Of a stretch of 64,000 bases of DNA, positions 1 to 64,000 are shown one piece after another. Position numbers and translations under genes: made by a program. Origin of the DNA: Piscirickettsiaceae bacterium (GTDB taxonomy: Bacteria; Pseudomonadota; Gammaproteobacteria; Nitrosococcales; Methylophagaceae); NCBI GenBank assembly GCA_013215775.1, contig JABSQO010000003.1:62001-126000 (forward strand), in the 5' to 3' direction. How positions within the stretch are numbered: the first letter of the stretch is position 1; each line of letters begins with the position of its first letter. The notes under the pieces were generated by a model. The model ran no database searches and was not told the DNA's origin. It saw nothing but the letters and a program-made list of their open reading frames with translations.

Positions 1-423
1 ATCAATTTGGGCAAAATCAGGGTCAATAAATAATGAAACAATGACATTAGATTCTGCCATTCTCTGGCATGCATCAGTCATTTTTGATAATTGTCCCGCT
101 ATTTCCAAACCACCTTCTGTTGTTAATTCTTGACGTTTTTCCGGTACTAAACAACAGTCGGCAGGACGATATTTTTCAGCCATCGCCAACATCTCTTCAG
201 TGACTGCCATTTCAAGATTCATTTTAGTTTGTAAGATATCAGCTAACATGGCGACATCACGTTCTTGAATATGGCGCCTATCTTCACGCAAATGAAGCGT
301 AATACCATCTGCCCCCGCCTGTTCTGCTTCAATAGCTGCCTGAATGGGATCAGGATAACGAGTACCGCGTGCCTGTCTTAATGTTGCAATGTGATCAATA
401 TTTACACCTAATAAAATTGCCAT
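1..423 (-). CDS. pdxJ: Pyridoxine 5'-phosphate synthase PdxJ (3' end outside window)
   Basis: Minus-strand translation from ATG at 423: [52 protein letters not shown]..., typical PdxJ N-terminus; sits next to recO. Confidence 0.95.
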
Positions 424-440
424 TTAACTGTTTAACCTTG

Positions 441-1160
441 TTATTGATTCTTATCAGCATACTGCTGTAATTGAGCAAATAATTGTCTGCTCCGTAATGG
501 TTTACCACCCAAATAGAAATGTATCACTGAACGCATCATTTTTTTGATTTCATTCAAACTTTCCTGATCAAAATTACGTTCCGTCAATAAATGTAACAGG
601 CTACGTCCAGAAATTGCAATGGCATGTTCTGGCCGCCAAAGCGACAAGCCTGAATCTGCTTGATAAGTATATTGTTTTTGCTCATCAATCGCTTGACCAC
701 TTTCAAATTCACGATCAAGTACCAAACCATATCCTAAATGACTAAGCAGGTGTTTCTCGAACAAGCGTAACACTCTCTCGGTGTGTTTTGCTTGCTGCAA
801 GCCAAATAATGCTTGTTGATAGGCTTGGAATATCTCAGGCTCTACCACATGGTTAGGTAATAGCTTTACTAATAACTCATTAATGTATAAGCCACATAAT
901 GTTGATTCTGCTCGCAACACAAAATTAGGCGAGGCAACTTCTGCAGCAGTTAATGTTTGTAATTCACTACGGCCAGACCATGATAATAATAAAGGTTGAT
1001 AAAGTTGTAATATGCCTGATTGGTTTCGTTTCTTACCCCGGACACCTTTAGCGATTAAGCTGACACGTCCATATTGCTCACTAAATATATCAAGTAACAA
1101 ACTTGTTTCACGGTAAGGTCGTTGATGTAAAACAAAAGCTGGCGTTAATTCAGCATTCAT
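441..1160 (-). CDS. recO: DNA repair protein RecO
   Basis: N-terminal FVLHQRPYRETSLLLDIFSEQYGRVSLIAKGVRG; syntenic with era/rnc. Confidence 0.95.
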   Translation of the reverse strand: MNAELTPAFVLHQRPYRETSLLLDIFSEQYGRVSLIAKGVRGKKRNQSGILQLYQPLLLSWSGRSELQTLTAAEVASPNFVLRAESTLCGLYINELLVKLLPNHVVEPEIFQAYQQALFGLQQAKHTERVLRLFEKHLLSHLGYGLVLDREFESGQAIDEQKQYTYQADSGLSLWRPEHAIAISGRSLLHLLTERNFDQESLNEIKKMMRSVIHFYLGGKPLRSRQLFAQLQQYADKNQ

Positions 1161-1170
1161 AAGTTGTCGA

Positions 1171-2076
1171 TTACAAATCGTCGTTATAACCTAAGTTTTT
1201 CAACATCCGTTCGTTATCTCCCCAGCCTTCACGTACTTTGACCCATAATCGTAAAAACACTTTCCGACCAAACAAACTTTGCATTTCAAGCCGAGCTTCT
1301 TTACCCACTGATTTTAATAATTCACCTTTCTTACCGATGACAATTGATTTTTGACCACTACGTTCAACATAAATAACGGCACCAATGCGATACAATTTTT
1401 CTTCATCGTCAAACTGTTCAATTTCAACTGTTATAGAATAAGGCAATTCTTGGCCTAAATGACGGAATAGTTGTTCTCTCACTAATTCAGCGGCTAAAAA
1501 ACGTGAACTCCGATCCGTTAATTGATCCTTGGGGAAAATCAACTCACCTGCTGGCATTAATTTTTTTATTTCTATTTCTAACTGCTCAATATTGACACCT
1601 TTTCGAGCTGAAATGGGTAACACATTGGAGTAATCAAATTGTGCTGATAATTTTTCAATGTGTGGCAGCATCACATTTTTATCTGCCAATTTATCCATTT
1701 TATTGATCACTAAAATAACCGGAGCTTTAGCATTAGTTTTCAGGCGCTCTAAAACACGCTCATCTTCATCTGTCCAATTCATACCATCAACAAGGAACAA
1801 GATGACATCAACATCATCAATAGACGAAGCTGCTGCTCGATTCATATAGCGGTTCATTGCACGCCTCTCATCGATATGTAGACCCGGTGTATCAACATAA
1901 ATTAACTGACTATCTTCTGATGTTTTAATGCCTAAAATACGATGTCTTGTTGTTTGTGGCCGCCGGGATGTAATACACAGTTTTTGCCCTAACACACGGT
2001 TGATTAACGTGGATTTCCCAACATTGGGCCGACCAATGATGGCGACATAACCAGACTTGAAAATATTATTGGTCAT
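1171..2076 (-). CDS. era: GTPase Era
   Basis: GRPNVGKSTL, DTPGLH, NKMD motifs and C-terminal KH region. Confidence 0.98.
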   Translation of the reverse strand: MTNNIFKSGYVAIIGRPNVGKSTLINRVLGQKLCITSRRPQTTRHRILGIKTSEDSQLIYVDTPGLHIDERRAMNRYMNRAAASSIDDVDVILFLVDGMNWTDEDERVLERLKTNAKAPVILVINKMDKLADKNVMLPHIEKLSAQFDYSNVLPISARKGVNIEQLEIEIKKLMPAGELIFPKDQLTDRSSRFLAAELVREQLFRHLGQELPYSITVEIEQFDDEEKLYRIGAVIYVERSGQKSIVIGKKGELLKSVGKEARLEMQSLFGRKVFLRLWVKVREGWGDNERMLKNLGYNDDL

Positions 2077-2756
2077 ATTTTGCCTTCTATTAATTTTAAT
2101 GCCCGATCAGCTGCTTTTTGCTCTGCCTTACGGTGACTGCTGCCTTGTGCCACAACCAATTTCTTTAACAATACCACTTGGCATGATGCTTCAAAATTTG
2201 GCACATTACTCTCTGTTTTTATCTCGCTAACACTATAAAGTGGTAAAGGTTGTTTACGACTTTGTAATAATTCTTGTAGGCGAGTTTTAGGATCCTTTAT
2301 GATCTCATTAACATCAATGGACGCTAATCGCTCGTCAAATAGTCTTAGAATTAATTCTTTTACAGCTTCCAAACCGCTGTCAATATACAAAGCACCGAAT
2401 AGTGCTTCCACCGTATCAGCCAAAATAGATTCCCGACGGTAACCACCACTTTTTAATTCACCGGGACCAAGGATTAGCACTTCACTTAAATTTAATTCTC
2501 GACCAATTTCCGCTAATGTCACACCTTTAACCAGTGAGGCTCGTAAACGGCTTAATTTACCCTCTTTTACTTGCGTAAACCGTTTAAATAATTCTTCAGC
2601 AATGACAAAACTTAAAATAGCATCGCCAAGATACTCTAAGCGTTCATTATTGACAGAAGCTGCACTACGATGAGTTAACGCTTGCTGTAATATGGCTGAA
2701 TCATTAAATGTAACCTGCAATTGTTTGCATAATAATTGTTGTCGACTCGTTATCAT
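2073..2756 (-). CDS. rnc: Ribonuclease III
   Basis: NERLEYLGDAILSFVIAEELF signature plus C-terminal dsRBD. Confidence 0.98.
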   Translation of the reverse strand: MITSRQQLLCKQLQVTFNDSAILQQALTHRSAASVNNERLEYLGDAILSFVIAEELFKRFTQVKEGKLSRLRASLVKGVTLAEIGRELNLSEVLILGPGELKSGGYRRESILADTVEALFGALYIDSGLEAVKELILRLFDERLASIDVNEIIKDPKTRLQELLQSRKQPLPLYSVSEIKTESNVPNFEASCQVVLLKKLVVAQGSSHRKAEQKAADRALKLIEGKI

Positions 2757-3134
2757 CTATTTCTTTGTTTCAACGTCAACTTCTGTATGAAAATGACCAA
2801 TTAAATCAATCTGTGCAATAAAAGGTTTACGTACTTCATAATCAATAATTATTTTACTGACATGAACATTATTCTTACCGCGAAGGAGCTCAATATTATC
2901 TTTTTTAACACTGAATATATAGCCAGTATCAAACCGTTTTCTTAATAAACTCATTACTTGTTTTTTGGTCAATTTATTATTTTTAATTTCAGCTTCCATA
3001 CCGTCCATTATCTGTAACACACCGTAATATTCTTGATACATGGGCAGTAATCGCATTACCACCGTGGCAAAAAATGCAATAATCCCTAAAACGATTACCC
3101 ATCCAATCAGTGTCATACCACGTTGTTTATGCAT
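2757..3134 (-). CDS. DUF4845 family membrane protein
   Basis: GMTLIGWVIVLGIIAFFATVVMRLLPMYQEYY; position between rnc and lepB. Confidence 0.8.
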   Translation of the reverse strand: MHKQRGMTLIGWVIVLGIIAFFATVVMRLLPMYQEYYGVLQIMDGMEAEIKNNKLTKKQVMSLLRKRFDTGYIFSVKKDNIELLRGKNNVHVSKIIIDYEVRKPFIAQIDLIGHFHTEVDVETKK

Positions 3135-3149
3135 AACTATTTCCTTAGC

Positions 3150-3911
3150 TTAATTAATGGAATCGCCTAATCGATTCCATACTATACCACCTGAATTCCA
3201 ATCCCAGCTCATCCAAATGAAAAAGGCTTTGCCAACCAAGTTTTCTTCGGGCACCGTTCCCCAAAATCGACTGTCATTACTATTATCACGATTATCACCC
3301 ATCACAAAGTATTCACCTTCGGGTACGACCGTCTCACCTTCCATCAAACGTCGATCTGGATCGAGTAATATATCGTGATCAATACTGCCTAATTGTTCGT
3401 GTCGTAATTCACTTCTCGCCGACACTATTGCTAACAACGTAGCATCTTTCTCTTCCACATTCTGTATGACCGCCTCACCATTAATATAAATTATCTTATT
3501 AAAATAGCCAATCTTATCGCCAGGCAAACCAATCACTCGTTTAATATAATCAATATTCGGATTTTTCGGATAACGAAATACCAACACATCACCCCGTTCT
3601 GGCTCTCCTATAGAAATTACTTTGTTATTTAACACCGGCAATCGAATTCCATAACTAAATTTATTGACGAGAATAAAGTCACCTATATGTAATGTTGGCA
3701 ACATTGAAGCGGAAGGTATCCGAAATGGTTCAACGATAAAAGACCGAATAACTAGAACCACTAAAATAATGGGGAAAAAAGAACGGGCATACTCAACTAC
3801 CAGTGGCTCTTTTGATTCTTTTGAACGCTGCGGCGCCCATAATAGACTATCAATTAGCCAAATTATTCCCGTCACCATAACTAGGGTGACCATTAATGCT
3901 GGAAAGCTCAC
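3150..3911 (-). CDS. lepB: Signal peptidase I
   Basis: IPSASMLPTLHIGDFILVNKFSYG, RGDVLVFRYP, KRVIGLPGD, GDNRDNSNDSRFWG motifs. Confidence 0.97.
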   Translation of the reverse strand: MSFPALMVTLVMVTGIIWLIDSLLWAPQRSKESKEPLVVEYARSFFPIILVVLVIRSFIVEPFRIPSASMLPTLHIGDFILVNKFSYGIRLPVLNNKVISIGEPERGDVLVFRYPKNPNIDYIKRVIGLPGDKIGYFNKIIYINGEAVIQNVEEKDATLLAIVSARSELRHEQLGSIDHDILLDPDRRLMEGETVVPEGEYFVMGDNRDNSNDSRFWGTVPEENLVGKAFFIWMSWDWNSGGIVWNRLGDSIN

Positions 3912-3927
3912 TTATAATATCCTTATA

Positions 3928-5751
3928 TTATTTCTTCGACAATTGTAAAACAGCTAAGAAAGCTTCTTGGGGGACATCAACCTTACCAATTGATTTCATT
4001 CGTTTTTTACCCTTCTTTTGTTTATCTAACAGCTTGCGCTTACGGGAGACATCACCACCATAACATTTGGCTATTACATTTTTACGCAGTGCTTTAACGG
4101 TTGAACGTGAAATAATATGTCCACCAACAGCAGCCTGAATAGCAATATCAAACATCTGCCGTGGAATCAGCTCTTTCATCTTTTCAACTAATTGACGTCC
4201 TCGGGATACACTGTGATCACTGTGGACAATCATTGATAAAGCATCGACACGTTCACCATTAATCAAAATATCTAACTTCACCAGTTTCGCCACTTGGAAA
4301 CGCGTGAAATGATAATCCAATGATGCGTAGCCCCGACTAACTGATTTCAGCCGATCAAAGAAATCAATGACGACTTCATTCATCGGTAATTCATAACTTA
4401 CGGCTACTTGCTTACCCATGTATTGCATGTTTTTTTGGACACCACGCTTTTCAATGCACAAGGTAATAACCGCACCTAAATGTTCTTGAGGCACTAAAAT
4501 ATCTGCAATAACAATAGGTTCACGAATCTCATCAACCGACCCAATATCTGGCAATAAAGCTGGATTTTCAATATGGAGAATCTCACCTTTTCTCGTTAGC
4601 ACTTCAAATACAACTGTCGGTGCGGTGGTGATCAAATCAAGATCGTATTCACGCTCTAAACGCTCCTGAATGATCTCCATATGCAATAGCCCAAGAAATC
4701 CACATCGAAAACCAAAACCTAAGGCTTGAGAACTTTCAGGCTCAAAAAACAATGAAGCATCATTTAATCTTAATTTGGCCAATGCTTCACGGAATGCTTC
4801 AAAATCTTCCGAACTTACGGGGAACATCCCAGCATAGACTTGTGGTGTTGCTGATTTAAACCCTGGAAGTGCTTCAGTAGCGCCATGATGTACATGGGTT
4901 AAAGTATCCCCTACTGGCGCACCATCAATATCTTTAACACCCGATATAATATAACCCACTTCACCACAAGAAAGTGCATCACGCTCACTACGTTTAGGCG
5001 TAAATACGCCTACTTGCTCAACCTGATATTCATGACCTGTCGACATCACTTTAATTTTGTCACGCTTTTTGATTGAGCCTTGCATGATTCTAACGAGAGA
5101 AATAACACCGACATAACTATCAAACCAAGAATCAATAATAAGTGCTTTTAACTCGCCATCAGCATCGCCTGTTGGTGCCGGAATGCGATCGACAAGTGCT
5201 TCTAATAAATCTTCAATGCCAATGCCAGTTTTAGCACTACAACGTACGGCATCCATAGCATCGACACCGATAATATCTTCAATTTCTTGTGCAACTTGTT
5301 CGGGTTCTGCTGAGGGTAAATCGATTTTATTTAATACCGGTAAAACTTCTAGGCCTAAATCAATTGCGGTGTAACAGTTAGCAACGCTTTGCGCCTCCAC
5401 TCCTTGTGCAGCATCCACAACAAGTAATGCGCCTTCACAGGCAGCTAATGAACGTGAAACTTCGTATGAAAAGTCAACATGACCAGGAGTATCAATAAAA
5501 TTCAAATGGTAGGTTTCACCATCCCGCGCTTTATAATCCAGCGATACAGATTGTGCTTTAATAGTAATGCCGCGCTCTTTCTCAATATCCATCGAATCAA
5601 GCACTTGCGATGACATCTCACGACTGGTTAAGCCACCACAGATCTGGATAAACCGATCGGCAATTGTAGATTTACCATGATCAATGTGGGCAATGATTGA
5701 AAAATTACGTATGTTCTTGATAGGTATAGCCTTTTTATTTTTAATGTTCAA
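3928..5751 (-). CDS. lepA: Elongation factor 4 (LepA)
   Basis: [19 protein letters not shown], full LepA domain set. Confidence 0.99.
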
Positions 5752-5760
5752 GGCATTTCA

Positions 5761-5784
5761 AATTTGGTACTCAATTTGGTACTC
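5761..5784. repeat. Two perfect tandem copies of AATTTGGTACTC at the host/phage boundary
   Basis: AATTTGGTACTC-AATTTGGTACTC-AATTTT read directly, just upstream of lepA. Confidence 0.9.
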
Positions 5785-5831
5785 AATTTTATTTTACCTA
5801 GCTTTGCTTAACTTGTCTTAGGTTGTCAGCG

Positions 5832-6470
5832 TCAAAGTAACGCTTTCCAAAAAGCACGCCTCAAAAGCCAGTAGTCGTTATCCGACATTGCGTGATGATG
5901 TGGCTCCAACGCTTCAGCGTAATCACGCATTGTTTTGTTCGTTGCCTTCTCAAACTGATCGTTTAAATTCAACATAGAGGTTAGTCGTTTGCCGACGTAC
6001 TCCCAAAATACCAAGTTGGTATTTATATGTCTTGGTCGATACTGCACCAACTCTCTCGCCCGTGTGTCTAAAATGTTAAAATCGACGTCCTGCCATCTAA
6101 GCAGTGCGACTTCATCTAACGTCATTTCGGACGCAATGGCGAACAGTACAGCGTCTCTCCTGTCTATAGTCAAAGCGCTCAACTCTTGCCTTATTCGTGC
6201 AATGCAGATGGTCTTGCTTTTAAGTTGAAATGTTTCCAGCTTTGCGGAAGTTATGTCTCCAGAAGCCACACACTTTCTAATCATGTCCAGCAACACGACA
6301 ACATCATCTTTGGCCCTGTCGCCGAGACCTTTAATCTCCATGCGCTTGACGAACGCCATCACCTGTTGAGGGTTTACACTCTCGACACTTTGATTCCAAA
6401 ACTTTGATTGGCGTAGCGGTGCGTCTTCTGGTAGCTGTGCTACGTCTCGCATCTTGGCTATTGATGTCAT
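5832..6470 (-). CDS. Divergent tyrosine-recombinase-like protein (catalytic residues not evident)
   Basis: RRDAVLFAIASEMTLDEVALLRWQDVDF resembles box I of phage integrases, but the catalytic Arg position reads Thr and no HxxR...Y block is visible. Confidence 0.35.
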   Translation of the reverse strand: MTSIAKMRDVAQLPEDAPLRQSKFWNQSVESVNPQQVMAFVKRMEIKGLGDRAKDDVVVLLDMIRKCVASGDITSAKLETFQLKSKTICIARIRQELSALTIDRRDAVLFAIASEMTLDEVALLRWQDVDFNILDTRARELVQYRPRHINTNLVFWEYVGKRLTSMLNLNDQFEKATNKTMRDYAEALEPHHHAMSDNDYWLLRRAFWKALL

Positions 6471-6510
6471 TACTTTCCCCTGTAGGTGTGCTAATTTAAC
6501 ACATAAAAAA

Positions 6511-6528
6511 AGGAGACCAAAGTCTCCT
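6511..6528 (-). terminator. Rho-independent terminator
   Basis: Perfect hairpin AGGAGAC-NNNN-GTCTCCT followed on the minus strand by a T run. Confidence 0.8.
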
Positions 6529-6533
6529 TATTT

Positions 6534-6782
6534 CTAACAGTTCCAGATCTCCTCATAATCGGCGTCCGGATACTTGGCAATCATTTCGTCAAACTTGTTG
6601 GCTGCCTCCTCTCCAGTCTTTATATCTTCGTGCTCTTCAATGGTTTCAATCGAGCCATCATCTTTGTAGTTTAGCACTTCGACATCGTAGAAGTCCGGCT
6701 CAGCGTGTTTGTCACAGAGTCCAGCCTCTGTTTTTGTTACCCACTTCATTGCGCACAAATGTATTTCAATCCAACTTTTCAT
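6534..6782 (-). CDS. Hypothetical phage protein
   Basis: 82-aa ORF, minus-strand collinear. Confidence 0.6.
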   Translation of the reverse strand: MKSWIEIHLCAMKWVTKTEAGLCDKHAEPDFYDVEVLNYKDDGSIETIEEHEDIKTGEEAANKFDEMIAKYPDADYEEIWNC

Positions 6783-7158
6783 TGTTGGCCTCCTTATATT
6801 TTCTATGAGTCTTGTCCGCTATCTTCAAAAACGCCTTAAAGAATAGTGGCATAAAAAAATCTAAGTCCGGTCTGCTCTCTAACGGAAACCCTATAGCCGT
6901 ATCCAGATTATTCGTAAGCTCCTGAGTATCGCGGTGAATTGCTTCAAACAAGTCGAAACTTATCCGTTCGCGGCGACCATATGCATCGCCATTAATATCT
7001 ATTAACCCGCCGTAGTGAGTGGCGATGTAAATATTGCATAATTTAATATGTCTGGTTGCTTTCTCGGCACCATCCCATCTACCATGCGAGTTACTCAGTA
7101 GGTATCTAGCTATGTCAAATTGCATTAGCATCCATAGGCAGTTGTTTATTCTGGTCAT
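6766..7158 (-). CDS. Hypothetical phage protein
   Basis: 130-aa ORF overlapping both neighbours in operon fashion. Confidence 0.6.
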   Translation of the reverse strand: MTRINNCLWMLMQFDIARYLLSNSHGRWDGAEKATRHIKLCNIYIATHYGGLIDINGDAYGRRERISFDLFEAIHRDTQELTNNLDTAIGFPLESRPDLDFFMPLFFKAFLKIADKTHRKYKEANNEKLD

Positions 7159-7754
7159 GCCGCTTTCAACCGCAGGTCAACGTGACGCTCAATAAACTCA
7201 ACAACGTAGTCCTCAGTATTTTCGTCATAACTATCAAACACAACGTCCCACGTACCCATGTGAGACCATTCGGTTTCACGTTTGATCAAGTTAATCAACC
7301 GTGATGATAAGTAGTCAACCTTAACCATACCGGAGGTCAGCAGTTCTCGGCTAATGAATCGCTCTACCAAAGTCTGCAACGTATTGGTCAAACAGACGCT
7401 CAATAAAGAAATGTCATGCTTGTTGCAGTATTCCTTTATCTGGCTCGCACCTTCTGGCTCGCATACAATCACAACAGGCTGACCTTCTGCGAACGCTCGA
7501 CCTAGCTCATCAGACTCAACGGCATAATTGTTGCCTTTAAAGTGAACCATTTCGACCAGGCTGTTGGTGACAGCCAGATGGTTAAAGTCGTCATTGCTGA
7601 CAAAGTAATAATCAACCCCATCTTTCTCACCCTCTCGCGGCGCTCGTGTTGTTGTGCTTATTATTTTAGCAAACCCAGCATCGACCAATCGTTGCTCTAA
7701 TGTTGACTTACCCGATCCACTGGGTCCTGTTATTGTTACCACCGCTCTCTTCAT
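7155..7754 (-). CDS. Guanylate kinase-like protein
   Basis: GPSGSGKSTL P-loop and STTTRAPREGEKDGVDYYFVS guanylate-kinase signature. Confidence 0.9.
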   Translation of the reverse strand: MKRAVVTITGPSGSGKSTLEQRLVDAGFAKIISTTTRAPREGEKDGVDYYFVSNDDFNHLAVTNSLVEMVHFKGNNYAVESDELGRAFAEGQPVVIVCEPEGASQIKEYCNKHDISLLSVCLTNTLQTLVERFISRELLTSGMVKVDYLSSRLINLIKRETEWSHMGTWDVVFDSYDENTEDYVVEFIERHVDLRLKAA

Positions 7755-7990
7755 TCTTTCACTCCTTCGACAAGAGCCCCTTCTGTCATGTTGGGGTCGA
7801 CAATGCCGTTTCTTAATCTGGTTAGTCTCGCCTTCATACCAAGCAACTGTCTGAACGCACCTTTAAATTGATTAGGGTTTAACTTTCTAGCCTTAATCTC
7901 ACTTTTCAATTGAGCAATTCGGTAGTCCACACATTCAAGTAATAAACTTGCGTCTGTATGGCCTACCGCAATGCCGTGTTTAAGCTCCAC
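7751..7990 (-). CDS. Hypothetical phage protein
   Basis: 79-aa ORF with 4-bp overlap to downstream gene. Confidence 0.55.
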   Translation of the reverse strand: MELKHGIAVGHTDASLLLECVDYRIAQLKSEIKARKLNPNQFKGAFRQLLGMKARLTRLRNGIVDPNMTEGALVEGVKE

Positions 7991-8295
7991 TACATAACTC
8001 CTTTTTCTATTGATTTAATTAGAACTCTCTCTGGAACTATCCAAACTATTGCACTTCTACCGCTTGGAGTAGGTCGTCGCGTACCGCTGTCGATTACTAA
8101 CCTCATCTTCCCAAGTTCGTTTCGTCGAGCACATACGGTTTGCAATTGAATGTCCAACTCCTCGTTAATCTCATTTAGCGTCGCCCCGACGGTCGCCCGC
8201 CGTACCAGGAACCTAAAGATTTTTCCCCTTAGATTCCTGGTGACTGACGACTTTAGAGATCGTTTAGCCGCTAATGATGTAGCCGCTACCGCCAT
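7990..8295 (-). CDS. Small winged-helix-like DNA-binding protein
   Basis: GATLNEINEELDIQLQTVCARRNELGKMRLVIDSG resembles a helix-turn-helix followed by a wing. Confidence 0.5.
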   Translation of the reverse strand: MAVAATSLAAKRSLKSSVTRNLRGKIFRFLVRRATVGATLNEINEELDIQLQTVCARRNELGKMRLVIDSGTRRPTPSGRSAIVWIVPERVLIKSIEKGVM

Positions 8296-8297
8296 GA

Positions 8298-9665
8298 CTA
8301 CGCTCCTGCGATTGCTGATTCAAACTGATCAAAGACAAGTTCAAGCGAGTCAGCCTCATCCTTGTCGGTTCGATAAGCAGCCTCTACCATTCGAGGTAGG
8401 AACAGCGAGTGATTGGAGTTGCTTTTAGATGGCTTCGTTATCTGATTGAACCGAACAACGATAATGCTTTCTAACCATTCGTCAGGGTTAGCGTCAACGT
8501 GATCTCGCATCGTCTCGTTCTTAACAGTCACATCGACGACTAAATCACCTTCGGACGTAACACACGTCAATGCGCCCGCTCTTCCTTCGACTTTAGTACC
8601 GACTTTGCCAGGAACAATCGCAACCACTTTCAAGTCAACATCGACCTGCAATTTCAGCTTGATTTGATCTTTGCTTGTGCCGTCTCGCCAGAAGCCATTT
8701 GGATTCTTAATAACTGTGCCTTCTTTACCCGCCTGAAGGTATTCGGCATAGTCACCGTATGCTTCTTTGAGAGAGTGAAACACTTTGGTTCTAATCAGTT
8801 GGAGAGCGTATCCAAACTCATCTCTCAAGTCTTTAACCATGCCTCGTAGTCGCTTGGTGTACTCGACGTTGTACCGACCCTTCGGCTGAACATGTTCTAA
8901 AGGTATTGCGTCCCACATTAAGTAGATTGGTTTGTCACCTTCTGAGAAGTCGCCACCTGAAACAACGTGATTAATGACCCCATTGCCCTCTTCTCTCGGT
9001 AGAATTTTTCCGCGTCGAGACACTAGAATTTCACCGTGATACTGCATACCTTTCGTCATGCGAGATTGCATTTCACTAACAATGTCTGGAAACGCTTCGG
9101 CAGGCATCAATGTACCCTGTCTGCTTGTCAGCATTACCACGCCACCTTCTTCATTGTTGATATTGGTAAACATGCCGTCAGCCTTCTCTTGGCTAATAGC
9201 ACCAACCTTCCAATCCCACTCGTCAAACTTGGCATCTTTAGCCAATGAACAACGCATGTACGGGAATGTCGGTATCAACTTCTTATATGCCTTGTTGATT
9301 GTCGATTCAGAGAAGCCAGCTCGAAGGTCTTTCTTAATGATTCGGCCAAGCAACTGTGCTGACTTAGCCGTCAATCTGCTCATTTCCGCAACTACATAAT
9401 CTTTGGCTTCATTACCTGTTAGTTTGCGGGAAGCCATGAGGTCAAGAAGCCCCCAAGTACCTTCGTTAAATTCCTCACCATCTCCATACAAAGCTGGTAC
9501 ACAATCTGGCAACTTGTTCATACCGTATGTTGTATACGGGTCATAAGCCGCCAAACATACTTGTCGCAACAATTCGCTGTCGTTGTCCATCAGCAAGCCA
9601 AGTTTGAACTTCTTAGATGCGTTCGCCTTGCTTTCGTCCAATAAATCTAAAATCTTATCTGTCAT
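8298..9665 (-). CDS. ATP-dependent DNA ligase
   Basis: EKADGM (KxDG nucleotidyltransferase motif), GEILV, EGTVIKNP, KLKLQVDVDLKVVAI motifs. Confidence 0.93.
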   Translation of the reverse strand: MTDKILDLLDESKANASKKFKLGLLMDNDSELLRQVCLAAYDPYTTYGMNKLPDCVPALYGDGEEFNEGTWGLLDLMASRKLTGNEAKDYVVAEMSRLTAKSAQLLGRIIKKDLRAGFSESTINKAYKKLIPTFPYMRCSLAKDAKFDEWDWKVGAISQEKADGMFTNINNEEGGVVMLTSRQGTLMPAEAFPDIVSEMQSRMTKGMQYHGEILVSRRGKILPREEGNGVINHVVSGGDFSEGDKPIYLMWDAIPLEHVQPKGRYNVEYTKRLRGMVKDLRDEFGYALQLIRTKVFHSLKEAYGDYAEYLQAGKEGTVIKNPNGFWRDGTSKDQIKLKLQVDVDLKVVAIVPGKVGTKVEGRAGALTCVTSEGDLVVDVTVKNETMRDHVDANPDEWLESIIVVRFNQITKPSKSNSNHSLFLPRMVEAAYRTDKDEADSLELVFDQFESAIAGA

Positions 9666-10240
9666 TTCATTTCCCCTTCTTTAATTAATCGTTTAGCCAT
9701 ATCAAGCATTGACTCGCCTGGTAATGGCACATTTTTCTTCTTCTTAACTGTTGGTTTTTTCTTTGCTTCTTTTTCAACTTCTTCTTTGGCCATGTCCGTC
9801 ACTAACTTGCCCATGTCCATAGTTTTAAATTCTGTTTCAGACTTTTTTGGCTTGGTCGTTTTAAGTGGTTTTGACTTTCGAGCATTCCTCACTGGTGACT
9901 TACTCTCAGGAACCCCAAGAATCCTTCTTGCGGCATTAAACCCCTGCGACAACTTGTCCTTTATTGTGCTTTTTCCGCCATTCGTGTGGTACGGGTCCTG
10001 CTCAAAATAAATCGCCTCGCCTTTGCTCACTTCTTCTCGTCGCATTTTGTCAGCAACACAGTTACCGCAGTCCGCCGCAGTTTCACAACTAGCGCTAATG
10101 CCATTTGGCGGCAACCGACCTTCTTTCGACGCTCTTAGCGTATGTAGGCACACAAAATACTTACGTCTGTCATTGTGCCGCTCACAGTACAAATAATGAG
10201 CATTGTTAGCGCCTTCTGACGCCTTTGCTGGTAAATTCAT
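9662..10240 (-). CDS. Hypothetical protein, Cys cluster plus Lys-rich tail
   Basis: CETAADCGNCVADK motif; likely start at MNLPAKASEG (10240) rather than 10270 because the upstream gene ends at 10255. Confidence 0.6.
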   Translation of the reverse strand: MNLPAKASEGANNAHYLYCERHNDRRKYFVCLHTLRASKEGRLPPNGISASCETAADCGNCVADKMRREEVSKGEAIYFEQDPYHTNGGKSTIKDKLSQGFNAARRILGVPESKSPVRNARKSKPLKTTKPKKSETEFKTMDMGKLVTDMAKEEVEKEAKKKPTVKKKKNVPLPGESMLDMAKRLIKEGEMK

Positions 10241-10254
10241 ATCAATCCCCTTTT

Positions 10255-10713
10255 TCACCAAGAGCCCCAATTGGGATCTTTACTCGCAGTCTCTTCGACC
10301 ACATCTTCTAACATCACTGGCGTTAGCAGTTCTAAGTCAGCGGTTTCCTCTAAACTTTCATCACCCATCAGCTTTACAAAATCCCCAAGTAATATGTCGT
10401 GAGCGTATAGACCAAGAAAACCCTTAACTCTCGTTATCGACCTCGTTTTAACATCGTCAATCGACACCCCTCTTTTGTAGCCGTTGTTAATTCTATTCTC
10501 TACCGTTTTGGCAACATCTCTTCTAGCTTCTGCTATCGCGACGGCGGCATTTGCATTTTCATAAATCTTCTTATCAACTCTGCCGCGTGTACCAATCTTG
10601 CCGTACCTCTTCAGTACAATCGTTGTGCCGCTCTTTCGATTTGACAATGTAAAAACGTCATAATCCTTCGTCTCATGTACAAACTGAGAATGACTTAATG
10701 TAATTTCATCCAT
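10255..10713 (-). CDS. WGR-domain-like protein
   Basis: KSGTTIVLKRYGKIGTRGRVDKKIYENANAAVAIAEARRDVAKTVENRINNGYKRG matches the WGR domain pattern. Confidence 0.6.
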   Translation of the reverse strand: MDEITLSHSQFVHETKDYDVFTLSNRKSGTTIVLKRYGKIGTRGRVDKKIYENANAAVAIAEARRDVAKTVENRINNGYKRGVSIDDVKTRSITRVKGFLGLYAHDILLGDFVKLMGDESLEETADLELLTPVMLEDVVEETASKDPNWGSW

Positions 10714-10782
10714 AAACTCCCCTTCACTTCTCTTTATTCACAGTTCTAGTATGTCATTCAGACATAGGAAACAGCATCGGTA

Positions 10783-11883
10783 CTATCTCTTTGCCGCAAG
10801 CATCTTCAGCTTGACCATGTTCCTGTTATTTACCACTATCGAGTCCCAATAAGCTCGTCTAACAACACTGGGAGCGACCTCATTTGGATCTTTACCTGGT
10901 GGCAGCACCGCTATTCTTACGACGAGCCCCAAACCCTTTAACATCTGCCCAGCGGCAACCGCATCCAGCAACGCTTGTCTCTCTCCATCCCACATAATCA
11001 CAATGTCTTTCAACCCAGCCTCTTTTAGCTGAATAAACTTGTTCAACTGGTCTTCACCTTCTGAACTACCGTGAGACAAGTGCTTGCCGAATGTACCAAC
11101 CGGCGCCACGCTTCTCAGCGACATTTCTTCGTCTAGGGCTATCTTGGTCGCCATAACATCAAAAACACCCTCGCAGACAACAATTTGCTTCGCCCCAAGA
11201 GCGTTATGACCGTTATACAAATGCTTACCCGTACTCGAAAAGCCAGGTGGGAACAAATACTTTCTCTCTGACTTGTCGGTGACGTCTCGACCTTGAAACG
11301 ACACCAACTCCCCCTTCATATCGAATATAGGAACGATTATCCTTTTGCTGTAGTCCTGATACTTGATTTCACCATCGTGATTTCTGTACCAGAACACGCC
11401 AGACTTGCTATATCTGAGGTGGAAAAATCCAGTCGTACCCAAGTCGATATTCCTATCAGACAAATACTTTAAGTTTCTCCCCTTAAAAGGTAGCTCTGTG
11501 CTCTCTGGTAGCTTCAATTCAGTCTGGTCGTACACGACTTCAACAGAGGTCGTCTTACGCGCTCTCCAGCCCATTTCTCGCGCCACTGTTTTAATGTGAT
11601 TGACAATCTCCCTGCCATTCTGCAATCCAGTCCACGCCTTGATGAAATTCCACTTACTGTAGTTCTCGCCTGGAGGATGATCGCCAGCAAAGCAGTTACC
11701 CAGTCCAGTTTCAGCATTGAGATACACCTTCCAAGAATTGCTACCGCAGACCGGACACTCTTTGATATTTATTTGAGTGCCCGAACTGCCATGTGCAATC
11801 TTGTAGGTAACACCTTCTCGGTCTAAATAAGACTCCATGTCGATGTTATCTAGCAGTTCCCCTATGTTTAAAAGCTCTGCCAT
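10783..11883 (-). CDS. DNA primase (zinc finger + TOPRIM)
   Basis: CPVCGSNSWKVYLNAETGLGNCFAGDH zinc site; IVVCEGVFDVMAT and IVIMWDGERQA TOPRIM-like motifs. Confidence 0.85.
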   Translation of the reverse strand: MAELLNIGELLDNIDMESYLDREGVTYKIAHGSSGTQINIKECPVCGSNSWKVYLNAETGLGNCFAGDHPPGENYSKWNFIKAWTGLQNGREIVNHIKTVAREMGWRARKTTSVEVVYDQTELKLPESTELPFKGRNLKYLSDRNIDLGTTGFFHLRYSKSGVFWYRNHDGEIKYQDYSKRIIVPIFDMKGELVSFQGRDVTDKSERKYLFPPGFSSTGKHLYNGHNALGAKQIVVCEGVFDVMATKIALDEEMSLRSVAPVGTFGKHLSHGSSEGEDQLNKFIQLKEAGLKDIVIMWDGERQALLDAVAAGQMLKGLGLVVRIAVLPPGKDPNEVAPSVVRRAYWDSIVVNNRNMVKLKMLAAKR

Positions 11884-13289
11884 TACTCCGCTCTGTCGAT
11901 GATTTCTTTGACGAACTGCATCCGTTCAAAGTCTTGCCTAATGTAAACGGTAATATCACCCTTCTGATTACGAGAAGCGGCAAAGAATAGTCTCGCTACG
12001 CCCTTCTTCTTCTCTTCCTCATTGGCGTTGATTGAAATAACCAAATCAGCAATACGAATCCTGTTGAAATCCTCTGCAACATGTTCCATTCGAGCCACAG
12101 AACTTTTAGCACCCTCTCTGTTCGTCTGTGTAGCCGTAAGCATTGCCAAATTTTCTTCTTGAGCAATCGCACGTAAGCCAATGTAGATGCTCTTGGAGTT
12201 TTCAATCTCACTCTGACTGCGAATGTCCGGTGCCATTATGTCTGCGTAATCCACACAGATTAAGTCAAAGATCAAACCTTGCGCCTTGTACTTAGAGATT
12301 ATTCGACGCAACATTGATGGCGACATTGAACCCGTTGGGAACTCCGCCATCATTAACTTGCCCGATCTCTCCTGCGCTATTTTTACCTTTTTTTCCGCCT
12401 CCATAATGTTGCTCGACAAGTCATTGACGATAATGTCTGAAATGTTGGCATCAAGACGCTCTGAAATAATCTCTCTTGACACCTCAAGCGTCACGTAAAG
12501 CACGTTATAACCAGCCAACGCCCCGAACTTAGCAAACTCACCAAGCCCAGTTGATTTACCCGACTTGGGCGCTCCCATGAACACTGTCAGTTCTTTTCGA
12601 CCCCAGCCATGATGGTATAAAAGAGCATCGAGCTTTTTCATGCCGGTGGTAATACCGTCTTTCTTTCTCGTGCCAGCGACCTCTTCTTTTCGTCTCGTCG
12701 TTCTTGTGTCGATTTCCTCGAAGTAATCGTACAAACCACCATCTTTGTCTGAGCCCACGTCCATCGCTCGTTTGATGATTTCAAACGCATGGTCAAAATC
12801 TCTCTTCTCGATGAAATCCACAGAGTCAAGAATCGCCTGACCCATTGCCTGGTGGCGAGCAAATGTAGACACCTCATCCACTACAAATTCTCTGTCTGCG
12901 ATATTCGCAACGCTCATTTTCTTAAAGGCAATAATAATGTCAGCCTTCATGTCTTCGCGAATTGATTTATTCACCAAGCCCTTTTTAATAAGGCTGGTCA
13001 TAATGACGTTATCTGGCACCCGCTTGTACTTCTCGAAGTATTCAAGTGATAGATTTACCAGCGTTGCTTCTGCCTGATTCTCAAAGTATTCAGGTCTAAT
13101 CAATCCTTCCGTTTGTTGATTGAACACAACGTCTCTTACGGTCATTGCCGCAATCTTGCTTTGGAAGGCATCGTCGAACTCATAATTCACAAGCTCTCCG
13201 GTAGGTTCACCCTCCTTCGTAATTGATACCGAACCCATCATCGTCGCAATGTCTTCCGCGAGTGTTTCTTCTGTCGCTTCCCCAGTCAT
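11883..13289 (-). CDS. DnaB-like replicative helicase
   Basis: GAPKSGKSTGLGEFAKFGALAGYNVLYVTLEVS Walker A, LICVDYADIM Walker B; start placed at MTGEATEE, abutting the upstream stop. Confidence 0.85.
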   Translation of the reverse strand: MTGEATEETLAEDIATMMGSVSITKEGEPTGELVNYEFDDAFQSKIAAMTVRDVVFNQQTEGLIRPEYFENQAEATLVNLSLEYFEKYKRVPDNVIMTSLIKKGLVNKSIREDMKADIIIAFKKMSVANIADREFVVDEVSTFARHQAMGQAILDSVDFIEKRDFDHAFEIIKRAMDVGSDKDGGLYDYFEEIDTRTTRRKEEVAGTRKKDGITTGMKKLDALLYHHGWGRKELTVFMGAPKSGKSTGLGEFAKFGALAGYNVLYVTLEVSREIISERLDANISDIIVNDLSSNIMEAEKKVKIAQERSGKLMMAEFPTGSMSPSMLRRIISKYKAQGLIFDLICVDYADIMAPDIRSQSEIENSKSIYIGLRAIAQEENLAMLTATQTNREGAKSSVARMEHVAEDFNRIRIADLVISINANEEEKKKGVARLFFAASRNQKGDITVYIRQDFERMQFVKEIIDRAE

Positions 13290-13290
13290 A

Positions 13291-13566
13291 TCAAGACTTA
13301 ACCAAGAAACTTTCGATGGCATGCTTGTAGAAACACATAATGCCTTCTGGCGAATCAATAGTGATGGTGAACTTGTCAAAGTTTGTAATATTCCCAACAG
13401 CTTCGGTGCCATCGCTCATTTTAACCAGCCGTATGACCTTTCCATTTCGCAGTGCGCTATCTAACAGAATGTCGTGACCGACCAGCTTTTGTTTTGACTT
13501 AGGTCTGATTTGTCGTTTGGCTAATTTACTAGCGGCTCCTGGCAATTTTAATGTGTTTTCGCTCAT
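13291..13566 (-). CDS. Small hypothetical protein
   Basis: 91-aa ORF directly downstream of palindrome-free leader, overlapping helicase junction. Confidence 0.55.
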   Translation of the reverse strand: MSENTLKLPGAASKLAKRQIRPKSKQKLVGHDILLDSALRNGKVIRLVKMSDGTEAVGNITNFDKFTITIDSPEGIMCFYKHAIESFLVKS

Positions 13567-13608
13567 ATTCTTTTCCCCTTAATTAAATGTTTTGAACTGC
13601 GCTTAGTA

Positions 13609-13626
13609 TAACTCACTAATGACTTA
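13609..13626 (-). promoter_or_regulatory. 18-bp palindromic operator-like site 1
   Basis: TAACTCACTAATGACTTA; minus strand continues into TATACT. Confidence 0.75.
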
Positions 13627-13642
13627 CTTTTAACAGGTAAAG

Positions 13643-14386
13643 TTAAATTACCTTGTCAACGTGTTGCTGACCTACGTGTTTGATTGCGTTCTCTTTGGTG
13701 ATCATCGGTCTAATGTTCATGTAGGTATTCAGAGAAATCTCTGGATGTACCCTGTTTAGCATCTGCCCGCCCAGCCATTCTTGGAAGTCTTCCTGATTCT
13801 CTCCCTGAACTCCCATAGACAACTCATACCTTTCGTCGTCAGGAATTTGCATGGACGTGTCACACCTCTCCCGCCACGCTTCAACCATATCTTCTAGCAA
13901 GGGCTTGGAGTAAAGTTGTGAGGGTCTGGGCGATCTCTTCCATATCATCGTTTCAATACACCACTTTACGGCGAAGTCGTTATAGAACTCGTAGTTAATT
14001 CCCAGCTTGTCCGCAACACACCGCGCTCGATACATGCCGACCGTTTCTCTATCTGAAATCTTTAAGAAATCCTGCGGCTCATCCTTTTTAAACCCCTTGA
14101 ATGGCGACATGTGTGGGCCTCTTTGAAAATCAAACGTCTTCGTCTTCATATTCTTGTACGCTTGAATGTAGTATTTGGTGAACAAGTAAGTCGCTTCAAC
14201 GAAGTGCATATAGCGGTAATCAAACCACTTCTTCTTCATCAAGGCTGATTCGTTGTATAGGTGTTTTGAATTTATCTCTGCCTGTAGAAACATCGCATCG
14301 TACTCGGCCGCAGATAGATCAGCATTGCAATAATGCTCCTCCCCGAACCGCTCAGCATTTGTCATTAAGCCTTTTAGTGCGGTCAT
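13643..14386 (-). CDS. Hypothetical phage protein
   Basis: 247-aa ORF, minus-strand collinear. Confidence 0.6.
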   Translation of the reverse strand: MTALKGLMTNAERFGEEHYCNADLSAAEYDAMFLQAEINSKHLYNESALMKKKWFDYRYMHFVEATYLFTKYYIQAYKNMKTKTFDFQRGPHMSPFKGFKKDEPQDFLKISDRETVGMYRARCVADKLGINYEFYNDFAVKWCIETMIWKRSPRPSQLYSKPLLEDMVEAWRERCDTSMQIPDDERYELSMGVQGENQEDFQEWLGGQMLNRVHPEISLNTYMNIRPMITKENAIKHVGQQHVDKVI

Positions 14387-14460
14387 GTTTTCCCCTTCGC
14401 TATAAAGTTATTTATTAATGATTATAGAAAGGTAATAAGTTAATAGTGATAAAACATAAT

Positions 14461-14497
14461 CAGCCCGCACAACTCGGATGAGTAAATATGCGGGCTG
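14461..14497 (-). terminator. Hairpin terminator after phoH
   Basis: CAGCCCGCA ... TGCGGGCTG perfect 9-bp stem. Confidence 0.75.
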
Positions 14498-14504
14498 ACG
14501 GTTG

Positions 14505-15245
14505 TTAAGTTTCGTACGCCTCGATGATCTCCTGAACAATGCCAGAGCGAACAACGTCTTCGCGCTCGAAGGCGACAGTTCTTATCCCACCCACCTCACT
14601 CAGTCTGCTAATGGCATCTTCCAGGCCGCTTTGCTCCCTTATATCTTTCTGCTTCAGATCGCCATTGATGACCACCGTACAGCCCTTTCCGATACGTGTG
14701 AGAAACATCTTCATTTGAGTTACCGTCACATTCTGAGCCTCATCAAGAATGATAAAAGCGTTCTTAAATGTTCTACCTCGCATGTGAGCTAAAGTGGCAG
14801 GCTCGATGTCGCCTTTCTTTATCAAATAATCAACTCGACTCTTGCCAAGTCTTTCATTCAACACATCACGGAACGGCAAAAGGAACGGCTCATACTTCTC
14901 TTCTAACTCACCTGGCAAGAAGCCAAATGATTCGCCCGCTTCAACAGCCGGTCTCGTTAGTATGATTCTCTCTACAGAGTTATCCAGCAGCATGTCGGCC
15001 GCCATTGCTCCACATACATACGTCTTGCCCGTTCCCGCTGGTCCAACGCCAAAGGTAACGCTCGATCCCTCTATACTCATCATGTAGTGTGCTTGAGCCT
15101 CTGTCATGGCTTCTAGCGGTTTTACTTGCTTCACTTGTCTCCGTTTGTGATCTAATTCAAAAAGCTCCGTTTCAGCATTGACAAATTCCTGATCTCGTCG
15201 TGGTCGCTTGGTTTGTCTTTTTCCGCCGTTTTTCCGCTTTGCCAT
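14505..15245 (-). CDS. phoH: PhoH-like ATPase
   Basis: GVGPAGTGKTYV, RPAVEAGESFGFLPG, IILDEAQN. Confidence 0.93.
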   Translation of the reverse strand: MAKRKNGGKRQTKRPRRDQEFVNAETELFELDHKRRQVKQVKPLEAMTEAQAHYMMSIEGSSVTFGVGPAGTGKTYVCGAMAADMLLDNSVERIILTRPAVEAGESFGFLPGELEEKYEPFLLPFRDVLNERLGKSRVDYLIKKGDIEPATLAHMRGRTFKNAFIILDEAQNVTVTQMKMFLTRIGKGCTVVINGDLKQKDIREQSGLEDAISRLSEVGGIRTVAFEREDVVRSGIVQEIIEAYET

Positions 15246-15261
15246 TGTTTTTCCTTTGTTG

Positions 15262-16365
15262 TTAAACTTCTTTCAGTGAACCTTTGACATTCCATCTCTT
15301 TGTGTGGCCATGACCGGTGTAGCTGTATTTCATTTCACTATCGAACCTCACCGACGCGATATGATTGACAGCCGGAACAGCGAATGAAAACTGCTTTGTC
15401 CCGCCATTTTTAGCATCCCAGAATAATTCCAAAATGTTCTTATCCTGATTTGAAATATTCTTGAACATGAACTCGTATTTTCTTCTCGGTCTTGTTGAAT
15501 ATTTCGGTCTTGTGATCGTGTAGCCGCCGTCGAGAGTCGTCTTTTCGGACGGATCATCGGACTCTATCGAAAAATGGCCAGACTCTATTGACGACGACAT
15601 GCTGGGCGGTGGAAAATTAGCTATCAACACCTGAGATGGAGCGCCCCCTTTTACAGACATTGCGAGCCGCCCTGGTGATGTATTTACCGCCAACTGTGCG
15701 ATTAGAGATGGAGTCAGCCCAACAACAGGAATCGCTCGTTGAGAGGGCTGCAATACAGCTCCCATCTCAAAGCTAGGAGCGCCGTCAATCACACCCAGAA
15801 CAAGCAAAGACGGTTGCGAACTGTAGCCTCTGTTGATGCTGGGAATTCCTCCCAAACTCGACATTGACAATATGGTAGGCGTGTCTAACAGCGCTACTCC
15901 CGTGACCATCGTCGGCTGACCGACGGTGACCGTCATTACAAGTTTAGATGGGGTTGAGTTGTAGCCAGCGACAACAAGTGGCAGCAGGCCAACAATGGAC
16001 TTGCTTAATTTGTCTGGCGTTAATGCGAGACCGTAAGAAGGGCTTGGTTTTTTGCCGACAAGTTCTATTGACAGCGCGACCGGACTGCCAACGAAAGGTC
16101 GCACGATAAGAGCGGTCGGAATAAGACCTGTTGGTGGAAGAGATAATTGAGATGGTGTGGATTCGTAACCAGCACTAACAGATGGAAGCAGCCCAGTTAC
16201 AGGCATTACCAATTGCAATGCCTGAAGTATGTCACCTTCGTTAATTGCTGGCTGATAGCCCGTCACCACTAAAACGAGCTGGGACGGTGTTAGATTTAAC
16301 TCAACGGAAGACGCACCACCTGATCCAAGCGGAGACGACCCTAGAGACGAAGCCCCTAACGACAC
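15262..16365 (-). CDS. Repeat protein fused to a tail-tip M-like C-terminal domain
   Basis: About ten 22-24-aa units ((T/Q)PSxLxxxVxGxxPxxxxGY) then a C-terminal ~110 aa clearly similar to ORF 38778..39143. Confidence 0.75.
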   Translation of the reverse strand: MSLGASSLGSSPLGSGGASSVELNLTPSQLVLVVTGYQPAINEGDILQALQLVMPVTGLLPSVSAGYESTPSQLSLPPTGLIPTALIVRPFVGSPVALSIELVGKKPSPSYGLALTPDKLSKSIVGLLPLVVAGYNSTPSKLVMTVTVGQPTMVTGVALLDTPTILSMSSLGGIPSINRGYSSQPSLLVLGVIDGAPSFEMGAVLQPSQRAIPVVGLTPSLIAQLAVNTSPGRLAMSVKGGAPSQVLIANFPPPSMSSSIESGHFSIESDDPSEKTTLDGGYTITRPKYSTRPRRKYEFMFKNISNQDKNILELFWDAKNGGTKQFSFAVPAVNHIASVRFDSEMKYSYTGHGHTKRWNVKGSLKEV

Positions 16366-16383
16366 TTTCTACTACCTACCGCG

Positions 16384-16845
16384 CTATATGGAAGCCCAGC
16401 CATTCGTGGGTTGGTTTATTTTAAAGGCGGCATCAGTCGAGCTAACCTCGGCAGATGAGTTTGAAGTGTCTAAATCCACATACCACAGCAATCTTGACGT
16501 TGACGCAAGCGTCCCTGCCACTACTGGGGCTACGGCAATGAGATACTTTGCGACGATTGTCACGACAGAGCCAAAGTCGGCAGCGTTTGACTGAAGATAT
16601 GCAACTCCGGCCGTAATAACATCATCCACAGCCACGCCGCCTGCTTCTATAGGCGCGCCATCACCAGCGGAAATATAATTCGCGCCAAGACTAGCAACAG
16701 TCTGGTGAGTTACGTTGATCACGTAGGATGCGTCGGCAAGCACGAACATAACATTGCCTGATGCTGCATCGTCCCAATTTCGATAAGCCGATTTCAGCAA
16801 GTTGCCTTGAAATTTATTAAACGGTGTTACTGTTCCAATTGCCAT
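16384..16845 (-). CDS. Probable virion structural protein
   Basis: 153-aa ORF in fibre/tail block. Confidence 0.5.
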   Translation of the reverse strand: MAIGTVTPFNKFQGNLLKSAYRNWDDAASGNVMFVLADASYVINVTHQTVASLGANYISAGDGAPIEAGGVAVDDVITAGVAYLQSNAADFGSVVTIVAKYLIAVAPVVAGTLASTSRLLWYVDLDTSNSSAEVSSTDAAFKINQPTNGWASI

Positions 16846-16873
16846 TGTTTACCTCGATAACTTTAATATATTA

Positions 16874-16891
16874 TAACTCACTCGTGACTTA
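16874..16891 (-). promoter_or_regulatory. Operator-like site 2
   Basis: TAACTCACTCGTGACTTA; minus strand TGGTAA-17-TATAAT. Confidence 0.8.
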
Positions 16892-16901
16892 CTTACCATG
16901 A

Positions 16902-17183
16902 CTAAAGAGATTCCGTCACTTCTAAAATAACCGCCTTTGATTTCAGCAACTTTGTTGTGCCGAAGTAGACCCACGCTTGAATCTCATAATCGCCAACCAC
17001 ATTGAATACACCCTTTTCCGTAACATAGGTGACAACGCCGTCGCTATTGTTCGTAACCGTAGACGTACCTTCGGTTCTCTTTTTGTTAGGAGCCACAATA
17101 ATCATCTTCGCACTGGTGGAACCTACTAAATTCGCTTTAACTAATAACTCAAGATCTACACCAAAAGTCCCAACAATCATCAC
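16902..17183 (-). CDS. Ig-like small structural protein
   Basis: 93-aa beta-rich ORF in structural block. Confidence 0.45.
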   Translation of the reverse strand: MMIVGTFGVDLELLVKANLVGSTSAKMIIVAPNKKRTEGTSTVTNNSDGVVTYVTEKGVFNVVGDYEIQAWVYFGTTKLLKSKAVILEVTESL

Positions 17184-17548
17184 TCATCTCCTTCTAACTT
17201 CGATACAAGGCGAACTACCGCATTCGCCGTCGCTTCTACAATCTCACTAGAGCTTAAAGGCGCCCTAGTCCTAATGGTTAAACTCTTCTCAAGTTTTGCT
17301 TCCAAAACTACAGGTGGTCTGTTTCTAATCAAATTATTCACCAAATCATCCATGTCAGCATCCATGATGATCCTGACAATAGTTTCGCCAACCCTTAGCG
17401 TTGTTCTGTCGCTAATTTGGGCATAAAGTCTCTCTACCGTTTTGGAAGGAAGTTTGTCTAAAACCTCCTGCACCCACCACAAGCCATTTGTCGCAAGAGC
17501 AAGTGAGCCATAACCCACTCCGTTCAGCGCAACCGCTCTGGAATTCAT
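17180..17548 (-). CDS. Hypothetical phage protein
   Basis: 122-aa ORF overlapping both neighbours. Confidence 0.5.
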   Translation of the reverse strand: MNSRAVALNGVGYGSLALATNGLWWVQEVLDKLPSKTVERLYAQISDRTTLRVGETIVRIIMDADMDDLVNNLIRNRPPVVLEAKLEKSLTIRTRAPLSSSEIVEATANAVVRLVSKLEGDE

Positions 17549-18213
17549 TACACTCTCGTTACTGTTGTTACGCCGCCCACAGTCTCAACCGTTTGATCTA
17601 TTTCCACACCTGCTTTTCTGGTGTTATTGCCCTCGTCAACAATAAGCGGTTTGGTTGGGTCAAGACCCATAATGCGAAACAACTCCAGCAGCATTGTATT
17701 TTGCTGCCCCGTCATGCCTGAGCCGCTCACAGGCGCGTCCAAATTGTCTAAACGAGCGTCTGTCGTCAAAACGGGATTGGATGGTATAGAAGTCAACTTG
17801 TCTCGCTCTTCCTGAGACATGACTGAGGTCACTACCGTATTTACTAACGACGATACCGTTGCTGGGAATTGAGCCGTCAGGTCGTCCGTGTAAAACGCCG
17901 TTTGGTAATCGTCTGAGTACAAAATCCCTGACACGGCAACTTTTGACAGATCGACGATCAATCTCCAACCATTCATAAGAAAGTAAGCGTCGCCCGTTTG
18001 ACCGCCAGGTACAGGATCTAACCCTGTAAATCGCATTGGGAAATTGTACTGACTGTTTTCTCTTCTTGAGTTCCATCGCACGGCGGCAGAATAGACATCC
18101 TTACGAATGTCCAAAGCCGTCACGTCAGGGTGAACAATGACGAGGCTATTAACCCCGTCAAATTCAATCTTCTCGTACAGCAACCATTCCGCTTGCCAGT
18201 GATTCATTAACAC
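17548..18213 (-). CDS. Probable structural/tail accessory protein
   Basis: 221-aa ORF in fibre block. Confidence 0.5.
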   Translation of the reverse strand: MLMNHWQAEWLLYEKIEFDGVNSLVIVHPDVTALDIRKDVYSAAVRWNSRRENSQYNFPMRFTGLDPVPGGQTGDAYFLMNGWRLIVDLSKVAVSGILYSDDYQTAFYTDDLTAQFPATVSSLVNTVVTSVMSQEERDKLTSIPSNPVLTTDARLDNLDAPVSGSGMTGQQNTMLLELFRIMGLDPTKPLIVDEGNNTRKAGVEIDQTVETVGGVTTVTRV

Positions 18214-18215
18214 CG

Positions 18216-19835
18216 TTATCTAACCTCTTTCCAGTATTTTGTATAAAACAAACTGGCAGAAGGCGAACCTGCATCATCAGACTCTTTTAGAACTCTCGCA
18301 GCAAAAACGAACTCACCTTGACTCACCCCATCAGCAGGCAAACCAAACGACTTCTCAATTCTGTCGCCCAACAAAATTCTGTCGGCCGAATTAGGACCAA
18401 CAATGAATGACTCAATTGGCTTATCTGTTTTTGGAATAGTCACCAGTGAACTACTTACGTCCACTTCCAACATTGTTCCAGGCACAATTGACGATGACCA
18501 CACAGCGTCGGTTAAAAACCCTGGGCTTTTCACAAATATACAAACATGCAAGGTCGCGTTGCCAATTGAAGCCCAATCAAATGTCTCGTGGAAGCCGATG
18601 ATGCGATTTGGCTTACCATTGATGGTTAATTTAGGACGGAAAGACAAAAATGGCTTATATAGTTCAGAGTCAGTAAATTTGATTGGATCTACTGGCGAGG
18701 TGTGAAGTAATACGCCTGGATACTGCACGTCTGCGCTTTCTGTAAATACAACACCACACGAAATTCTCATCTCAGATGTTGAGGCCGCCGCACCCGTGTT
18801 TTCCTGCATCCAACGCAATGGTAAGTTGGCCGTTCGCATGTATGTAGTGGCGTGAGCATTGGCATTTTGGAACTCATGCAATGTAACCCGACGTCTATCT
18901 GGAGTTACCACGCCCATACGCACGCCACCCACGCCCAGCCATGACAAATCTATCCAAAACAAATTGGCTTTGCTGACGTCAAGCAGGAAGTCAGATGACA
19001 CGTTGTTGTTCATCGTGTTTACATTCCAATCTGCTTGCTTGATTACAGTTTCTACGACTGAGCCGGTTACGTCTGATCTTAGAACGACTTCCAATTCAGT
19101 GCCATTCAATCTAAAGAAGACACCATTGAGATTATCGTAGTAGCCCCAAGCGCGTTGAACATTGACCTTACCTGTGTCCCCAACGGCTAATGAAAAGTAA
19201 GCTAACTGTGATGTGCCTATTTTGTAGGGGTGGTATTGATTGGTTGTTCTTGCCGCACGAGCACCCTGCTCAGTACCCGTTTGATACACTATCATCGAAG
19301 TGTTGGCTTCAAAGGTCACTGTTCCAGACCCATCCTCCTCCGTCCAATACTTGCCAGGCTGATCTTCACCAATGTGGTAATACTCGCCCACCGACACCAT
19401 TTGGCTAACCTGCATACGACCAAAAGCATCAAACTGAGGTGTACCTTCAGGGAAGGTAGCGTAAGCTGCTCCGGCTTTATCCACCTTCTGAATAAACTGA
19501 GGTTGGTCGGGATCAGTTACGTGCATTGTTGCTGTGTAAATCTCGCCGCTGGTTTCCACCACCGTAGCGAAGTCCGTAGCGCCGTCCCACAGAATTTCGC
19601 CAGTTTCAAACTGACCCACCGTAAGATGGATGTAGTAAATGATACTTCCCGCTCGTATATCTGCCTTGAACACACCTGTCGCTCCAGACGTCTTGCCAAT
19701 AATAGGCGAGCCTGTCTGCGGTCTATTTAATTCGGTCGTAACCTCAACGTCGGTCAACCGCTCATGACGTACTTTCTTGCCTGTACTGTCGGGCGGCACT
19801 GTTATTGAATGTGTTGTTGTCATGCAATTCTCCAA
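18216..19835 (-). CDS. Probable tail-fibre/structural protein
   Basis: 539-aa ORF with beta-rich composition; ATG at 19823 may be the true start. Confidence 0.55.
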   Translation of the reverse strand: MENCMTTTHSITVPPDSTGKKVRHERLTDVEVTTELNRPQTGSPIIGKTSGATGVFKADIRAGSIIYYIHLTVGQFETGEILWDGATDFATVVETSGEIYTATMHVTDPDQPQFIQKVDKAGAAYATFPEGTPQFDAFGRMQVSQMVSVGEYYHIGEDQPGKYWTEEDGSGTVTFEANTSMIVYQTGTEQGARAARTTNQYHPYKIGTSQLAYFSLAVGDTGKVNVQRAWGYYDNLNGVFFRLNGTELEVVLRSDVTGSVVETVIKQADWNVNTMNNNVSSDFLLDVSKANLFWIDLSWLGVGGVRMGVVTPDRRRVTLHEFQNANAHATTYMRTANLPLRWMQENTGAAASTSEMRISCGVVFTESADVQYPGVLLHTSPVDPIKFTDSELYKPFLSFRPKLTINGKPNRIIGFHETFDWASIGNATLHVCIFVKSPGFLTDAVWSSSIVPGTMLEVDVSSSLVTIPKTDKPIESFIVGPNSADRILLGDRIEKSFGLPADGVSQGEFVFAARVLKESDDAGSPSASLFYTKYWKEVR

Positions 19836-19838
19836 GTA

Positions 19839-19860
19839 AAGGGGGCTGTTACACCCCCTT
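19839..19860 (-). terminator. Leader hairpin / intrinsic terminator
   Basis: AAGGGGG-CTGTTACA-CCCCCTT. Confidence 0.6.
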
Positions 19861-19862
19861 AG

Positions 19863-19880
19863 TTAGTCAGTTGTGACTTA
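19863..19880 (-). promoter_or_regulatory. Operator-like site 3
   Basis: TTAGTCAGTTGTGACTTA. Confidence 0.7.
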
Positions 19881-19885
19881 TCCTG

Positions 19886-21484
19886 TTACGCAATGTAAGA
19901 AGGGTCAGCTTTTGGCGAGATTGCCACCGACAAGTTGCTGCCATTCAGCACCGCATCAATTACGTCCGGCTCAACAAATCCAGGTCGGTTATAAGCGATC
20001 TTGACTGCCAACGCTTGACCTGGAGTGTGACCATCAACCGCATAAGTTGAGAAAGCCATTACCACAGAGACAGTTGATGTAATCGCAATGTCTTGTTGGT
20101 TCGCGGCACTCTCGTTTTGGAAGATAATCGCGCCAGCAGTACCAAAACTATCAGCGTGGTAGATAGTCAACGTGCCGCCAACCACCAATGTTGGGGCTGA
20201 GATAGTCAACGTCATTGCCGAAGGCCACTGGCGTGTTGTTGGAATGTTATCCACTACACGTAAGTCATTTCGTTGAGAGGCGTCGTAGTTCAATAAATAC
20301 GTTTGAAGCGTGAATACATCGCCAGAGAACGCAGTTAAGGGCCACTGTTTGTCGCCACGCATTGTCGCGCCAGCACCATCATTATTGATGTTTACCGCTT
20401 GGCGAAGTAAGTAGTTGATCTTCTCGTGAACCGTTTGGTTTGATTGGCCGTTACCCTCGACATAACCATCGAAGTTGTACGTCGGGCCATCAACAGCCCC
20501 CTCATAAACACCATCAATATCAGAGTTGTACAAAACCAATGCGTAGATGCCGCCTGCGCCTACAGTGGCGTCAGAAGCTACTAGCTTAGGATCAATACCA
20601 TTCGCTGCCGATACCGGCATGATTTCCGCATAGTCAACATTGTGTTGTTCCATTACGATAGTCTTGCCTTCTTCAGCGCAACGAGTAAACCATGCAACGC
20701 CGTTTGATTGACGATTGTCAGCACCATTCGCATCGTAGATCAAGAATAGCTGGTTTACATAGCCTTGCATTACCGCTGCCGTTGGCGCAGTTAGCTCAGA
20801 ATCAGAGGAAGGCCAGAAGTTAAACTGGTCAGTGCCAGCATTAAGCGAGCCTGAGCGCCATAAAGCGTAGATTTGACGTGCCGCACTTGTCGCGTCATCA
20901 CGAATCTCTAAGGCTGTGTCGCGAACGCCGTTAAGCGTGTCCGTGTCATGTGGCTCCCAACCGCTTAATGATGCGAGCGATTTCGCACGAGGCTCGATAG
21001 ATGTAAACGGTCGATCATATTTGTCCAAATCTAATGTGTCCCACATATCAACTAACTTAGACGCCAGAACGATACCTTGACAGCCATCGACAAAGCTCAT
21101 CGCACCTGCTTCTACAAACTGATAGGTCTTTTTAAACGCAACGATATTAATGTCCGAGCCAGCGCTTTCAGCAGTTGGTGTACCAACTAGCTCATCCACT
21201 GTAATGACTGTGGCGGTAACGCCTGTGACGGTGAATGTAATACCCTCGTTGCCCGCAATAGACGAGTGAGAGAATGTAATAACGTCGCCAACCACAATGG
21301 CTCGATTAATAACACCATTGGCATCAGCCGAGCCGGTAGTTACCCATGCGGCGGTAGCAGAGGTTATCGTCCATTCAACGCCCGAGACAAAAGCCAACGC
21401 AACATCAACGCCACCTTTATCTGCAATGTGTAAAAAGAGGTTAGAGTTTTGAATTAAACTCGCCTTTGCTGTGATCTTAGCCAT
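19886..21484 (-). CDS. Probable virion structural protein
   Basis: 532-aa ORF in structural block. Confidence 0.55.
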   Translation of the reverse strand: MAKITAKASLIQNSNLFLHIADKGGVDVALAFVSGVEWTITSATAAWVTTGSADANGVINRAIVVGDVITFSHSSIAGNEGITFTVTGVTATVITVDELVGTPTAESAGSDINIVAFKKTYQFVEAGAMSFVDGCQGIVLASKLVDMWDTLDLDKYDRPFTSIEPRAKSLASLSGWEPHDTDTLNGVRDTALEIRDDATSAARQIYALWRSGSLNAGTDQFNFWPSSDSELTAPTAAVMQGYVNQLFLIYDANGADNRQSNGVAWFTRCAEEGKTIVMEQHNVDYAEIMPVSAANGIDPKLVASDATVGAGGIYALVLYNSDIDGVYEGAVDGPTYNFDGYVEGNGQSNQTVHEKINYLLRQAVNINNDGAGATMRGDKQWPLTAFSGDVFTLQTYLLNYDASQRNDLRVVDNIPTTRQWPSAMTLTISAPTLVVGGTLTIYHADSFGTAGAIIFQNESAANQQDIAITSTVSVVMAFSTYAVDGHTPGQALAVKIAYNRPGFVEPDVIDAVLNGSNLSVAISPKADPSYIA

Positions 21485-21498
21485 TATTTAATCTCCAA

Positions 21499-22959
21499 TT
21501 AAGACATGTAAGAAGGATCTGGTTCAAGGTTGAAAAGCAATTCTTTATCTGTGGAGGAAATCACATAGTCAATTGATTGCCTTACCCATCCAGAACCACC
21601 TACGGTAATTTTTACTTTCGTGTCGCCCACATAGTTGTAGGCATAAATGTGTTGACCACCCGTGACATTTTGTACACTGGAGATTGTGTAAGAACCCTGT
21701 CTTATCCGAACCTCTACGCCATCAGGTAGATTTGTAATAGTTAGCTGTTTGCTGTTGACCACCGCTGTCGTGCCGCCGCCAGTATTTGTGTATGACGATG
21801 TGTCGCCTGTTGCGCCCGTTACGTTTATTGTCACTAAGCCAATGCTTGAGTTGTTCACATCAAACGACGAACCACCATGATTCCAGTTGTTAGCCGTGTA
21901 TGTCCCAACCACACTAATCTCAACGTCATTAACATTGTCTTGAAAGATAATGTCCGTCACCACATGCAACACGTTATCTATCAGAAGCGCACCGTCGGCG
22001 TCTGTGCTGTTTGATATGGTGTTGCTGTTGAATGTGCTTAGTCCTGGGTCAATCTGCAAGCAGCCGTCAAATACGTTGCCCGTAATAACCTGACCTGACT
22101 CAAATGTACTGTTGTCCGCTCTCGCAATCTGTTTGCCGGTCATCGTTAGACTTGCCAAAGCCACATCAGAAGCGTCAATGGTAAATGTCTGAGATCCAGC
22201 CGCGTTGTAGATGCCACCTGCAATATCAATATCGCAACCAGAACCCACATATATAAACTTGTACAGTGTTGGTGATACGTTCACATCAGCAAACGTCGCC
22301 ACATCGCCAACATCTTTAAAGTATGTAGCTGTGGCACCATTTCCTATCTGCAATGACCCAAACGCAAACTTATTGCCCTGAATCTCTTCCAGTATTCCAA
22401 ACCCACTTGCTTTATCGGCGGTCGCTATACCCGACAGCGTAATTGGATCCCCACTTGTACCACCCGTTGCAATGATTCCGTCACCATAGCGAACATAGTC
22501 AAGCCATGAGTTGATTGAGTTACGAGGTTTTGCGGTCGTGTTTTGGACAATCAAAATCGAGGTAACTGTATTTCCACCAATAGCCACACCACTGTCAGGC
22601 GTAGAGCCGCCGTAAACTACGATATTTAACCAACCACCGCCGTAACTATTTGTCGGGTCGAGATTCCACGTTGCCGTGCCGCCGCCATGAACCACGTCCA
22701 GTTGCAAGCCTGTGGTGGTTGCGTAGTACCCTGAAATTGTTGACTTGAACCATAGACGTATGTGCTCTGTGCCCAATGCAAGAGTCGCAACGGAAACGCT
22801 TACTGCATTTCTGCCATTAGCCGTTGCCGCCCATGTTTGACTGTTCGCGCCCTGCTTCTTGTCATCAGGCTCGGCTACAAACGTATCGCCCGATAAACCA
22901 GTAGAGGAATCGCAATCATTTATGGTTGTCAGATTGGCTGTGAGTGTGGGTGTTGCCAC
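21499..22959 (-). CDS. Probable beta-helix-like structural/fibre protein
   Basis: 486-aa Gly/Thr/Asn-rich ORF; shares the C-terminal ending DPSYMS/DPSYIA with the upstream-encoded neighbour. Confidence 0.5.
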   Translation of the reverse strand: MATPTLTANLTTINDCDSSTGLSGDTFVAEPDDKKQGANSQTWAATANGRNAVSVSVATLALGTEHIRLWFKSTISGYYATTTGLQLDVVHGGGTATWNLDPTNSYGGGWLNIVVYGGSTPDSGVAIGGNTVTSILIVQNTTAKPRNSINSWLDYVRYGDGIIATGGTSGDPITLSGIATADKASGFGILEEIQGNKFAFGSLQIGNGATATYFKDVGDVATFADVNVSPTLYKFIYVGSGCDIDIAGGIYNAAGSQTFTIDASDVALASLTMTGKQIARADNSTFESGQVITGNVFDGCLQIDPGLSTFNSNTISNSTDADGALLIDNVLHVVTDIIFQDNVNDVEISVVGTYTANNWNHGGSSFDVNNSSIGLVTINVTGATGDTSSYTNTGGGTTAVVNSKQLTITNLPDGVEVRIRQGSYTISSVQNVTGGQHIYAYNYVGDTKVKITVGGSGWVRQSIDYVISSTDKELLFNLEPDPSYMS

Positions 22960-22960
22960 G

Positions 22961-23302
22961 TTATGCTACCGCAGTTGCCAGACCAGTTTGATCTTCGATA
23001 ATGTTTGCCACTGCCAACTCTATTGAGCCTAGCGCGTTAATTAGGTCCATATCACCATTGCCCGCCTTGACCATTGCCGTGCCTAAGTAGTCAGGGATCG
23101 AGACCGACTCTAAACCAGCCGCCTCATCATAGTAACGAACGCCATTAACAACGCCATACATGCGATAAGACACTCGCAACAGGTACATTGCCGACTGTGC
23201 GTCATCTGCGAAAACTGGCTGCTCTATTTGAAGCGAAGCCAAATGCACCTTGTCGTATGTGACCGCTGGCGCAACTGTCGCTCCTGATACCGTTATTGAC
23301 AT
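22961..23302 (-). CDS. Hypothetical structural protein
   Basis: 113-aa ORF. Confidence 0.45.
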   Translation of the reverse strand: MSITVSGATVAPAVTYDKVHLASLQIEQPVFADDAQSAMYLLRVSYRMYGVVNGVRYYDEAAGLESVSIPDYLGTAMVKAGNGDMDLINALGSIELAVANIIEDQTGLATAVA

Positions 23303-23334
23303 ATTAAATTCCTGTATTTATTTGAGGCTTATTA

Positions 23335-23352
23335 TAGCTCACCAATGACTTA
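23335..23352 (-). promoter_or_regulatory. Operator-like site 4
   Basis: TAGCTCACCAATGACTTA; minus strand TATAAT. Confidence 0.75.
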
Positions 23353-23360
23353 CTTTCCAT

Positions 23361-23801
23361 TTATAAATCAACACGCTCCAAGTATGGCGAAAGCAAAAGT
23401 TTGCTAGGTGATAGCGTCGCAATATCTACATCGGGGTTTAACAAAGGCTTTCCCGCTTGTGCAAATGCCCAGGCAATAAACTCCGAACAGAACCAACTGT
23501 TCTTGTCCTGAATGTCTTTGCGCAAAATAAAACCCAAAACACCTTTAAAGTCGTACCCGCTTCCCAACTTTGTCATCGCTGTGCTTACGATATAAGGATC
23601 GTCAGTATCAACCGTATAACGCTCCACTCTATCGTAGTCATCTGCATCGAAGTCTCTGATGGCAACACCATTCTTCCAACTCGCGCCCAATAGACGACCG
23701 TCCTTCATCACAATGTCTACGTGACTGGCCCACGACCATGTTCTGAATTGAACCAACTTTGAAATTAAACCCTTTGTGCTCGAAAATTGTAGAGTAATCA
23801 T
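23361..23801 (-). CDS. NlpC/P60-like (permuted papain fold) protein
   Basis: SHVDIVMKDG (His) and SWFCSEFIAWAF (Cys) motifs in permuted order. Confidence 0.65.
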   Translation of the reverse strand: MITLQFSSTKGLISKLVQFRTWSWASHVDIVMKDGRLLGASWKNGVAIRDFDADDYDRVERYTVDTDDPYIVSTAMTKLGSGYDFKGVLGFILRKDIQDKNSWFCSEFIAWAFAQAGKPLLNPDVDIATLSPSKLLLSPYLERVDL

Positions 23802-24208
23802 TTTGGAATGTCGTCCGCTGTTATTTCACCACCGAAATATACCTTTCCCGCAAACAACAACGCGGAAGCTATACCCATAAACAATGCTAATGCCCCGCCA
23901 CTAACGACTTTCAACCTCACTGCCGTCCAGAAGTCAGCTTGGCATTTTTCCTTCTCCTGAAGGCGCTTAATGTACTCGTGGTCTTGATTGTGTGTTTCGT
24001 TTGGAATGTCTTCAATTCTTCGCTTCATTTCTGACAAGGTTTCTTGAATGTTGCCTTGAATACTTTCCTCAATCTTCATGTGATTTTCTAGGGCGGCGGT
24101 CAACTCGTCTTGACGCTCACCCTGTTCTTTTTGCACCGCTTCAAATATGCCAAGTCTCTTTGACGTTTCTATTACTATTCCAAGAATTTCCGACTCTTTT
24201 GATGACAT
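23798..24208 (-). CDS. Coiled-coil protein with one C-terminal transmembrane helix
   Basis: VVSGGALALFMGIASALLFAG hydrophobic segment after a charged coiled-coil-like region. Confidence 0.55.
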   Translation of the reverse strand: MSSKESEILGIVIETSKRLGIFEAVQKEQGERQDELTAALENHMKIEESIQGNIQETLSEMKRRIEDIPNETHNQDHEYIKRLQEKEKCQADFWTAVRLKVVSGGALALFMGIASALLFAGKVYFGGEITADDIPK

Positions 24209-24243
24209 GACAGTTCCTTACGGGATAAATGATCGGTATATTA

Positions 24244-24261
24244 TAAGTCAGTTGTGACTTA
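24244..24261 (-). promoter_or_regulatory. Operator-like site 5
   Basis: TAAGTCAGTTGTGACTTA; minus strand TGGTAA-17-TATAAT. Confidence 0.8.
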
Positions 24262-24275
24262 CTTACCATATAAGG

Positions 24276-25568
24276 CTAATGACCTCTTAGGATGCTTTCA
24301 TGCTCTTCACGGTGATACCACTTGCCTCCAGACACACAAAAATCTGTCACAGAAATGTAATCCCATGCCGTTCCTTTCGTTTGAATGTCGATGTTTGCGA
24401 TCCCAAACCCGTTGTGCCACTTCTCACCTTCACAGTAACTTGCTGACCGCTTGTGACCGCAGCCGAGCTGATGCCATTCGTATGCGCCAAACACGGGTGA
24501 AAACATAGGCCAAACTTGATGTTGATGGTGATGCCCATTCGCGCCTGGCAAACCCCAGCTTCTTGCGTGTGGAAAATGGTGAAACAACAATGTGTCCCAA
24601 TAAATCTTGTAGTTGTTCTGCAACTGCTTATTGAACTCACCCTTGGTGAACGTAGCCAAGTTTGCTTTGGCAATATAGTTGATCTCGAACTCTTCTAAAC
24701 CCAACAGCTTGCCAACAGTGAAACCATGCAAGTCCGACAGCACAGCTCTCAATGCCGGTGTTGCATCTGTAAGCGCCCTCAATAGACGTGCTTCGTGATT
24801 GCCCTCGATGAAGTCAATTTGGCAGTCAGGGCAAACCTCTCTCAATGGTCGGAAGATACGCTCATGGACAAACTTGATTCGACCCACTACATCCCACTCA
24901 CGCGGATCGACGCCGTATTTCCCGAACTCAGGTAAGTCAAAAATGTCGCCATTGAATACAATCAAATCCGGTTGGAGTCGCTTGGCGGTATCCAAGAACA
25001 CTCTTAAAAAGAACTCGTCTATCTCAACGTCATGCAAGTCTGAGACAACCAAGACCGTCTTAAATCGACTGTCGTTCTCTCTAATGTACATACTGCCCCA
25101 ATCGGCTCTCTCGATGTTTAAGGCGCGGTAATGATCAATAGAGGCGTGCTTGGCGATGCTTCTTTCCAGCGCGTGTTGATGTCGCGTCAGTTTTATACCA
25201 GCCTGGCGTTTGAACTCCTCAAATGTGCCGAAGTATCTATTCCATGTTGATTCTGAAATTTGCGAGTACACTCGAAAGAAGTTTCTACTAACCACCTTGT
25301 CTGGATCAATCTCAGAAATGCGGACCAACTCTGCAATACACTCTTCTGCGCCCCACTTTTCCATAAACTTGCCTTCGTCTTCCGACATTGGCACGAGCGC
25401 TCGACTGATTAACTTTGGAACATCTTCGCCATTTTTATAACGCTTGCGAATCTTGTTTGCTTTAATCTGCACTGTTCTTGGCACGATTCCTAACTTCTCA
25501 GCTACATCGGCGTTCTTTGGGTAGTCTTTAAGGTTGTTGTACACTTCTGCAAATTTATTAAAATCCAT
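24276..25568 (-). CDS. HTH domain + calcineurin-like metallophosphoesterase
   Basis: N-term NADVAEKLGIVPRTVQIKANKIRKRY; VVSDLHD, FNGDIFD, EGNHEARLL, HHFPH, NGHHHQHQ metal-site motifs. Confidence 0.8.
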   Translation of the reverse strand: MDFNKFAEVYNNLKDYPKNADVAEKLGIVPRTVQIKANKIRKRYKNGEDVPKLISRALVPMSEDEGKFMEKWGAEECIAELVRISEIDPDKVVSRNFFRVYSQISESTWNRYFGTFEEFKRQAGIKLTRHQHALERSIAKHASIDHYRALNIERADWGSMYIRENDSRFKTVLVVSDLHDVEIDEFFLRVFLDTAKRLQPDLIVFNGDIFDLPEFGKYGVDPREWDVVGRIKFVHERIFRPLREVCPDCQIDFIEGNHEARLLRALTDATPALRAVLSDLHGFTVGKLLGLEEFEINYIAKANLATFTKGEFNKQLQNNYKIYWDTLLFHHFPHARSWGLPGANGHHHQHQVWPMFSPVFGAYEWHQLGCGHKRSASYCEGEKWHNGFGIANIDIQTKGTAWDYISVTDFCVSGGKWYHREEHESILRGH

Positions 25569-25574
25569 AGTTCT

Positions 25575-26150
25575 CTACTTGTTATTGTTAATCCAGCCAA
25601 TCAATGCGTCATGCTGTGCCGCTAGTTCGTTGTACTGTTCGGCGCATTGGATGTGGGACTCAACTTCTGCTCGCTGTGAATGAGTGGAAGTGGTTTTGAG
25701 TATTGAGTTAGGCTGGTCGGTGGTTTCGGACAAGCTAACGACCTCGGCATTGAAGGGCTGCCTTGCAGTGTTGAGCAACCCGACAGCACCGATAGAATAA
25801 TTGCAAGCGCCAGTACCTTCTTCTGGGACATACTTGATAATCTCCTTAGTTATGATTTTTACTTTGTCTTTGATGAGCCTTATTTTTTGGATCTCTTCCT
25901 CAAAATACTTCTGATCTAACGCCCTTAGCTTCTCGCTATCGCGGGCTATCTGAATAACAGCTTCTCTTTGATCAATCAGAGCGTCTGACAGTCTGTCTGA
26001 CAGCTCCGCTTTGTGAAATACGTGTGATGTATACGCCGCGACTGCTGAACCGCTTAGGAACGCAATAAGAGCTATCGCAGGAATAGTTGAGAAATTCTTT
26101 AAAAATGGCAAAAATCGTAGAAACTTAAGAAAATTGAAAATACTTAGCAT
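25575..26150 (-). CDS. Rz-like inner-membrane spanin
   Basis: N-terminal TM, charged coiled coil, nested lipoprotein gene in another frame. Confidence 0.75.
   Translation of the reverse strand: MLSIFNFLKFLRFLPFLKNFSTIPAIALIAFLSGSAVAAYTSHVFHKAELSDRLSDALIDQREAVIQIARDSEKLRALDQKYFEEEIQKIRLIKDKVKIITKEIIKYVPEEGTGACNYSIGAVGLLNTARQPFNAEVVSLSETTDQPNSILKTTSTHSQRAEVESHIQCAEQYNELAAQHDALIGWINNNK
25622..25831 (-). CDS. Rz1-like outer-membrane spanin lipoprotein, fully nested in Rz
   Basis: MSQKKVLALAIILSVLSGCSTLQG lipobox and Pro-rich remainder. Confidence 0.8.
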   Translation of the reverse strand: MSQKKVLALAIILSVLSGCSTLQGSPSMPRSLACPKPPTSLTQYSKPLPLIHSEQKLSPTSNAPNSTTN

Positions 26151-26329
26151 TACCACTTTTTCTCAACTACGTTGCCGGTCACATACGTGCCGTAAAATAT
26201 GATGACTGAGCTACTCCAGACATCGCCTGTAATTTTGCTCATCATCAAAAGAAAGGTTGCTGTGACAAATGCTCCGACAAACGCCCACCACTTTCTCGAT
26301 TGAAGTTTCGGCCCTAATGCCTCAGACAT
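26150..26329 (-). CDS. Small holin-like membrane protein (below ORF-track length cutoff)
   Basis: MSEALGPKLQSRKWWAFVGAFVTATFLLMMSKITGDVWSSSVIIFYGTYVTGNVVEKKW; TAATG overlap with Rz; between endolysin and Rz. Confidence 0.7.
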   Translation of the reverse strand: MSEALGPKLQSRKWWAFVGAFVTATFLLMMSKITGDVWSSSVIIFYGTYVTGNVVEKKW

Positions 26330-26789
26330 TGTGAATACCTCTTGAATAAACCAGTTGACCCGCCTTTTTCGATGCGGTTAGCGACTCCAGCCTGCTTTCG
26401 ACCTCCATGAGACCGATGTGAACCCAGCGACCGTGTTCTTGAATAATTTGCTTGTAGCCGAGTGGCTTCATTTCGTCTTCGATAAACTTCGCCAATTGGT
26501 ATGGCGTTAGGTGCGAGCAAGTAATGTCGGCAGCCAAGCCCCGCATGTGGTCCGAATCTTTAGAACCGCCAAGCTCTGTGTTTAAATCGAAGCATCTAAA
26601 GCCAGAGCTAACTCTAATAAGAACATTCGTGCCGAATCGCGCCGACAACTCCATCTTTAGCGCCTGGAGAAACCAAGACATTTTTTGAAGATTGTCGTTA
26701 TCTAGTTTTGAGGGGGTGTTGTCGATACCGGCTAACTTGGCCGTGTTTGAGTGAATTAACTCATCTCTCGTAAAGTTAGGTGCAAACAT
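26322..26789 (-). CDS. Endolysin, peptidase M15-like
   Basis: RVSSGFRCFDLNTELGGSKDSDHMRGLAADI ... WVHIGL. Confidence 0.9.
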   Translation of the reverse strand: MFAPNFTRDELIHSNTAKLAGIDNTPSKLDNDNLQKMSWFLQALKMELSARFGTNVLIRVSSGFRCFDLNTELGGSKDSDHMRGLAADITCSHLTPYQLAKFIEDEMKPLGYKQIIQEHGRWVHIGLMEVESRLESLTASKKAGQLVYSRGIHNV

Positions 26790-26869
26790 AGAACGCCTCT
26801 TATTTTCAACAAAACCGAGACGTTCTCTTGCTTGGCTGTAAGTATCCTATCAAATCAGTGACTTAAAGT

Positions 26870-26887
26870 AAAGTCACCGGTGACTTA
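26870..26887 (-). promoter_or_regulatory. Operator-like site 6
   Basis: AAAGTCACCGGTGACTTA, with an extra half-site CAGTGACTTA adjacent. Confidence 0.75.
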
Positions 26888-27496
26888 TTTAGTCGCGCAA
26901 AGCAATCCAGAAATCGTTCTTGCTATGTTGTCCGATCTATAGATGTCACCTATTACAGCAACGCCGTCAGCACCCGCATCCATCACACTGCTAACATTGC
27001 TCGTTGTGATCCCACCAATGGCCACCAACGGCTTGTCGGTCATCGCTCGCAATCGTTTGATCTCGTCAAGACCCCACAGATTGTCTGCATCCGCTTTTGT
27101 CACTGTTTTAAATATTGGCCCAATACCAAAGTAATCAATGTCTTCACCGACAGCCGAACTATATTGATCTGGGCGGTCTAGCGTTAAGCCAATTGCGACC
27201 CTTCTTGGCAACATCTTGCGAGCAATGTTAAAAGGCACATCTCTTTGACCTATGTGAAGCGCGTCAGCGTCAATTGCCAGAGCTACGTCCAGTCTATTAT
27301 TTACTATCATGGACACGTCGTTGTCTGCCGTTAGCTTTCTAATCTTCTCTGCCGTGCTGTATAGCGTTAAATCTGTGCAATTGCCCCAGCTAAACTGAAT
27401 GGCCTTACAACCCGCCTCTATTGATTCCGCCACCACCTCGTACAACCTATGCGTCTCGTCTCGTGAGTAGTTCGTTATAAGTTGTAGGCGAATCAC
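26885..27496 (-). CDS. thiE: Thiamine-phosphate synthase-like protein
   Basis: IVNNRLDVALAIDADALHIGQRDVP, DYFGIGPIFKTVTKAD, PLVAIGGITTSN, GADGVAVIGDIY. Confidence 0.88.
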   Translation of the reverse strand: MIRLQLITNYSRDETHRLYEVVAESIEAGCKAIQFSWGNCTDLTLYSTAEKIRKLTADNDVSMIVNNRLDVALAIDADALHIGQRDVPFNIARKMLPRRVAIGLTLDRPDQYSSAVGEDIDYFGIGPIFKTVTKADADNLWGLDEIKRLRAMTDKPLVAIGGITTSNVSSVMDAGADGVAVIGDIYRSDNIARTISGLLCATK

Positions 27497-27498
27497 AA

Positions 27499-28014
27499 CT
27501 AAACAGCTTTAAAGTTAGTCAGCATCGCGCCATTACTACCAGCGATAACAGACACGCTGTCAACACTCTCAATGGACAAAATACTGTGTTGGGCGTGCTC
27601 TGTTCCGTTCACAATCACGCTGCCTTCAGCAATGAATATTTTACTGCCCAAAGCTGCTGTCAATTCAAGAGATTCACTCGATGAAAGATCGTGGATTGTT
27701 CCGGTCCATTCAGTTTGCAAGTCTGGATCTGTAATGCAGTAAAACTCAAGTGGTTCGTTGGCAATTAAAATAGCCTGTCTCGCCTGGTAATCTAAAACAT
27801 CAACAAACCCTACTTGCTGACCACGACCAAATGCGCCGGTAACAGTTGCGTCTATATTTAATAACTTCAATGAGCCAGTTGATAAGAAATGCACTCCGCC
27901 AGACCGATCAAGCATAGTTGCTGGATTAAACACATCACCCTTGCCGCCGGCTGTGCTCTTAGAAATGTGTAAGTTACCGCTGTGGTATATCTTTTTAGTA
28001 AGCCATTTGGGCAT
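27499..28014 (-). CDS. Hypothetical, cupin-like
   Basis: Start placed at MPKWLTKKIYHSG so that it abuts the upstream stop. Confidence 0.45.
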   Translation of the reverse strand: MPKWLTKKIYHSGNLHISKSTAGGKGDVFNPATMLDRSGGVHFLSTGSLKLLNIDATVTGAFGRGQQVGFVDVLDYQARQAILIANEPLEFYCITDPDLQTEWTGTIHDLSSSESLELTAALGSKIFIAEGSVIVNGTEHAQHSILSIESVDSVSVIAGSNGAMLTNFKAV

Positions 28015-28370
28015 TAGATTATCACCTCGCCAATGCCCGTTACTTCCGACTCCGTAACGGCGGGCCATTCCGCGCCAAACATTGCGGTTAGCGTTTCAGG
28101 CATGGCTTCATCCCGTGTATCGAGTTCCGTATTCCATTCATTTTGAGCGCGTGGTGAGGCGTTGATAATATGCTGCCGCATTTCAATCTTAACGTCATCA
28201 ATGGTTTTGGAACCACTTACAAACTCTTTCAACAAGCTCCTTTCTACACTGAGTTGTTGGATAATGTGTGGCTTTAATTTCAAAGCATTGTTAGTTGCGG
28301 TGTAAGTCACACTCATTGTACTTTTAGTCAAACTATATCCATTAACCACAAATGTAAATTCTATAAACAT
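28014..28370 (-). CDS. Hypothetical phage protein
   Basis: 118-aa ORF in fibre operon. Confidence 0.5.
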   Translation of the reverse strand: MFIEFTFVVNGYSLTKSTMSVTYTATNNALKLKPHIIQQLSVERSLLKEFVSGSKTIDDVKIEMRQHIINASPRAQNEWNTELDTRDEAMPETLTAMFGAEWPAVTESEVTGIGEVII

Positions 28371-28381
28371 TCTTTCTCTTC

Positions 28382-28948
28382 CTATTCATTAATAGTTACT
28401 GTACGTGTTCCTGTGCCGTCCCATGTAGGCCATGCTGTAGTTACAGAGCCGTCTATAAGCCAAGTAAATATGCCGAGTGTAACGCTAGCATTGGACGCCA
28501 ATAGATTTCCACCACCCTCCACATCTATGCTTGTAAAAAGCGATGCGGTTGGATACCCACTGCCATCCTCACCGAACTGTAGTTTAAAATTAGTAGAGCC
28601 GTTGCTCTTAATAGTTAATCGGGTAACATTGGCAGATAAAATAGGATAACCTAGATAGCTTGTTGGACTTCTTGAACCTGTTAGTGGACTCCAGGTATAC
28701 CCATCTATTTGAGTGTTGCCATTAATATCCGTCCCTTCCGTTACCGTTAAGACAAAAGCACTAGAAGCCGCCGCACCATAGAAGTCACTCATTTTTATTG
28801 CGCCACTGAGCGGGACAGCTATATTACCTGCGTTATCTGGCACATAAATACCGCCACGATAATACTCACTTATGCTGATAGGGTTACTGCCGCCAAATTC
28901 AGTTTGAAGATCGCCCTTGCTTATTGGACCGGAGCTTTGAATAGCCAT
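28382..28948 (-). CDS. Probable tail-fibre-associated protein
   Basis: MAIQSSGPISKGDLQTEFGGSNPISISEYYRGG start typical of phage fibre/structural proteins. Confidence 0.6.
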   Translation of the reverse strand: MAIQSSGPISKGDLQTEFGGSNPISISEYYRGGIYVPDNAGNIAVPLSGAIKMSDFYGAAASSAFVLTVTEGTDINGNTQIDGYTWSPLTGSRSPTSYLGYPILSANVTRLTIKSNGSTNFKLQFGEDGSGYPTASLFTSIDVEGGGNLLASNASVTLGIFTWLIDGSVTTAWPTWDGTGTRTVTINE

Positions 28949-29907
28949 TAGACGGTCTCGTTTGCGGCCTGATCACCAACTGTGGTCAATACGCCAGCCG
29001 ATGTTAGCTTCATCTTATTTACGCCGGAATAAGCGAAGTACAAAACACCTGCCGATTCTGTGAGCGCCCAATTGCCAATGTTTAAAGCAGTGCCTGGAAT
29101 TCCTTGTATACCCTGTGGGCCAGTACCTCCGGCCATACGTTTGAACCATAGTTGTGAGCGCGTGCCCACAACTACTGTAGTTGTTGAAGTGGAGGCCGGC
29201 CCTCTTGCTATCCGAATCTCTATAGTTTGACCTGCTGTCAATGTGAAGGGCTCTTCGGCCAACTTGATTGTCCATTGAGGGGAAGATATGCCAGATGAAC
29301 GTATATAAGCATCGTCTTGAACCATCCCTGCCGCAACGCCATCAATGAATATCTCAAGTTGTGCCTGTGCTCTTTGCGCCACCACATCTTGTATAGTAAT
29401 AAAGCCACCAAGCGTATAACTACCCGCCTCAACTGCGGTAAATTTACCAGAGGCCCATGTAATATCACTTCCTGATTGGTCATCTTCTAGTGTCTGGAAC
29501 GGTAGGTTTGCGAACGTGGATGTAAGTGCAAATGTGGATGTACTAGACCGCTTCATGAAGGAGATGGAGCTATTGCTGCTTGAAATTATCTCGTCCAGCG
29601 ATTCTTTCGTCAGAGTGACCCGAATGGTATGTGTGCCCGCGCTCAGTGCTATGTTGCTCGCTGGGGAACCGTCATACGCCGTTCCATTCCACGACCATGT
29701 GTCATTGCGAGTGATTGTGTTGCCAGCGACAGCATAAGTTCCCACGCCCGCCACTTTGACAACCCCATCCGCATCCTCAATGACGTAGTAAACCAACGCC
29801 GCATCAGCAAAAGCCTCAGATACGGGTATTTTCTTTAGAGTTGCACCCTGCATGGTGACAACATTGCCCGTTCCAGTGCAGGTTTCTTCGACAAAATTAG
29901 CGAGCAT
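28948..29907 (-). CDS. Tail fibre protein with short collagen-like segment
   Basis: GGTGPQGIQGIPGTA within 319 aa. Confidence 0.65.
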   Translation of the reverse strand: MLANFVEETCTGTGNVVTMQGATLKKIPVSEAFADAALVYYVIEDADGVVKVAGVGTYAVAGNTITRNDTWSWNGTAYDGSPASNIALSAGTHTIRVTLTKESLDEIISSSNSSISFMKRSSTSTFALTSTFANLPFQTLEDDQSGSDITWASGKFTAVEAGSYTLGGFITIQDVVAQRAQAQLEIFIDGVAAGMVQDDAYIRSSGISSPQWTIKLAEEPFTLTAGQTIEIRIARGPASTSTTTVVVGTRSQLWFKRMAGGTGPQGIQGIPGTALNIGNWALTESAGVLYFAYSGVNKMKLTSAGVLTTVGDQAANETV

Positions 29908-29934
29908 CGTTAATCCTTAATGTTTTTACCATTA

Positions 29935-29952
29935 TAACTCAGTCGTGACTTA
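29935..29952 (-). promoter_or_regulatory. Operator-like site 7
   Basis: TAACTCAGTCGTGACTTA; minus strand TGGTAA-17-TATAAT. Confidence 0.8.
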
Positions 29953-31290
29953 CTTACCACGACCATAAAAAATATCACTTAGCCCGAACTCCACACAATC
30001 TCCATACGGCTTCTCTGCGTAATAAAAAATATCATCAATGTGTGGAAAACCGTCATTTATCAATCTATCGACAAACTCAACCGGAAGGCCGTCAAGACCT
30101 TTGCATCTGTAATTTGCCTGCATTGTTTCGCCAGTTATTGCGTCTATTTTCGTATTGCCACCTTCCGCGTAGTGAGCGACAGGCTCCATCGTCTTCATGT
30201 CTAACTCCGAACTGAAATACTCACCGGATGAGTAAATCTCGTAGTAGTCCGTAATCTCACCGCCTTGATATTTGACAGAAAACATCCTTCCGTTATCACC
30301 CCACGTAAGTCCAATGGCCAAATACTCGCCATCACCACATCGGTACATTCCGTAATCTCTATGAAGTTTTCTATCGCCTGGCGGCGCTCCAATCGAAAGA
30401 CTTCTTGCGGCGGACTCCGCGTCCTGACACATTGTCTCCAGCCTCTCTTTCGATAACTTATCTGGCACGCTTATTTGTGAGTTTATTCGATCAATAGCTT
30501 CATTGAGTTCTTCTAAGCTGTCGCTCTTGTTGCTTTTAAAACGACACCATTCATCTTCACTGTATGTATTCGCGTCGTGATGCTTTGCGAAGTCTAAAAA
30601 CTCTTCGTATGTGTCTCCCGCAATCTCTTCCCACAAGTAAAAGTTGAATACATTACTGTTAATCTTTGCCGCCATTGTTTCGTGGTAATGAGAAATGTCG
30701 TCCTTTAGCGAATTTGACTTGTTATAGTGGTCAACAAGGACAACATCGAAATCACCAGAGGCGTTCAACACGTCGCCATGAAGCACTTTTATCTTTGCTT
30801 TATCAAACGATTGTTTGGCAAATAACTCGATAACTCTGTCATCACTCTCCACAACCGTGACGCTTCTAACATTGGACTTTGTTGCAATTAGCAAAGGAAC
30901 GATGCCCAAACCAAGACCGCCAACTAAGACATCGCCCGTTGCGTCGAAATACTGACTGGCCAACTGCAAAACAGCGTGACGACCATTATTCATCCAGTGC
31001 TTTCCGTCAACCGTTAGTGACGTCGCAACGTCGTCTCTTTTTATTACAGCGCCATCAATTGAGCCGCTTGCGAATCGAATAGCATTAAGCTCGTGTTTTT
31101 TAACGTCACGTTTGGTGTTGATAATTACTTCGCCATCAACAATCAACGCCGCGTCTTCGCCTTCTATCCGCTTTGCTTGGTCTTTTGTGATTTCAACCGT
31201 TGTAACGTCACTACCAATGTACGGGTTGTCAGCACCGCTGAACACATACATGACATCACCACCCTCACCCATTACAGCAAAATGTCTCAT
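29950..31290 (-). CDS. Spermidine-synthase/methyltransferase-fold protein with extra C-terminal region
   Basis: VLVGGLGLGIVPLLIATKSNVRSVTVVESDDRVIELF and KVLHGDVLNASGDFDVVLVDHY. Confidence 0.7.
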   Translation of the reverse strand: MRHFAVMGEGGDVMYVFSGADNPYIGSDVTTVEITKDQAKRIEGEDAALIVDGEVIINTKRDVKKHELNAIRFASGSIDGAVIKRDDVATSLTVDGKHWMNNGRHAVLQLASQYFDATGDVLVGGLGLGIVPLLIATKSNVRSVTVVESDDRVIELFAKQSFDKAKIKVLHGDVLNASGDFDVVLVDHYNKSNSLKDDISHYHETMAAKINSNVFNFYLWEEIAGDTYEEFLDFAKHHDANTYSEDEWCRFKSNKSDSLEELNEAIDRINSQISVPDKLSKERLETMCQDAESAARSLSIGAPPGDRKLHRDYGMYRCGDGEYLAIGLTWGDNGRMFSVKYQGGEITDYYEIYSSGEYFSSELDMKTMEPVAHYAEGGNTKIDAITGETMQANYRCKGLDGLPVEFVDRLINDGFPHIDDIFYYAEKPYGDCVEFGLSDIFYGRGK

Positions 31291-31298
31291 ATCAGTCT

Positions 31299-32072
31299 CT
31301 AGTCGTAATACGCGCCGTCAATGACAGGTATAAAGCTATCCTGCCATGTGGCCGTCAAACTATTTAAAAAGCCAGTAAATCCACCTCTTATTACCGTAAC
31401 AATGTGTAGCTTGTCTGTGGTCGAATCCTTCATAAACGAGGCGTGGACGTACTCTCCCCAACCCGTGTCATCGTCGAAACGAGTACCACCAAGCGCTCTC
31501 GCTGGCACTGGGGACACGCTCATGACCGCCGGCTTTGTCATTCCAGTTATGTCCGCTATCTCTTGGCATAGTATGGTTCTCACAGGTGGCATGCCAGGTA
31601 TGTCGTAATTAGCAACGAACGGCATTACACCTATCGCGGCTGGTTTTTTTGCGTCGGCGGTTGAGTATGTAATCTGACCAGTCTGACTGTACAAAGTAAG
31701 CCCGTAAGCGCCTGCACCTACCACATACGGTCTTTGTACGAACATGTATATTTCGTATGTCGTGCTTGAATGCTGTGGAGCAATCAACTCCGCGTGCCAA
31801 AACCCACCCGACTTACTCAAGCCACTTAAACTAGCACCCGTCGTAGTTGTGTTTATCACCGTCTTCAGCGTCGGATCTACAGTAGCGTTTAGAGCGGGCG
31901 CTGTTACAAACACCATTGGCATTGCCTCTGTGTCGCTTATACCAAGATTTAAGTCCTTTACTTCATATATCGTCAGTGAGCCAGATATTTTCCCGTAAAA
32001 GTATGGCTGCAAATAATCCGAAGACATGACTGTATTGCCTATGCCGTTTGAAAACAGAACTCCATAGCTCAT
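31299..32072 (-). CDS. Hypothetical virion protein
   Basis: 257-aa ORF downstream of tail-tip gene; begins MSYGVLFSNG, similar to start of next ORF (MSYGFEVFDDSG). Confidence 0.55.
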   Translation of the reverse strand: MSYGVLFSNGIGNTVMSSDYLQPYFYGKISGSLTIYEVKDLNLGISDTEAMPMVFVTAPALNATVDPTLKTVINTTTTGASLSGLSKSGGFWHAELIAPQHSSTTYEIYMFVQRPYVVGAGAYGLTLYSQTGQITYSTADAKKPAAIGVMPFVANYDIPGMPPVRTILCQEIADITGMTKPAVMSVSPVPARALGGTRFDDDTGWGEYVHASFMKDSTTDKLHIVTVIRGGFTGFLNSLTATWQDSFIPVIDGAYYD

Positions 32073-32073
32073 A

Positions 32074-32373
32074 TCAGCCTCCGTGAAATACTAATATGTT
32101 AGCGCTGTCGTATAGCCAATCTGTCGTTCCAACCTGCCAGCTCCACGAGAGAACACTCCCGCTCACCGTCACAATAAGTCTCGACGTTGTTAAATCCGCC
32201 ATCTCTATTGGTGACGTCGGCACAACAACCCCTTTAATATTGCTCAGGTTGTATGTTGTTGACCCACTTTCGCCTCCGAGTACCGGTATTACATCTAGCG
32301 GCAAAAACGCTATAGTGTTGCTATCCAAAATAACGACACCTGAATCGTCAAACACCTCAAAACCATAACTCAC
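32074..32373 (-). CDS. Hypothetical virion protein
   Basis: 99-aa ORF; MSYGFEVFDDSGVVILDS N-terminus shared in style with 31299..32072. Confidence 0.55.
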   Translation of the reverse strand: MSYGFEVFDDSGVVILDSNTIAFLPLDVIPVLGGESGSTTYNLSNIKGVVVPTSPIEMADLTTSRLIVTVSGSVLSWSWQVGTTDWLYDSANILVFHGG

Positions 32374-35300
32374 GCCGCCAAGTCTCCCATCTTGACTCTC
32401 AACAAGCCCGAAGAATCGAAAACCTTAATCACATTGTTTTTGATTTCAAGTCGCGCTCCAGACGATCCAGACTTCACGTCGATAGTTCCTCTAAATACCG
32501 CGCTGTTCAGCTCCATATTGCCGTTTTTATCCAACTTCCAGCCCGCTGTGCCTGCCGAGTAAGCCGCTGACTGAATCACGTCACCAATTTTGGCGTTTGT
32601 AATTGCAGCGTTGGCTATGTGCGCGGTTTGAATTGCCACGCCAGCAATGTAGGTCGAGATGTTGACCGAAGTAATTTGATCCAGCGTTGCAAATGCCGTT
32701 TGGCCAGTTATACCGGCAGCGACGTTTGAGCCCGTAACGTCCGCATTTTCCGCGATAGTACCTAACTTATCACCCTCAGTAGTGTTGATGTCAGCAATAG
32801 AGGTTGGCAGCCCTGTAAGCTCATCGTACGCACCCACGCCGCCACCGCCAACTCCCGCTGGCAACGCGTACGATGACGGGTTGTTTAAAGAGCCAATTTG
32901 CTCCTCAATCATTAGCCCGTCGAAAAACATATCCACACCCACGCCGCCGTCGTTATCCACCCTCATTATCATTGACGTTGAGTCGTCCGACGTTAGGTCT
33001 ACCGTCCCAAACACTCGAACCCAAGTGTCTGAAATAGCAGGCGATGTAAATGAAAGGCTGTAGTGCACTCCTGAGTCGGCAGTTCTCACATACAACTCAC
33101 CATCCTTGGATATTGCCGACGCTCTAACCATTGCGCTGACAATCCACTTCTTATTTGGCGACATCTTAATGTTGTAGTCTGTCGAGTTGGCGCCCAGATA
33201 CACATAAGCGTCGGCGCCTGTTGCTGCTATTTTCAATGACTGTGAGCCAAAGTACGCAACCACAGCGTCAACCGTAGGCGTACCCGTTGCACTAACAGAT
33301 CCAAGCGTCGGAAGAGTGCTTTCAAGAACAGCATACTCAGCACTGACTATGTTGACGCCAGAACCCGCTAGGTTGTCCGTTGTTACATCCGCGTTGTCCG
33401 CTGGTATCCCTGCGCCCGATACCTCAGACCATTGTTGAGCGCCATTGCTGATCGCATCCGCATACGTCCCGCCTGAAGACAATACAATGTTGCCCGCGCC
33501 ATCTCTGATTGTAATTGATGAGAACTGCGCTGTACCTGCTTTATCTATTTTCCAACCCTGTGTGGGTGAGAATGTCGTGCTTTGAATTATGTTACCGATT
33601 TTCGCATTGGTAATCGAAGCGTCCTCGATAAATGCCTGGCTCATAAACACCTGGCCGCCCGACACAATAAATGGCGCGGTCGCCGCTTCCAATCCCGCCA
33701 CATCTGAAGGAATGATTGAGAAGGTATCCGCCTTCATTATAATCTGAGAGGTCGTCGCTCCTGAATTGCCCGTTCCTTGATCTACAGATATGCCCATGCC
33801 AGCAATGTACGGCTGGCCATCTGAACTTCTCGTCTCAACTTTAACAGTCCACTCATTCTCAAGCGCATCAATCTCGCCCTCAAGAACGGCAGCCAAGTGA
33901 CTTCTTGTAATGGAGTCCGTCAACTGCGAGGCTATTACACCCGAATTTGTCGCCGTGATAGCACTCTCGCCAGATAGCGTCATGCCATCCTCACCCCACA
34001 CGTCATACGCCCCAGTAACGACATTCCAGTCCTCGTCTGGCGCCACTGTAAACGTGTGACCTGGGTTTGGACCACTGTAGATGAGGTTCAAAGCGGATGG
34101 TGTAAATTCAGGGGTTTCAGATGCCCATATTTTATACCCCGCCAAGTCACCCTCTGTTTTTCTGTCGAAGTTGACTGATATTTGATCGCCGTTCGTGCTC
34201 AAAGTGACATTTGCTGGTGCAGTTGCTATTTGAGAATTGGTCGCTATCACAGACACGTCAGCGCCCACAGAGCTGTTAATTAGTCTTGGTTTAACAGTGA
34301 GCGTAATTGCTCTATTTATATTATTGTCGTTTACGGCGTCTGAGATGCTGTACGTGTACTCGGTACCTCTTACTGATACGGCGCGAGACAGTACCGCGTT
34401 TGCCTTAATCTCTACAATATAGTCACTAGCCTCCGCAAGTGCGTTCCATTTTATCGTCACTGACGATCCCGAAAATGCACCGACAATGACTAGGCCCGAA
34501 ACCTGACCTGGCACTGGCGCTGTGCTACCTCCTGCGGCGTTCCAATCGCCGTTTAGACCATCTGCGTTTATGGTTCTTACCCAGTAGAACACAGGCACAC
34601 CCATTGGCGCGCTTGTGTCCGTATAGGTTATTCCCGTTACCGCATTGATTTGAGATGCTGTCAGCACATCGTCCGTAGTTGAACGCCAAATCTCTATCTG
34701 AGAAAAGGTCTCTGTTGGATTTACCCAACTCAACACATACGAACTCTCAACCGTTGTCACATTTAAAGTTGTTGGTGTTCCCGTCTCTGGTCTGGCTGTC
34801 GCCGTGTGACTTAAAATTACCGCCGATACAAATGAAGCCTTTTGATTAATAATGTCACGCGCAATGATCTTAAAGTTTACCGTGTCGCCAACGCTCAAAC
34901 TTGTGTATGAAAACTGAAGTTCTTGGGAGCCAACATTTCCAACCCTTTCGTATTCACCGCCGTTCTTTGCCGCGTATATGTCTGCACCACCGTACATGCC
35001 GGTTAGTGGCAATTCCCAACCCAAATCAGCAACGGGACTGTATGTCGAGCCCGACTTCAGCCACGTTTCGTCAACAATTGGGTTTCTAACATGACTTATC
35101 GAAACTCTCGACTCGATAACGGGATTTACAACGGTATTTGTTAAGTCATAAACCTCGTCCTTGTACTCAATCGCTTTGATGCTTCTTGTGTACTCATTAG
35201 AGCCTGACACGGCCAGAACTCTAAATGGCTTTTTAACCTTTGTAACATCGCCAAGCATCCACTTAGCAAACTGTGGCAGTGCGGCCGGCATAACAGCATC

Positions 35301-37742
35301 GACGGTCACTTCAGTATGTGTGCCAACTCCAGTTGTTACATTTCTTTCCTCTATCACGTCGGTGTCGTACAGAACATACGAATGACCACTGATTACAGCG
35401 GAGGCGTCATCAAGCTCAACACCAAAGCCACCAATGCCATCGTTGACGAATCTCGCTATTCTATAATCAATGCCATTTATAATTACTCTTTTAGAGTTGG
35501 TACTGCCGTCATAGCCAGTTAGCCATGCTATATTTGAAACCACGCCCGATACGGTTGACGCAAATCTCTGAACGCTGTCGAACGCGGCTAGAATTTTGTA
35601 CGAAATGCCTGCTGAAATCGTCACCTCTCTATCTAGCTTAATCACCGACACGGTGCTTCCGATCTCCGCTCTACCGCCCTCTGACCAGTTAGGTAACTCG
35701 TGCTGAATCAAAATCTGACTACCTACGGTGCACGCTATCGCCTCAATGGACGCCTCAAACTCGACCGTTTGCGTGATGTGCTTGTTCAGATTTAGATGAA
35801 AAATTGCCTCTTTTATTGCCTGGCTAGATCTCGTAATTCCAAAAAGCGTAATTCTTGCAGTTCTTACAGGCTCGTTAGGACCAACAGAGGGATCTCTCAC
35901 TTTCATTATCTGCCGCGCGTAGCCAGCATCCTTATTCCAGTAAGTGACTTCTATTTCATTTGATCTTTCCGATTGTGGCAGCCAGGTTACATTTAAAGAC
36001 TTTTCGACAATGTTTGAAGAGTTGAACATCATCACTGGCGTGTCTGCTCTCTCGATTGCAACGGTGTATCGTGTGCCCACATTTACAATCTGTGCGTGAC
36101 CCGCTCTAAAGACGTACTGGATTGAATCCCAAACATTACTCTGCGTATCAAACACGCCATCAAATCTCAAATCAGACGACTCACAAAAATCAGCCCAATC
36201 TTGCCACTGGTTTATGTCTATTCTCGATTCGCTAATTCGCCCGCCATAGCGCGTATTGGTGATAATGTCGTAAGCAACCCACGCAGGGTTGGATGACGCC
36301 TCAATTGACCACACAACCACGTTACCCACGATTCTTCTAACCTTCACGTACTTGCCACCGTGCAGGAACGTGACGTTTGGAACCGACGTCAATTGATCAG
36401 ATAGTGTTACTTTTATGGCCTGTAGAGCCGTGTGTCTGTATGCCACATCATCGGTGACGATCTCGTTTATCTCACCCCAACTTACATTTTCGACAATTTT
36501 TACATCTTCATCTTCCGCAATTGGTCTTCTTACGCTAACCTCGTAAAAACCTTCCGGTAATAACGGCGAAAGAAACGATTTTCTTTTAGCTGCCCTACCT
36601 TTTCCTGTTATTTTAGTTACCGTTGAGTAGACGGGCTGACGAACAACGCTGCCAACAATCGTGCCGATGTAGTCATCGACAATCAAATCTTCACTTAATG
36701 AAGTTCCCGCTCTCAACGACCCCTGCTCGACGTCCGTATCGGAGTAATAGTAGGTTATGGTGTCGCTAACGACATTTGACGTATCAACCATGTCAATCCA
36801 CGTTGCGTCGCCAACCTTTCTATACCTAATCTCCAGACCAACTGTTCTCGCATCCGTACCACCCTCGTCGTTGTACAGAGCTAGGCCATTTGGCGCTATA
36901 ATGTCGATCCTTATCTTATCAACCTCTTTTGAGGTCGTGTACAGCGAAGGCGTCGTTGTTAGGTTTAAATTTCTGCTTACTGGAACAATGCTGTCGTCAA
37001 ACCAACCTATCGGAGACTGTGTGGCGCTGCCCGATCTAAACTTGGTCTCAACGCCAGAAAACGTGCTGATGTCTTGGTTGTTTAGCTTTATGTCCGATAT
37101 TCCAGCAATAACACCCTCGCCGGCATTAAACAGCATGTACAAAATCTGAGTGTCACCAACATTCTCAACGTATGCGCCAATTCTGTTGCCACCAATTCTG
37201 TGTCTTCCATATACAAGAGGTACAGCTATGTCCTCTGACGATGTATTTTTTGCCCCGTCAATGCCGTAGGTTTTGCTTTCGTCCAATCCCTCGTTATAGT
37301 TTGATTTCGACGGTATAGCCGAGCTTGGTGGCAACAATGCGTTGACCAGCATATTGCCGACCATCGAAATACCAACCGTGTATAGGCTACCCAGAGTCAG
37401 CGTTCCAATACCCAAAGATATTCCCGCGCCAGGCAACATGGCAGCCAACTGAGGCGCGAATACCGCTACCGCAATTAAAGCCACCATTCTAAAGATGTTT
37501 TTACTCTTACCACCTTGGGGAACAGGACAAACAACCACGCTGTCGCCCTTCTCAAGAATGACATCAAACATATCTTCTTCTGGAATTATTTTGCCGTTTA
37601 CGGACAGCACAAATGACATCAACAAGACGGGCACGAGACTGCCTGCTGGAATCCCCTCACTCCATTCTGGGGTCGAGCGAACGCAGTCCATAGGGTCAAA
37701 TGGATTGTTAATTACCGTTACTAGAAGATTACTCTCCGACAT
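32370..37742 (-). CDS. Tail-tip / central fibre protein (lambda J-like)
   Basis: 1790 aa; GYDLSEDIAVPLVYGRHRIGG-type start region, fibronectin-III-like segments, position after NlpC/P60 and L-like genes. Confidence 0.85.
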   Translation of the reverse strand: MSESNLLVTVINNPFDPMDCVRSTPEWSEGIPAGSLVPVLLMSFVLSVNGKIIPEEDMFDVILEKGDSVVVCPVPQGGKSKNIFRMVALIAVAVFAPQLAAMLPGAGISLGIGTLTLGSLYTVGISMVGNMLVNALLPPSSAIPSKSNYNEGLDESKTYGIDGAKNTSSEDIAVPLVYGRHRIGGNRIGAYVENVGDTQILYMLFNAGEGVIAGISDIKLNNQDISTFSGVETKFRSGSATQSPIGWFDDSIVPVSRNLNLTTTPSLYTTSKEVDKIRIDIIAPNGLALYNDEGGTDARTVGLEIRYRKVGDATWIDMVDTSNVVSDTITYYYSDTDVEQGSLRAGTSLSEDLIVDDYIGTIVGSVVRQPVYSTVTKITGKGRAAKRKSFLSPLLPEGFYEVSVRRPIAEDEDVKIVENVSWGEINEIVTDDVAYRHTALQAIKVTLSDQLTSVPNVTFLHGGKYVKVRRIVGNVVVWSIEASSNPAWVAYDIITNTRYGGRISESRIDINQWQDWADFCESSDLRFDGVFDTQSNVWDSIQYVFRAGHAQIVNVGTRYTVAIERADTPVMMFNSSNIVEKSLNVTWLPQSERSNEIEVTYWNKDAGYARQIMKVRDPSVGPNEPVRTARITLFGITRSSQAIKEAIFHLNLNKHITQTVEFEASIEAIACTVGSQILIQHELPNWSEGGRAEIGSTVSVIKLDREVTISAGISYKILAAFDSVQRFASTVSGVVSNIAWLTGYDGSTNSKRVIINGIDYRIARFVNDGIGGFGVELDDASAVISGHSYVLYDTDVIEERNVTTGVGTHTEVTVDAVMPAALPQFAKWMLGDVTKVKKPFRVLAVSGSNEYTRSIKAIEYKDEVYDLTNTVVNPVIESRVSISHVRNPIVDETWLKSGSTYSPVADLGWELPLTGMYGGADIYAAKNGGEYERVGNVGSQELQFSYTSLSVGDTVNFKIIARDIINQKASFVSAVILSHTATARPETGTPTTLNVTTVESSYVLSWVNPTETFSQIEIWRSTTDDVLTASQINAVTGITYTDTSAPMGVPVFYWVRTINADGLNGDWNAAGGSTAPVPGQVSGLVIVGAFSGSSVTIKWNALAEASDYIVEIKANAVLSRAVSVRGTEYTYSISDAVNDNNINRAITLTVKPRLINSSVGADVSVIATNSQIATAPANVTLSTNGDQISVNFDRKTEGDLAGYKIWASETPEFTPSALNLIYSGPNPGHTFTVAPDEDWNVVTGAYDVWGEDGMTLSGESAITATNSGVIASQLTDSITRSHLAAVLEGEIDALENEWTVKVETRSSDGQPYIAGMGISVDQGTGNSGATTSQIIMKADTFSIIPSDVAGLEAATAPFIVSGGQVFMSQAFIEDASITNAKIGNIIQSTTFSPTQGWKIDKAGTAQFSSITIRDGAGNIVLSSGGTYADAISNGAQQWSEVSGAGIPADNADVTTDNLAGSGVNIVSAEYAVLESTLPTLGSVSATGTPTVDAVVAYFGSQSLKIAATGADAYVYLGANSTDYNIKMSPNKKWIVSAMVRASAISKDGELYVRTADSGVHYSLSFTSPAISDTWVRVFGTVDLTSDDSTSMIMRVDNDGGVGVDMFFDGLMIEEQIGSLNNPSSYALPAGVGGGGVGAYDELTGLPTSIADINTTEGDKLGTIAENADVTGSNVAAGITGQTAFATLDQITSVNISTYIAGVAIQTAHIANAAITNAKIGDVIQSAAYSAGTAGWKLDKNGNMELNSAVFRGTIDVKSGSSGARLEIKNNVIKVFDSSGLLRVKMGDLAA

Positions 37743-38106
37743 ATTTGTATATTCCCATTAGTCTGTTTTGCCAGCCGTTGTCGCTTAATCTCTCTACAAT
37801 CACGCCGCCTGTGTGCTGCCATGTGTGAACAAATTTGTCGCCGCCAATGCAGTAGCCCACATGAATGTTGCCTGGCACTCTGAACAAGAACGCGACACCT
37901 TCCTTCGCCTCGCACTTTTCCCAAAGGCGCAACTCACCCATAAAGATCGCTGTTATTTTTGCCCCGTCCTCTGGACTTGCGTAGTCAGGAATTTCAATAC
38001 CGTCTCTACGCATCAGCTCCATTAGAAGTCCGTAGCAGTCGTACTCATCATCACCGCGACCGCCGTACTCGAACGGCACACCTATAAGATCAACGTAATC
38101 AGCCAT
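37729..38106 (-). CDS. NlpC/P60 tail peptidase (lambda K-like)
   Basis: YDCYGLLMELMRRDGIEIPDY, HVGYCIGGDKFVHT. Confidence 0.85.
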   Translation of the reverse strand: MADYVDLIGVPFEYGGRGDDEYDCYGLLMELMRRDGIEIPDYASPEDGAKITAIFMGELRLWEKCEAKEGVAFLFRVPGNIHVGYCIGGDKFVHTWQHTGGVIVERLSDNGWQNRLMGIYKYVGE

Positions 38107-38726
38107 TAGGACAGGTTGTTAATTGATGGAAAACCGCCGAAATTAAGAGCGTTTTCGTGAACACCACAACCATTCGGACCCTGTAGCGTAAAGTCACAAG
38201 ATGACATGGCTCCCGCGTAACCACATTCGACACTTTTATATGCCCAAGGGCATCTGTCTCTCAACTGTCTGCGTCTTGGAAAGTTTAAAAGCAGGTGAAG
38301 CTCAGAACTTAGCGTCCACTTGACTACAAAGTCGTTTACGCTCGTATCTCTAACGGAAAATGTCTCTACCATCTCTGGCGGCAGTGATGAGTCTGCCGTA
38401 CTGACGACCATCACCCTCACCTCGAAGCCGACACCTCCGCCATACTCGTTCATGCGTTGTTTCACTGCGCCTGATATGTCTTGTATCGTTACGGTTACGT
38501 TTGGCTCTTGACCCGCCTCCGTGCCTAGCTCGATCTCAAAGGGAAATGCAACATAGGTGTTTCCGTCATAGTCAAAGTCTTCTGGGTTGTTCACCAGATA
38601 AAGCGTCTCGACAAACACGCCAAGCGACGTCTTAACGTCAATCTCAAGGCACACCAAAAAGGGAAACTCGGAATCAATTCGATTCTTCTCTTCAACGGTT
38701 GCTACTGATAAATGATTGTTTTCCAT
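38106..38726 (-). CDS. Tail-tip protein, lambda L-like
   Basis: C-terminal Cys pattern RDRCPWAYKSVECGYAGAMSSCDFTLQGPNGCGVH. Confidence 0.75.
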   Translation of the reverse strand: MENNHLSVATVEEKNRIDSEFPFLVCLEIDVKTSLGVFVETLYLVNNPEDFDYDGNTYVAFPFEIELGTEAGQEPNVTVTIQDISGAVKQRMNEYGGGVGFEVRVMVVSTADSSLPPEMVETFSVRDTSVNDFVVKWTLSSELHLLLNFPRRRQLRDRCPWAYKSVECGYAGAMSSCDFTLQGPNGCGVHENALNFGGFPSINNLS

Positions 38727-38759
38727 GTTTCTCGCCAGTTATGTGATGGTCAATTATAC

Positions 38760-38777
38760 TAAGTCACGAGTGACTTA
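38760..38777 (-). promoter_or_regulatory. Operator-like site 8
   Basis: TAAGTCACGAGTGACTTA perfect arms; minus strand TTGATA-17-TATAAT. Confidence 0.85.
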
Positions 38778-39143
38778 TCAAACCTCCTTCAATTTAACAC
38801 CCGCAACGTCCCAGCGATGATTTCCGCCAAAACCCTTGTAAACAAACTTCATCTTGTCTTCAAAACGAACGGTAATTTCGGCACCCGACGTTGGCATAGT
38901 CCATGTAAACGATACAGATCCACCTTTTTTGGTATCCCAAAATGCCTCAAGAAGCTGTCTATCCGCCTCGCTTATGTCAGTGAACTTGGTCGTGTAGGTT
39001 CGTCTAGGTCTGCGCGTGTATCGCGGACGTGTGTCCGAGTACCCACCATCCTGCTTTACCTTTATTGCTGGATCATCTTGCTCTATAGAGAACCCCTTTG
39101 AGTCCTCCTTCGCAATCATACCAACCGGTGGGAAATCACTCAT
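38778..39143 (-). CDS. Tail-tip protein, lambda M-like
   Basis: Position between tape measure and L-like; paralogous to C-terminus of 15262..16365. Confidence 0.7.
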   Translation of the reverse strand: MSDFPPVGMIAKEDSKGFSIEQDDPAIKVKQDGGYSDTRPRYTRRPRRTYTTKFTDISEADRQLLEAFWDTKKGGSVSFTWTMPTSGAEITVRFEDKMKFVYKGFGGNHRWDVAGVKLKEV

Positions 39144-42100
39144 CGAACTGCACCTCTCATGCTGTCTCTAAACGGGCCAGGGCTCGACGCCGCAGCCATT
39201 ACCACATCTAATATCATCTTCTTGCCGTCGAACTTCATTTGGCCTTGGTTTGCCGTTACTTCTTGCGTTGTTTGATTGATGACATTCACCTGGACATTTG
39301 GCGCCTGAGTACCGCCTGCCATTGTTACGGGAATGGATTTACCATCGGGTAGCGGTACAAATGCTTCCGCCATGCTGCCCTCGCCAAACAAGGCCAATTG
39401 TGGTGAGTTTGCCACGCCACCATTAGCGTACGCTTTACCCATACTCGACATCACGCCGCCATTCTTAAATGGCCACAGATTACTCAAGAAGTCACCTATG
39501 CCACTCATAGATCCTCCGGCTCTACCTGCCGCGCCGGATGTTGTGTGAATTGAACCACCGCCTGTTGGCATAACTGTGCCGCCGCCGAGACTGCCAAGTA
39601 AGCCACCCGCAAGGTCTCCCAAGAAGCCGCCGCCACCGCCGCCACCCAACGCTTGCGTCAGGGCTGATTGTATTTGTATCTTAATTATGTCTTGCAAGAT
39701 TGATTCTGCGAGGTCTGCGAAGTCCAATTTGCCCGTTCTTACGAATGTAGCTAATCTGTCGCTGGCGTCGTCTAACCATCTAGCAGACGCTTCTTGCATC
39801 TTCTCAGTAGAGTCTTCCCAGTCACGTAACATTTTATCCATTGGCGTTTCTGTATTGCGAACATATTCTTCCTGCAGGGAGGCTAAGTTCTCCTTCAGGG
39901 CCTTATCTATTTCTAAGATCTCCTGCGCTGTCATTGCTTCTGTTTTAACAATAGACGCCTTCGCCTCTTTGACCTTCTGCTTGTACTCAGCCAAGTAACG
40001 ACCCTTGTCTCTCAAAAGGGAGTTGTTAATCTTCCGCGTGTCTTCAATCAAATCACTCGCATTTGAGAATGTTTCCTTACCAATTGCGTCTAACTTGGCA
40101 ACTTCGGCCAACCTTTTCAACTCTTCCGTAGCGTTAGGAACATTCTTCAGTAACTCGTCAATCTCACGATTTATTCGATCAACAAAGGTGTCATCTTTTT
40201 CAGTTAGGAACTCTTTCTTAGCTGTGGCAGCCTCCTGAGTCATGCGGGCTGATTTTTTGGTAATGGCGTCGATTGCAGACAGCTCATCGCGTCGAGCCTT
40301 TTTAACTCTGTTCAGCTCGTCAACAACCTTTGCGTAACCCTCATACAGCTCTTTGACTTCTGCCAAAGTTTGACCACCCACTCGCAACCCTGCAAGCAAG
40401 TCCTTGCCTTCATCACCAAACACGCCACTTTTTAACAAGCTCTCGAACTTAGCAACCTCGCCACCCAAACCTTCTATTTCAGCAGATGCCTCTATAGTTT
40501 TGGCCTTTAAGCTGGCAATTAAGTTTTCAAGACGTGAGCCCGCGCCGGAGCCAGGCTTGTCGAGCAGCTTAGCCGACTCGCCTGCTATTTTTATCTGAGC
40601 AACTTTCAACTCCGTCAGTCTGATTATCTCTTCTTGAAGGTCTTTTATTTGCGATTTGAGACCTGTGGTTTTTTGCAAACCACCGCCCTTCGCAAGCTCA
40701 GCTCTAATCAAAGCCATCTTTTCTCGGGTGTTTTTAAGAAGACTGTCGTAACTATCAGCAATAGCTTCCTGTCTTCTGCTGATGAACTCTTCTCTTTCTA
40801 TGTCGCCATCGTTATACGCCTTTGAGATTATCTCCATTCTGTCCGAGTAGGCTGCTCTGACGTCCTTGTTCATTCTCGCCATTTCTCGCTTCAGGTCTTC
40901 TGACATTCTTGACGCATTGTTGTCCGCCATCAACTTCAGGCCATCTTCCAAACGCTTTTGCATGTTCAGGCGGTCTGTTATCGACTTGCCCAGCATATCT
41001 CTTTGTTCGTCGATTTCTTTTTGATATTTGGCACGTCTAGCGTCGCCAAACGAGTTAGATAGGCTACCGTCTCTGTGACCCTCTGCCTTCGCTATCTTCG
41101 CCAAAATAGCTTGCTCATTTGCTTCTCTTTGAGCGATTGAATTTCTCAAAATAGATTGCGTGTTTTCATCTACAACTTTGGTGCCGGTTCTCATTATTTC
41201 CGACGCTTCGTCTTGGTTGCCGGCAAATGCGTATATGGCTGCTGCCGCACCCGCTATAATTGCCGCGCCCCACGCCCAGGGACCCATTACCGCAAGCAGT
41301 GAAATCTTCAGCACTCTTAAGCTGTTCGAGAATAATAACGCCGCACCACTTCCTAAAGACATGGAGGTGGTTAAACCACCCGTTAGACCCGCCGTTACCG
41401 CCGACACTGTTCCGACCGCTGTGAGCGCCGCTGTGAGCGCGAGATATGTCTTTTGGATCTTCATCACGATAGAGGCAACAATCGTGGCCGTTTTCCAAAC
41501 CACAACAAACTTGCCCACCGCCATCGTAACGTCCACAATTTGGCCGCCGTGTTTTATCAGGAATTCAGCCGCTGTGGTTAACCCTCTTATTACTGTCGCC
41601 AGCGCTTCACCCCAGGCTTGAGCAAATCTCTCTACCTTGTTTGGATCTAGCCCGTCGATTACCTTGCCCAAGGCGACTTTGGCCTCTTCAAACATCTTAC
41701 TGTTGCCGATGGCCACCTGAAACTTAGTCCATCTCGTTTCTAATCGAGACACCATGCCCGACCATGTATCCATCATTAGTAGACCAGCGCCACCCATCGT
41801 TCTGTCCATCTCACGCAACATACGCTGTAGAGCATCGTGCGCCTCCACCCGCCCAGACGAGATCGCCTTAACAAGTTCTTGGAACGACATGTTCATTGAG
41901 CGAGCCATTAATTTGATTGCTGTGGGGACTGCCTCACCCAACTGCTGACGTAGCTCCTCCATCGAGATGACGCCTTTACCCGCCATCTGTTGAATCGCTA
42001 TTGTTGCTCTATGAAGAATCTCATCCGTGCCACCAAACTGCGCTACGGAGTCTGTCAGGGACACGATAGCGCCCTTTACGTTGTCGAGATTAACCGACTT

Positions 42101-42535
42101 CATTTTCACAAAGCTGTTTGTCAACTCGCCCAAGCTAAATGGTGCGCGCTCAGCCGTGTCAAATAGGAATTTGAGGTTGTCCGCTGCTTCTGTATTTCGA
42201 CCGAACTCCGATGTCGCCGTAGACATGCCTTTTAGTAGAAATGTCATACGCTCGATCTTGGCGTTCGTATCTATAATTGATTTCTGCCAACCCAATGTCG
42301 CGTTGTACAGATTGTGAATACCACCTTTTAAGATGGATGCTGTGATCGCAATGTCGCGGAGCTTGGGCAATAACCCAGTAATGCTCCGCTCCATGCGTTT
42401 GACGGATTTACTCGACTGATCAAAGTTTTTGGCAAGCGACTTAATCGTTTTGCCAGCTTTGATAGTTTTTATTGTAAAGTTTTTATCGTTAAGGTCTAAC
42501 TCAACAGTAATACTACCAAGACTACTACCCATCAA
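39140..42535 (-). CDS. Tail tape measure protein
   Basis: 1131 aa, tape-measure N-terminal segment MSTATSEFGRNTEAADNLKFLFDTAERAPFSLGELTNSFVKMK, TM segments, coiled coils. Confidence 0.93.
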   Translation of the reverse strand: MMGSSLGSITVELDLNDKNFTIKTIKAGKTIKSLAKNFDQSSKSVKRMERSITGLLPKLRDIAITASILKGGIHNLYNATLGWQKSIIDTNAKIERMTFLLKGMSTATSEFGRNTEAADNLKFLFDTAERAPFSLGELTNSFVKMKSVNLDNVKGAIVSLTDSVAQFGGTDEILHRATIAIQQMAGKGVISMEELRQQLGEAVPTAIKLMARSMNMSFQELVKAISSGRVEAHDALQRMLREMDRTMGGAGLLMMDTWSGMVSRLETRWTKFQVAIGNSKMFEEAKVALGKVIDGLDPNKVERFAQAWGEALATVIRGLTTAAEFLIKHGGQIVDVTMAVGKFVVVWKTATIVASIVMKIQKTYLALTAALTAVGTVSAVTAGLTGGLTTSMSLGSGAALLFSNSLRVLKISLLAVMGPWAWGAAIIAGAAAAIYAFAGNQDEASEIMRTGTKVVDENTQSILRNSIAQREANEQAILAKIAKAEGHRDGSLSNSFGDARRAKYQKEIDEQRDMLGKSITDRLNMQKRLEDGLKLMADNNASRMSEDLKREMARMNKDVRAAYSDRMEIISKAYNDGDIEREEFISRRQEAIADSYDSLLKNTREKMALIRAELAKGGGLQKTTGLKSQIKDLQEEIIRLTELKVAQIKIAGESAKLLDKPGSGAGSRLENLIASLKAKTIEASAEIEGLGGEVAKFESLLKSGVFGDEGKDLLAGLRVGGQTLAEVKELYEGYAKVVDELNRVKKARRDELSAIDAITKKSARMTQEAATAKKEFLTEKDDTFVDRINREIDELLKNVPNATEELKRLAEVAKLDAIGKETFSNASDLIEDTRKINNSLLRDKGRYLAEYKQKVKEAKASIVKTEAMTAQEILEIDKALKENLASLQEEYVRNTETPMDKMLRDWEDSTEKMQEASARWLDDASDRLATFVRTGKLDFADLAESILQDIIKIQIQSALTQALGGGGGGGFLGDLAGGLLGSLGGGTVMPTGGGSIHTTSGAAGRAGGSMSGIGDFLSNLWPFKNGGVMSSMGKAYANGGVANSPQLALFGEGSMAEAFVPLPDGKSIPVTMAGGTQAPNVQVNVINQTTQEVTANQGQMKFDGKKMILDVVMAAASSPGPFRDSMRGAVR

Positions 42536-42541
42536 ACACCT

Positions 42542-43167
42542 CTACATCATTGCCGCTAACCGTTGCAAACCTTCTCTGTCCAGTTTCTCTTCTGACGTAG
42601 ATACAGTTCCTAATTCAAGCTCAAGGCTTGACTGGTACTCTTGTAAATTTTCCTTACCACCTCCCAGCGCCACTCCATGCCTCAACTCACGCATGTCCTC
42701 TGTCGCCGAGATTCGACCTATGTTTCCCTGCATCAACCAAAATCGACGAAGGGGCATTGCTAGTACCTCTTTGTCGGTTAAGCTGTAGAAGCGACAGACG
42801 TGGCAAAAGACAAAGCCAAAATCTATCTCAGTAACCTTTGGCTTCTTGTCGTCGGTTACTTTTTTGCTTCTTTCGCGCCCTCTTCACCAATGTCACGGGC
42901 AAACCCGATAATTGTGTTGAGCTGTTGAAGACTTAACGCTTTCAACTTTTTATCCTCAAGCGTTGGAAATGCATCTTTGACCATTTGAATAAGCTCTTTC
43001 ACCTGCTCGCTCAGGGTCATATCCTTGCCTTCGTCTTTCTCCGCCTTCTGCGTCAATTTAATAAACTCAGAAACCGATAATTCTTTCATTGGGTATTCGC
43101 TGCCGCCCAACTTCAGTACCTTCTTTTGTTCTTCCTGGATTTCATCCATATTCAGCATTTTTGCCAT
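42542..43167 (-). CDS. Tail assembly chaperone, predicted -1 frameshift product (GT-like)
   Basis: Slippery A AAA AAG at 42859-42865 immediately before the stop; -1 frame stays open and joins MPLRRFW... ORF ending 42542. Confidence 0.75.
42856..43167 (-). CDS. Tail assembly chaperone (G-like, unshifted product)
   Basis: 103-aa ORF between major tail protein and tape measure. Confidence 0.8.
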   Translation of the reverse strand: MAKMLNMDEIQEEQKKVLKLGGSEYPMKELSVSEFIKLTQKAEKDEGKDMTLSEQVKELIQMVKDAFPTLEDKKLKALSLQQLNTIIGFARDIGEEGAKEAKK

Positions 43168-43191
43168 GTTACTTTCTCCTCAAGTTAAATT

Positions 43192-43211
43192 GCCCCTCCG
43201 CTAAGAGGGGC
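43192..43211 (-). terminator. Leader hairpin
   Basis: GCCCCT-CCGCTAAG-AGGGGC. Confidence 0.5.
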
Positions 43212-43218
43212 ACTGTAC

Positions 43219-43236
43219 TAAGTCACTTGTGACTTA
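43219..43236 (-). promoter_or_regulatory. Operator-like site 9
   Basis: TAAGTCACTTGTGACTTA. Confidence 0.8.
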
Positions 43237-43241
43237 TTTGA

Positions 43242-44078
43242 TTAAGCGCCTAAATCGCCGATTGCGAAAAGTTTGTTGCCAGCCGATGTATCTGGGTAGC
43301 CGGTAAACTCAACATTGTAAACACGCTCTTCGTCCACTTTGTATGCGAAATTCAACGCACCCGCTGTGGCTGCCTTAAACACCGTAAAGTCTTCCGAAAC
43401 ATCAGAAGGCGCATTGTCAGAAGGATGTAATGACAATAGCTGAGACGTTGACAACAAGTCAGCACCGATGCCATTCGTCACATCAACACGCTTTTGCGAA
43501 TTAACGCCACCTGCCAATGTGCCAGCAGAAACGGTGTCGCTAGATGCCGCAAGCGTGAAGCTGTCGCCAGCAACCGACTTAAGGTCATAAGTGATTGTTA
43601 AAATAGTGCCGTTTTCCGAGTACGTCGCTGGCATAACCAACACGTCTACAGAAGCGTTTAGATCTGTCACCAATGTGCCAAGCGTAGTTGCTAAGTCAAC
43701 ACCAATTTGGACGTCGTTAGTAAGCGCAGGGCTTGCTTTAAACGTAAACACAACACCGTTGATTGTAATTGTGTCGGCCTCTGTCGGTTGGTCAGCAAAG
43801 GTAATCGTACCCGTTGCGTTTGTACCACCCGTTTCGACCAATGTCGCACCTGGCATAATCTTGACCAGATTTTCTAAAGTCGTTTCCGCCATCGGTACGG
43901 ATACCTTGACCGAACGCTTCATGATGTACTCGTTCACTTCTGATTCACCAAATTGGTCAACCGTTACCTTATGTGTGTCTGTCGTAACCTCAACACTAAC
44001 GCCACCTTTGGTATAACCCAAGTTGACGCCGCCTAAAGTCACATCGCAGACGCCTAGTTTGACGTTCTCTGTGCCCAT
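43242..44078 (-). CDS. Major tail protein, with inserted beta domain
   Basis: GTENVKLGVCDVTLGGVNLGYTKGGVSVEV tail-tube-like start; position before chaperone pair. Confidence 0.75.
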   Translation of the reverse strand: MGTENVKLGVCDVTLGGVNLGYTKGGVSVEVTTDTHKVTVDQFGESEVNEYIMKRSVKVSVPMAETTLENLVKIMPGATLVETGGTNATGTITFADQPTEADTITINGVVFTFKASPALTNDVQIGVDLATTLGTLVTDLNASVDVLVMPATYSENGTILTITYDLKSVAGDSFTLAASSDTVSAGTLAGGVNSQKRVDVTNGIGADLLSTSQLLSLHPSDNAPSDVSEDFTVFKAATAGALNFAYKVDEERVYNVEFTGYPDTSAGNKLFAIGDLGA

Positions 44079-44102
44079 TGTTTATCTCCTTTGCAAAGAA
44101 AT

Positions 44103-44486
44103 TTAAGTTCTAATATAAGCAGTGTCGTAATTAACACTGATCTCAAGGTAATCACCTTTAGATGACGGAAAGATCACCGGCTCATGCCGAGGTCTCATGT
44201 ACTTGACGGATATGCCCGTTAGAGCGTCTGTATTGCCCAGCGTAAGCGCTTCCATCACCATTTCTGCAAGAGCAACACCCTTCTTACGATCAGTGTGTCT
44301 CACGATAACCTGAAACGACGTCTTCCTATAATTAGGAAGGTCGTAGTCAATCTGCTCGCCAATTAGAGGGGACACCAGCAGCACACCCTCCTCTACATTC
44401 TCTGGCATGTGATCTGCAAACAAATCCTCACCTGCAAACGCGATGCCCTTGCTCTCTAAATAACCAGCTATAGGCTCCAATTTCAT
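44103..44486 (-). CDS. Tail terminator-like protein
   Basis: 127 aa, position and composition typical of tail terminators. Confidence 0.55.
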   Translation of the reverse strand: MKLEPIAGYLESKGIAFAGEDLFADHMPENVEEGVLLVSPLIGEQIDYDLPNYRKTSFQVIVRHTDRKKGVALAEMVMEALTLGNTDALTGISVKYMRPRHEPVIFPSSKGDYLEISVNYDTAYIRT

Positions 44487-44923
44487 AGCGAACCCTTTAT
44501 TGCCAGCATTACAGATTGAATAATTTCTTTCTCCAGCTTTTGAACCGCTCTTTCTAAATACTTCGGACCAACAACTTGACCATTTGCTCTCTGCTTTGCC
44601 AACGAGTCTTTGCCGAGGTTGTACTGACCCTCGTGCATTCTCGTTGCGTAATCACCGACAGTCTTATCTGGTCTGTGTGGCAGCGCTTTACTTTCGTTTA
44701 CAAAAATAGTGATTCGAGTTCTAGTGTTGAGACCAAATCTATCCTCTTGCAACTCAAGCGCATCTTCCAAGTTTCCCTCATCAACGGGTGCTTGCTTTTT
44801 TGCCAACTCCAGTATCTCTTTCGCCCCGCCTCGCATTGCATCTAGCGCTCTTGGGTTTGTCTTCTTGTGTTGATTGCTCAACATTGACGACACGGCGCTT
44901 ATGCCGCGAACTTCTAAGCCCAT
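44483..44923 (-). CDS. HK97-gp10-like head-tail/tail completion protein
   Basis: GAKEILELAKKQAPVDEGNLEDAL. Confidence 0.7.
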   Translation of the reverse strand: MGLEVRGISAVSSMLSNQHKKTNPRALDAMRGGAKEILELAKKQAPVDEGNLEDALELQEDRFGLNTRTRITIFVNESKALPHRPDKTVGDYATRMHEGQYNLGKDSLAKQRANGQVVGPKYLERAVQKLEKEIIQSVMLAIKGSL

Positions 44924-45255
44924 GCCACCAAATCAACCTGAACGTGGTCTACCCTGCCGTTCACGCTGAACCTTATATTCTTACTATCAACCTTCAGAGT
45001 GATGTCCGCTATTTCGACTTTATCCCCTAGATTTATTTTAGTTGTTGGCAAAAACAACAACCGCGAGGTGGACACAATCTCATCTATTTTGCCTCGTGAA
45101 GCAGAGCTGTCGGCACGAACCGACGTCTTTTCTCTCGAAACAACAAGGCGCACAACGCTACACAATGCCTGTCTGGGCTTTGCTAGCTTCTCTTGGCCAT
45201 ACAGGTCGGTAGACTTGGATGACTGAATTTGGCATGTAACGCTTGGTCTAATCAT
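44914..45255 (-). CDS. Hypothetical head-tail protein
   Basis: 113-aa ORF in head-tail block. Confidence 0.5.
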   Translation of the reverse strand: MIRPSVTCQIQSSKSTDLYGQEKLAKPRQALCSVVRLVVSREKTSVRADSSASRGKIDEIVSTSRLLFLPTTKINLGDKVEIADITLKVDSKNIRFSVNGRVDHVQVDLVAWA

Positions 45256-45287
45256 GTAACAATCATACCACTTTAGGCTTAATTATT

Positions 45288-45305
45288 CCAGTCACCAGTG
45301 ACTTA
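45288..45305 (-). promoter_or_regulatory. Operator-like site 10
   Basis: CCAGTCACCAGTGACTTA. Confidence 0.7.
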
Positions 45306-46041
45306 TCTTTTCGCTCGAAACTATTGAGCTGCTGTTTGGGTGGAATACTTCCTTTCTGATGTCGCCGTACGTCTGACCTTCACCGGTTGGGGTGATGAAA
45401 AATGGCATCCCATGATGCTTGTGGCCTGTATTGGCATTTTTAACATACGCTTTGTTTTTGCCGCTCACCGCAATAGCGTAAAGTTGCGATTCGTTGTAGA
45501 TATTCAACAGCGACCCGCGAACTAGCGTAGAGATGTATCTGAGACTGCCCCAGCCCTTCCCTGCTCTGTCCGTGAATGAATAGTTGATCTCTCTATCAAA
45601 TTGACTTTTGACAGCTAAGATCGACGCTGTGCGACTCCAGCCTCGCTGTCTGGACATCATGCCCACTCTTAGCGACATATCGTTAAAGTGCTTCAACACG
45701 GCATGGTCGTCTCTACGCACCTGACTGTGAAACGAATCCATTACGTCGGCAATGGTTACGGTGGCTGAGTCGACAAAGTTATCATCAAGCGTTCCGTAGT
45801 TGGCCAACTTCCACATTTGAGAAGCAAGTCTTTGACTCTCCTCTCTGGCAAAGTCATTACTAACCTCCCATACAGCGTGTCTAAGGGCGGATCTCGTCAC
45901 CTCAGAACTCATAGTGGGTGATGTAGCAAATCTTCTAAGCAAGCCTTCTTTGCTCATAATGTGGGCGTTATACCGATCCACAAATGACTTTGTGACTGAG
46001 TTGATGTGATCAATCATAGTCAACCTATCCTTCTGCTCCAC
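45292..46041 (-). CDS. Minor head protein-like
   Basis: 249-aa ORF; ...NANTGHKHHGMPFFITPTGEGQTYGDIRKEVFHPNSSS ending resembles phage minor head proteins. Confidence 0.5.
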   Translation of the reverse strand: MEQKDRLTMIDHINSVTKSFVDRYNAHIMSKEGLLRRFATSPTMSSEVTRSALRHAVWEVSNDFAREESQRLASQMWKLANYGTLDDNFVDSATVTIADVMDSFHSQVRRDDHAVLKHFNDMSLRVGMMSRQRGWSRTASILAVKSQFDREINYSFTDRAGKGWGSLRYISTLVRGSLLNIYNESQLYAIAVSGKNKAYVKNANTGHKHHGMPFFITPTGEGQTYGDIRKEVFHPNSSSIVSSEKISHW

Positions 46042-46742
46042 GTAATGTAGCCGGTCAGGTATCGTAGTGCCTTTTCACTCACCGCCAGTACAAGTGGCTT
46101 CCCAGGGCGAAACATGTTGGAACTCTCACCAACCGTTTCGGACATCAAACCAGTGCGCCGCTTGTCCTCAACCGTGTCGCCGCCCATCATGAAGTCCGCC
46201 TCGGCTATCTGCGCTTTGGCGATTGCAGCCAACAGGTCAGAATCAATCAAAGTCAGATCAACCTCCGAGATGTTGCCAATGTTAAAATTCAGCTTGGTAA
46301 TGTTCACGTAAGCCTCGATCATTGCCGCTTTCTTCTGTCGATCTGTAGACCCAGACCAAATATCAATACCGACCATATCGAGAGAGGTCAATAGCGCCTG
46401 GTTGTAGGTTTGAAACGACGTTTCACCCACCACAAGCGTATTTGCCGCCTCTACGACGTATCGAGAGGTGCTGGTGACAATACCTAACGCCGTCACCATT
46501 GTCAGTTCGACTGTTCTTAATCCCTTTATTGCACCCACAGCAAGGGTATTCTCAGGGGAGTTTACCGTGATGGCCGTACCTGAGTCGCCATCATTGATAG
46601 TGACCGTGGTCTCTGCGACCAGTTCGGTATTGTCTTCCGAAAGGACTCTGTACGTTGCCGATGTTGGAGATACTAAATTGTCGTTATCATCGACAAACTG
46701 CATCTCAACCTTAACTATCGAACCATCGCGATAAATTTCCAT
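46020..46742 (-). CDS. Head-tail connector-like protein
   Basis: 240-aa ORF in head-tail block. Confidence 0.45.
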   Translation of the reverse strand: MEIYRDGSIVKVEMQFVDDNDNLVSPTSATYRVLSEDNTELVAETTVTINDGDSGTAITVNSPENTLAVGAIKGLRTVELTMVTALGIVTSTSRYVVEAANTLVVGETSFQTYNQALLTSLDMVGIDIWSGSTDRQKKAAMIEAYVNITKLNFNIGNISEVDLTLIDSDLLAAIAKAQIAEADFMMGGDTVEDKRRTGLMSETVGESSNMFRPGKPLVLAVSEKALRYLTGYITWSRRIG

Positions 46743-46749
46743 CTGTTAA

Positions 46750-47229
46750 TTACCCCTGCGCTGTAACGATTGCGTCAATCAGGCCAGCAATGCTGTTCGA
46801 CTTAGCGCCAAACTCTCCAGCAATCTCGCGGACGCCTACAATGCCTTTTTCATCAGCAACAACTTCCAACTGCTCTCGCGTGTACTTGGCCGTTTTAACA
46901 GACTCTTTCGGCGCTTGACTGTTCATCTTTTGAATGTACTTCTCAACGCCAGTTCGATTGTCTTCGCCATCCGCAGTAGATTCAACAACGGGCAAAGTAA
47001 CCTCGGCCGTCGATGGTGCTGGCATATTTGCGTTTTCAATAACTACGTTTGCGGGGCTTGAATTGCCGCCATTTTCAAACTCACATCGCATTGCCGCCGA
47101 AAGACGGAACGCCTGGGTTTTGGTGACCGCCTCGATAGACAAGCCATCTTTAAATTCGATACCACCCGCCACACCTGTCAAATGGTTAAAGCCTAATTCT
47201 AAAATTCTTAACTTTTGTAGTGACATCAC
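46750..47229 (-). CDS. Head-associated protein with HeH/SAP-like C-terminus
   Basis: YTREQLEVVADEKGIVGVREIAGEFGAKSNSIAGLIDAIV. Confidence 0.5.
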   Translation of the reverse strand: MMSLQKLRILELGFNHLTGVAGGIEFKDGLSIEAVTKTQAFRLSAAMRCEFENGGNSSPANVVIENANMPAPSTAEVTLPVVESTADGEDNRTGVEKYIQKMNSQAPKESVKTAKYTREQLEVVADEKGIVGVREIAGEFGAKSNSIAGLIDAIVTAQG

Positions 47230-47248
47230 TACCTCCTAATAAACAAAA

Positions 47249-47276
47249 ACGGGCAATGGAAAAAACCATCACCCGT
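47249..47276 (-). terminator. Intrinsic terminator / attenuator-like hairpin
   Basis: Minus strand ACGGGTGATGGTTTTTTCCATTGCCCGT followed by TTTTTG. Confidence 0.7.
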
Positions 47277-47283
47277 TCTATTC

Positions 47284-47301
47284 TAAGTCACTTGTGACTT
47301 A
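47284..47301 (-). promoter_or_regulatory. Operator-like site 11
   Basis: TAAGTCACTTGTGACTTA. Confidence 0.8.
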
Positions 47302-47310
47302 TTATCCAGC

Positions 47311-48216
47311 TTAAATGTTCTGGATACCTTGGATACGCGCCAAAGACTTAGTGCTCTTCAGAGCAGTACCGCAGTACCATTTAAGACGTGTGCGAGTCGC
47401 ATCTTTGTTCTGTACCGTACCGATGTCTTCAACAACGATACCAGCAGAGCTGCCGCCGTAGATAGCGTGTAAGCCATCAACTTCATTCAAACGCATAGCG
47501 TAGATAGAAGTGGCCGCAGTCTCAGTACCTTGAACTTCGTCAATTGGTAAGAAGTCATTAACGATGATTGGAATACCGTTGTGACCTGGAACCGCACGAC
47601 CGAAGTTCTCAATCATAATGCTTTCAGGCAATGTACCACCCATAGCGCGTAGCAATGCGCGGTAGGCACGTAAAGTACCAGAACGCATCATAATCGCATC
47701 AGCACCGTTTGGAACTGCGTCTAACAACTCGTCTAACATTGTTAAAGTAATAGGAGCGCCATTAGCACCGGCAGTGATCGTCTGACCACCTGTAACTAAA
47801 GATGCAACACCATCAAACTCTTTAGCATTAGTACCGTTATCACCAATCGCTAAAGTGCGACGGAATTTTCGAGCAAGACCTTTTGCTTTTTGAGCGATTT
47901 GAATAGCTTTTTGGCTATTGTGATCACCCATTGTCGCGTCAAGGAATTTGTCCACATCCACATCACCAGCTAAAACTCGTAAGTTCGCAGTGACTTCGGT
48001 AAAGGTTGACGCTTCTTCGTTCACAGTATCGTTCACTGGATCTAAGAAATCGCCTTCTGAAATAGTGTTTTCACGGTTATAGACATAAGCCTTACCGTTC
48101 ACACCCATAAATGGAAGCAACGCAAATAATTCATCCTTGTCGATGATTTCTTCAATCACACCAGAGACAAGTTGATTATTCGACAGCTTCTCAGCTTCTA
48201 CACGTAATAGTGCCAT
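47311..48216 (-). CDS. Major capsid protein
   Basis: 301 aa, follows scaffold-like gene; VIEEIIDKDELFALLPFMGVNGKAYVYNRE typical capsid start. Confidence 0.85.
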   Translation of the reverse strand: MALLRVEAEKLSNNQLVSGVIEEIIDKDELFALLPFMGVNGKAYVYNRENTISEGDFLDPVNDTVNEEASTFTEVTANLRVLAGDVDVDKFLDATMGDHNSQKAIQIAQKAKGLARKFRRTLAIGDNGTNAKEFDGVASLVTGGQTITAGANGAPITLTMLDELLDAVPNGADAIMMRSGTLRAYRALLRAMGGTLPESIMIENFGRAVPGHNGIPIIVNDFLPIDEVQGTETAATSIYAMRLNEVDGLHAIYGGSSAGIVVEDIGTVQNKDATRTRLKWYCGTALKSTKSLARIQGIQNI

Positions 48217-48269
48217 TCTTTCTAACTCCTAAAAAAATAGATATGTCGATTTAACTAACCGGTAAGAGA

Positions 48270-48287
48270 TAAGTCAGTCGTGACTTA
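48270..48287 (-). promoter_or_regulatory. Operator-like site 12
   Basis: TAAGTCAGTCGTGACTTA. Confidence 0.75.
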
Positions 48288-48305
48288 TTATACAGGATAG
48301 AGGTT

Positions 48306-49238
48306 TTATTTACTAGAGTTAAGAGCCGCTTCGATCTTGCTTGCGCCTTTCAACTCAATCTTGATTTCCTTGGTCTTACCACCACCAGGCTTGGAATCAC
48401 CACCTGGCTTAGCTTGGGATCTAACAATGTGGTCGCGATCAGGGTCAGCATCAACAATCTTGGCAATAGCAGCTTCAAACCCAAGAGGTTTGCCCTCGCC
48501 ATCTACAAGCATTGTGCGGCCATCCGTACCAACAGTTTTGTCATAAGCAATTACGCTGCCATCTTCCACATCAAAGTGGCTACCGTAGATAATTCGAGCT
48601 TTAGAAGACGTCAGAGTTAATTTGTCACCAATATAGCCAGAGGCGTCGAATGAATGACCCACCGTCAAGTTGTTGATCGTCGTATCCTTGCCGGATAGTT
48701 TTGATTTCAACTTTTCGATTTCAGTCGTCAGTTCGCCCTTGTCTTTATTTTGCTGTTCAACCATTTGCTGACGCAATTTATCCCACTCGCCCTTTTTCTC
48801 AAGCTCTGTGGTCTTCGCGTCTTTCTGCGTTTGAATCAACTTTCTAACTTCTTCCAAGTCAATGCCGTCAAACTTGCCAAGATCGGATTTCAACTTTTCG
48901 ATCTCATCAGTTTGTAGTTTCAGCGTTGCCTTTTTGCTCATCACTTCTTTCAGCAGTTTCGCTTCTGCGTCTGACGGAGTGTTGCTCTTACCCTTGTTGT
49001 CGTTGTCGTTGTCGTCGTCATTGGCGTTGCCGCCTTTGTTGTCGCCGTCGTTGTTGGAATTGTCATCATTGTCGTTATCGCCGGTACCTTTGTTGTCGTC
49101 GCCATCATTTACGCCGTCAGCACCTACTCCGCGATTTGACTCCGGATTCTCTTCCCAATACGCCGTCCACTCTAACGAATACGGGTCTGTTGGTTTACTC
49201 ATCGTTTTAAACATTGTTATTACCTTTCTTTTGACCAT
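48306..49238 (-). CDS. Scaffold-like protein with Asp/Asn-rich linker
   Basis: DGDDNKGTGDNDNDDNSNNDGDNKGGNANDDDNDNDNKG low-complexity followed by coiled-coil; between portal and capsid. Confidence 0.75.
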   Translation of the reverse strand: MVKRKVITMFKTMSKPTDPYSLEWTAYWEENPESNRGVGADGVNDGDDNKGTGDNDNDDNSNNDGDNKGGNANDDDNDNDNKGKSNTPSDAEAKLLKEVMSKKATLKLQTDEIEKLKSDLGKFDGIDLEEVRKLIQTQKDAKTTELEKKGEWDKLRQQMVEQQNKDKGELTTEIEKLKSKLSGKDTTINNLTVGHSFDASGYIGDKLTLTSSKARIIYGSHFDVEDGSVIAYDKTVGTDGRTMLVDGEGKPLGFEAAIAKIVDADPDRDHIVRSQAKPGGDSKPGGGKTKEIKIELKGASKIEAALNSSK

Positions 49239-49269
49239 TCACTTGGTCGTCATTTATCAACTTGGCCTA

Positions 49270-50799
49270 TCACTTAGCCATACTGGTGTCATTTCCCCCG
49301 TCGGGTTTTTGACTTTTCTCTAGCGCCCCGTCTAATGACGAGCTGCCGGAAATTGGTTCGGGAGCAGCCGGTGGCCACGCCTTCAAATCTGAAATCATTG
49401 TTGCTTTAATACTCTTCTCAATCTGTGGGAACAGTTTGTCGATTAATAGCTTCATCTGCTCTTGTCTTACGCTGTCAGGCGCCGCAACGAGAGATAGTCG
49501 CTCTGCTATGTCAAACTCGTCATACAGACCACGTACGTCAAAATCGTCTGGATACTTAACAATCTCCTCATTGGAGTCGTCTTCGCCATTCCATAGGTTG
49601 ACCAGGTGAATCATTTTCTCTTCCGCTCGATCTAGCGCATCCGCCTTTGAAGCAAGCAAAGCATTGACACGCTCGAAGTCATACGCTTTCGCAACGCCAG
49701 AGCTATTGTCGATACCAGCAGAGTTGTCAGACTTGGTTCGCTCTCCAGCCATACCAACAGAGTGATAAATCTCGTTGATAATCTTCTGGATAACTGTAAC
49801 TATTATTTCCGCTTGTTTTGGATCTGGTGACAGGTAAAATGGTGCATTACCGCTCTCGCCGTCGTACGTGAACATTCTCTTCGTTCCCATTTCCACTAAC
49901 TTGTCAAAGCCATCGTCGCCAGGCAAAAGCCCCTGAGCTGGCATTGCCAATTGCGAGAATGTTTGATCTTGGATAATTGCATCGAGGTTAGACAGGTAGT
50001 TTGCAACCGCTCTGTCCAAGTAAGCTATGTCGCCAATCAACGATGGGGACTTGTAAAGATCATCAGTCTCAACGTGATCCACCTTAATGACGGGAACTTC
50101 GCCCAGCCCGTGTTCGCCGTCATCCTTTAGGCTGACAACTGTTTTTCGACCCTCTTTAACTTCCTCAAGGAGATACCACTCATTTCTAGTCCATAGGCGA
50201 TATTGGTTGGATACGTTGCCTGACGACTCCATAGGGTCTTCGTCATCGCGAGCAATCTCGCGCAACAAGATCCAATTCAACTTACCAAAGTCGTCATAGC
50301 TCATGTCCAAAACATCTTGGGGAGACGCGACGTAGGAAAACGTGCGAATACCTAACTCTTTATGCTCAGCGACGGTCTCCGCTTTCGTTCCTGCGCCCGT
50401 GTTGTCGACTACGATCCATATTCGCCCGAATGTGGATGACTTGATAGACACCTGCCGCATGTACTGTTCGATATTGAGGTCGTTACGAGTGGACGCTTTC
50501 CAGAATTTCTTAACCGAATCTGAAGCGTCCTTTTCATTACGCTCTATGTTTGCTTTAAATATGTACTTGTTGACCAAATCAACAATCTCACGAGAATGAT
50601 TGAATCTGTAGGCACGTTCGACGCGCTTTTTAAACTCTTCTGGGCCTTCTTTCACATACTCAAAAATGTGATCGGCAAACCAATCTCGCCCACCTTGATA
50701 GCACGCCTCTAAAAATTGCCAGTGCGCCAGAGTCGCCTGATAGTCAGGATGACGTCTAGCAATAAGTTTTTTTAGCTTCTTTGGGTCTTCAAAATCCAT
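49270..50799 (-). CDS. Portal protein
   Basis: 509 aa between terminase and scaffold genes; portal-like composition. Confidence 0.85.
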   Translation of the reverse strand: MDFEDPKKLKKLIARRHPDYQATLAHWQFLEACYQGGRDWFADHIFEYVKEGPEEFKKRVERAYRFNHSREIVDLVNKYIFKANIERNEKDASDSVKKFWKASTRNDLNIEQYMRQVSIKSSTFGRIWIVVDNTGAGTKAETVAEHKELGIRTFSYVASPQDVLDMSYDDFGKLNWILLREIARDDEDPMESSGNVSNQYRLWTRNEWYLLEEVKEGRKTVVSLKDDGEHGLGEVPVIKVDHVETDDLYKSPSLIGDIAYLDRAVANYLSNLDAIIQDQTFSQLAMPAQGLLPGDDGFDKLVEMGTKRMFTYDGESGNAPFYLSPDPKQAEIIVTVIQKIINEIYHSVGMAGERTKSDNSAGIDNSSGVAKAYDFERVNALLASKADALDRAEEKMIHLVNLWNGEDDSNEEIVKYPDDFDVRGLYDEFDIAERLSLVAAPDSVRQEQMKLLIDKLFPQIEKSIKATMISDLKAWPPAAPEPISGSSSLDGALEKSQKPDGGNDTSMAK

Positions 50800-50827
50800 A
50801 AATTTACCTTAGCCTAATGTTAGGAGT

Positions 50828-50845
50828 TTAGTCACTCGTGACTTA
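50828..50845 (-). promoter_or_regulatory. Operator-like site 13
   Basis: TTAGTCACTCGTGACTTA. Confidence 0.75.
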
Positions 50846-50856
50846 CTTTGTCAAGC

Positions 50857-52149
50857 CTACAAACTCACACCGATGATTTGAACTTTGCGAACTGGATACT
50901 CTAATTCAATCGGGTAACCAATCGCATCGGTGCTGTGTTCTATGTTCATTGTTTTGTCCACATCTCGCGTGCCAGGCTTGTATATGGTCTGCTCAAGCGA
51001 ATCAATGAGAAATTTACACCCTCTATCGACCTTGAATTTAATATCACCGTTGCCGCTCTTTAACATGCGATTTACAGCATTAACTCGGTCTGCAATTTTC
51101 GGATGTTTTCTTCTGTGCTTAATTCGCTTAAAGCCCTTTTCGCGGAAAATATCGAGGTCAGTTTCGCCCCTGGCGTGCTGTGTCCAACCACCTGCGGGAT
51201 CGGGGTAGACCGTCACCTGCTTCAGTTTTCTCCAGAACCTTCTCTCCAGCTCGTTACACACCTCTTCCGTGTTTGAGCCGAATAGGACCAGCTCTCCGAC
51301 AGCCCACAGCTCGCCATTGAGTTGTGGCTGCAATATGACCGTACTCATTGGATCGATGTTGAAATCCTGTCCAATCCATATTGGAAGCGTTGGGTTAAAG
51401 TCGTACCGACCGACATGAAGGTTTCTATCGAAGGCGTGATACACCCGACCGCTCATTGTCTCGAAACTTGCCTCGAACTCCTGTTTGAATGATTTCTCAT
51501 CCATATCAGCCCGGGCAGCCTCAATCTCCGCCGCCGGGATAAATGGAGACATGATTGTTGGGAACTGCCAGCTCGCCCACATACCCGCTTTGCGTAATTC
51601 GTCTTTCTGACCCAGCGTCCACACTTCATAAAGGTGGTTGTATGATTTTGGTGTGCCGATGAACAGCGCGTGTCCGCCTGTCGATGCGAGTGTTGGTCGA
51701 AGAACCAAACTCCACACCTCTGCCCTCATATCCTGAAACTCATCAAGAACAACATAGTGAAGTCCGACACCACGAAGACTGTCCGGCTTGTCAGCGCCCT
51801 TCAGCTCAACAATCGTCCCGTTTACCAACCAAATAGTCATGCTGGTCTCGTTCAGCTTTTTAACCCACTTTCGAGGGAATGAATCGAGTAGTTCTTGCCA
51901 CATGATTTGTTTGGCCATTCGATATGTTGGCGCCACGTACCATATCAATCTCTTTTGAATTTTGGCCGCATTTACAATTGCCGTTTTAGCAAGCTGAGTT
52001 TTGCCCCACCGACGGCCTGCGACAACCACCTTAAACCTAGACCTGTAGTTAAAAACCTCTGCTTGACCAGGGTGCAAGGCCAGGCGAATGCTTTGAGATA
52101 AAGTATTAACCTTCATCTGCAACAATCCCTTCTTCCGCTTCCTCGTCAA
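50857..52149 (-). CDS. Terminase large subunit
   Basis: VVAGRRWGKTQLAKTAIV Walker A, YVVLDEFQDM Walker B, nuclease-domain Asp motifs; start may be MKVNTLSQ (52116). Confidence 0.93.
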   Translation of the reverse strand: MTRKRKKGLLQMKVNTLSQSIRLALHPGQAEVFNYRSRFKVVVAGRRWGKTQLAKTAIVNAAKIQKRLIWYVAPTYRMAKQIMWQELLDSFPRKWVKKLNETSMTIWLVNGTIVELKGADKPDSLRGVGLHYVVLDEFQDMRAEVWSLVLRPTLASTGGHALFIGTPKSYNHLYEVWTLGQKDELRKAGMWASWQFPTIMSPFIPAAEIEAARADMDEKSFKQEFEASFETMSGRVYHAFDRNLHVGRYDFNPTLPIWIGQDFNIDPMSTVILQPQLNGELWAVGELVLFGSNTEEVCNELERRFWRKLKQVTVYPDPAGGWTQHARGETDLDIFREKGFKRIKHRRKHPKIADRVNAVNRMLKSGNGDIKFKVDRGCKFLIDSLEQTIYKPGTRDVDKTMNIEHSTDAIGYPIELEYPVRKVQIIGVSL

Positions 52150-52792
52150 ACCCTTCTTCTACGATGTCTTGCGAGCCGTCCTCCAAGATGCCGCCAAGCC
52201 CATCTCCAACGCCCATAGTTTGAGCAGACGCTTTATTCCTAATGTCATCCATTTCTTTCTCTGTCAGCAGTACAATTGGCAATTCAGGTAGGTCGTCCAG
52301 ATCAACAAACCCCTCCTGGTCAATGCCTAGCGCCTTCCATGCTTGATCCATAGTTCTGCCAGCAATTTGAGCCATTAGGTTCAGCACTTTCATATCCGGT
52401 TCTGCGGCGGCCACACCACCCGTATCTTTGATAGCTTTTTGAGCCATCATCATCATCATCTTGCTAATGTTCTCTTGGGTCTTAAACGCTCGCTCTTTGC
52501 TTTCGTGAACTCGCATCGGAAGAATTTTTGCGTTCTTAGCGACCTCATCTTTGATCGACTCTTCAGCCCCAGAAACTATTGACTCTGACTTAGCGCCCTT
52601 GAGGATTCCGTCTGCTTTGAATTTTCTTGAAAGGTGCTCGCGAGATGAGCCAATTTTTTCCGCTATTTGAGACAACGTGAATTCGCCAGACTCCCACAAT
52701 GCTTTAGCTTCCGCCCACTGCGCGGGGGTGATTCGCTTAGCTGGTCTCTTCTTTGGCTTTTTGCTTTCTTCTTCTTTCTCAGCCACGATCAT
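52106..52792 (-). CDS. Terminase small subunit-like
   Basis: HTH-like ITPAQWAEAKALWESGEFTLSQIAEKIGSSREHLSRKF upstream of large subunit. Confidence 0.75.
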   Translation of the reverse strand: MIVAEKEEESKKPKKRPAKRITPAQWAEAKALWESGEFTLSQIAEKIGSSREHLSRKFKADGILKGAKSESIVSGAEESIKDEVAKNAKILPMRVHESKERAFKTQENISKMMMMMAQKAIKDTGGVAAAEPDMKVLNLMAQIAGRTMDQAWKALGIDQEGFVDLDDLPELPIVLLTEKEMDDIRNKASAQTMGVGDGLGGILEDGSQDIVEEGFDEEAEEGIVADEG

Positions 52793-52797
52793 TCTCC

Positions 52798-52830
52798 AAA
52801 AAAATACGAGCGGTGGGGAAACCGCTCATT
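52798..52830 (-). terminator. Leader hairpin with U-tract upstream of terminase
   Basis: Minus strand GAGCGGT-TTCCCC-ACCGCTC then GTATTTTTTT. Confidence 0.65.
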
Positions 52831-52903
52831 TGGAGGAGATCTGTCTGCCGTAGCAGAGTCTTTCTCGAATTGTTCATATTATATGTCCTTCTCTTGCCAT
52901 ATT

Positions 52904-52921
52904 CAAGTCACCCGTGACTTA
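52904..52921 (-). promoter_or_regulatory. Operator-like site 14
   Basis: CAAGTCACCCGTGACTTA. Confidence 0.75.
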
Positions 52922-52948
52922 TTTAGTTAATTAATTTTCAGCCGCTAT

Positions 52949-53048
52949 GTGCGGGCTGTTTATGATTTTCCGCAAGTGTTTATATTATTAATAATTAAAA
53001 TAAAATAAAAAAATATAGTAATAGTGATAGAGCACAAACAACCCGCAC
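52949..53048. repeat. 13-bp inverted repeat (one mismatch) flanking a very AT-rich segment
   Basis: GTGCGGGCTGTTT (52949-52961) and AAACAACCCGCAC (53036-53048) around ...TTATATTATTAATAATTAAAATAAAATAAAAAAATATAG... Confidence 0.8.
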
Positions 53049-53060
53049 AGAGAGGATCTG

Positions 53061-53312
53061 CTACGGCTTCATAAGCGCCATGCCGCTTACAGTAGGTGCG
53101 ATTACCTGTCTACTGCGGCCGCGTCGCACTTCAGTGCCCTTCTTTTCAATCAAACCCTTCTTAATCAGCGACCGCGTGGAGAAGTGCAGCGATTGCTTGG
53201 TGGTCTCGTACGGTAGCGCCATCACTAGCTGATCCGTGTCTAAAAACGAACCATCTGGATTCGCTCGGACAATTGCGCTCATCAACTGGCCCTGTTTTGT
53301 TGTTAATGCCAT
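53061..53312 (-). CDS. Small winged-helix-like regulator
   Basis: 83 aa, STRSLIKKGLIEKKGTEVRRGRSRQVIAPT helix-wing pattern. Confidence 0.5.
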   Translation of the reverse strand: MALTTKQGQLMSAIVRANPDGSFLDTDQLVMALPYETTKQSLHFSTRSLIKKGLIEKKGTEVRRGRSRQVIAPTVSGMALMKP

Positions 53313-54178
53313 TCTGTGTTCCTCAACTTCTCTTCTGCCGGTTGCTCATCAAAAGCCAAGAGTGGAATACTCTCCGGTAATTTCGTATCTACATCTGGGT
53401 TTTGATATACGCCGTACATCGGACTTCCAAACACTAACTGCTGTATGTTTTTGATTAGAGTGGGTATCTCCATCAAGTCTACTTTTGACGTACCGGTGTT
53501 TAGATTGCTTCCGGTCTTTTCAAGCGCCGAATGTCGGTAGTAAAACTCTCTAATTTCTTGAATAACTCTCGCCTTGTGCCCAGGAGACATCGCCTCCAAT
53601 TCCTTTAGCACTCCGTCGTGGTCTGCGGGATGACAGTCAAAAAGCCTCTTCATAAACTTCAGCCCCTTCTCGTATGCGGCCGCCTGCTTTGGCTTGACGA
53701 ATTTGAAACCAGCTCGAATTGCAAATGGATTAAACTTGCTCATTGAAGATTGGATCTCCATGAACTGCTTGCCCTCCATTCTGGCAATTAGATTTAACAT
53801 TCGGTACGAAACCCCACCGGCTCTGAATAATGTGTCTACCACTATTCTCGAACACAGAACGAATTTCTTATTAACAAACTTGGCTCGATATGTGTTGGTT
53901 GACTTCGTGTCTCTTCCTGGCTTCAGCCTCGGAAACAGAACATGTCTTCCGGCCAAAAGTAATCGCGGCGATGATATGACGGCGACGGCAACTAGCTGAC
54001 TGCCCAACATACATCTCCAGACCCGCCCAACAACCCTTCCTTCTGATTTGTAGTGCAGCTCGTGAAGCTCATTCCAGTCGTCCTTAGTCCCTCGCTCTAC
54101 TCTCATGTGTTTTAGCAGAGAAAGTTCCCCATACGCGCTCTCAGAGCGTTCAATGAGTGCGTATTCGTTCTCAATCAT
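53303..54178 (-). CDS. GNAT-fold protein related to Mom/COG2401 acetyltransferase-like domains
   Basis: GTKDDWNELHELHYKSEGRVVGRVWRCMLGSQLVAVAVISSPRLLLAGR ... LCSRIVVDTLFRAGGVSYRMLNLIARMEGKQFMEIQSSMSKFNPFAIRAGF. Confidence 0.75.
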   Translation of the reverse strand: MIENEYALIERSESAYGELSLLKHMRVERGTKDDWNELHELHYKSEGRVVGRVWRCMLGSQLVAVAVISSPRLLLAGRHVLFPRLKPGRDTKSTNTYRAKFVNKKFVLCSRIVVDTLFRAGGVSYRMLNLIARMEGKQFMEIQSSMSKFNPFAIRAGFKFVKPKQAAAYEKGLKFMKRLFDCHPADHDGVLKELEAMSPGHKARVIQEIREFYYRHSALEKTGSNLNTGTSKVDLMEIPTLIKNIQQLVFGSPMYGVYQNPDVDTKLPESIPLLAFDEQPAEEKLRNTEWH

Positions 54179-54515
54179 CTACAATTCTCAACTCATGCTT
54201 TGGCTCTACTATTTTCAGCTCAAATTTTGGCTTTCTTTTGAACATGTCCCACAGACTTACGTCAGCGAAATTATCGTGAACATAAATCGCGGCTATGATG
54301 CCAAGACTGCCTCCAACACCAGATACGCCAATAAATAAGAAACCATCGCCAGCAACAGCATACTTAACAAAGAAATACCCAGCCACCGTAATACCCCAGC
54401 TCGTGACAAAAGCCAAAAGGTAACGAGACTGATGTACGTTCTTTGAATTAAATCCAAGTAGAAATACATTAAAAAATGTAGATATGAACAAAATCCCATG
54501 ATCTACAAGCCCCAT
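54171..54515 (-). CDS. Small multi-TM membrane protein
   Basis: Several hydrophobic segments (YLLAFVTSWGITVAGYFFVKY, FLFIGVSGVGGSLGIIAAIYV). Confidence 0.65.
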   Translation of the reverse strand: MGLVDHGILFISTFFNVFLLGFNSKNVHQSRYLLAFVTSWGITVAGYFFVKYAVAGDGFLFIGVSGVGGSLGIIAAIYVHDNFADVSLWDMFKRKPKFELKIVEPKHELRIVDD

Positions 54516-54688
54516 TCGTCATCGTCCTCGTCGTAAAACTCTTGCGAGCCGTAAATCGCAACAAGAACCAAAACAACGATGCCGATAACAGCCACCGCAC
54601 CGACAATGGATAGCACTAACACTAGCCAGCTCAACATCTCTGCCTCAATCATGTTCCACCTCAATCTTGTCTCTAAAATACTTTTCAA
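54503..54688 (-). CDS. Small single-TM protein with acidic tail
   Basis: LVLVLSIVGAVAVIGIVVLVLVAIYG ... FYDEDDDEWGL. Confidence 0.65.
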   Translation of the reverse strand: MKSILETRLRWNMIEAEMLSWLVLVLSIVGAVAVIGIVVLVLVAIYGSQEFYDEDDDEWGL

Positions 54689-55277
54689 CGTAAAGGTTTG
54701 GACCCAACTCTTCTTTCAAGTCCATGTGCGTTGTCGCAACCATGACGGTCTTGCCCAGTTTTCTTGCCACCTTCTGCAAGTTGAAGGCAACAACTTTTGC
54801 CGTCACTCGATCTAGCGCTGCTGTAAACTCATCGGCTACCCAAACATCCGCCTCTGATTCAATAACTTTCGCCAGTCTGAACCGATACTTCTGCCCGTCG
54901 GACAACTCTGAAGGCTTGCGAACAAACAAGTAGGCATCGTTCAGCCCCGCCAGGCTAAGTAAGCGAAGTGCGTCTGACATATTCTTGCCAAGCTGGTCGA
55001 TAAGAGGTCTGTCGTCGTATTCAATACTGTCGATGTCGGCTACGGAATTGCCATCTTCAAGCATCAATTTCGCAAGGTCTCTCATAAGCAATGATTTCCC
55101 CGAGCCAGATTGACCGGTTATGTAACAAATGTCGCCATCATTGATTTCAATCTTGAAGTTGTCGTAAATAACAAACTCCTTGTCGGACAAACCCAGTCCA
55201 AACGCCTCCGACACCTCCAGAACTCTTGGCGTGCGCTCCACCGATGATTTGAACTTCTTACTTATTGTGTATTGCAT
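54645..55277 (-). CDS. ABC-type ATPase (COG2401-like)
   Basis: ITGQSGSGKSLLMRDLA Walker A, PSELSDGQKYRFRLAK signature, VWVADEFTAALDR Walker B. Confidence 0.88.
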   Translation of the reverse strand: MQYTISKKFKSSVERTPRVLEVSEAFGLGLSDKEFVIYDNFKIEINDGDICYITGQSGSGKSLLMRDLAKLMLEDGNSVADIDSIEYDDRPLIDQLGKNMSDALRLLSLAGLNDAYLFVRKPSELSDGQKYRFRLAKVIESEADVWVADEFTAALDRVTAKVVAFNLQKVARKLGKTVMVATTHMDLKEELGPNLYVEKYFRDKIEVEHD

Positions 55278-55955
55278 TTAATCCCCGACGAGATTGGTCA
55301 TGAACGAATTAAAAGCGACGTGACCCTTCTCTCCGGTCTCATCTTCTAATCTGCCCATGAACTTGCCGATCATTCTTGCCATGTCTACGGTGACTCGCTT
55401 GAAGCCAAACGCCTCGCCCAAAGGTACTTCGCCAGCTTCAATTTCTTTGGCTTTGGCTTCTGCTTTCTCGGTGTGTTCTTTGACTTCGGTATCGAGGTCG
55501 TCGATCACAGAACTTAAATCCATCTCAGCTAGGTCGGCGGTAAGAAAGTCAAGTTCGTTATCTTCGTAGCCCATGCCGGTCATATCAAAGTCCGCATCGA
55601 CAACTAGGCTTTCCAGCTCTTGTTGCTCCAGCTCATAGTCGAAATTCACTCCGACAGACTTGTTATCAACTAATCTGGCCGCTTTTATCTGATCGTCTGT
55701 CAAGTCATCTAACACAATCGTTGGAACGTACGTCATACCCAAGCTAATCGCTGCCAGACGACGCCCATGACCCGCCACGATGACATTGTTCTTATCTACC
55801 CAAATGGATGAGTTAAAACCGAAGCGACGAATACTCTCAACAATCACGGCCACGTCTTTGTCAGTGTGAATCTTTGCGTTGTTTTCGTAAGGCACCAGAT
55901 CTTCAACTTTGAATTGAATCACGGGTCTGCCCTTGATTAAACTATCCTCGCTCAT
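55278..55955 (-). CDS. ParB-like nuclease-domain protein
   Basis: VEDLVPYENNAKIHTDKDVAVIVESIRRFGFNSSIWVDKNNVIVAGHGRRLAAISLG. Confidence 0.88.
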   Translation of the reverse strand: MSEDSLIKGRPVIQFKVEDLVPYENNAKIHTDKDVAVIVESIRRFGFNSSIWVDKNNVIVAGHGRRLAAISLGMTYVPTIVLDDLTDDQIKAARLVDNKSVGVNFDYELEQQELESLVVDADFDMTGMGYEDNELDFLTADLAEMDLSSVIDDLDTEVKEHTEKAEAKAKEIEAGEVPLGEAFGFKRVTVDMARMIGKFMGRLEDETGEKGHVAFNSFMTNLVGD

Positions 55956-56088
55956 GTTCCATCGCCCCGTCGTTGAAATCTAGGTCGTCAGACTCTTCAA
56001 ACATTTCTCCAGAGTCGCAATCGCCGCAATCCTCGCTGGTGCGTCTTGACTTGCACAGGGCGCAGTCATCTCCAAACTTAAAACCCAT
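55942..56088 (-). CDS. 48-aa CxxC...CxxC peptide (not in ORF track)
   Basis: MGFKFGDDCALCKSRRTSEDCGDCDSGEMFEESDDLDFNDGAMEHERG, overlapping start of the next gene. Confidence 0.6.
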   Translation of the reverse strand: MGFKFGDDCALCKSRRTSEDCGDCDSGEMFEESDDLDFNDGAMEHERG

Positions 56089-56093
56089 TGGTA

Positions 56094-56774
56094 TTAGCCT
56101 CCATTTTCACTCTCCATCATTTCTCGATATTTAGTTGCGACCCACACGAGAGCGTCTCCGGCATTTGTCAGAGAGTCCGCTTGGTCTAGTTTTTGTGTCT
56201 TCATTACAAAGCTCATTAGCTCGGTAACATCATCTGCGTCTTCCATTGCTACCTTGAAACGCATTATTTGGTGTGTCTGTGTTGGCGCAGCCGCTAAGTC
56301 CCCTAGTGCGGGTAGTTCGTCATCTTCACCCAAATCTAAGTCGTCCAAATCTATACTCTTAGCTGAAAAGATAGATTCAAACTCCGCGTCGGAGAAAGGA
56401 GTAAAAGTGGATAGAACTTCAGCACCGCCTAAATCTTCCAACAACTCGGCTAACTTCAGCGTGTCGTCAGAACCATATCGACCGTTGTCGATCAGGCTGA
56501 TTTCTTTTGCTCTCGTGTCGTCTATGACACCGAGATTAAGTACGGGAATTGATTCTGAAAGTTTATTGACGGCTATCTCTGCTCGATGCTCACCTCCAAG
56601 AATTTGGAGTGTGCCATCAGGCAATGTTCTTACGATTACTGGCTTGAACATACCCAGTCTGTCGATTGATCCTTCTAGCTTTTGTTCGTTCTCTGGACTC
56701 ACTATATTGGTGTTCCAAGGATTCGGTTTCAATAGCGTCGGATCTAGTTGTTCTAATTTCATATTTTTCTTCAA
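56094..56774 (-). CDS. ParB-like nuclease-domain protein
   Basis: LKPNPWNTNIVSPENEQKLEGSIDRLGMFKPVIVRTLPDGTLQILGGEHRAEIA. Confidence 0.85.
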   Translation of the reverse strand: MKKNMKLEQLDPTLLKPNPWNTNIVSPENEQKLEGSIDRLGMFKPVIVRTLPDGTLQILGGEHRAEIAVNKLSESIPVLNLGVIDDTRAKEISLIDNGRYGSDDTLKLAELLEDLGGAEVLSTFTPFSDAEFESIFSAKSIDLDDLDLGEDDELPALGDLAAAPTQTHQIMRFKVAMEDADDVTELMSFVMKTQKLDQADSLTNAGDALVWVATKYREMMESENGG

Positions 56775-56800
56775 ACCTTATACAAGACGTGCCATAATAG

Positions 56801-56818
56801 TAAATCATTGGTGACTTA
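56801..56818. promoter_or_regulatory. Operator-like site 15, in the divergent promoter region
   Basis: TAAATCATTGGTGACTTA between ParB (minus) and helicase (plus). Confidence 0.7.
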
Positions 56819-56837
56819 CTTTCAAGAGGATTAAACA

Positions 56838-58544
56838 ATGTCTGTAATTCAAATCGCACACAACGCGGTCAAAGCTAAGTTAATTGACGTACCAAGAGAG
56901 GTGAAGTTGAAAGTGTCTGAGCTCCTTTCTTATCGAGTGGAAGGTGCCGAACACGTGGCCACGACTAAATCTGTCGGGTGGAATGGGCGGTCTTCGTTTT
57001 TTCACTTTAAGCAAGGGACATTTCCCGCTGGATTTGTTCATCGGATACATGATGGCCTGACGAGAGCTGGCTACACTGTGAAGATCGTTAGAAAGGCTCT
57101 ACCATTGCCTTTGGGCGACAAAAACCCGAAGGTGGATGACTTCCCAGAAGATCCCAGATACGATTATCAGGCGCTTACCGTCAAGAGATTGCTAAAGCAT
57201 GGTCAGATAATCGCGCAGGTGGCGACAGGTGGCGGGAAGTCCAGAATTGCCAAGCTGGTTTACGCCACGATTAAGCGAGAAACTTTGTTTCTAACAACCC
57301 GCTCCGTCTTAATGCACCAAATGAAAGATGCGTTTGAAAAAGACATGAAAATAAAAGTTGGCGTTATTGGCGAAGGTGAGTGGAACGCGACAAAGGGAAT
57401 GAATGTTGCGATGGTTCAGACGATTGCCCCCTACGTTGACAAGAAGACGGTCGAAGGCGAGATTGAGCGATTTTTGATTGCCCAGTTCAACGCCGAAAAG
57501 AAAGCCATCGATGCCTTAAAGCTCAAGCTGAAAAAAGATAAGGCGACGCTTCGTGAAATAAACACCGAGATTGCTAGGTTGAGACGAGCTTTGATCGCCA
57601 AGAGACCGTCTGACTCCAGACTAGCCACTGCCACCAAAGCGAAGGTTGCAAAGCACAATGCAAAACACTTGCAGGTTCTAAAGTTCTTGGAGCGATTTGA
57701 GGTTGTTATTCTTGAGGAGGCACATGAAGCCGGTGGCAATGGGTTCTTTGAGATTCTAAAGCGCTGTGTCAATGCTCATTACCGACTATCGCTTACAGCA
57801 ACGCCGTTTATGAGAGACGACGAAGAAGCGAACATGCGGTTGATGGCCACCTCTGGTCCAATCGGCATTAAGATTTCAGAAGACATGTTGATCAAGCGCG
57901 GAATTCTAGCGAAACCAATCTTTAAAATTGTCGATATGGGAGATCCAATTAAGAAACTTCACCCGAATTACAACAAAGTTCGTCGGACAACCCCCTGGCA
58001 GCGTGCCTACAAGCTCGGTATTGCCGAAAATGAGGTTAGAAACGAGATTATTGTTGAAGAGTGTGCACGATCTAAGCGCAATGGTCTGACCGCAATGGTG
58101 CTTGTTCACCACACGGCTCACGGTCATATTCTGAAAAAGATGATGTTGGCTGAAGGTATCAAGGCCGACTTTATCTATGGCAAGCACGAGCAGTCACAGC
58201 GTAAAAGAGCCCTGGCTCGGCTATCAAGTGGCGAGATTGACGTATTGATTGGCTCTACCATTCTCGATGTGGGCGTTGACGTCCCTGCCGTTGGTCTGGT
58301 GATACTTGCGGGCGGCGGTAAAGCGGAAGTCGCCCTGCGTCAAAGAATTGGACGTGGTTTGCGCTGTAAGAAAAGTGGGCCAAACATTTGTTTAGTTGTT
58401 GACTTTTCTGACCTTCGCAACTCTCACCTAAAGGGTCACGCAATGCAACGTAGAGCGATTATCGAGGATACGCCTGGCTTCGCCGAAAACATTCTTCCAA
58501 AGGGTGTCGATTTCGACTACGAAGAGCTAGGGTTAGCGGCATAG
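56838..58544 (+). CDS. SF2 DNA/RNA helicase
   Basis: VATGGGKSRIAKL, VVILEEAHEAG, LSLTATPF, GSTILDVGVDVPAVGLVI, RQRIGRGLR. Confidence 0.92.
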   Translation: MSVIQIAHNAVKAKLIDVPREVKLKVSELLSYRVEGAEHVATTKSVGWNGRSSFFHFKQGTFPAGFVHRIHDGLTRAGYTVKIVRKALPLPLGDKNPKVDDFPEDPRYDYQALTVKRLLKHGQIIAQVATGGGKSRIAKLVYATIKRETLFLTTRSVLMHQMKDAFEKDMKIKVGVIGEGEWNATKGMNVAMVQTIAPYVDKKTVEGEIERFLIAQFNAEKKAIDALKLKLKKDKATLREINTEIARLRRALIAKRPSDSRLATATKAKVAKHNAKHLQVLKFLERFEVVILEEAHEAGGNGFFEILKRCVNAHYRLSLTATPFMRDDEEANMRLMATSGPIGIKISEDMLIKRGILAKPIFKIVDMGDPIKKLHPNYNKVRRTTPWQRAYKLGIAENEVRNEIIVEECARSKRNGLTAMVLVHHTAHGHILKKMMLAEGIKADFIYGKHEQSQRKRALARLSSGEIDVLIGSTILDVGVDVPAVGLVILAGGGKAEVALRQRIGRGLRCKKSGPNICLVVDFSDLRNSHLKGHAMQRRAIIEDTPGFAENILPKGVDFDYEELGLAA

Positions 58545-58622
58545 CTAAGGTAGAATAGAATACTTTATTTTAGACGTGATATTATGTTTTCACGCTATCA
58601 AATACACTATACGGAGAGAGAG

Positions 58623-58925
58623 ATGTCACAAGAAGAACAAGAGCCATTTAAGAGACAAACTATGGGGCTCACACCTACGGGCTCAACTAAGATAAAAGAG
58701 CTTGCTAAAAAATACAATGTCAACATGTATGTGGTGGTTGACGTAATGATTAAATCTGCCGATGAGGAGTCTGATAACTTTAAACACTTTATGGACATTG
58801 CGGTCGAGCAGCACGCCAAGCACAAAGCAGTGTCGAAAGAAATTAGCGATGCCGTTAGCCAAGTGACGGCGGGCATGACCCCAGAGCAGGTTGTGGACTT
58901 GCTAGAAAAAGCAAAACAACTTTAA
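58623..58925 (+). CDS. Hypothetical phage protein
   Basis: ATG at 58623 preceded by GGAGAGAGAG; 100 aa. Confidence 0.6.
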   Translation: MSQEEQEPFKRQTMGLTPTGSTKIKELAKKYNVNMYVVVDVMIKSADEESDNFKHFMDIAVEQHAKHKAVSKEISDAVSQVTAGMTPEQVVDLLEKAKQL

Positions 58926-58971
58926 TTTTAAAAAAGGTCGTTTACATGGCCTTTATTTTTGTTAGTATAAG

Positions 58972-58989
58972 TAAGTCACAAGTGACTAA
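58972..58989 (+). promoter_or_regulatory. Operator-like site 16, plus-strand operon
   Basis: TAAGTCACAAGTGACTAA just downstream of AGTATAAG. Confidence 0.75.
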
Positions 58990-59002
58990 TCAAGGAAATG
59001 AC

Positions 59003-59218
59003 ATGTTAGAGCAATTGAGAAAAATGTATAAGCAGTTCACTCGCAAAAGCAGAGTGAGAAAAGCGCTATCAACGCCACAGGGTCGTTTGGACATTCTGAA
59101 GGCTGGGTATAAGAAGTTCAGTAGTGAGTTAACCGAGCGTGAACGTAAGCAGATGCGTAAAGACATCAAAAAGCTAGAGCGTGAAATTCGACGCGACAAC
59201 AGACAGCAGGTGAAATGA
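59003..59218 (+). CDS. Small basic protein
   Basis: ATG at 59003 (MLEQLRKMYKQFTRKSRVRK...) with upstream AAGGAAAT. Confidence 0.6.
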   Translation: MLEQLRKMYKQFTRKSRVRKALSTPQGRLDILKAGYKKFSSELTERERKQMRKDIKKLEREIRRDNRQQVK

Positions 59219-59451
59219 TGAAACTGATATGGAAACTGCCAATCTTGTCGATCACGGCGTTGCTAGTCGTTGTTGCGGGCATGTTCGCGTCAGCGGTGGT
59301 GATGTTAGTAGTCGTATTGATAATTGGCTTGCTCTTGGTTGGGTGCTCTCTTTTTGTACCCGTATATGCCGCGTTTTGGTTTTATGGCGAGGTTAAAGCG
59401 ACCATCACGACAGAGAAAAAGCCAGTCAGCCTAACCGTTGTCAAGAAGTGA
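59215..59451 (+). CDS. Small membrane protein
   Basis: Two hydrophobic helices; ATGA overlap with upstream gene. Confidence 0.6.
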   Translation: MMKLIWKLPILSITALLVVVAGMFASAVVMLVVVLIIGLLLVGCSLFVPVYAAFWFYGEVKATITTEKKPVSLTVVKK

Positions 59452-59534
59452 CAAAGTTTTGGAAATTTGTAGAGAGATGGCTGGCAGTTGTGCTGACCGC
59501 TCTGTTTTTAATTGGAAGCTGGTTGTGGGAGTAG
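59448..59534 (+). CDS. 28-aa single-TM peptide (GTG start)
   Basis: MTKFWKFVERWLAVVLTALFLIGSWLWE; GTGA overlap with upstream stop. Confidence 0.45.
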   Translation: MTKFWKFVERWLAVVLTALFLIGSWLWE

Positions 59535-59538
59535 CTTG

Positions 59539-59883
59539 ATGGAAAAAGTAAGAGTTTCCGCCAGTAAGAGAGGATTCGACGGCGGTGTTGACTTTCATGT
59601 TTACACGTCCACTCACGTTGGTATACCCATCGCACTTTCTCCCAGAGACCTGGGAATGACTCCGCTACCAACATTCGATCTTACCAATGACTCAGCTCAA
59701 GAAATGATGGACAGCTTGTGGGGGATTGGGTTTCGCCCATCTGAGGGATCTGGTAGCGCAGGCGCTCTTGCCGCAACACAGCGCCATCTCGATGATATGA
59801 GAAAGCTGGCTTTTGCTCACGTGGATGCCGATGGCCCCACCACCGTATCTATCAAAGTTGATGAGCCAGTTTGGAGAGAGTGA
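59539..59883 (+). CDS. Hypothetical phage protein
   Basis: ATG at 59539, 114 aa. Confidence 0.55.
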   Translation: MEKVRVSASKRGFDGGVDFHVYTSTHVGIPIALSPRDLGMTPLPTFDLTNDSAQEMMDSLWGIGFRPSEGSGSAGALAATQRHLDDMRKLAFAHVDADGPTTVSIKVDEPVWRE

Positions 59884-60401
59884 TGAGTTTAATTAGAAGA
59901 GCTAAGAGATTCGCCGAAGAGCGTCACGGTGAAATCAACCAGATTCGCAAGTACACCGGCGAGCCGTATATCACTCATCCAGCGGCAGTGGCAAAGATTG
60001 TCGCGTCGGTCAAACACACTGACGAAATGATTGCGGCATCTTGGCTACACGACACTGTTGAAGACACCCGAGCCACCACTGAAGACATTTACGACTTGTT
60101 TGGGAGCGAGGTTGGCTACTTGGTTCAGTGTGTGACTGACGTAAGCAAGTTAAGTGACGGCAATAGAGCAGTCAGAAAAGCGCTAGATCGCAACCACATT
60201 GCTCAAGCTAGTGCAGGTGCGCAAACGATCAAGCTGGCTGACTTAATTCACAACACATTGAGCATTGTCGAGCACGGGGGCGACTTTGCGAAGATATATT
60301 TAGCAGAAAAGAGATTGTTATTGGACGTTTTACGAGACGGTGACAAGGATTTATGGGCACGAGCATATTGGCTCGCAAGACAAGGGGATGTGGGTGAGTA
60401 A
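59883..60401 (+). CDS. HD-domain (p)ppGpp hydrolase-like protein (SpoT/MESH1-like)
   Basis: GEPYITHPAAVAKIVA, ASWLHDTVEDTRAT, KLADLIHNTLSI. Confidence 0.85.
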   Translation: MSLIRRAKRFAEERHGEINQIRKYTGEPYITHPAAVAKIVASVKHTDEMIAASWLHDTVEDTRATTEDIYDLFGSEVGYLVQCVTDVSKLSDGNRAVRKALDRNHIAQASAGAQTIKLADLIHNTLSIVEHGGDFAKIYLAEKRLLLDVLRDGDKDLWARAYWLARQGDVGE

Positions 60402-60615
60402 ATTAAAATCATTAATGGTAGGAATACCAGAAGATCAAGCGCGACAAATACTAAATGCGGCGGCTGAAGAAAAAATTGAGATTGTCAATAGAATGACCGA
60501 CCAATTCAACCGATTAATCAACCCTACAGCCGTTCAGCAACACAGCGTTGCGAGAGACTTGGTTGACAAGGCATTGGAGCGTGCGCGTCAGTCCTCACTT
60601 GAGGAGAGCTCGTGA
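60394..60615 (+). CDS. Hypothetical phage protein
   Basis: GTG start overlapping upstream stop. Confidence 0.5.
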   Translation: MSKLKSLMVGIPEDQARQILNAAAEEKIEIVNRMTDQFNRLINPTAVQQHSVARDLVDKALERARQSSLEESS

Positions 60616-60746
60616 TGGACTTTACCCCGTTGTGTTGGATTGTTGGGGTTGGTGGTTACGTTCTCGCACTTGCCGCCTTTCTCATAGGTGAGTGGGCCAG
60701 TGAGGGTAAAGAATGTGACCAGAGCAATGGGAGCGACTTCCAATGA
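60615..60746 (+). CDS. 43-aa single-TM peptide
   Basis: MDFTPLCWIVGVGGYVLALAAFLIGEWASEGKECDQSNGSDFQ; TGATG and ATGA overlaps with neighbours. Confidence 0.5.
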   Translation: MDFTPLCWIVGVGGYVLALAAFLIGEWASEGKECDQSNGSDFQ

Positions 60747-61132
60747 GAAGTGAAAAGATAGATAAGAGAATTGTTCAACACATTCGCTCTCGATACACGA
60801 TGGTTGATGTGATCGCCAAGAGAGGGTTGTTCAACCAGCGATGTCACCAGAACGCCGTTCAGTTTGCTTCAGAGAATAAAGGCTATGGCGTAGCAGAGGT
60901 CATTTACATTGACGGCGGCACGCCGATTCTCCACTACGTCAATACCAGGGCTGGCAGATTCTACGAGACAACATTGGGCTTTGAGGCCAGTGACCTTGAA
61001 TATTACAAAATCAGGGACATAAACCCTAGCGATCATCAAAACATCGTAGGCGAGTTCAGACGGTCGCTTGAGGGCTGGCGCAATGAATACACAAACTGGT
61101 TCACGCGACTGTATGTCGATAGGGTCGTCTAA
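60743..61132 (+). CDS. Hypothetical phage protein
   Basis: 129-aa ORF. Confidence 0.55.
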   Translation: MRSEKIDKRIVQHIRSRYTMVDVIAKRGLFNQRCHQNAVQFASENKGYGVAEVIYIDGGTPILHYVNTRAGRFYETTLGFEASDLEYYKIRDINPSDHQNIVGEFRRSLEGWRNEYTNWFTRLYVDRVV

Positions 61133-61224
61133 TGTACCCAGAGCCACCAGACGACCACACAGGTTGGTTCTTCGGAATCATGTTTTTGATCCTGTGCGGG
61201 CTGATGTTATTAGAAAAGTTTTAA
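61132..61224 (+). CDS. 30-aa single-TM peptide
   Basis: MYPEPPDDHTGWFFGIMFLILCGLMLLEKF; TAATG overlap. Confidence 0.45.
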   Translation: MYPEPPDDHTGWFFGIMFLILCGLMLLEKF

Positions 61225-61268
61225 AAGGCGAGTGGCAATCCTAGAGATGATTGTCTCAATCGGGCGAG

Positions 61269-61344
61269 TGATAGCGTCCACACCACAAGATAACCTGCCA
61301 TCCGAAGTGCTGCTCGCTATCATAAGTTAGTAGGAAAGGTTATC
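61269..61344 (+). ncRNA. Candidate pseudoknotted RNA leader
   Basis: Two interleaved 8-bp perfect helices: TGATAGCG/CGCTATCA and GATAACCT/AGGTTATC. Confidence 0.35.
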
Positions 61345-61378
61345 AGCTATCACGTTAATTAATCAAAGGGAGAGACCA

Positions 61379-61654
61379 ATGGATGCTTACGTTATTATAA
61401 AATTCAAGATTAAAGACATTATTGATCAGGAGAGTCTCGATGAGGCATACGACGGCAACATGTCAGCCTGTGTTAAAGACAGCATAGAGAATGAGGGGCT
61501 CGGTGGGGTGATTGAAGATGACTACAGAATATTGGACTCAGGAAGTTTGTCGCCTGTCCCTGGTCTAGCCATAACCTCCAAGCAAGCGGTCGAAATGATG
61601 AGAGCGGGCGGGTACATAATTAGCGATAAATTGCCTGAGTTTGAGTCCTCATGA
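61379..61654 (+). CDS. Hypothetical phage protein
   Basis: 91-aa ORF preceded by AAAGGGAGAG. Confidence 0.55.
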   Translation: MDAYVIIKFKIKDIIDQESLDEAYDGNMSACVKDSIENEGLGGVIEDDYRILDSGSLSPVPGLAITSKQAVEMMRAGGYIISDKLPEFESS

Positions 61655-61941
61655 GATTCGACATACCTGTTCCTGCTAGAAGAGCGGGCAAGTCCATGAT
61701 GCAAGCGGCTCAGGCGAAGTTCTTTGCGGATGAGGCTCACTTCATTAGCACACCATCGGGTGTGAGCGTTTGGTTCGACGAGCTTCGGGCTATTGAAATA
61801 GCCAGACCCAAGATCCACCTGGTCAACGCCATTCGTGAGTCTATTGTTGGCAAGATGCGAGCTGAAAGCGAGCAGAAGGCCAGGGAGGTGATAATGATCG
61901 AGGTTATGGGCGATTGCCTTGGTATTCGGGGTTATTTGTAA
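61651..61941 (+). CDS. Hypothetical phage protein
   Basis: 96-aa ORF, ATGA overlap. Confidence 0.55.
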   Translation: MRFDIPVPARRAGKSMMQAAQAKFFADEAHFISTPSGVSVWFDELRAIEIARPKIHLVNAIRESIVGKMRAESEQKAREVIMIEVMGDCLGIRGYL

Positions 61942-62195
61942 TGGCTATTTTGGGCCATAAGGCTGCAACTGTCGGCACAATGTTAAGCATGTTGTCCACC
62001 ACCCACACTGACAAGCAAATTTTGCACATGCTCTCTCAAGAGAAGATCCAGAAGATTTTGAGAATTGTCAGAAAAGCGCCAATTGAGAAGCGCACCGGAG
62101 CTGACATATCGTGCCCTGTTTGTGGGTATTACTGTCTAGGCAAAGGCGGTATCGGTTGTGTTGATAAGCCTAGCTTGGTGGAACTTCACAACTGA
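61941..62195 (+). CDS. Small zinc-ribbon-like protein
   Basis: CPVCGYYCLGKGGIGC; ATG at 61941. Confidence 0.5.
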   Translation: MAILGHKAATVGTMLSMLSTTHTDKQILHMLSQEKIQKILRIVRKAPIEKRTGADISCPVCGYYCLGKGGIGCVDKPSLVELHN

Positions 62196-62457
62196 ATGTA
62201 ATTTCGGCAGCGGAACAGCGAATGTAGGGTATTCCTATTGTCGTGTCCGAGGCTAATTCAACTGGCGACTCATTCCTTCCAGCGCAGAACCTAACAGCCT
62301 CTTCACGCAGGTGTCTGAGTACGGAACTGGGCGCCCCTACCGCACACGCATCACTTGTTCTTGATAGGTTGTATTTATTCTCTTCCAACGAGGTGAATTT
62401 GGTAGTTGCACAGCCTGATAGTGTGACAATGATCAGGATTGATAAGATGGTCTTCAT
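62170..62457 (-). CDS. Small lipoprotein
   Basis: MKTILSILIIVTLSGCATTKF lipobox. Confidence 0.6.
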   Translation of the reverse strand: MKTILSILIIVTLSGCATTKFTSLEENKYNLSRTSDACAVGAPSSVLRHLREEAVRFCAGRNESPVELASDTTIGIPYIRCSAAEITFSCEVPPS

Positions 62458-62630
62458 GTTTGTTCGGTCTCTCGTCGGTAGTATAAGGTTAGCTGGGAAT
62501 TGTCGGCCGGTAGTATAAGGAAAGCACTTTATAGTGGAAAATATTGGCTCCTATACCTAGGTGCTTTTTGAGAATTTCTAGGACTTTGTTATTTTCTATC
62601 TAACTTGCTACTTACTCACTCATAAACAAG

Positions 62631-62660
62631 TTAGAGCGTGACACAATTATCACGCTCTAA
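62631..62660. terminator. Perfect 10-bp-stem hairpin downstream of ORF 62669..63277
   Basis: TTAGAGCGTG-ACACAATTAT-CACGCTCTAA. Confidence 0.7.
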
Positions 62661-62668
62661 TCGTTTGC

Positions 62669-63277
62669 TTATTTCTTCGCGCTTGCTTTGCACATTTTCA
62701 ATAGTTGCTTGCTTTCGTCGCTGTCTTTTAATGATAGCATTTTGTTTTCTTTGTCGTACTCTGTAATGTTCATTATGTGAGTTGCAAACGCTGTGCTTGA
62801 TGTCTGCGTGTCTGCTGTATTGATAGCGTAATGATTGCGTATGTCTGTCGCTTTCATACTGTCATTCTCGATACAGATAGCACTTGAAGATTGACGTTGC
62901 TTTGTTGACATTGCTTTGCTATGTCGCGTCATGTTGAGCAAGTGCGCTACAACGTGAGACGTAAACGTCTTAGACTTGCACAAAACGTCAGTCTTTAGAC
63001 TGTTGATAATTTCAGTACACTTTATAAGAGCGTATGCGTTGCTGTACGCTGTCGTTTTGTTGTACTGCTTGATCTTACTAGTACATGATAAAACAACGTC
63101 TGTAGAGCTTAGCGCTACGCTAAAATTAAGTATATGTCTCGACACTGCTTCGCTAGTAGCGTCAAGCTCGATACGTTCTGATAATTCGCGTTGAATTTTC
63201 GCGTTGCTTGCAATGTTAGATAATTTTACGTTAGATAATGATTTTATGTTTTGAATGTGCTTAGTAGAATGTGTCAT
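62669..63277 (-). CDS. 202-aa protein of unknown function lacking Gly, Pro and Trp
   Basis: Open frame with ATG, purine-rich AAAGAGAG upstream, terminator hairpin downstream; inside GG/CC-free segment. Confidence 0.6.
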   Translation of the reverse strand: MTHSTKHIQNIKSLSNVKLSNIASNAKIQRELSERIELDATSEAVSRHILNFSVALSSTDVVLSCTSKIKQYNKTTAYSNAYALIKCTEIINSLKTDVLCKSKTFTSHVVAHLLNMTRHSKAMSTKQRQSSSAICIENDSMKATDIRNHYAINTADTQTSSTAFATHIMNITEYDKENKMLSLKDSDESKQLLKMCKASAKK

Positions 63278-63596
63278 TATATGCTCTCTTTATAGTTAGT
63301 TAGTTTAGTAGTACGTTGCAGTGAGTGACTTGTTATTGCTTAGTCTTGATACTGACTTAATAAGCGTATCGTGCTAAGTCGTTAACGCTGTTTCGCTGTA
63401 ACGTGTAAACATAATAGCACGCTGAACAATACACGCAAGCACTAAATGCAAAATAAATGTAAATAAAGTGTAAGTGACTGATTGATATAGAGATAAAAGC
63501 TAAAATAAATGTTGCAATTGTAAGAAGTAGCATAAAAAGCGTGTAAATGCGACGTTTTAAGCGTGTATATAAAGAGTGTATTCCGTCAGCGTGTAG

Positions 63597-63647
63597 ATGA
63601 GGAACATTCTCAAATGAGGACGATTGCTAAATGAGGAGCGTTCTCAT
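63597..63647. repeat. Three exact-period 17-bp tandem repeats
   Basis: ATGAGGAACATTCTCAA / ATGAGGACGATTGCTAA / ATGAGGAGCGTTCTCAT. Confidence 0.85.
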
Positions 63648-63910
63648 TTAAGAACGATTTCACTTTCCATGGAGAAGGAACTTGGTTCGCGCGTACGCAG
63701 ATAGCTAGCCTTTCCCAATCAGGTTTCCATGGAGCAAACCACTTCCAGACCCACTTCCGCTCTGGCACTGGCGCAATGCCCCAGCCTCTCCCACCAAGGA
63801 AACCTCACATCGGTGCGACAACCGATACCCTCTCCCGCTCACCAAGTAAAGAAAAGAGCGAATTAACGCCCTTCCCTTCACCTCATGTTATTAGCGTCCG
63901 TAGACGGTCC

Positions 63911-64000
63911 CTATTGCATCATGCGTCGGTGCGAACGGTTGTGTTGTGCTTCTACAAACATGTCATCTTCCACTTGGGTTGCTAACATCTCCATATCGAG
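63911..64000 (-). CDS. C-terminal end of an unidentified protein running off the window
   Basis: Minus-strand open frame ...LDMEMLATQVEDDMFVEAQHNRSHRRMMQ*. Confidence 0.3.
   Translation of the reverse strand, partial: LDMEMLATQVEDDMFVEAQHNRSHRRMMQ

Follow-up and report, generated by a model that had tools for sequence, protein, structure and literature searches.

How can a kilobase of phage DNA hold not one GG or CC step, and what keeps these steps out? The question was raised by a preliminary description of the 64,000-nucleotide stretch analyzed here (the window), which had reported an island free of both dinucleotides on either strand at positions 62582-63583. Every step was therefore counted, and the report proved exact: the interval is a strict GG/CC-free zone of 1002 bp, bounded by the nearest GG/CC steps at 62581 and 63583. 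The zone has a GC content of 37% (A.27, C.17, G.20, T.36), at which 69 GG and CC steps would be expected, practically the figure of about 70 given earlier, and none is observed. GC and CG steps are indeed common, being over-represented with observed/expected ratios of 1.9 and 1.5, and all the other steps apart from GG and CC show ratios of at least 0.8.

A chance origin of the zone was ruled out by two procedures. In 2000 mononucleotide shuffles of the zone the number of GG/CC steps averaged 69.2 and never fell below 47 (z = -9.7), and the longest GG/CC-free run in 30 first-order Markov simulations of 64 kb was 157 bp. The second-longest run measures 83 bp in the window and 138 bp in the whole source contig of 150,783 bp (C23), and GG/CC density is ordinary in the flanks and in the remaining contig. 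The preliminary description had named misassembly and chance recurrence as findings that would overturn it; misassembly was excluded by the zones present in independently sequenced isolates, and recurrence by the simulations. Its statement that the edges are sharp stands with a correction, as the left edge falls within a site conserved in the clade (62578-62586) and the strict zone is extended by margins where all 7 residual GG/CC steps are GGA or TCC and no GGB (B = C, G or T) occurs. The resulting GGB/VCC-free zone spans about 62561-63683, with its far edge at -1099 from the site.

The source contig, which was binned with a bacterial genome, carries siphophage genes encoding a tape measure protein, portal, TerL and central tail fibre J, together with RNR and ThyX, the last two called by blastp against annotated relatives. 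TerL is 60-65% identical to the proteins of SSU5-like phage-plasmids and of Pseudomonas syringae Nickievirus, the terminase, portal and capsid are SSU5-like, and the gene order UvsW-ParB-ABC-TerS-TerL is shared. By gene content and order we thus assign the contig to a siphophage related to Nickievirus and SSU5. The UvsW-like helicase gene (56838-58544, plus strand), located 4 kb from the zone, anchors the locus by synteny in every relative.

Relatives were reached through this helicase, which led to the IMG/VR contig 3300020390_000002 (G059), strongly depleted of GG/CC at the equivalent position, and then by tblastn with the zone gene of G059. Strict GG/CC-free runs were found in the Pseudomonas (Nickievirus) isolates nickie (1137 bp), hairong (1125 bp), phiK7B1 (1115 bp) and Nican01 (1083 bp), in two IMG/VR contigs (1490 and 1072 bp) and in Rhizobium phage RHph_Y2_11, where the run reaches 888 bp at 51% GC. 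Reading from the helicase anchor added the Rhizobium phage V1VFA-S (1279 bp) and B1VFA (851 bp), as well as near-clean zones in N1_10, X66 and RHEph10. In C23, nickie, phiK7B1, hairong, the IMG/VR locus L035, V1VFA-S and Nican01 the stretch completely without GG and CC measures 1002-1490 bp, and the zones mostly have 43-50% GC. Klebsiella p4727 is partly and E. coli PhiR41_1 weakly depleted. The Stenotrophomonas phages ANB28 and BUCTxx99 carry the boundary site and no purged zone, while SSU5 has neither the zone nor an exact copy of the site, its iteron-like CCTTATA copies being present. As a separate observation, the T4-like Vibrio phage nt-1 (L020, 500-3700) shows a mild GG/CC depletion (observed/expected 0.47-0.56).

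IMG/VR was also scanned blindly with the pattern site-N56..60-CCTTRYACW, regardless of GG/CC content, and a usable zone was available at 76 loci. A GG/CC ratio below 0.25 was found at seven of these, each of which carries at least two repeats; three of the seven are new members (L077, 0/97; L111, 0/104; L079, 1/114) and the rest are known contigs. The other loci with at least two repeats showed graded ratios of 0.37-0.59, except five near 1.05, and all the single-repeat loci had ratios of 0.64 or more. Contigs L064, L087, L100, L104 and L132 were seen to hold the site and two CCTT repeats without GG/CC depletion. The zone is a conserved locus of a phage clade, neither a one-off nor an artefact. 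The proposal that the segment is a discrete cassette has to be revised, in that the unit is not a lone one and sits at a fixed locus that is conserved across the clade and bounded by a conserved site.

Comparison of the zones with one another indicates that GG and CC are kept out by purifying selection, not by mutation or recent origin. The zones of nickie and hairong differ at 408 of 1004 sites, and about 96 GG/CC-creating changes would be expected among these differences; none was seen (log10 P about -57 under independence). Across pairs of Nickie-type zones, 151-408 aligned differences should have brought 39-97 gains of GG/CC, and no gain occurred. A mutational process such as deamination of CC is disfavoured, as the GA/TC products are not enriched, GC and CG are over-represented and divergent zones are clean. 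A cause lying in the protein or in codon use was rejected: synonymous recoding of the zone ORF by phage codon usage gave 22 +/- 4 GG/CC steps (minimum of 7 in 5000 recodings), and the non-coding parts are just as clean. Moreover, a relative of the Nickie-type zone gene located elsewhere in G059 has ordinary GG/CC content, and the constraint therefore follows position. The earlier view that it acts on nucleic acid rather than on protein is borne out, since it spans coding and non-coding DNA on both strands.

The zone gene of the source contig, P0001 (62669-63277, minus strand), encodes 202 residues with no Gly, Pro or Trp, in keeping with the GG/CC-free rule, which requires this. It is preceded by a GG/CC-free non-coding leader (63278-63583), and a terminator-like hairpin of 13 pairs lies between the ORF and the boundary site (62631-62660, minus strand). 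No Pfam or PHROG family was assigned to P0001, homologue searches in phages, plasmids, IMG/VR and genome contigs gave no match, comparison with 59 related genomes returned one marginal match only, and blastn with the island found matches at chance level. Of the other zone genes, those of L069 and L123 show weak similarity to P0001 (an E-value of about 5e-5, from a small set). A profile of Nickie-type genes built without P0001 does not recover it and its structure model is poor (pLDDT 41), so that P0001 is not counted here among the Nickie-type genes. The Nickie-type zone gene, found in nickie, G059, L034, L035, L077, L079 and L111, encodes 181-191 residues; its confident structure model (pLDDT 94) is helical throughout, has a winged helix at the C-terminus and gave only weak fold matches, to MarR- and RepL-like proteins. 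The Rhizobium-type gene is reversed relative to the site and cannot be aligned to the Nickie type. Zone genes diverge fast, and the small gene, which in the Nickie type has the modelled winged helix, looks like a regulatory one. The gene within the zone varies and occurs in either orientation, so position and DNA matter and not one protein.

These genes invite the explanation that the zone gene product itself reads GGN on DNA and that its own transcription unit has been purged to escape silencing or cutting. The zone does span whole transcription units with the gene in either direction, the confident winged-helix model would suit such a product, and the rapid divergence of the genes is in line with a drifting specificity. 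However, the nickie, RHph_Y2_11 and PhiR41_1 (EcR41) gene types have no detectable mutual similarity, yet all would have to read GG, no catalytic family was found among the zone genes, and the zone extends past the gene up to the conserved site. We thus regard self-escape as unlikely.

The residual steps revealed what is being avoided. In the zone of G059, GGA, GGC, GGG and GGT occur 24, 1, 0 and 0 times versus 30, 107, 96 and 53 times in a 1.4-kb flank (P about 1e-24); GGA is thus kept at flank density (24 per kb), while the other three words together count 1 versus 256. The zone of L133 shows a different exemption, with counts of 0, 0, 0 and 45 against 43, 61, 64 and 49 in the flank (P about 1e-24), and L092 and L069 lean towards the same GGT exemption. 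The zone of nickie forbids every GGN word, and nearly all of these words are gone from the zones of nickie, C23 and the Rhizobium phages. The rule thus concerns a duplex trinucleotide, GGN, from which individual phages exempt one word (GGA in G059, GGT in L133), and the third-base preference of its reader would vary between phages. Avoidance of a dinucleotide, as first proposed, was correct in that a short word is avoided, the unit being the double-stranded trinucleotide with its exemptions. In the temperate relatives PhiR41_1 (L052) and p4727 (L051) the residual GG steps are mostly TGG (27/41 and 25/42), a bias that hints at a different preference on the 5' side.

Both in the margins and in G059, the residual sites read GGA or, as the complement of this word, TCC; words complementary to each other are handled alike on both strands, and therefore double-stranded DNA is read. 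This bears on an RNA-level cause, in which an RNase or an RNA-binding protein would read GG or CC in the transcript, much as MazF reads ACA in RNA. In favour of such a cause, the zone looks like a transcription unit with a hairpin at its end. Against it, each exempt word is found together with its complement on both strands (GGA and TCC in G059), a sign that duplex DNA is read, and the rule holds for either gene orientation. An RNA-level reader is accordingly highly improbable. The exemptions also weigh on host defence, one of the causes suggested in the preliminary description, in the form of a CRISPR PAM (CC for type I-F, NGG for Cas9) or of GG/CC-reading restriction. GG and CC are part of known PAMs and of many restriction sites. 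Yet host defence acts genome-wide, whereas only about 1 kb next to one site is purged and the rest of these genomes has ordinary GG/CC; the genome-wide PAM depletion expected for type I-F or Cas9 was not found in the contig. Furthermore, the hosts range from Rhizobium to Pseudomonas, and no single PAM accounts for one phage exempting GGA and another GGT. Host defence is barely credible as the cause.

The zone ends inside the boundary site AAGTCCTAG (62578-62586, minus strand), whose clade consensus is AAGTCYTAG, often in the form CAAAGTCYTAGAA, and this motif marks the end of the zone in every purged phage. When purged phages were aligned on the site, GG/CC steps per 100 bp numbered 0-3 before it and 13-21 after it. 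Beyond the site, most phages carry 2-4 CCTTRYAC repeats (CCTT(A/G)(C/T)A(C/T)); in the window both iterons read CCTTATACTACC on the minus strand, at 62509-62520 and 62477-62488, starting 66 and 98 bp from the start of the site. The first repeat starts at +66 to +68 in ten phages, a group comprising C23, G059, Nickie-type phages, p4727 and PhiR41_1. The Rhizobium and Stenotrophomonas phages have no CCTTRYAC repeats at this position, where the Rhizobium phages carry another sequence. In nickie and RHph_Y2_11, whose genomes are complete, the 9-mer occurs once, and C23 and ANB28 each contain two extra copies, presumably by chance. In L035 (5303-5352) the site lies within a perfect 20-bp inverted repeat (CTTACTTACACTTTTCTAAG ... 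CTTAGAAAAGTGTAAGTAAG).

The far edge of the zone lies 0.8-1.7 kb from the site, and unusually GG/CC-rich intergenic DNA is often found just past it. Stretches of this kind outside the zone were noticed in L047 (about -1400 from the site), L030 (18333-18653) and L011 (18950-19100), with 25-35 steps per 100 bp and, in some, repeated GGGGAACGG or GGGTGCTGG. TGAG-N-TTCTCA-like repeats occur past the far edge in the window (63597-63656) and similarly at the far edge of L035 (3540-3770), both forming Fur-box-like arrays of TGAGAAT-N-ATTCTCA-like palindromes.

A GC-skew minimum was located 0.6 kb from the site in nickie and 0.2 kb from it in G059, while C23 has no turning point near the site and that of RHph_Y2_11 is 2.5 kb off. 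The locus has the look of a region for early control or of a lytic origin, the origin part of this reading resting on skew and repeats. Primases read trinucleotides, which differ between species, and a primase starting at an NCC template would leave both strands primer-free near an origin from which GGN/NCC had been removed. The zone has about the size of one Okazaki fragment, all these phages encode a DnaG-type primase, and nickie and G059 have their skew minimum close to the site; against this, both strands are purged where one would suffice for a one-way fork, and we know of no benefit that such a zone would bring. A primase-silent origin is thus distinctly unlikely.

The one-sided sharp edge and the fixed spacing of 66-68 bp between site and repeats, which recalls lambda cosN-cosB, might instead denote a virion DNA end, with a cos-like cut at the site, terminase binding at the repeats and a zone that is packaged last, injected first and bound to survive an early GGN-reading attack. 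A cos upstream of TerS was considered and dropped for want of a shared motif there, which leaves room for an end at the site. On the other hand, no genome record ending at the site was found, the termini of phiK7B1 are not detectable (PMC8537276) and T5 first-step-transfer DNA shows no depletion, making a virion end very unlikely.

The reading that we tentatively prefer, at somewhat less than an even chance, is that an early-control or origin region is kept clear of a putative phage-linked DNA enzyme or binder that reads triplets. A factor encoded by or linked to the phage would read GGN and act all over the DNA of the infected cell; it might be a base-modifying enzyme, a nuclease or nickase, or a coating protein, whose third-base preference would have drifted between phages. 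The locus would have to stay unmodified, uncut or uncovered for transcription or firing, and selection would remove any new GGN arising in the zone but tolerate the word elsewhere in the genome. The two Stenotrophomonas phages with the site and no zone, and the partly depleted E. coli and Klebsiella relatives, count against this reading. We know of no DNA modification in these phages, and no gene family common to all the zone-bearing phages and absent from the zone-less SSU5 and ANB28 was found. A host-DNA nuclease of the A1 type was rejected as a partner: partial matches were confined to G059 and C23, SSU5 had no match and blastp gave none in nickie. A metallophosphoesterase gene in the window (24276-25568, minus strand) encodes an N-terminus resembling the T5 A1-like protein of RHph_Y2_11 and also occurs in G059. 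A phrog_3932 protein is universal in the clade (L008 11405-12172, minus strand; relatives in nickie, RHph_Y2_11, SSU5 and G059); its N-terminus is acidic, and on visual inspection its C-terminus is similar to the Nickie-type zone gene.

It is an even call whether these genomes combine a putative triplet-reading activity with an evolvable third base (GGN, GGB, GGV) and a dedicated 1-kb 'unreadable' control zone that tracks it. No description of such a zone was found in the literature, and a zone whose sequence follows a specificity may just as well be a previously undescribed type of genome feature as not. The conserved and full removal of a short word, in which the word that is forbidden changes from one relative to another, is a strong footprint of a DNA-reading activity in phages; the GGN words that are allowed offer a readable code for seeking the actor by co-variation, and if this actor turns out to modify or cut DNA, it might provide a new short-word DNA tool. 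The zone also flags a conserved control locus of a phage assemblage that is large, has been little studied and counts SSU5-type phage-plasmids among its members; resistance genes can be carried by phage-plasmids as a group (PMC9600943).

Among known systems, T5 first-step-transfer DNA is likewise a privileged early region of a large siphophage, differing in that it is not GG/CC depleted. Phage CAjan carries a context-specific 7-deazaguanine modification of its DNA, with preQ0 at GA and GGC. It shares with the present case a phage enzyme reading a DNA word of 2-3 bp that differs between phages, but 7-deazaguanine genes were not seen in the present phages and we know of no description of a modification-free zone. 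CviPII of Chlorella virus NYs-1 is a CCD nickase with a matching methyltransferase and is similar as a virus-encoded enzyme reading CC plus one base, whereas it comes with no purged zone and no homologue was found here. Iteron origins and lambda cos share the single site with repeats at a fixed distance, but no kilobase is purged of a short word there. Finally, in the engineered 'ACA-less' single-protein production with MazF, a sequence purged of the attacked word stays usable; that system is artificial and concerns single-stranded RNA, whereas the present zone is natural and apparently concerns duplex DNA.
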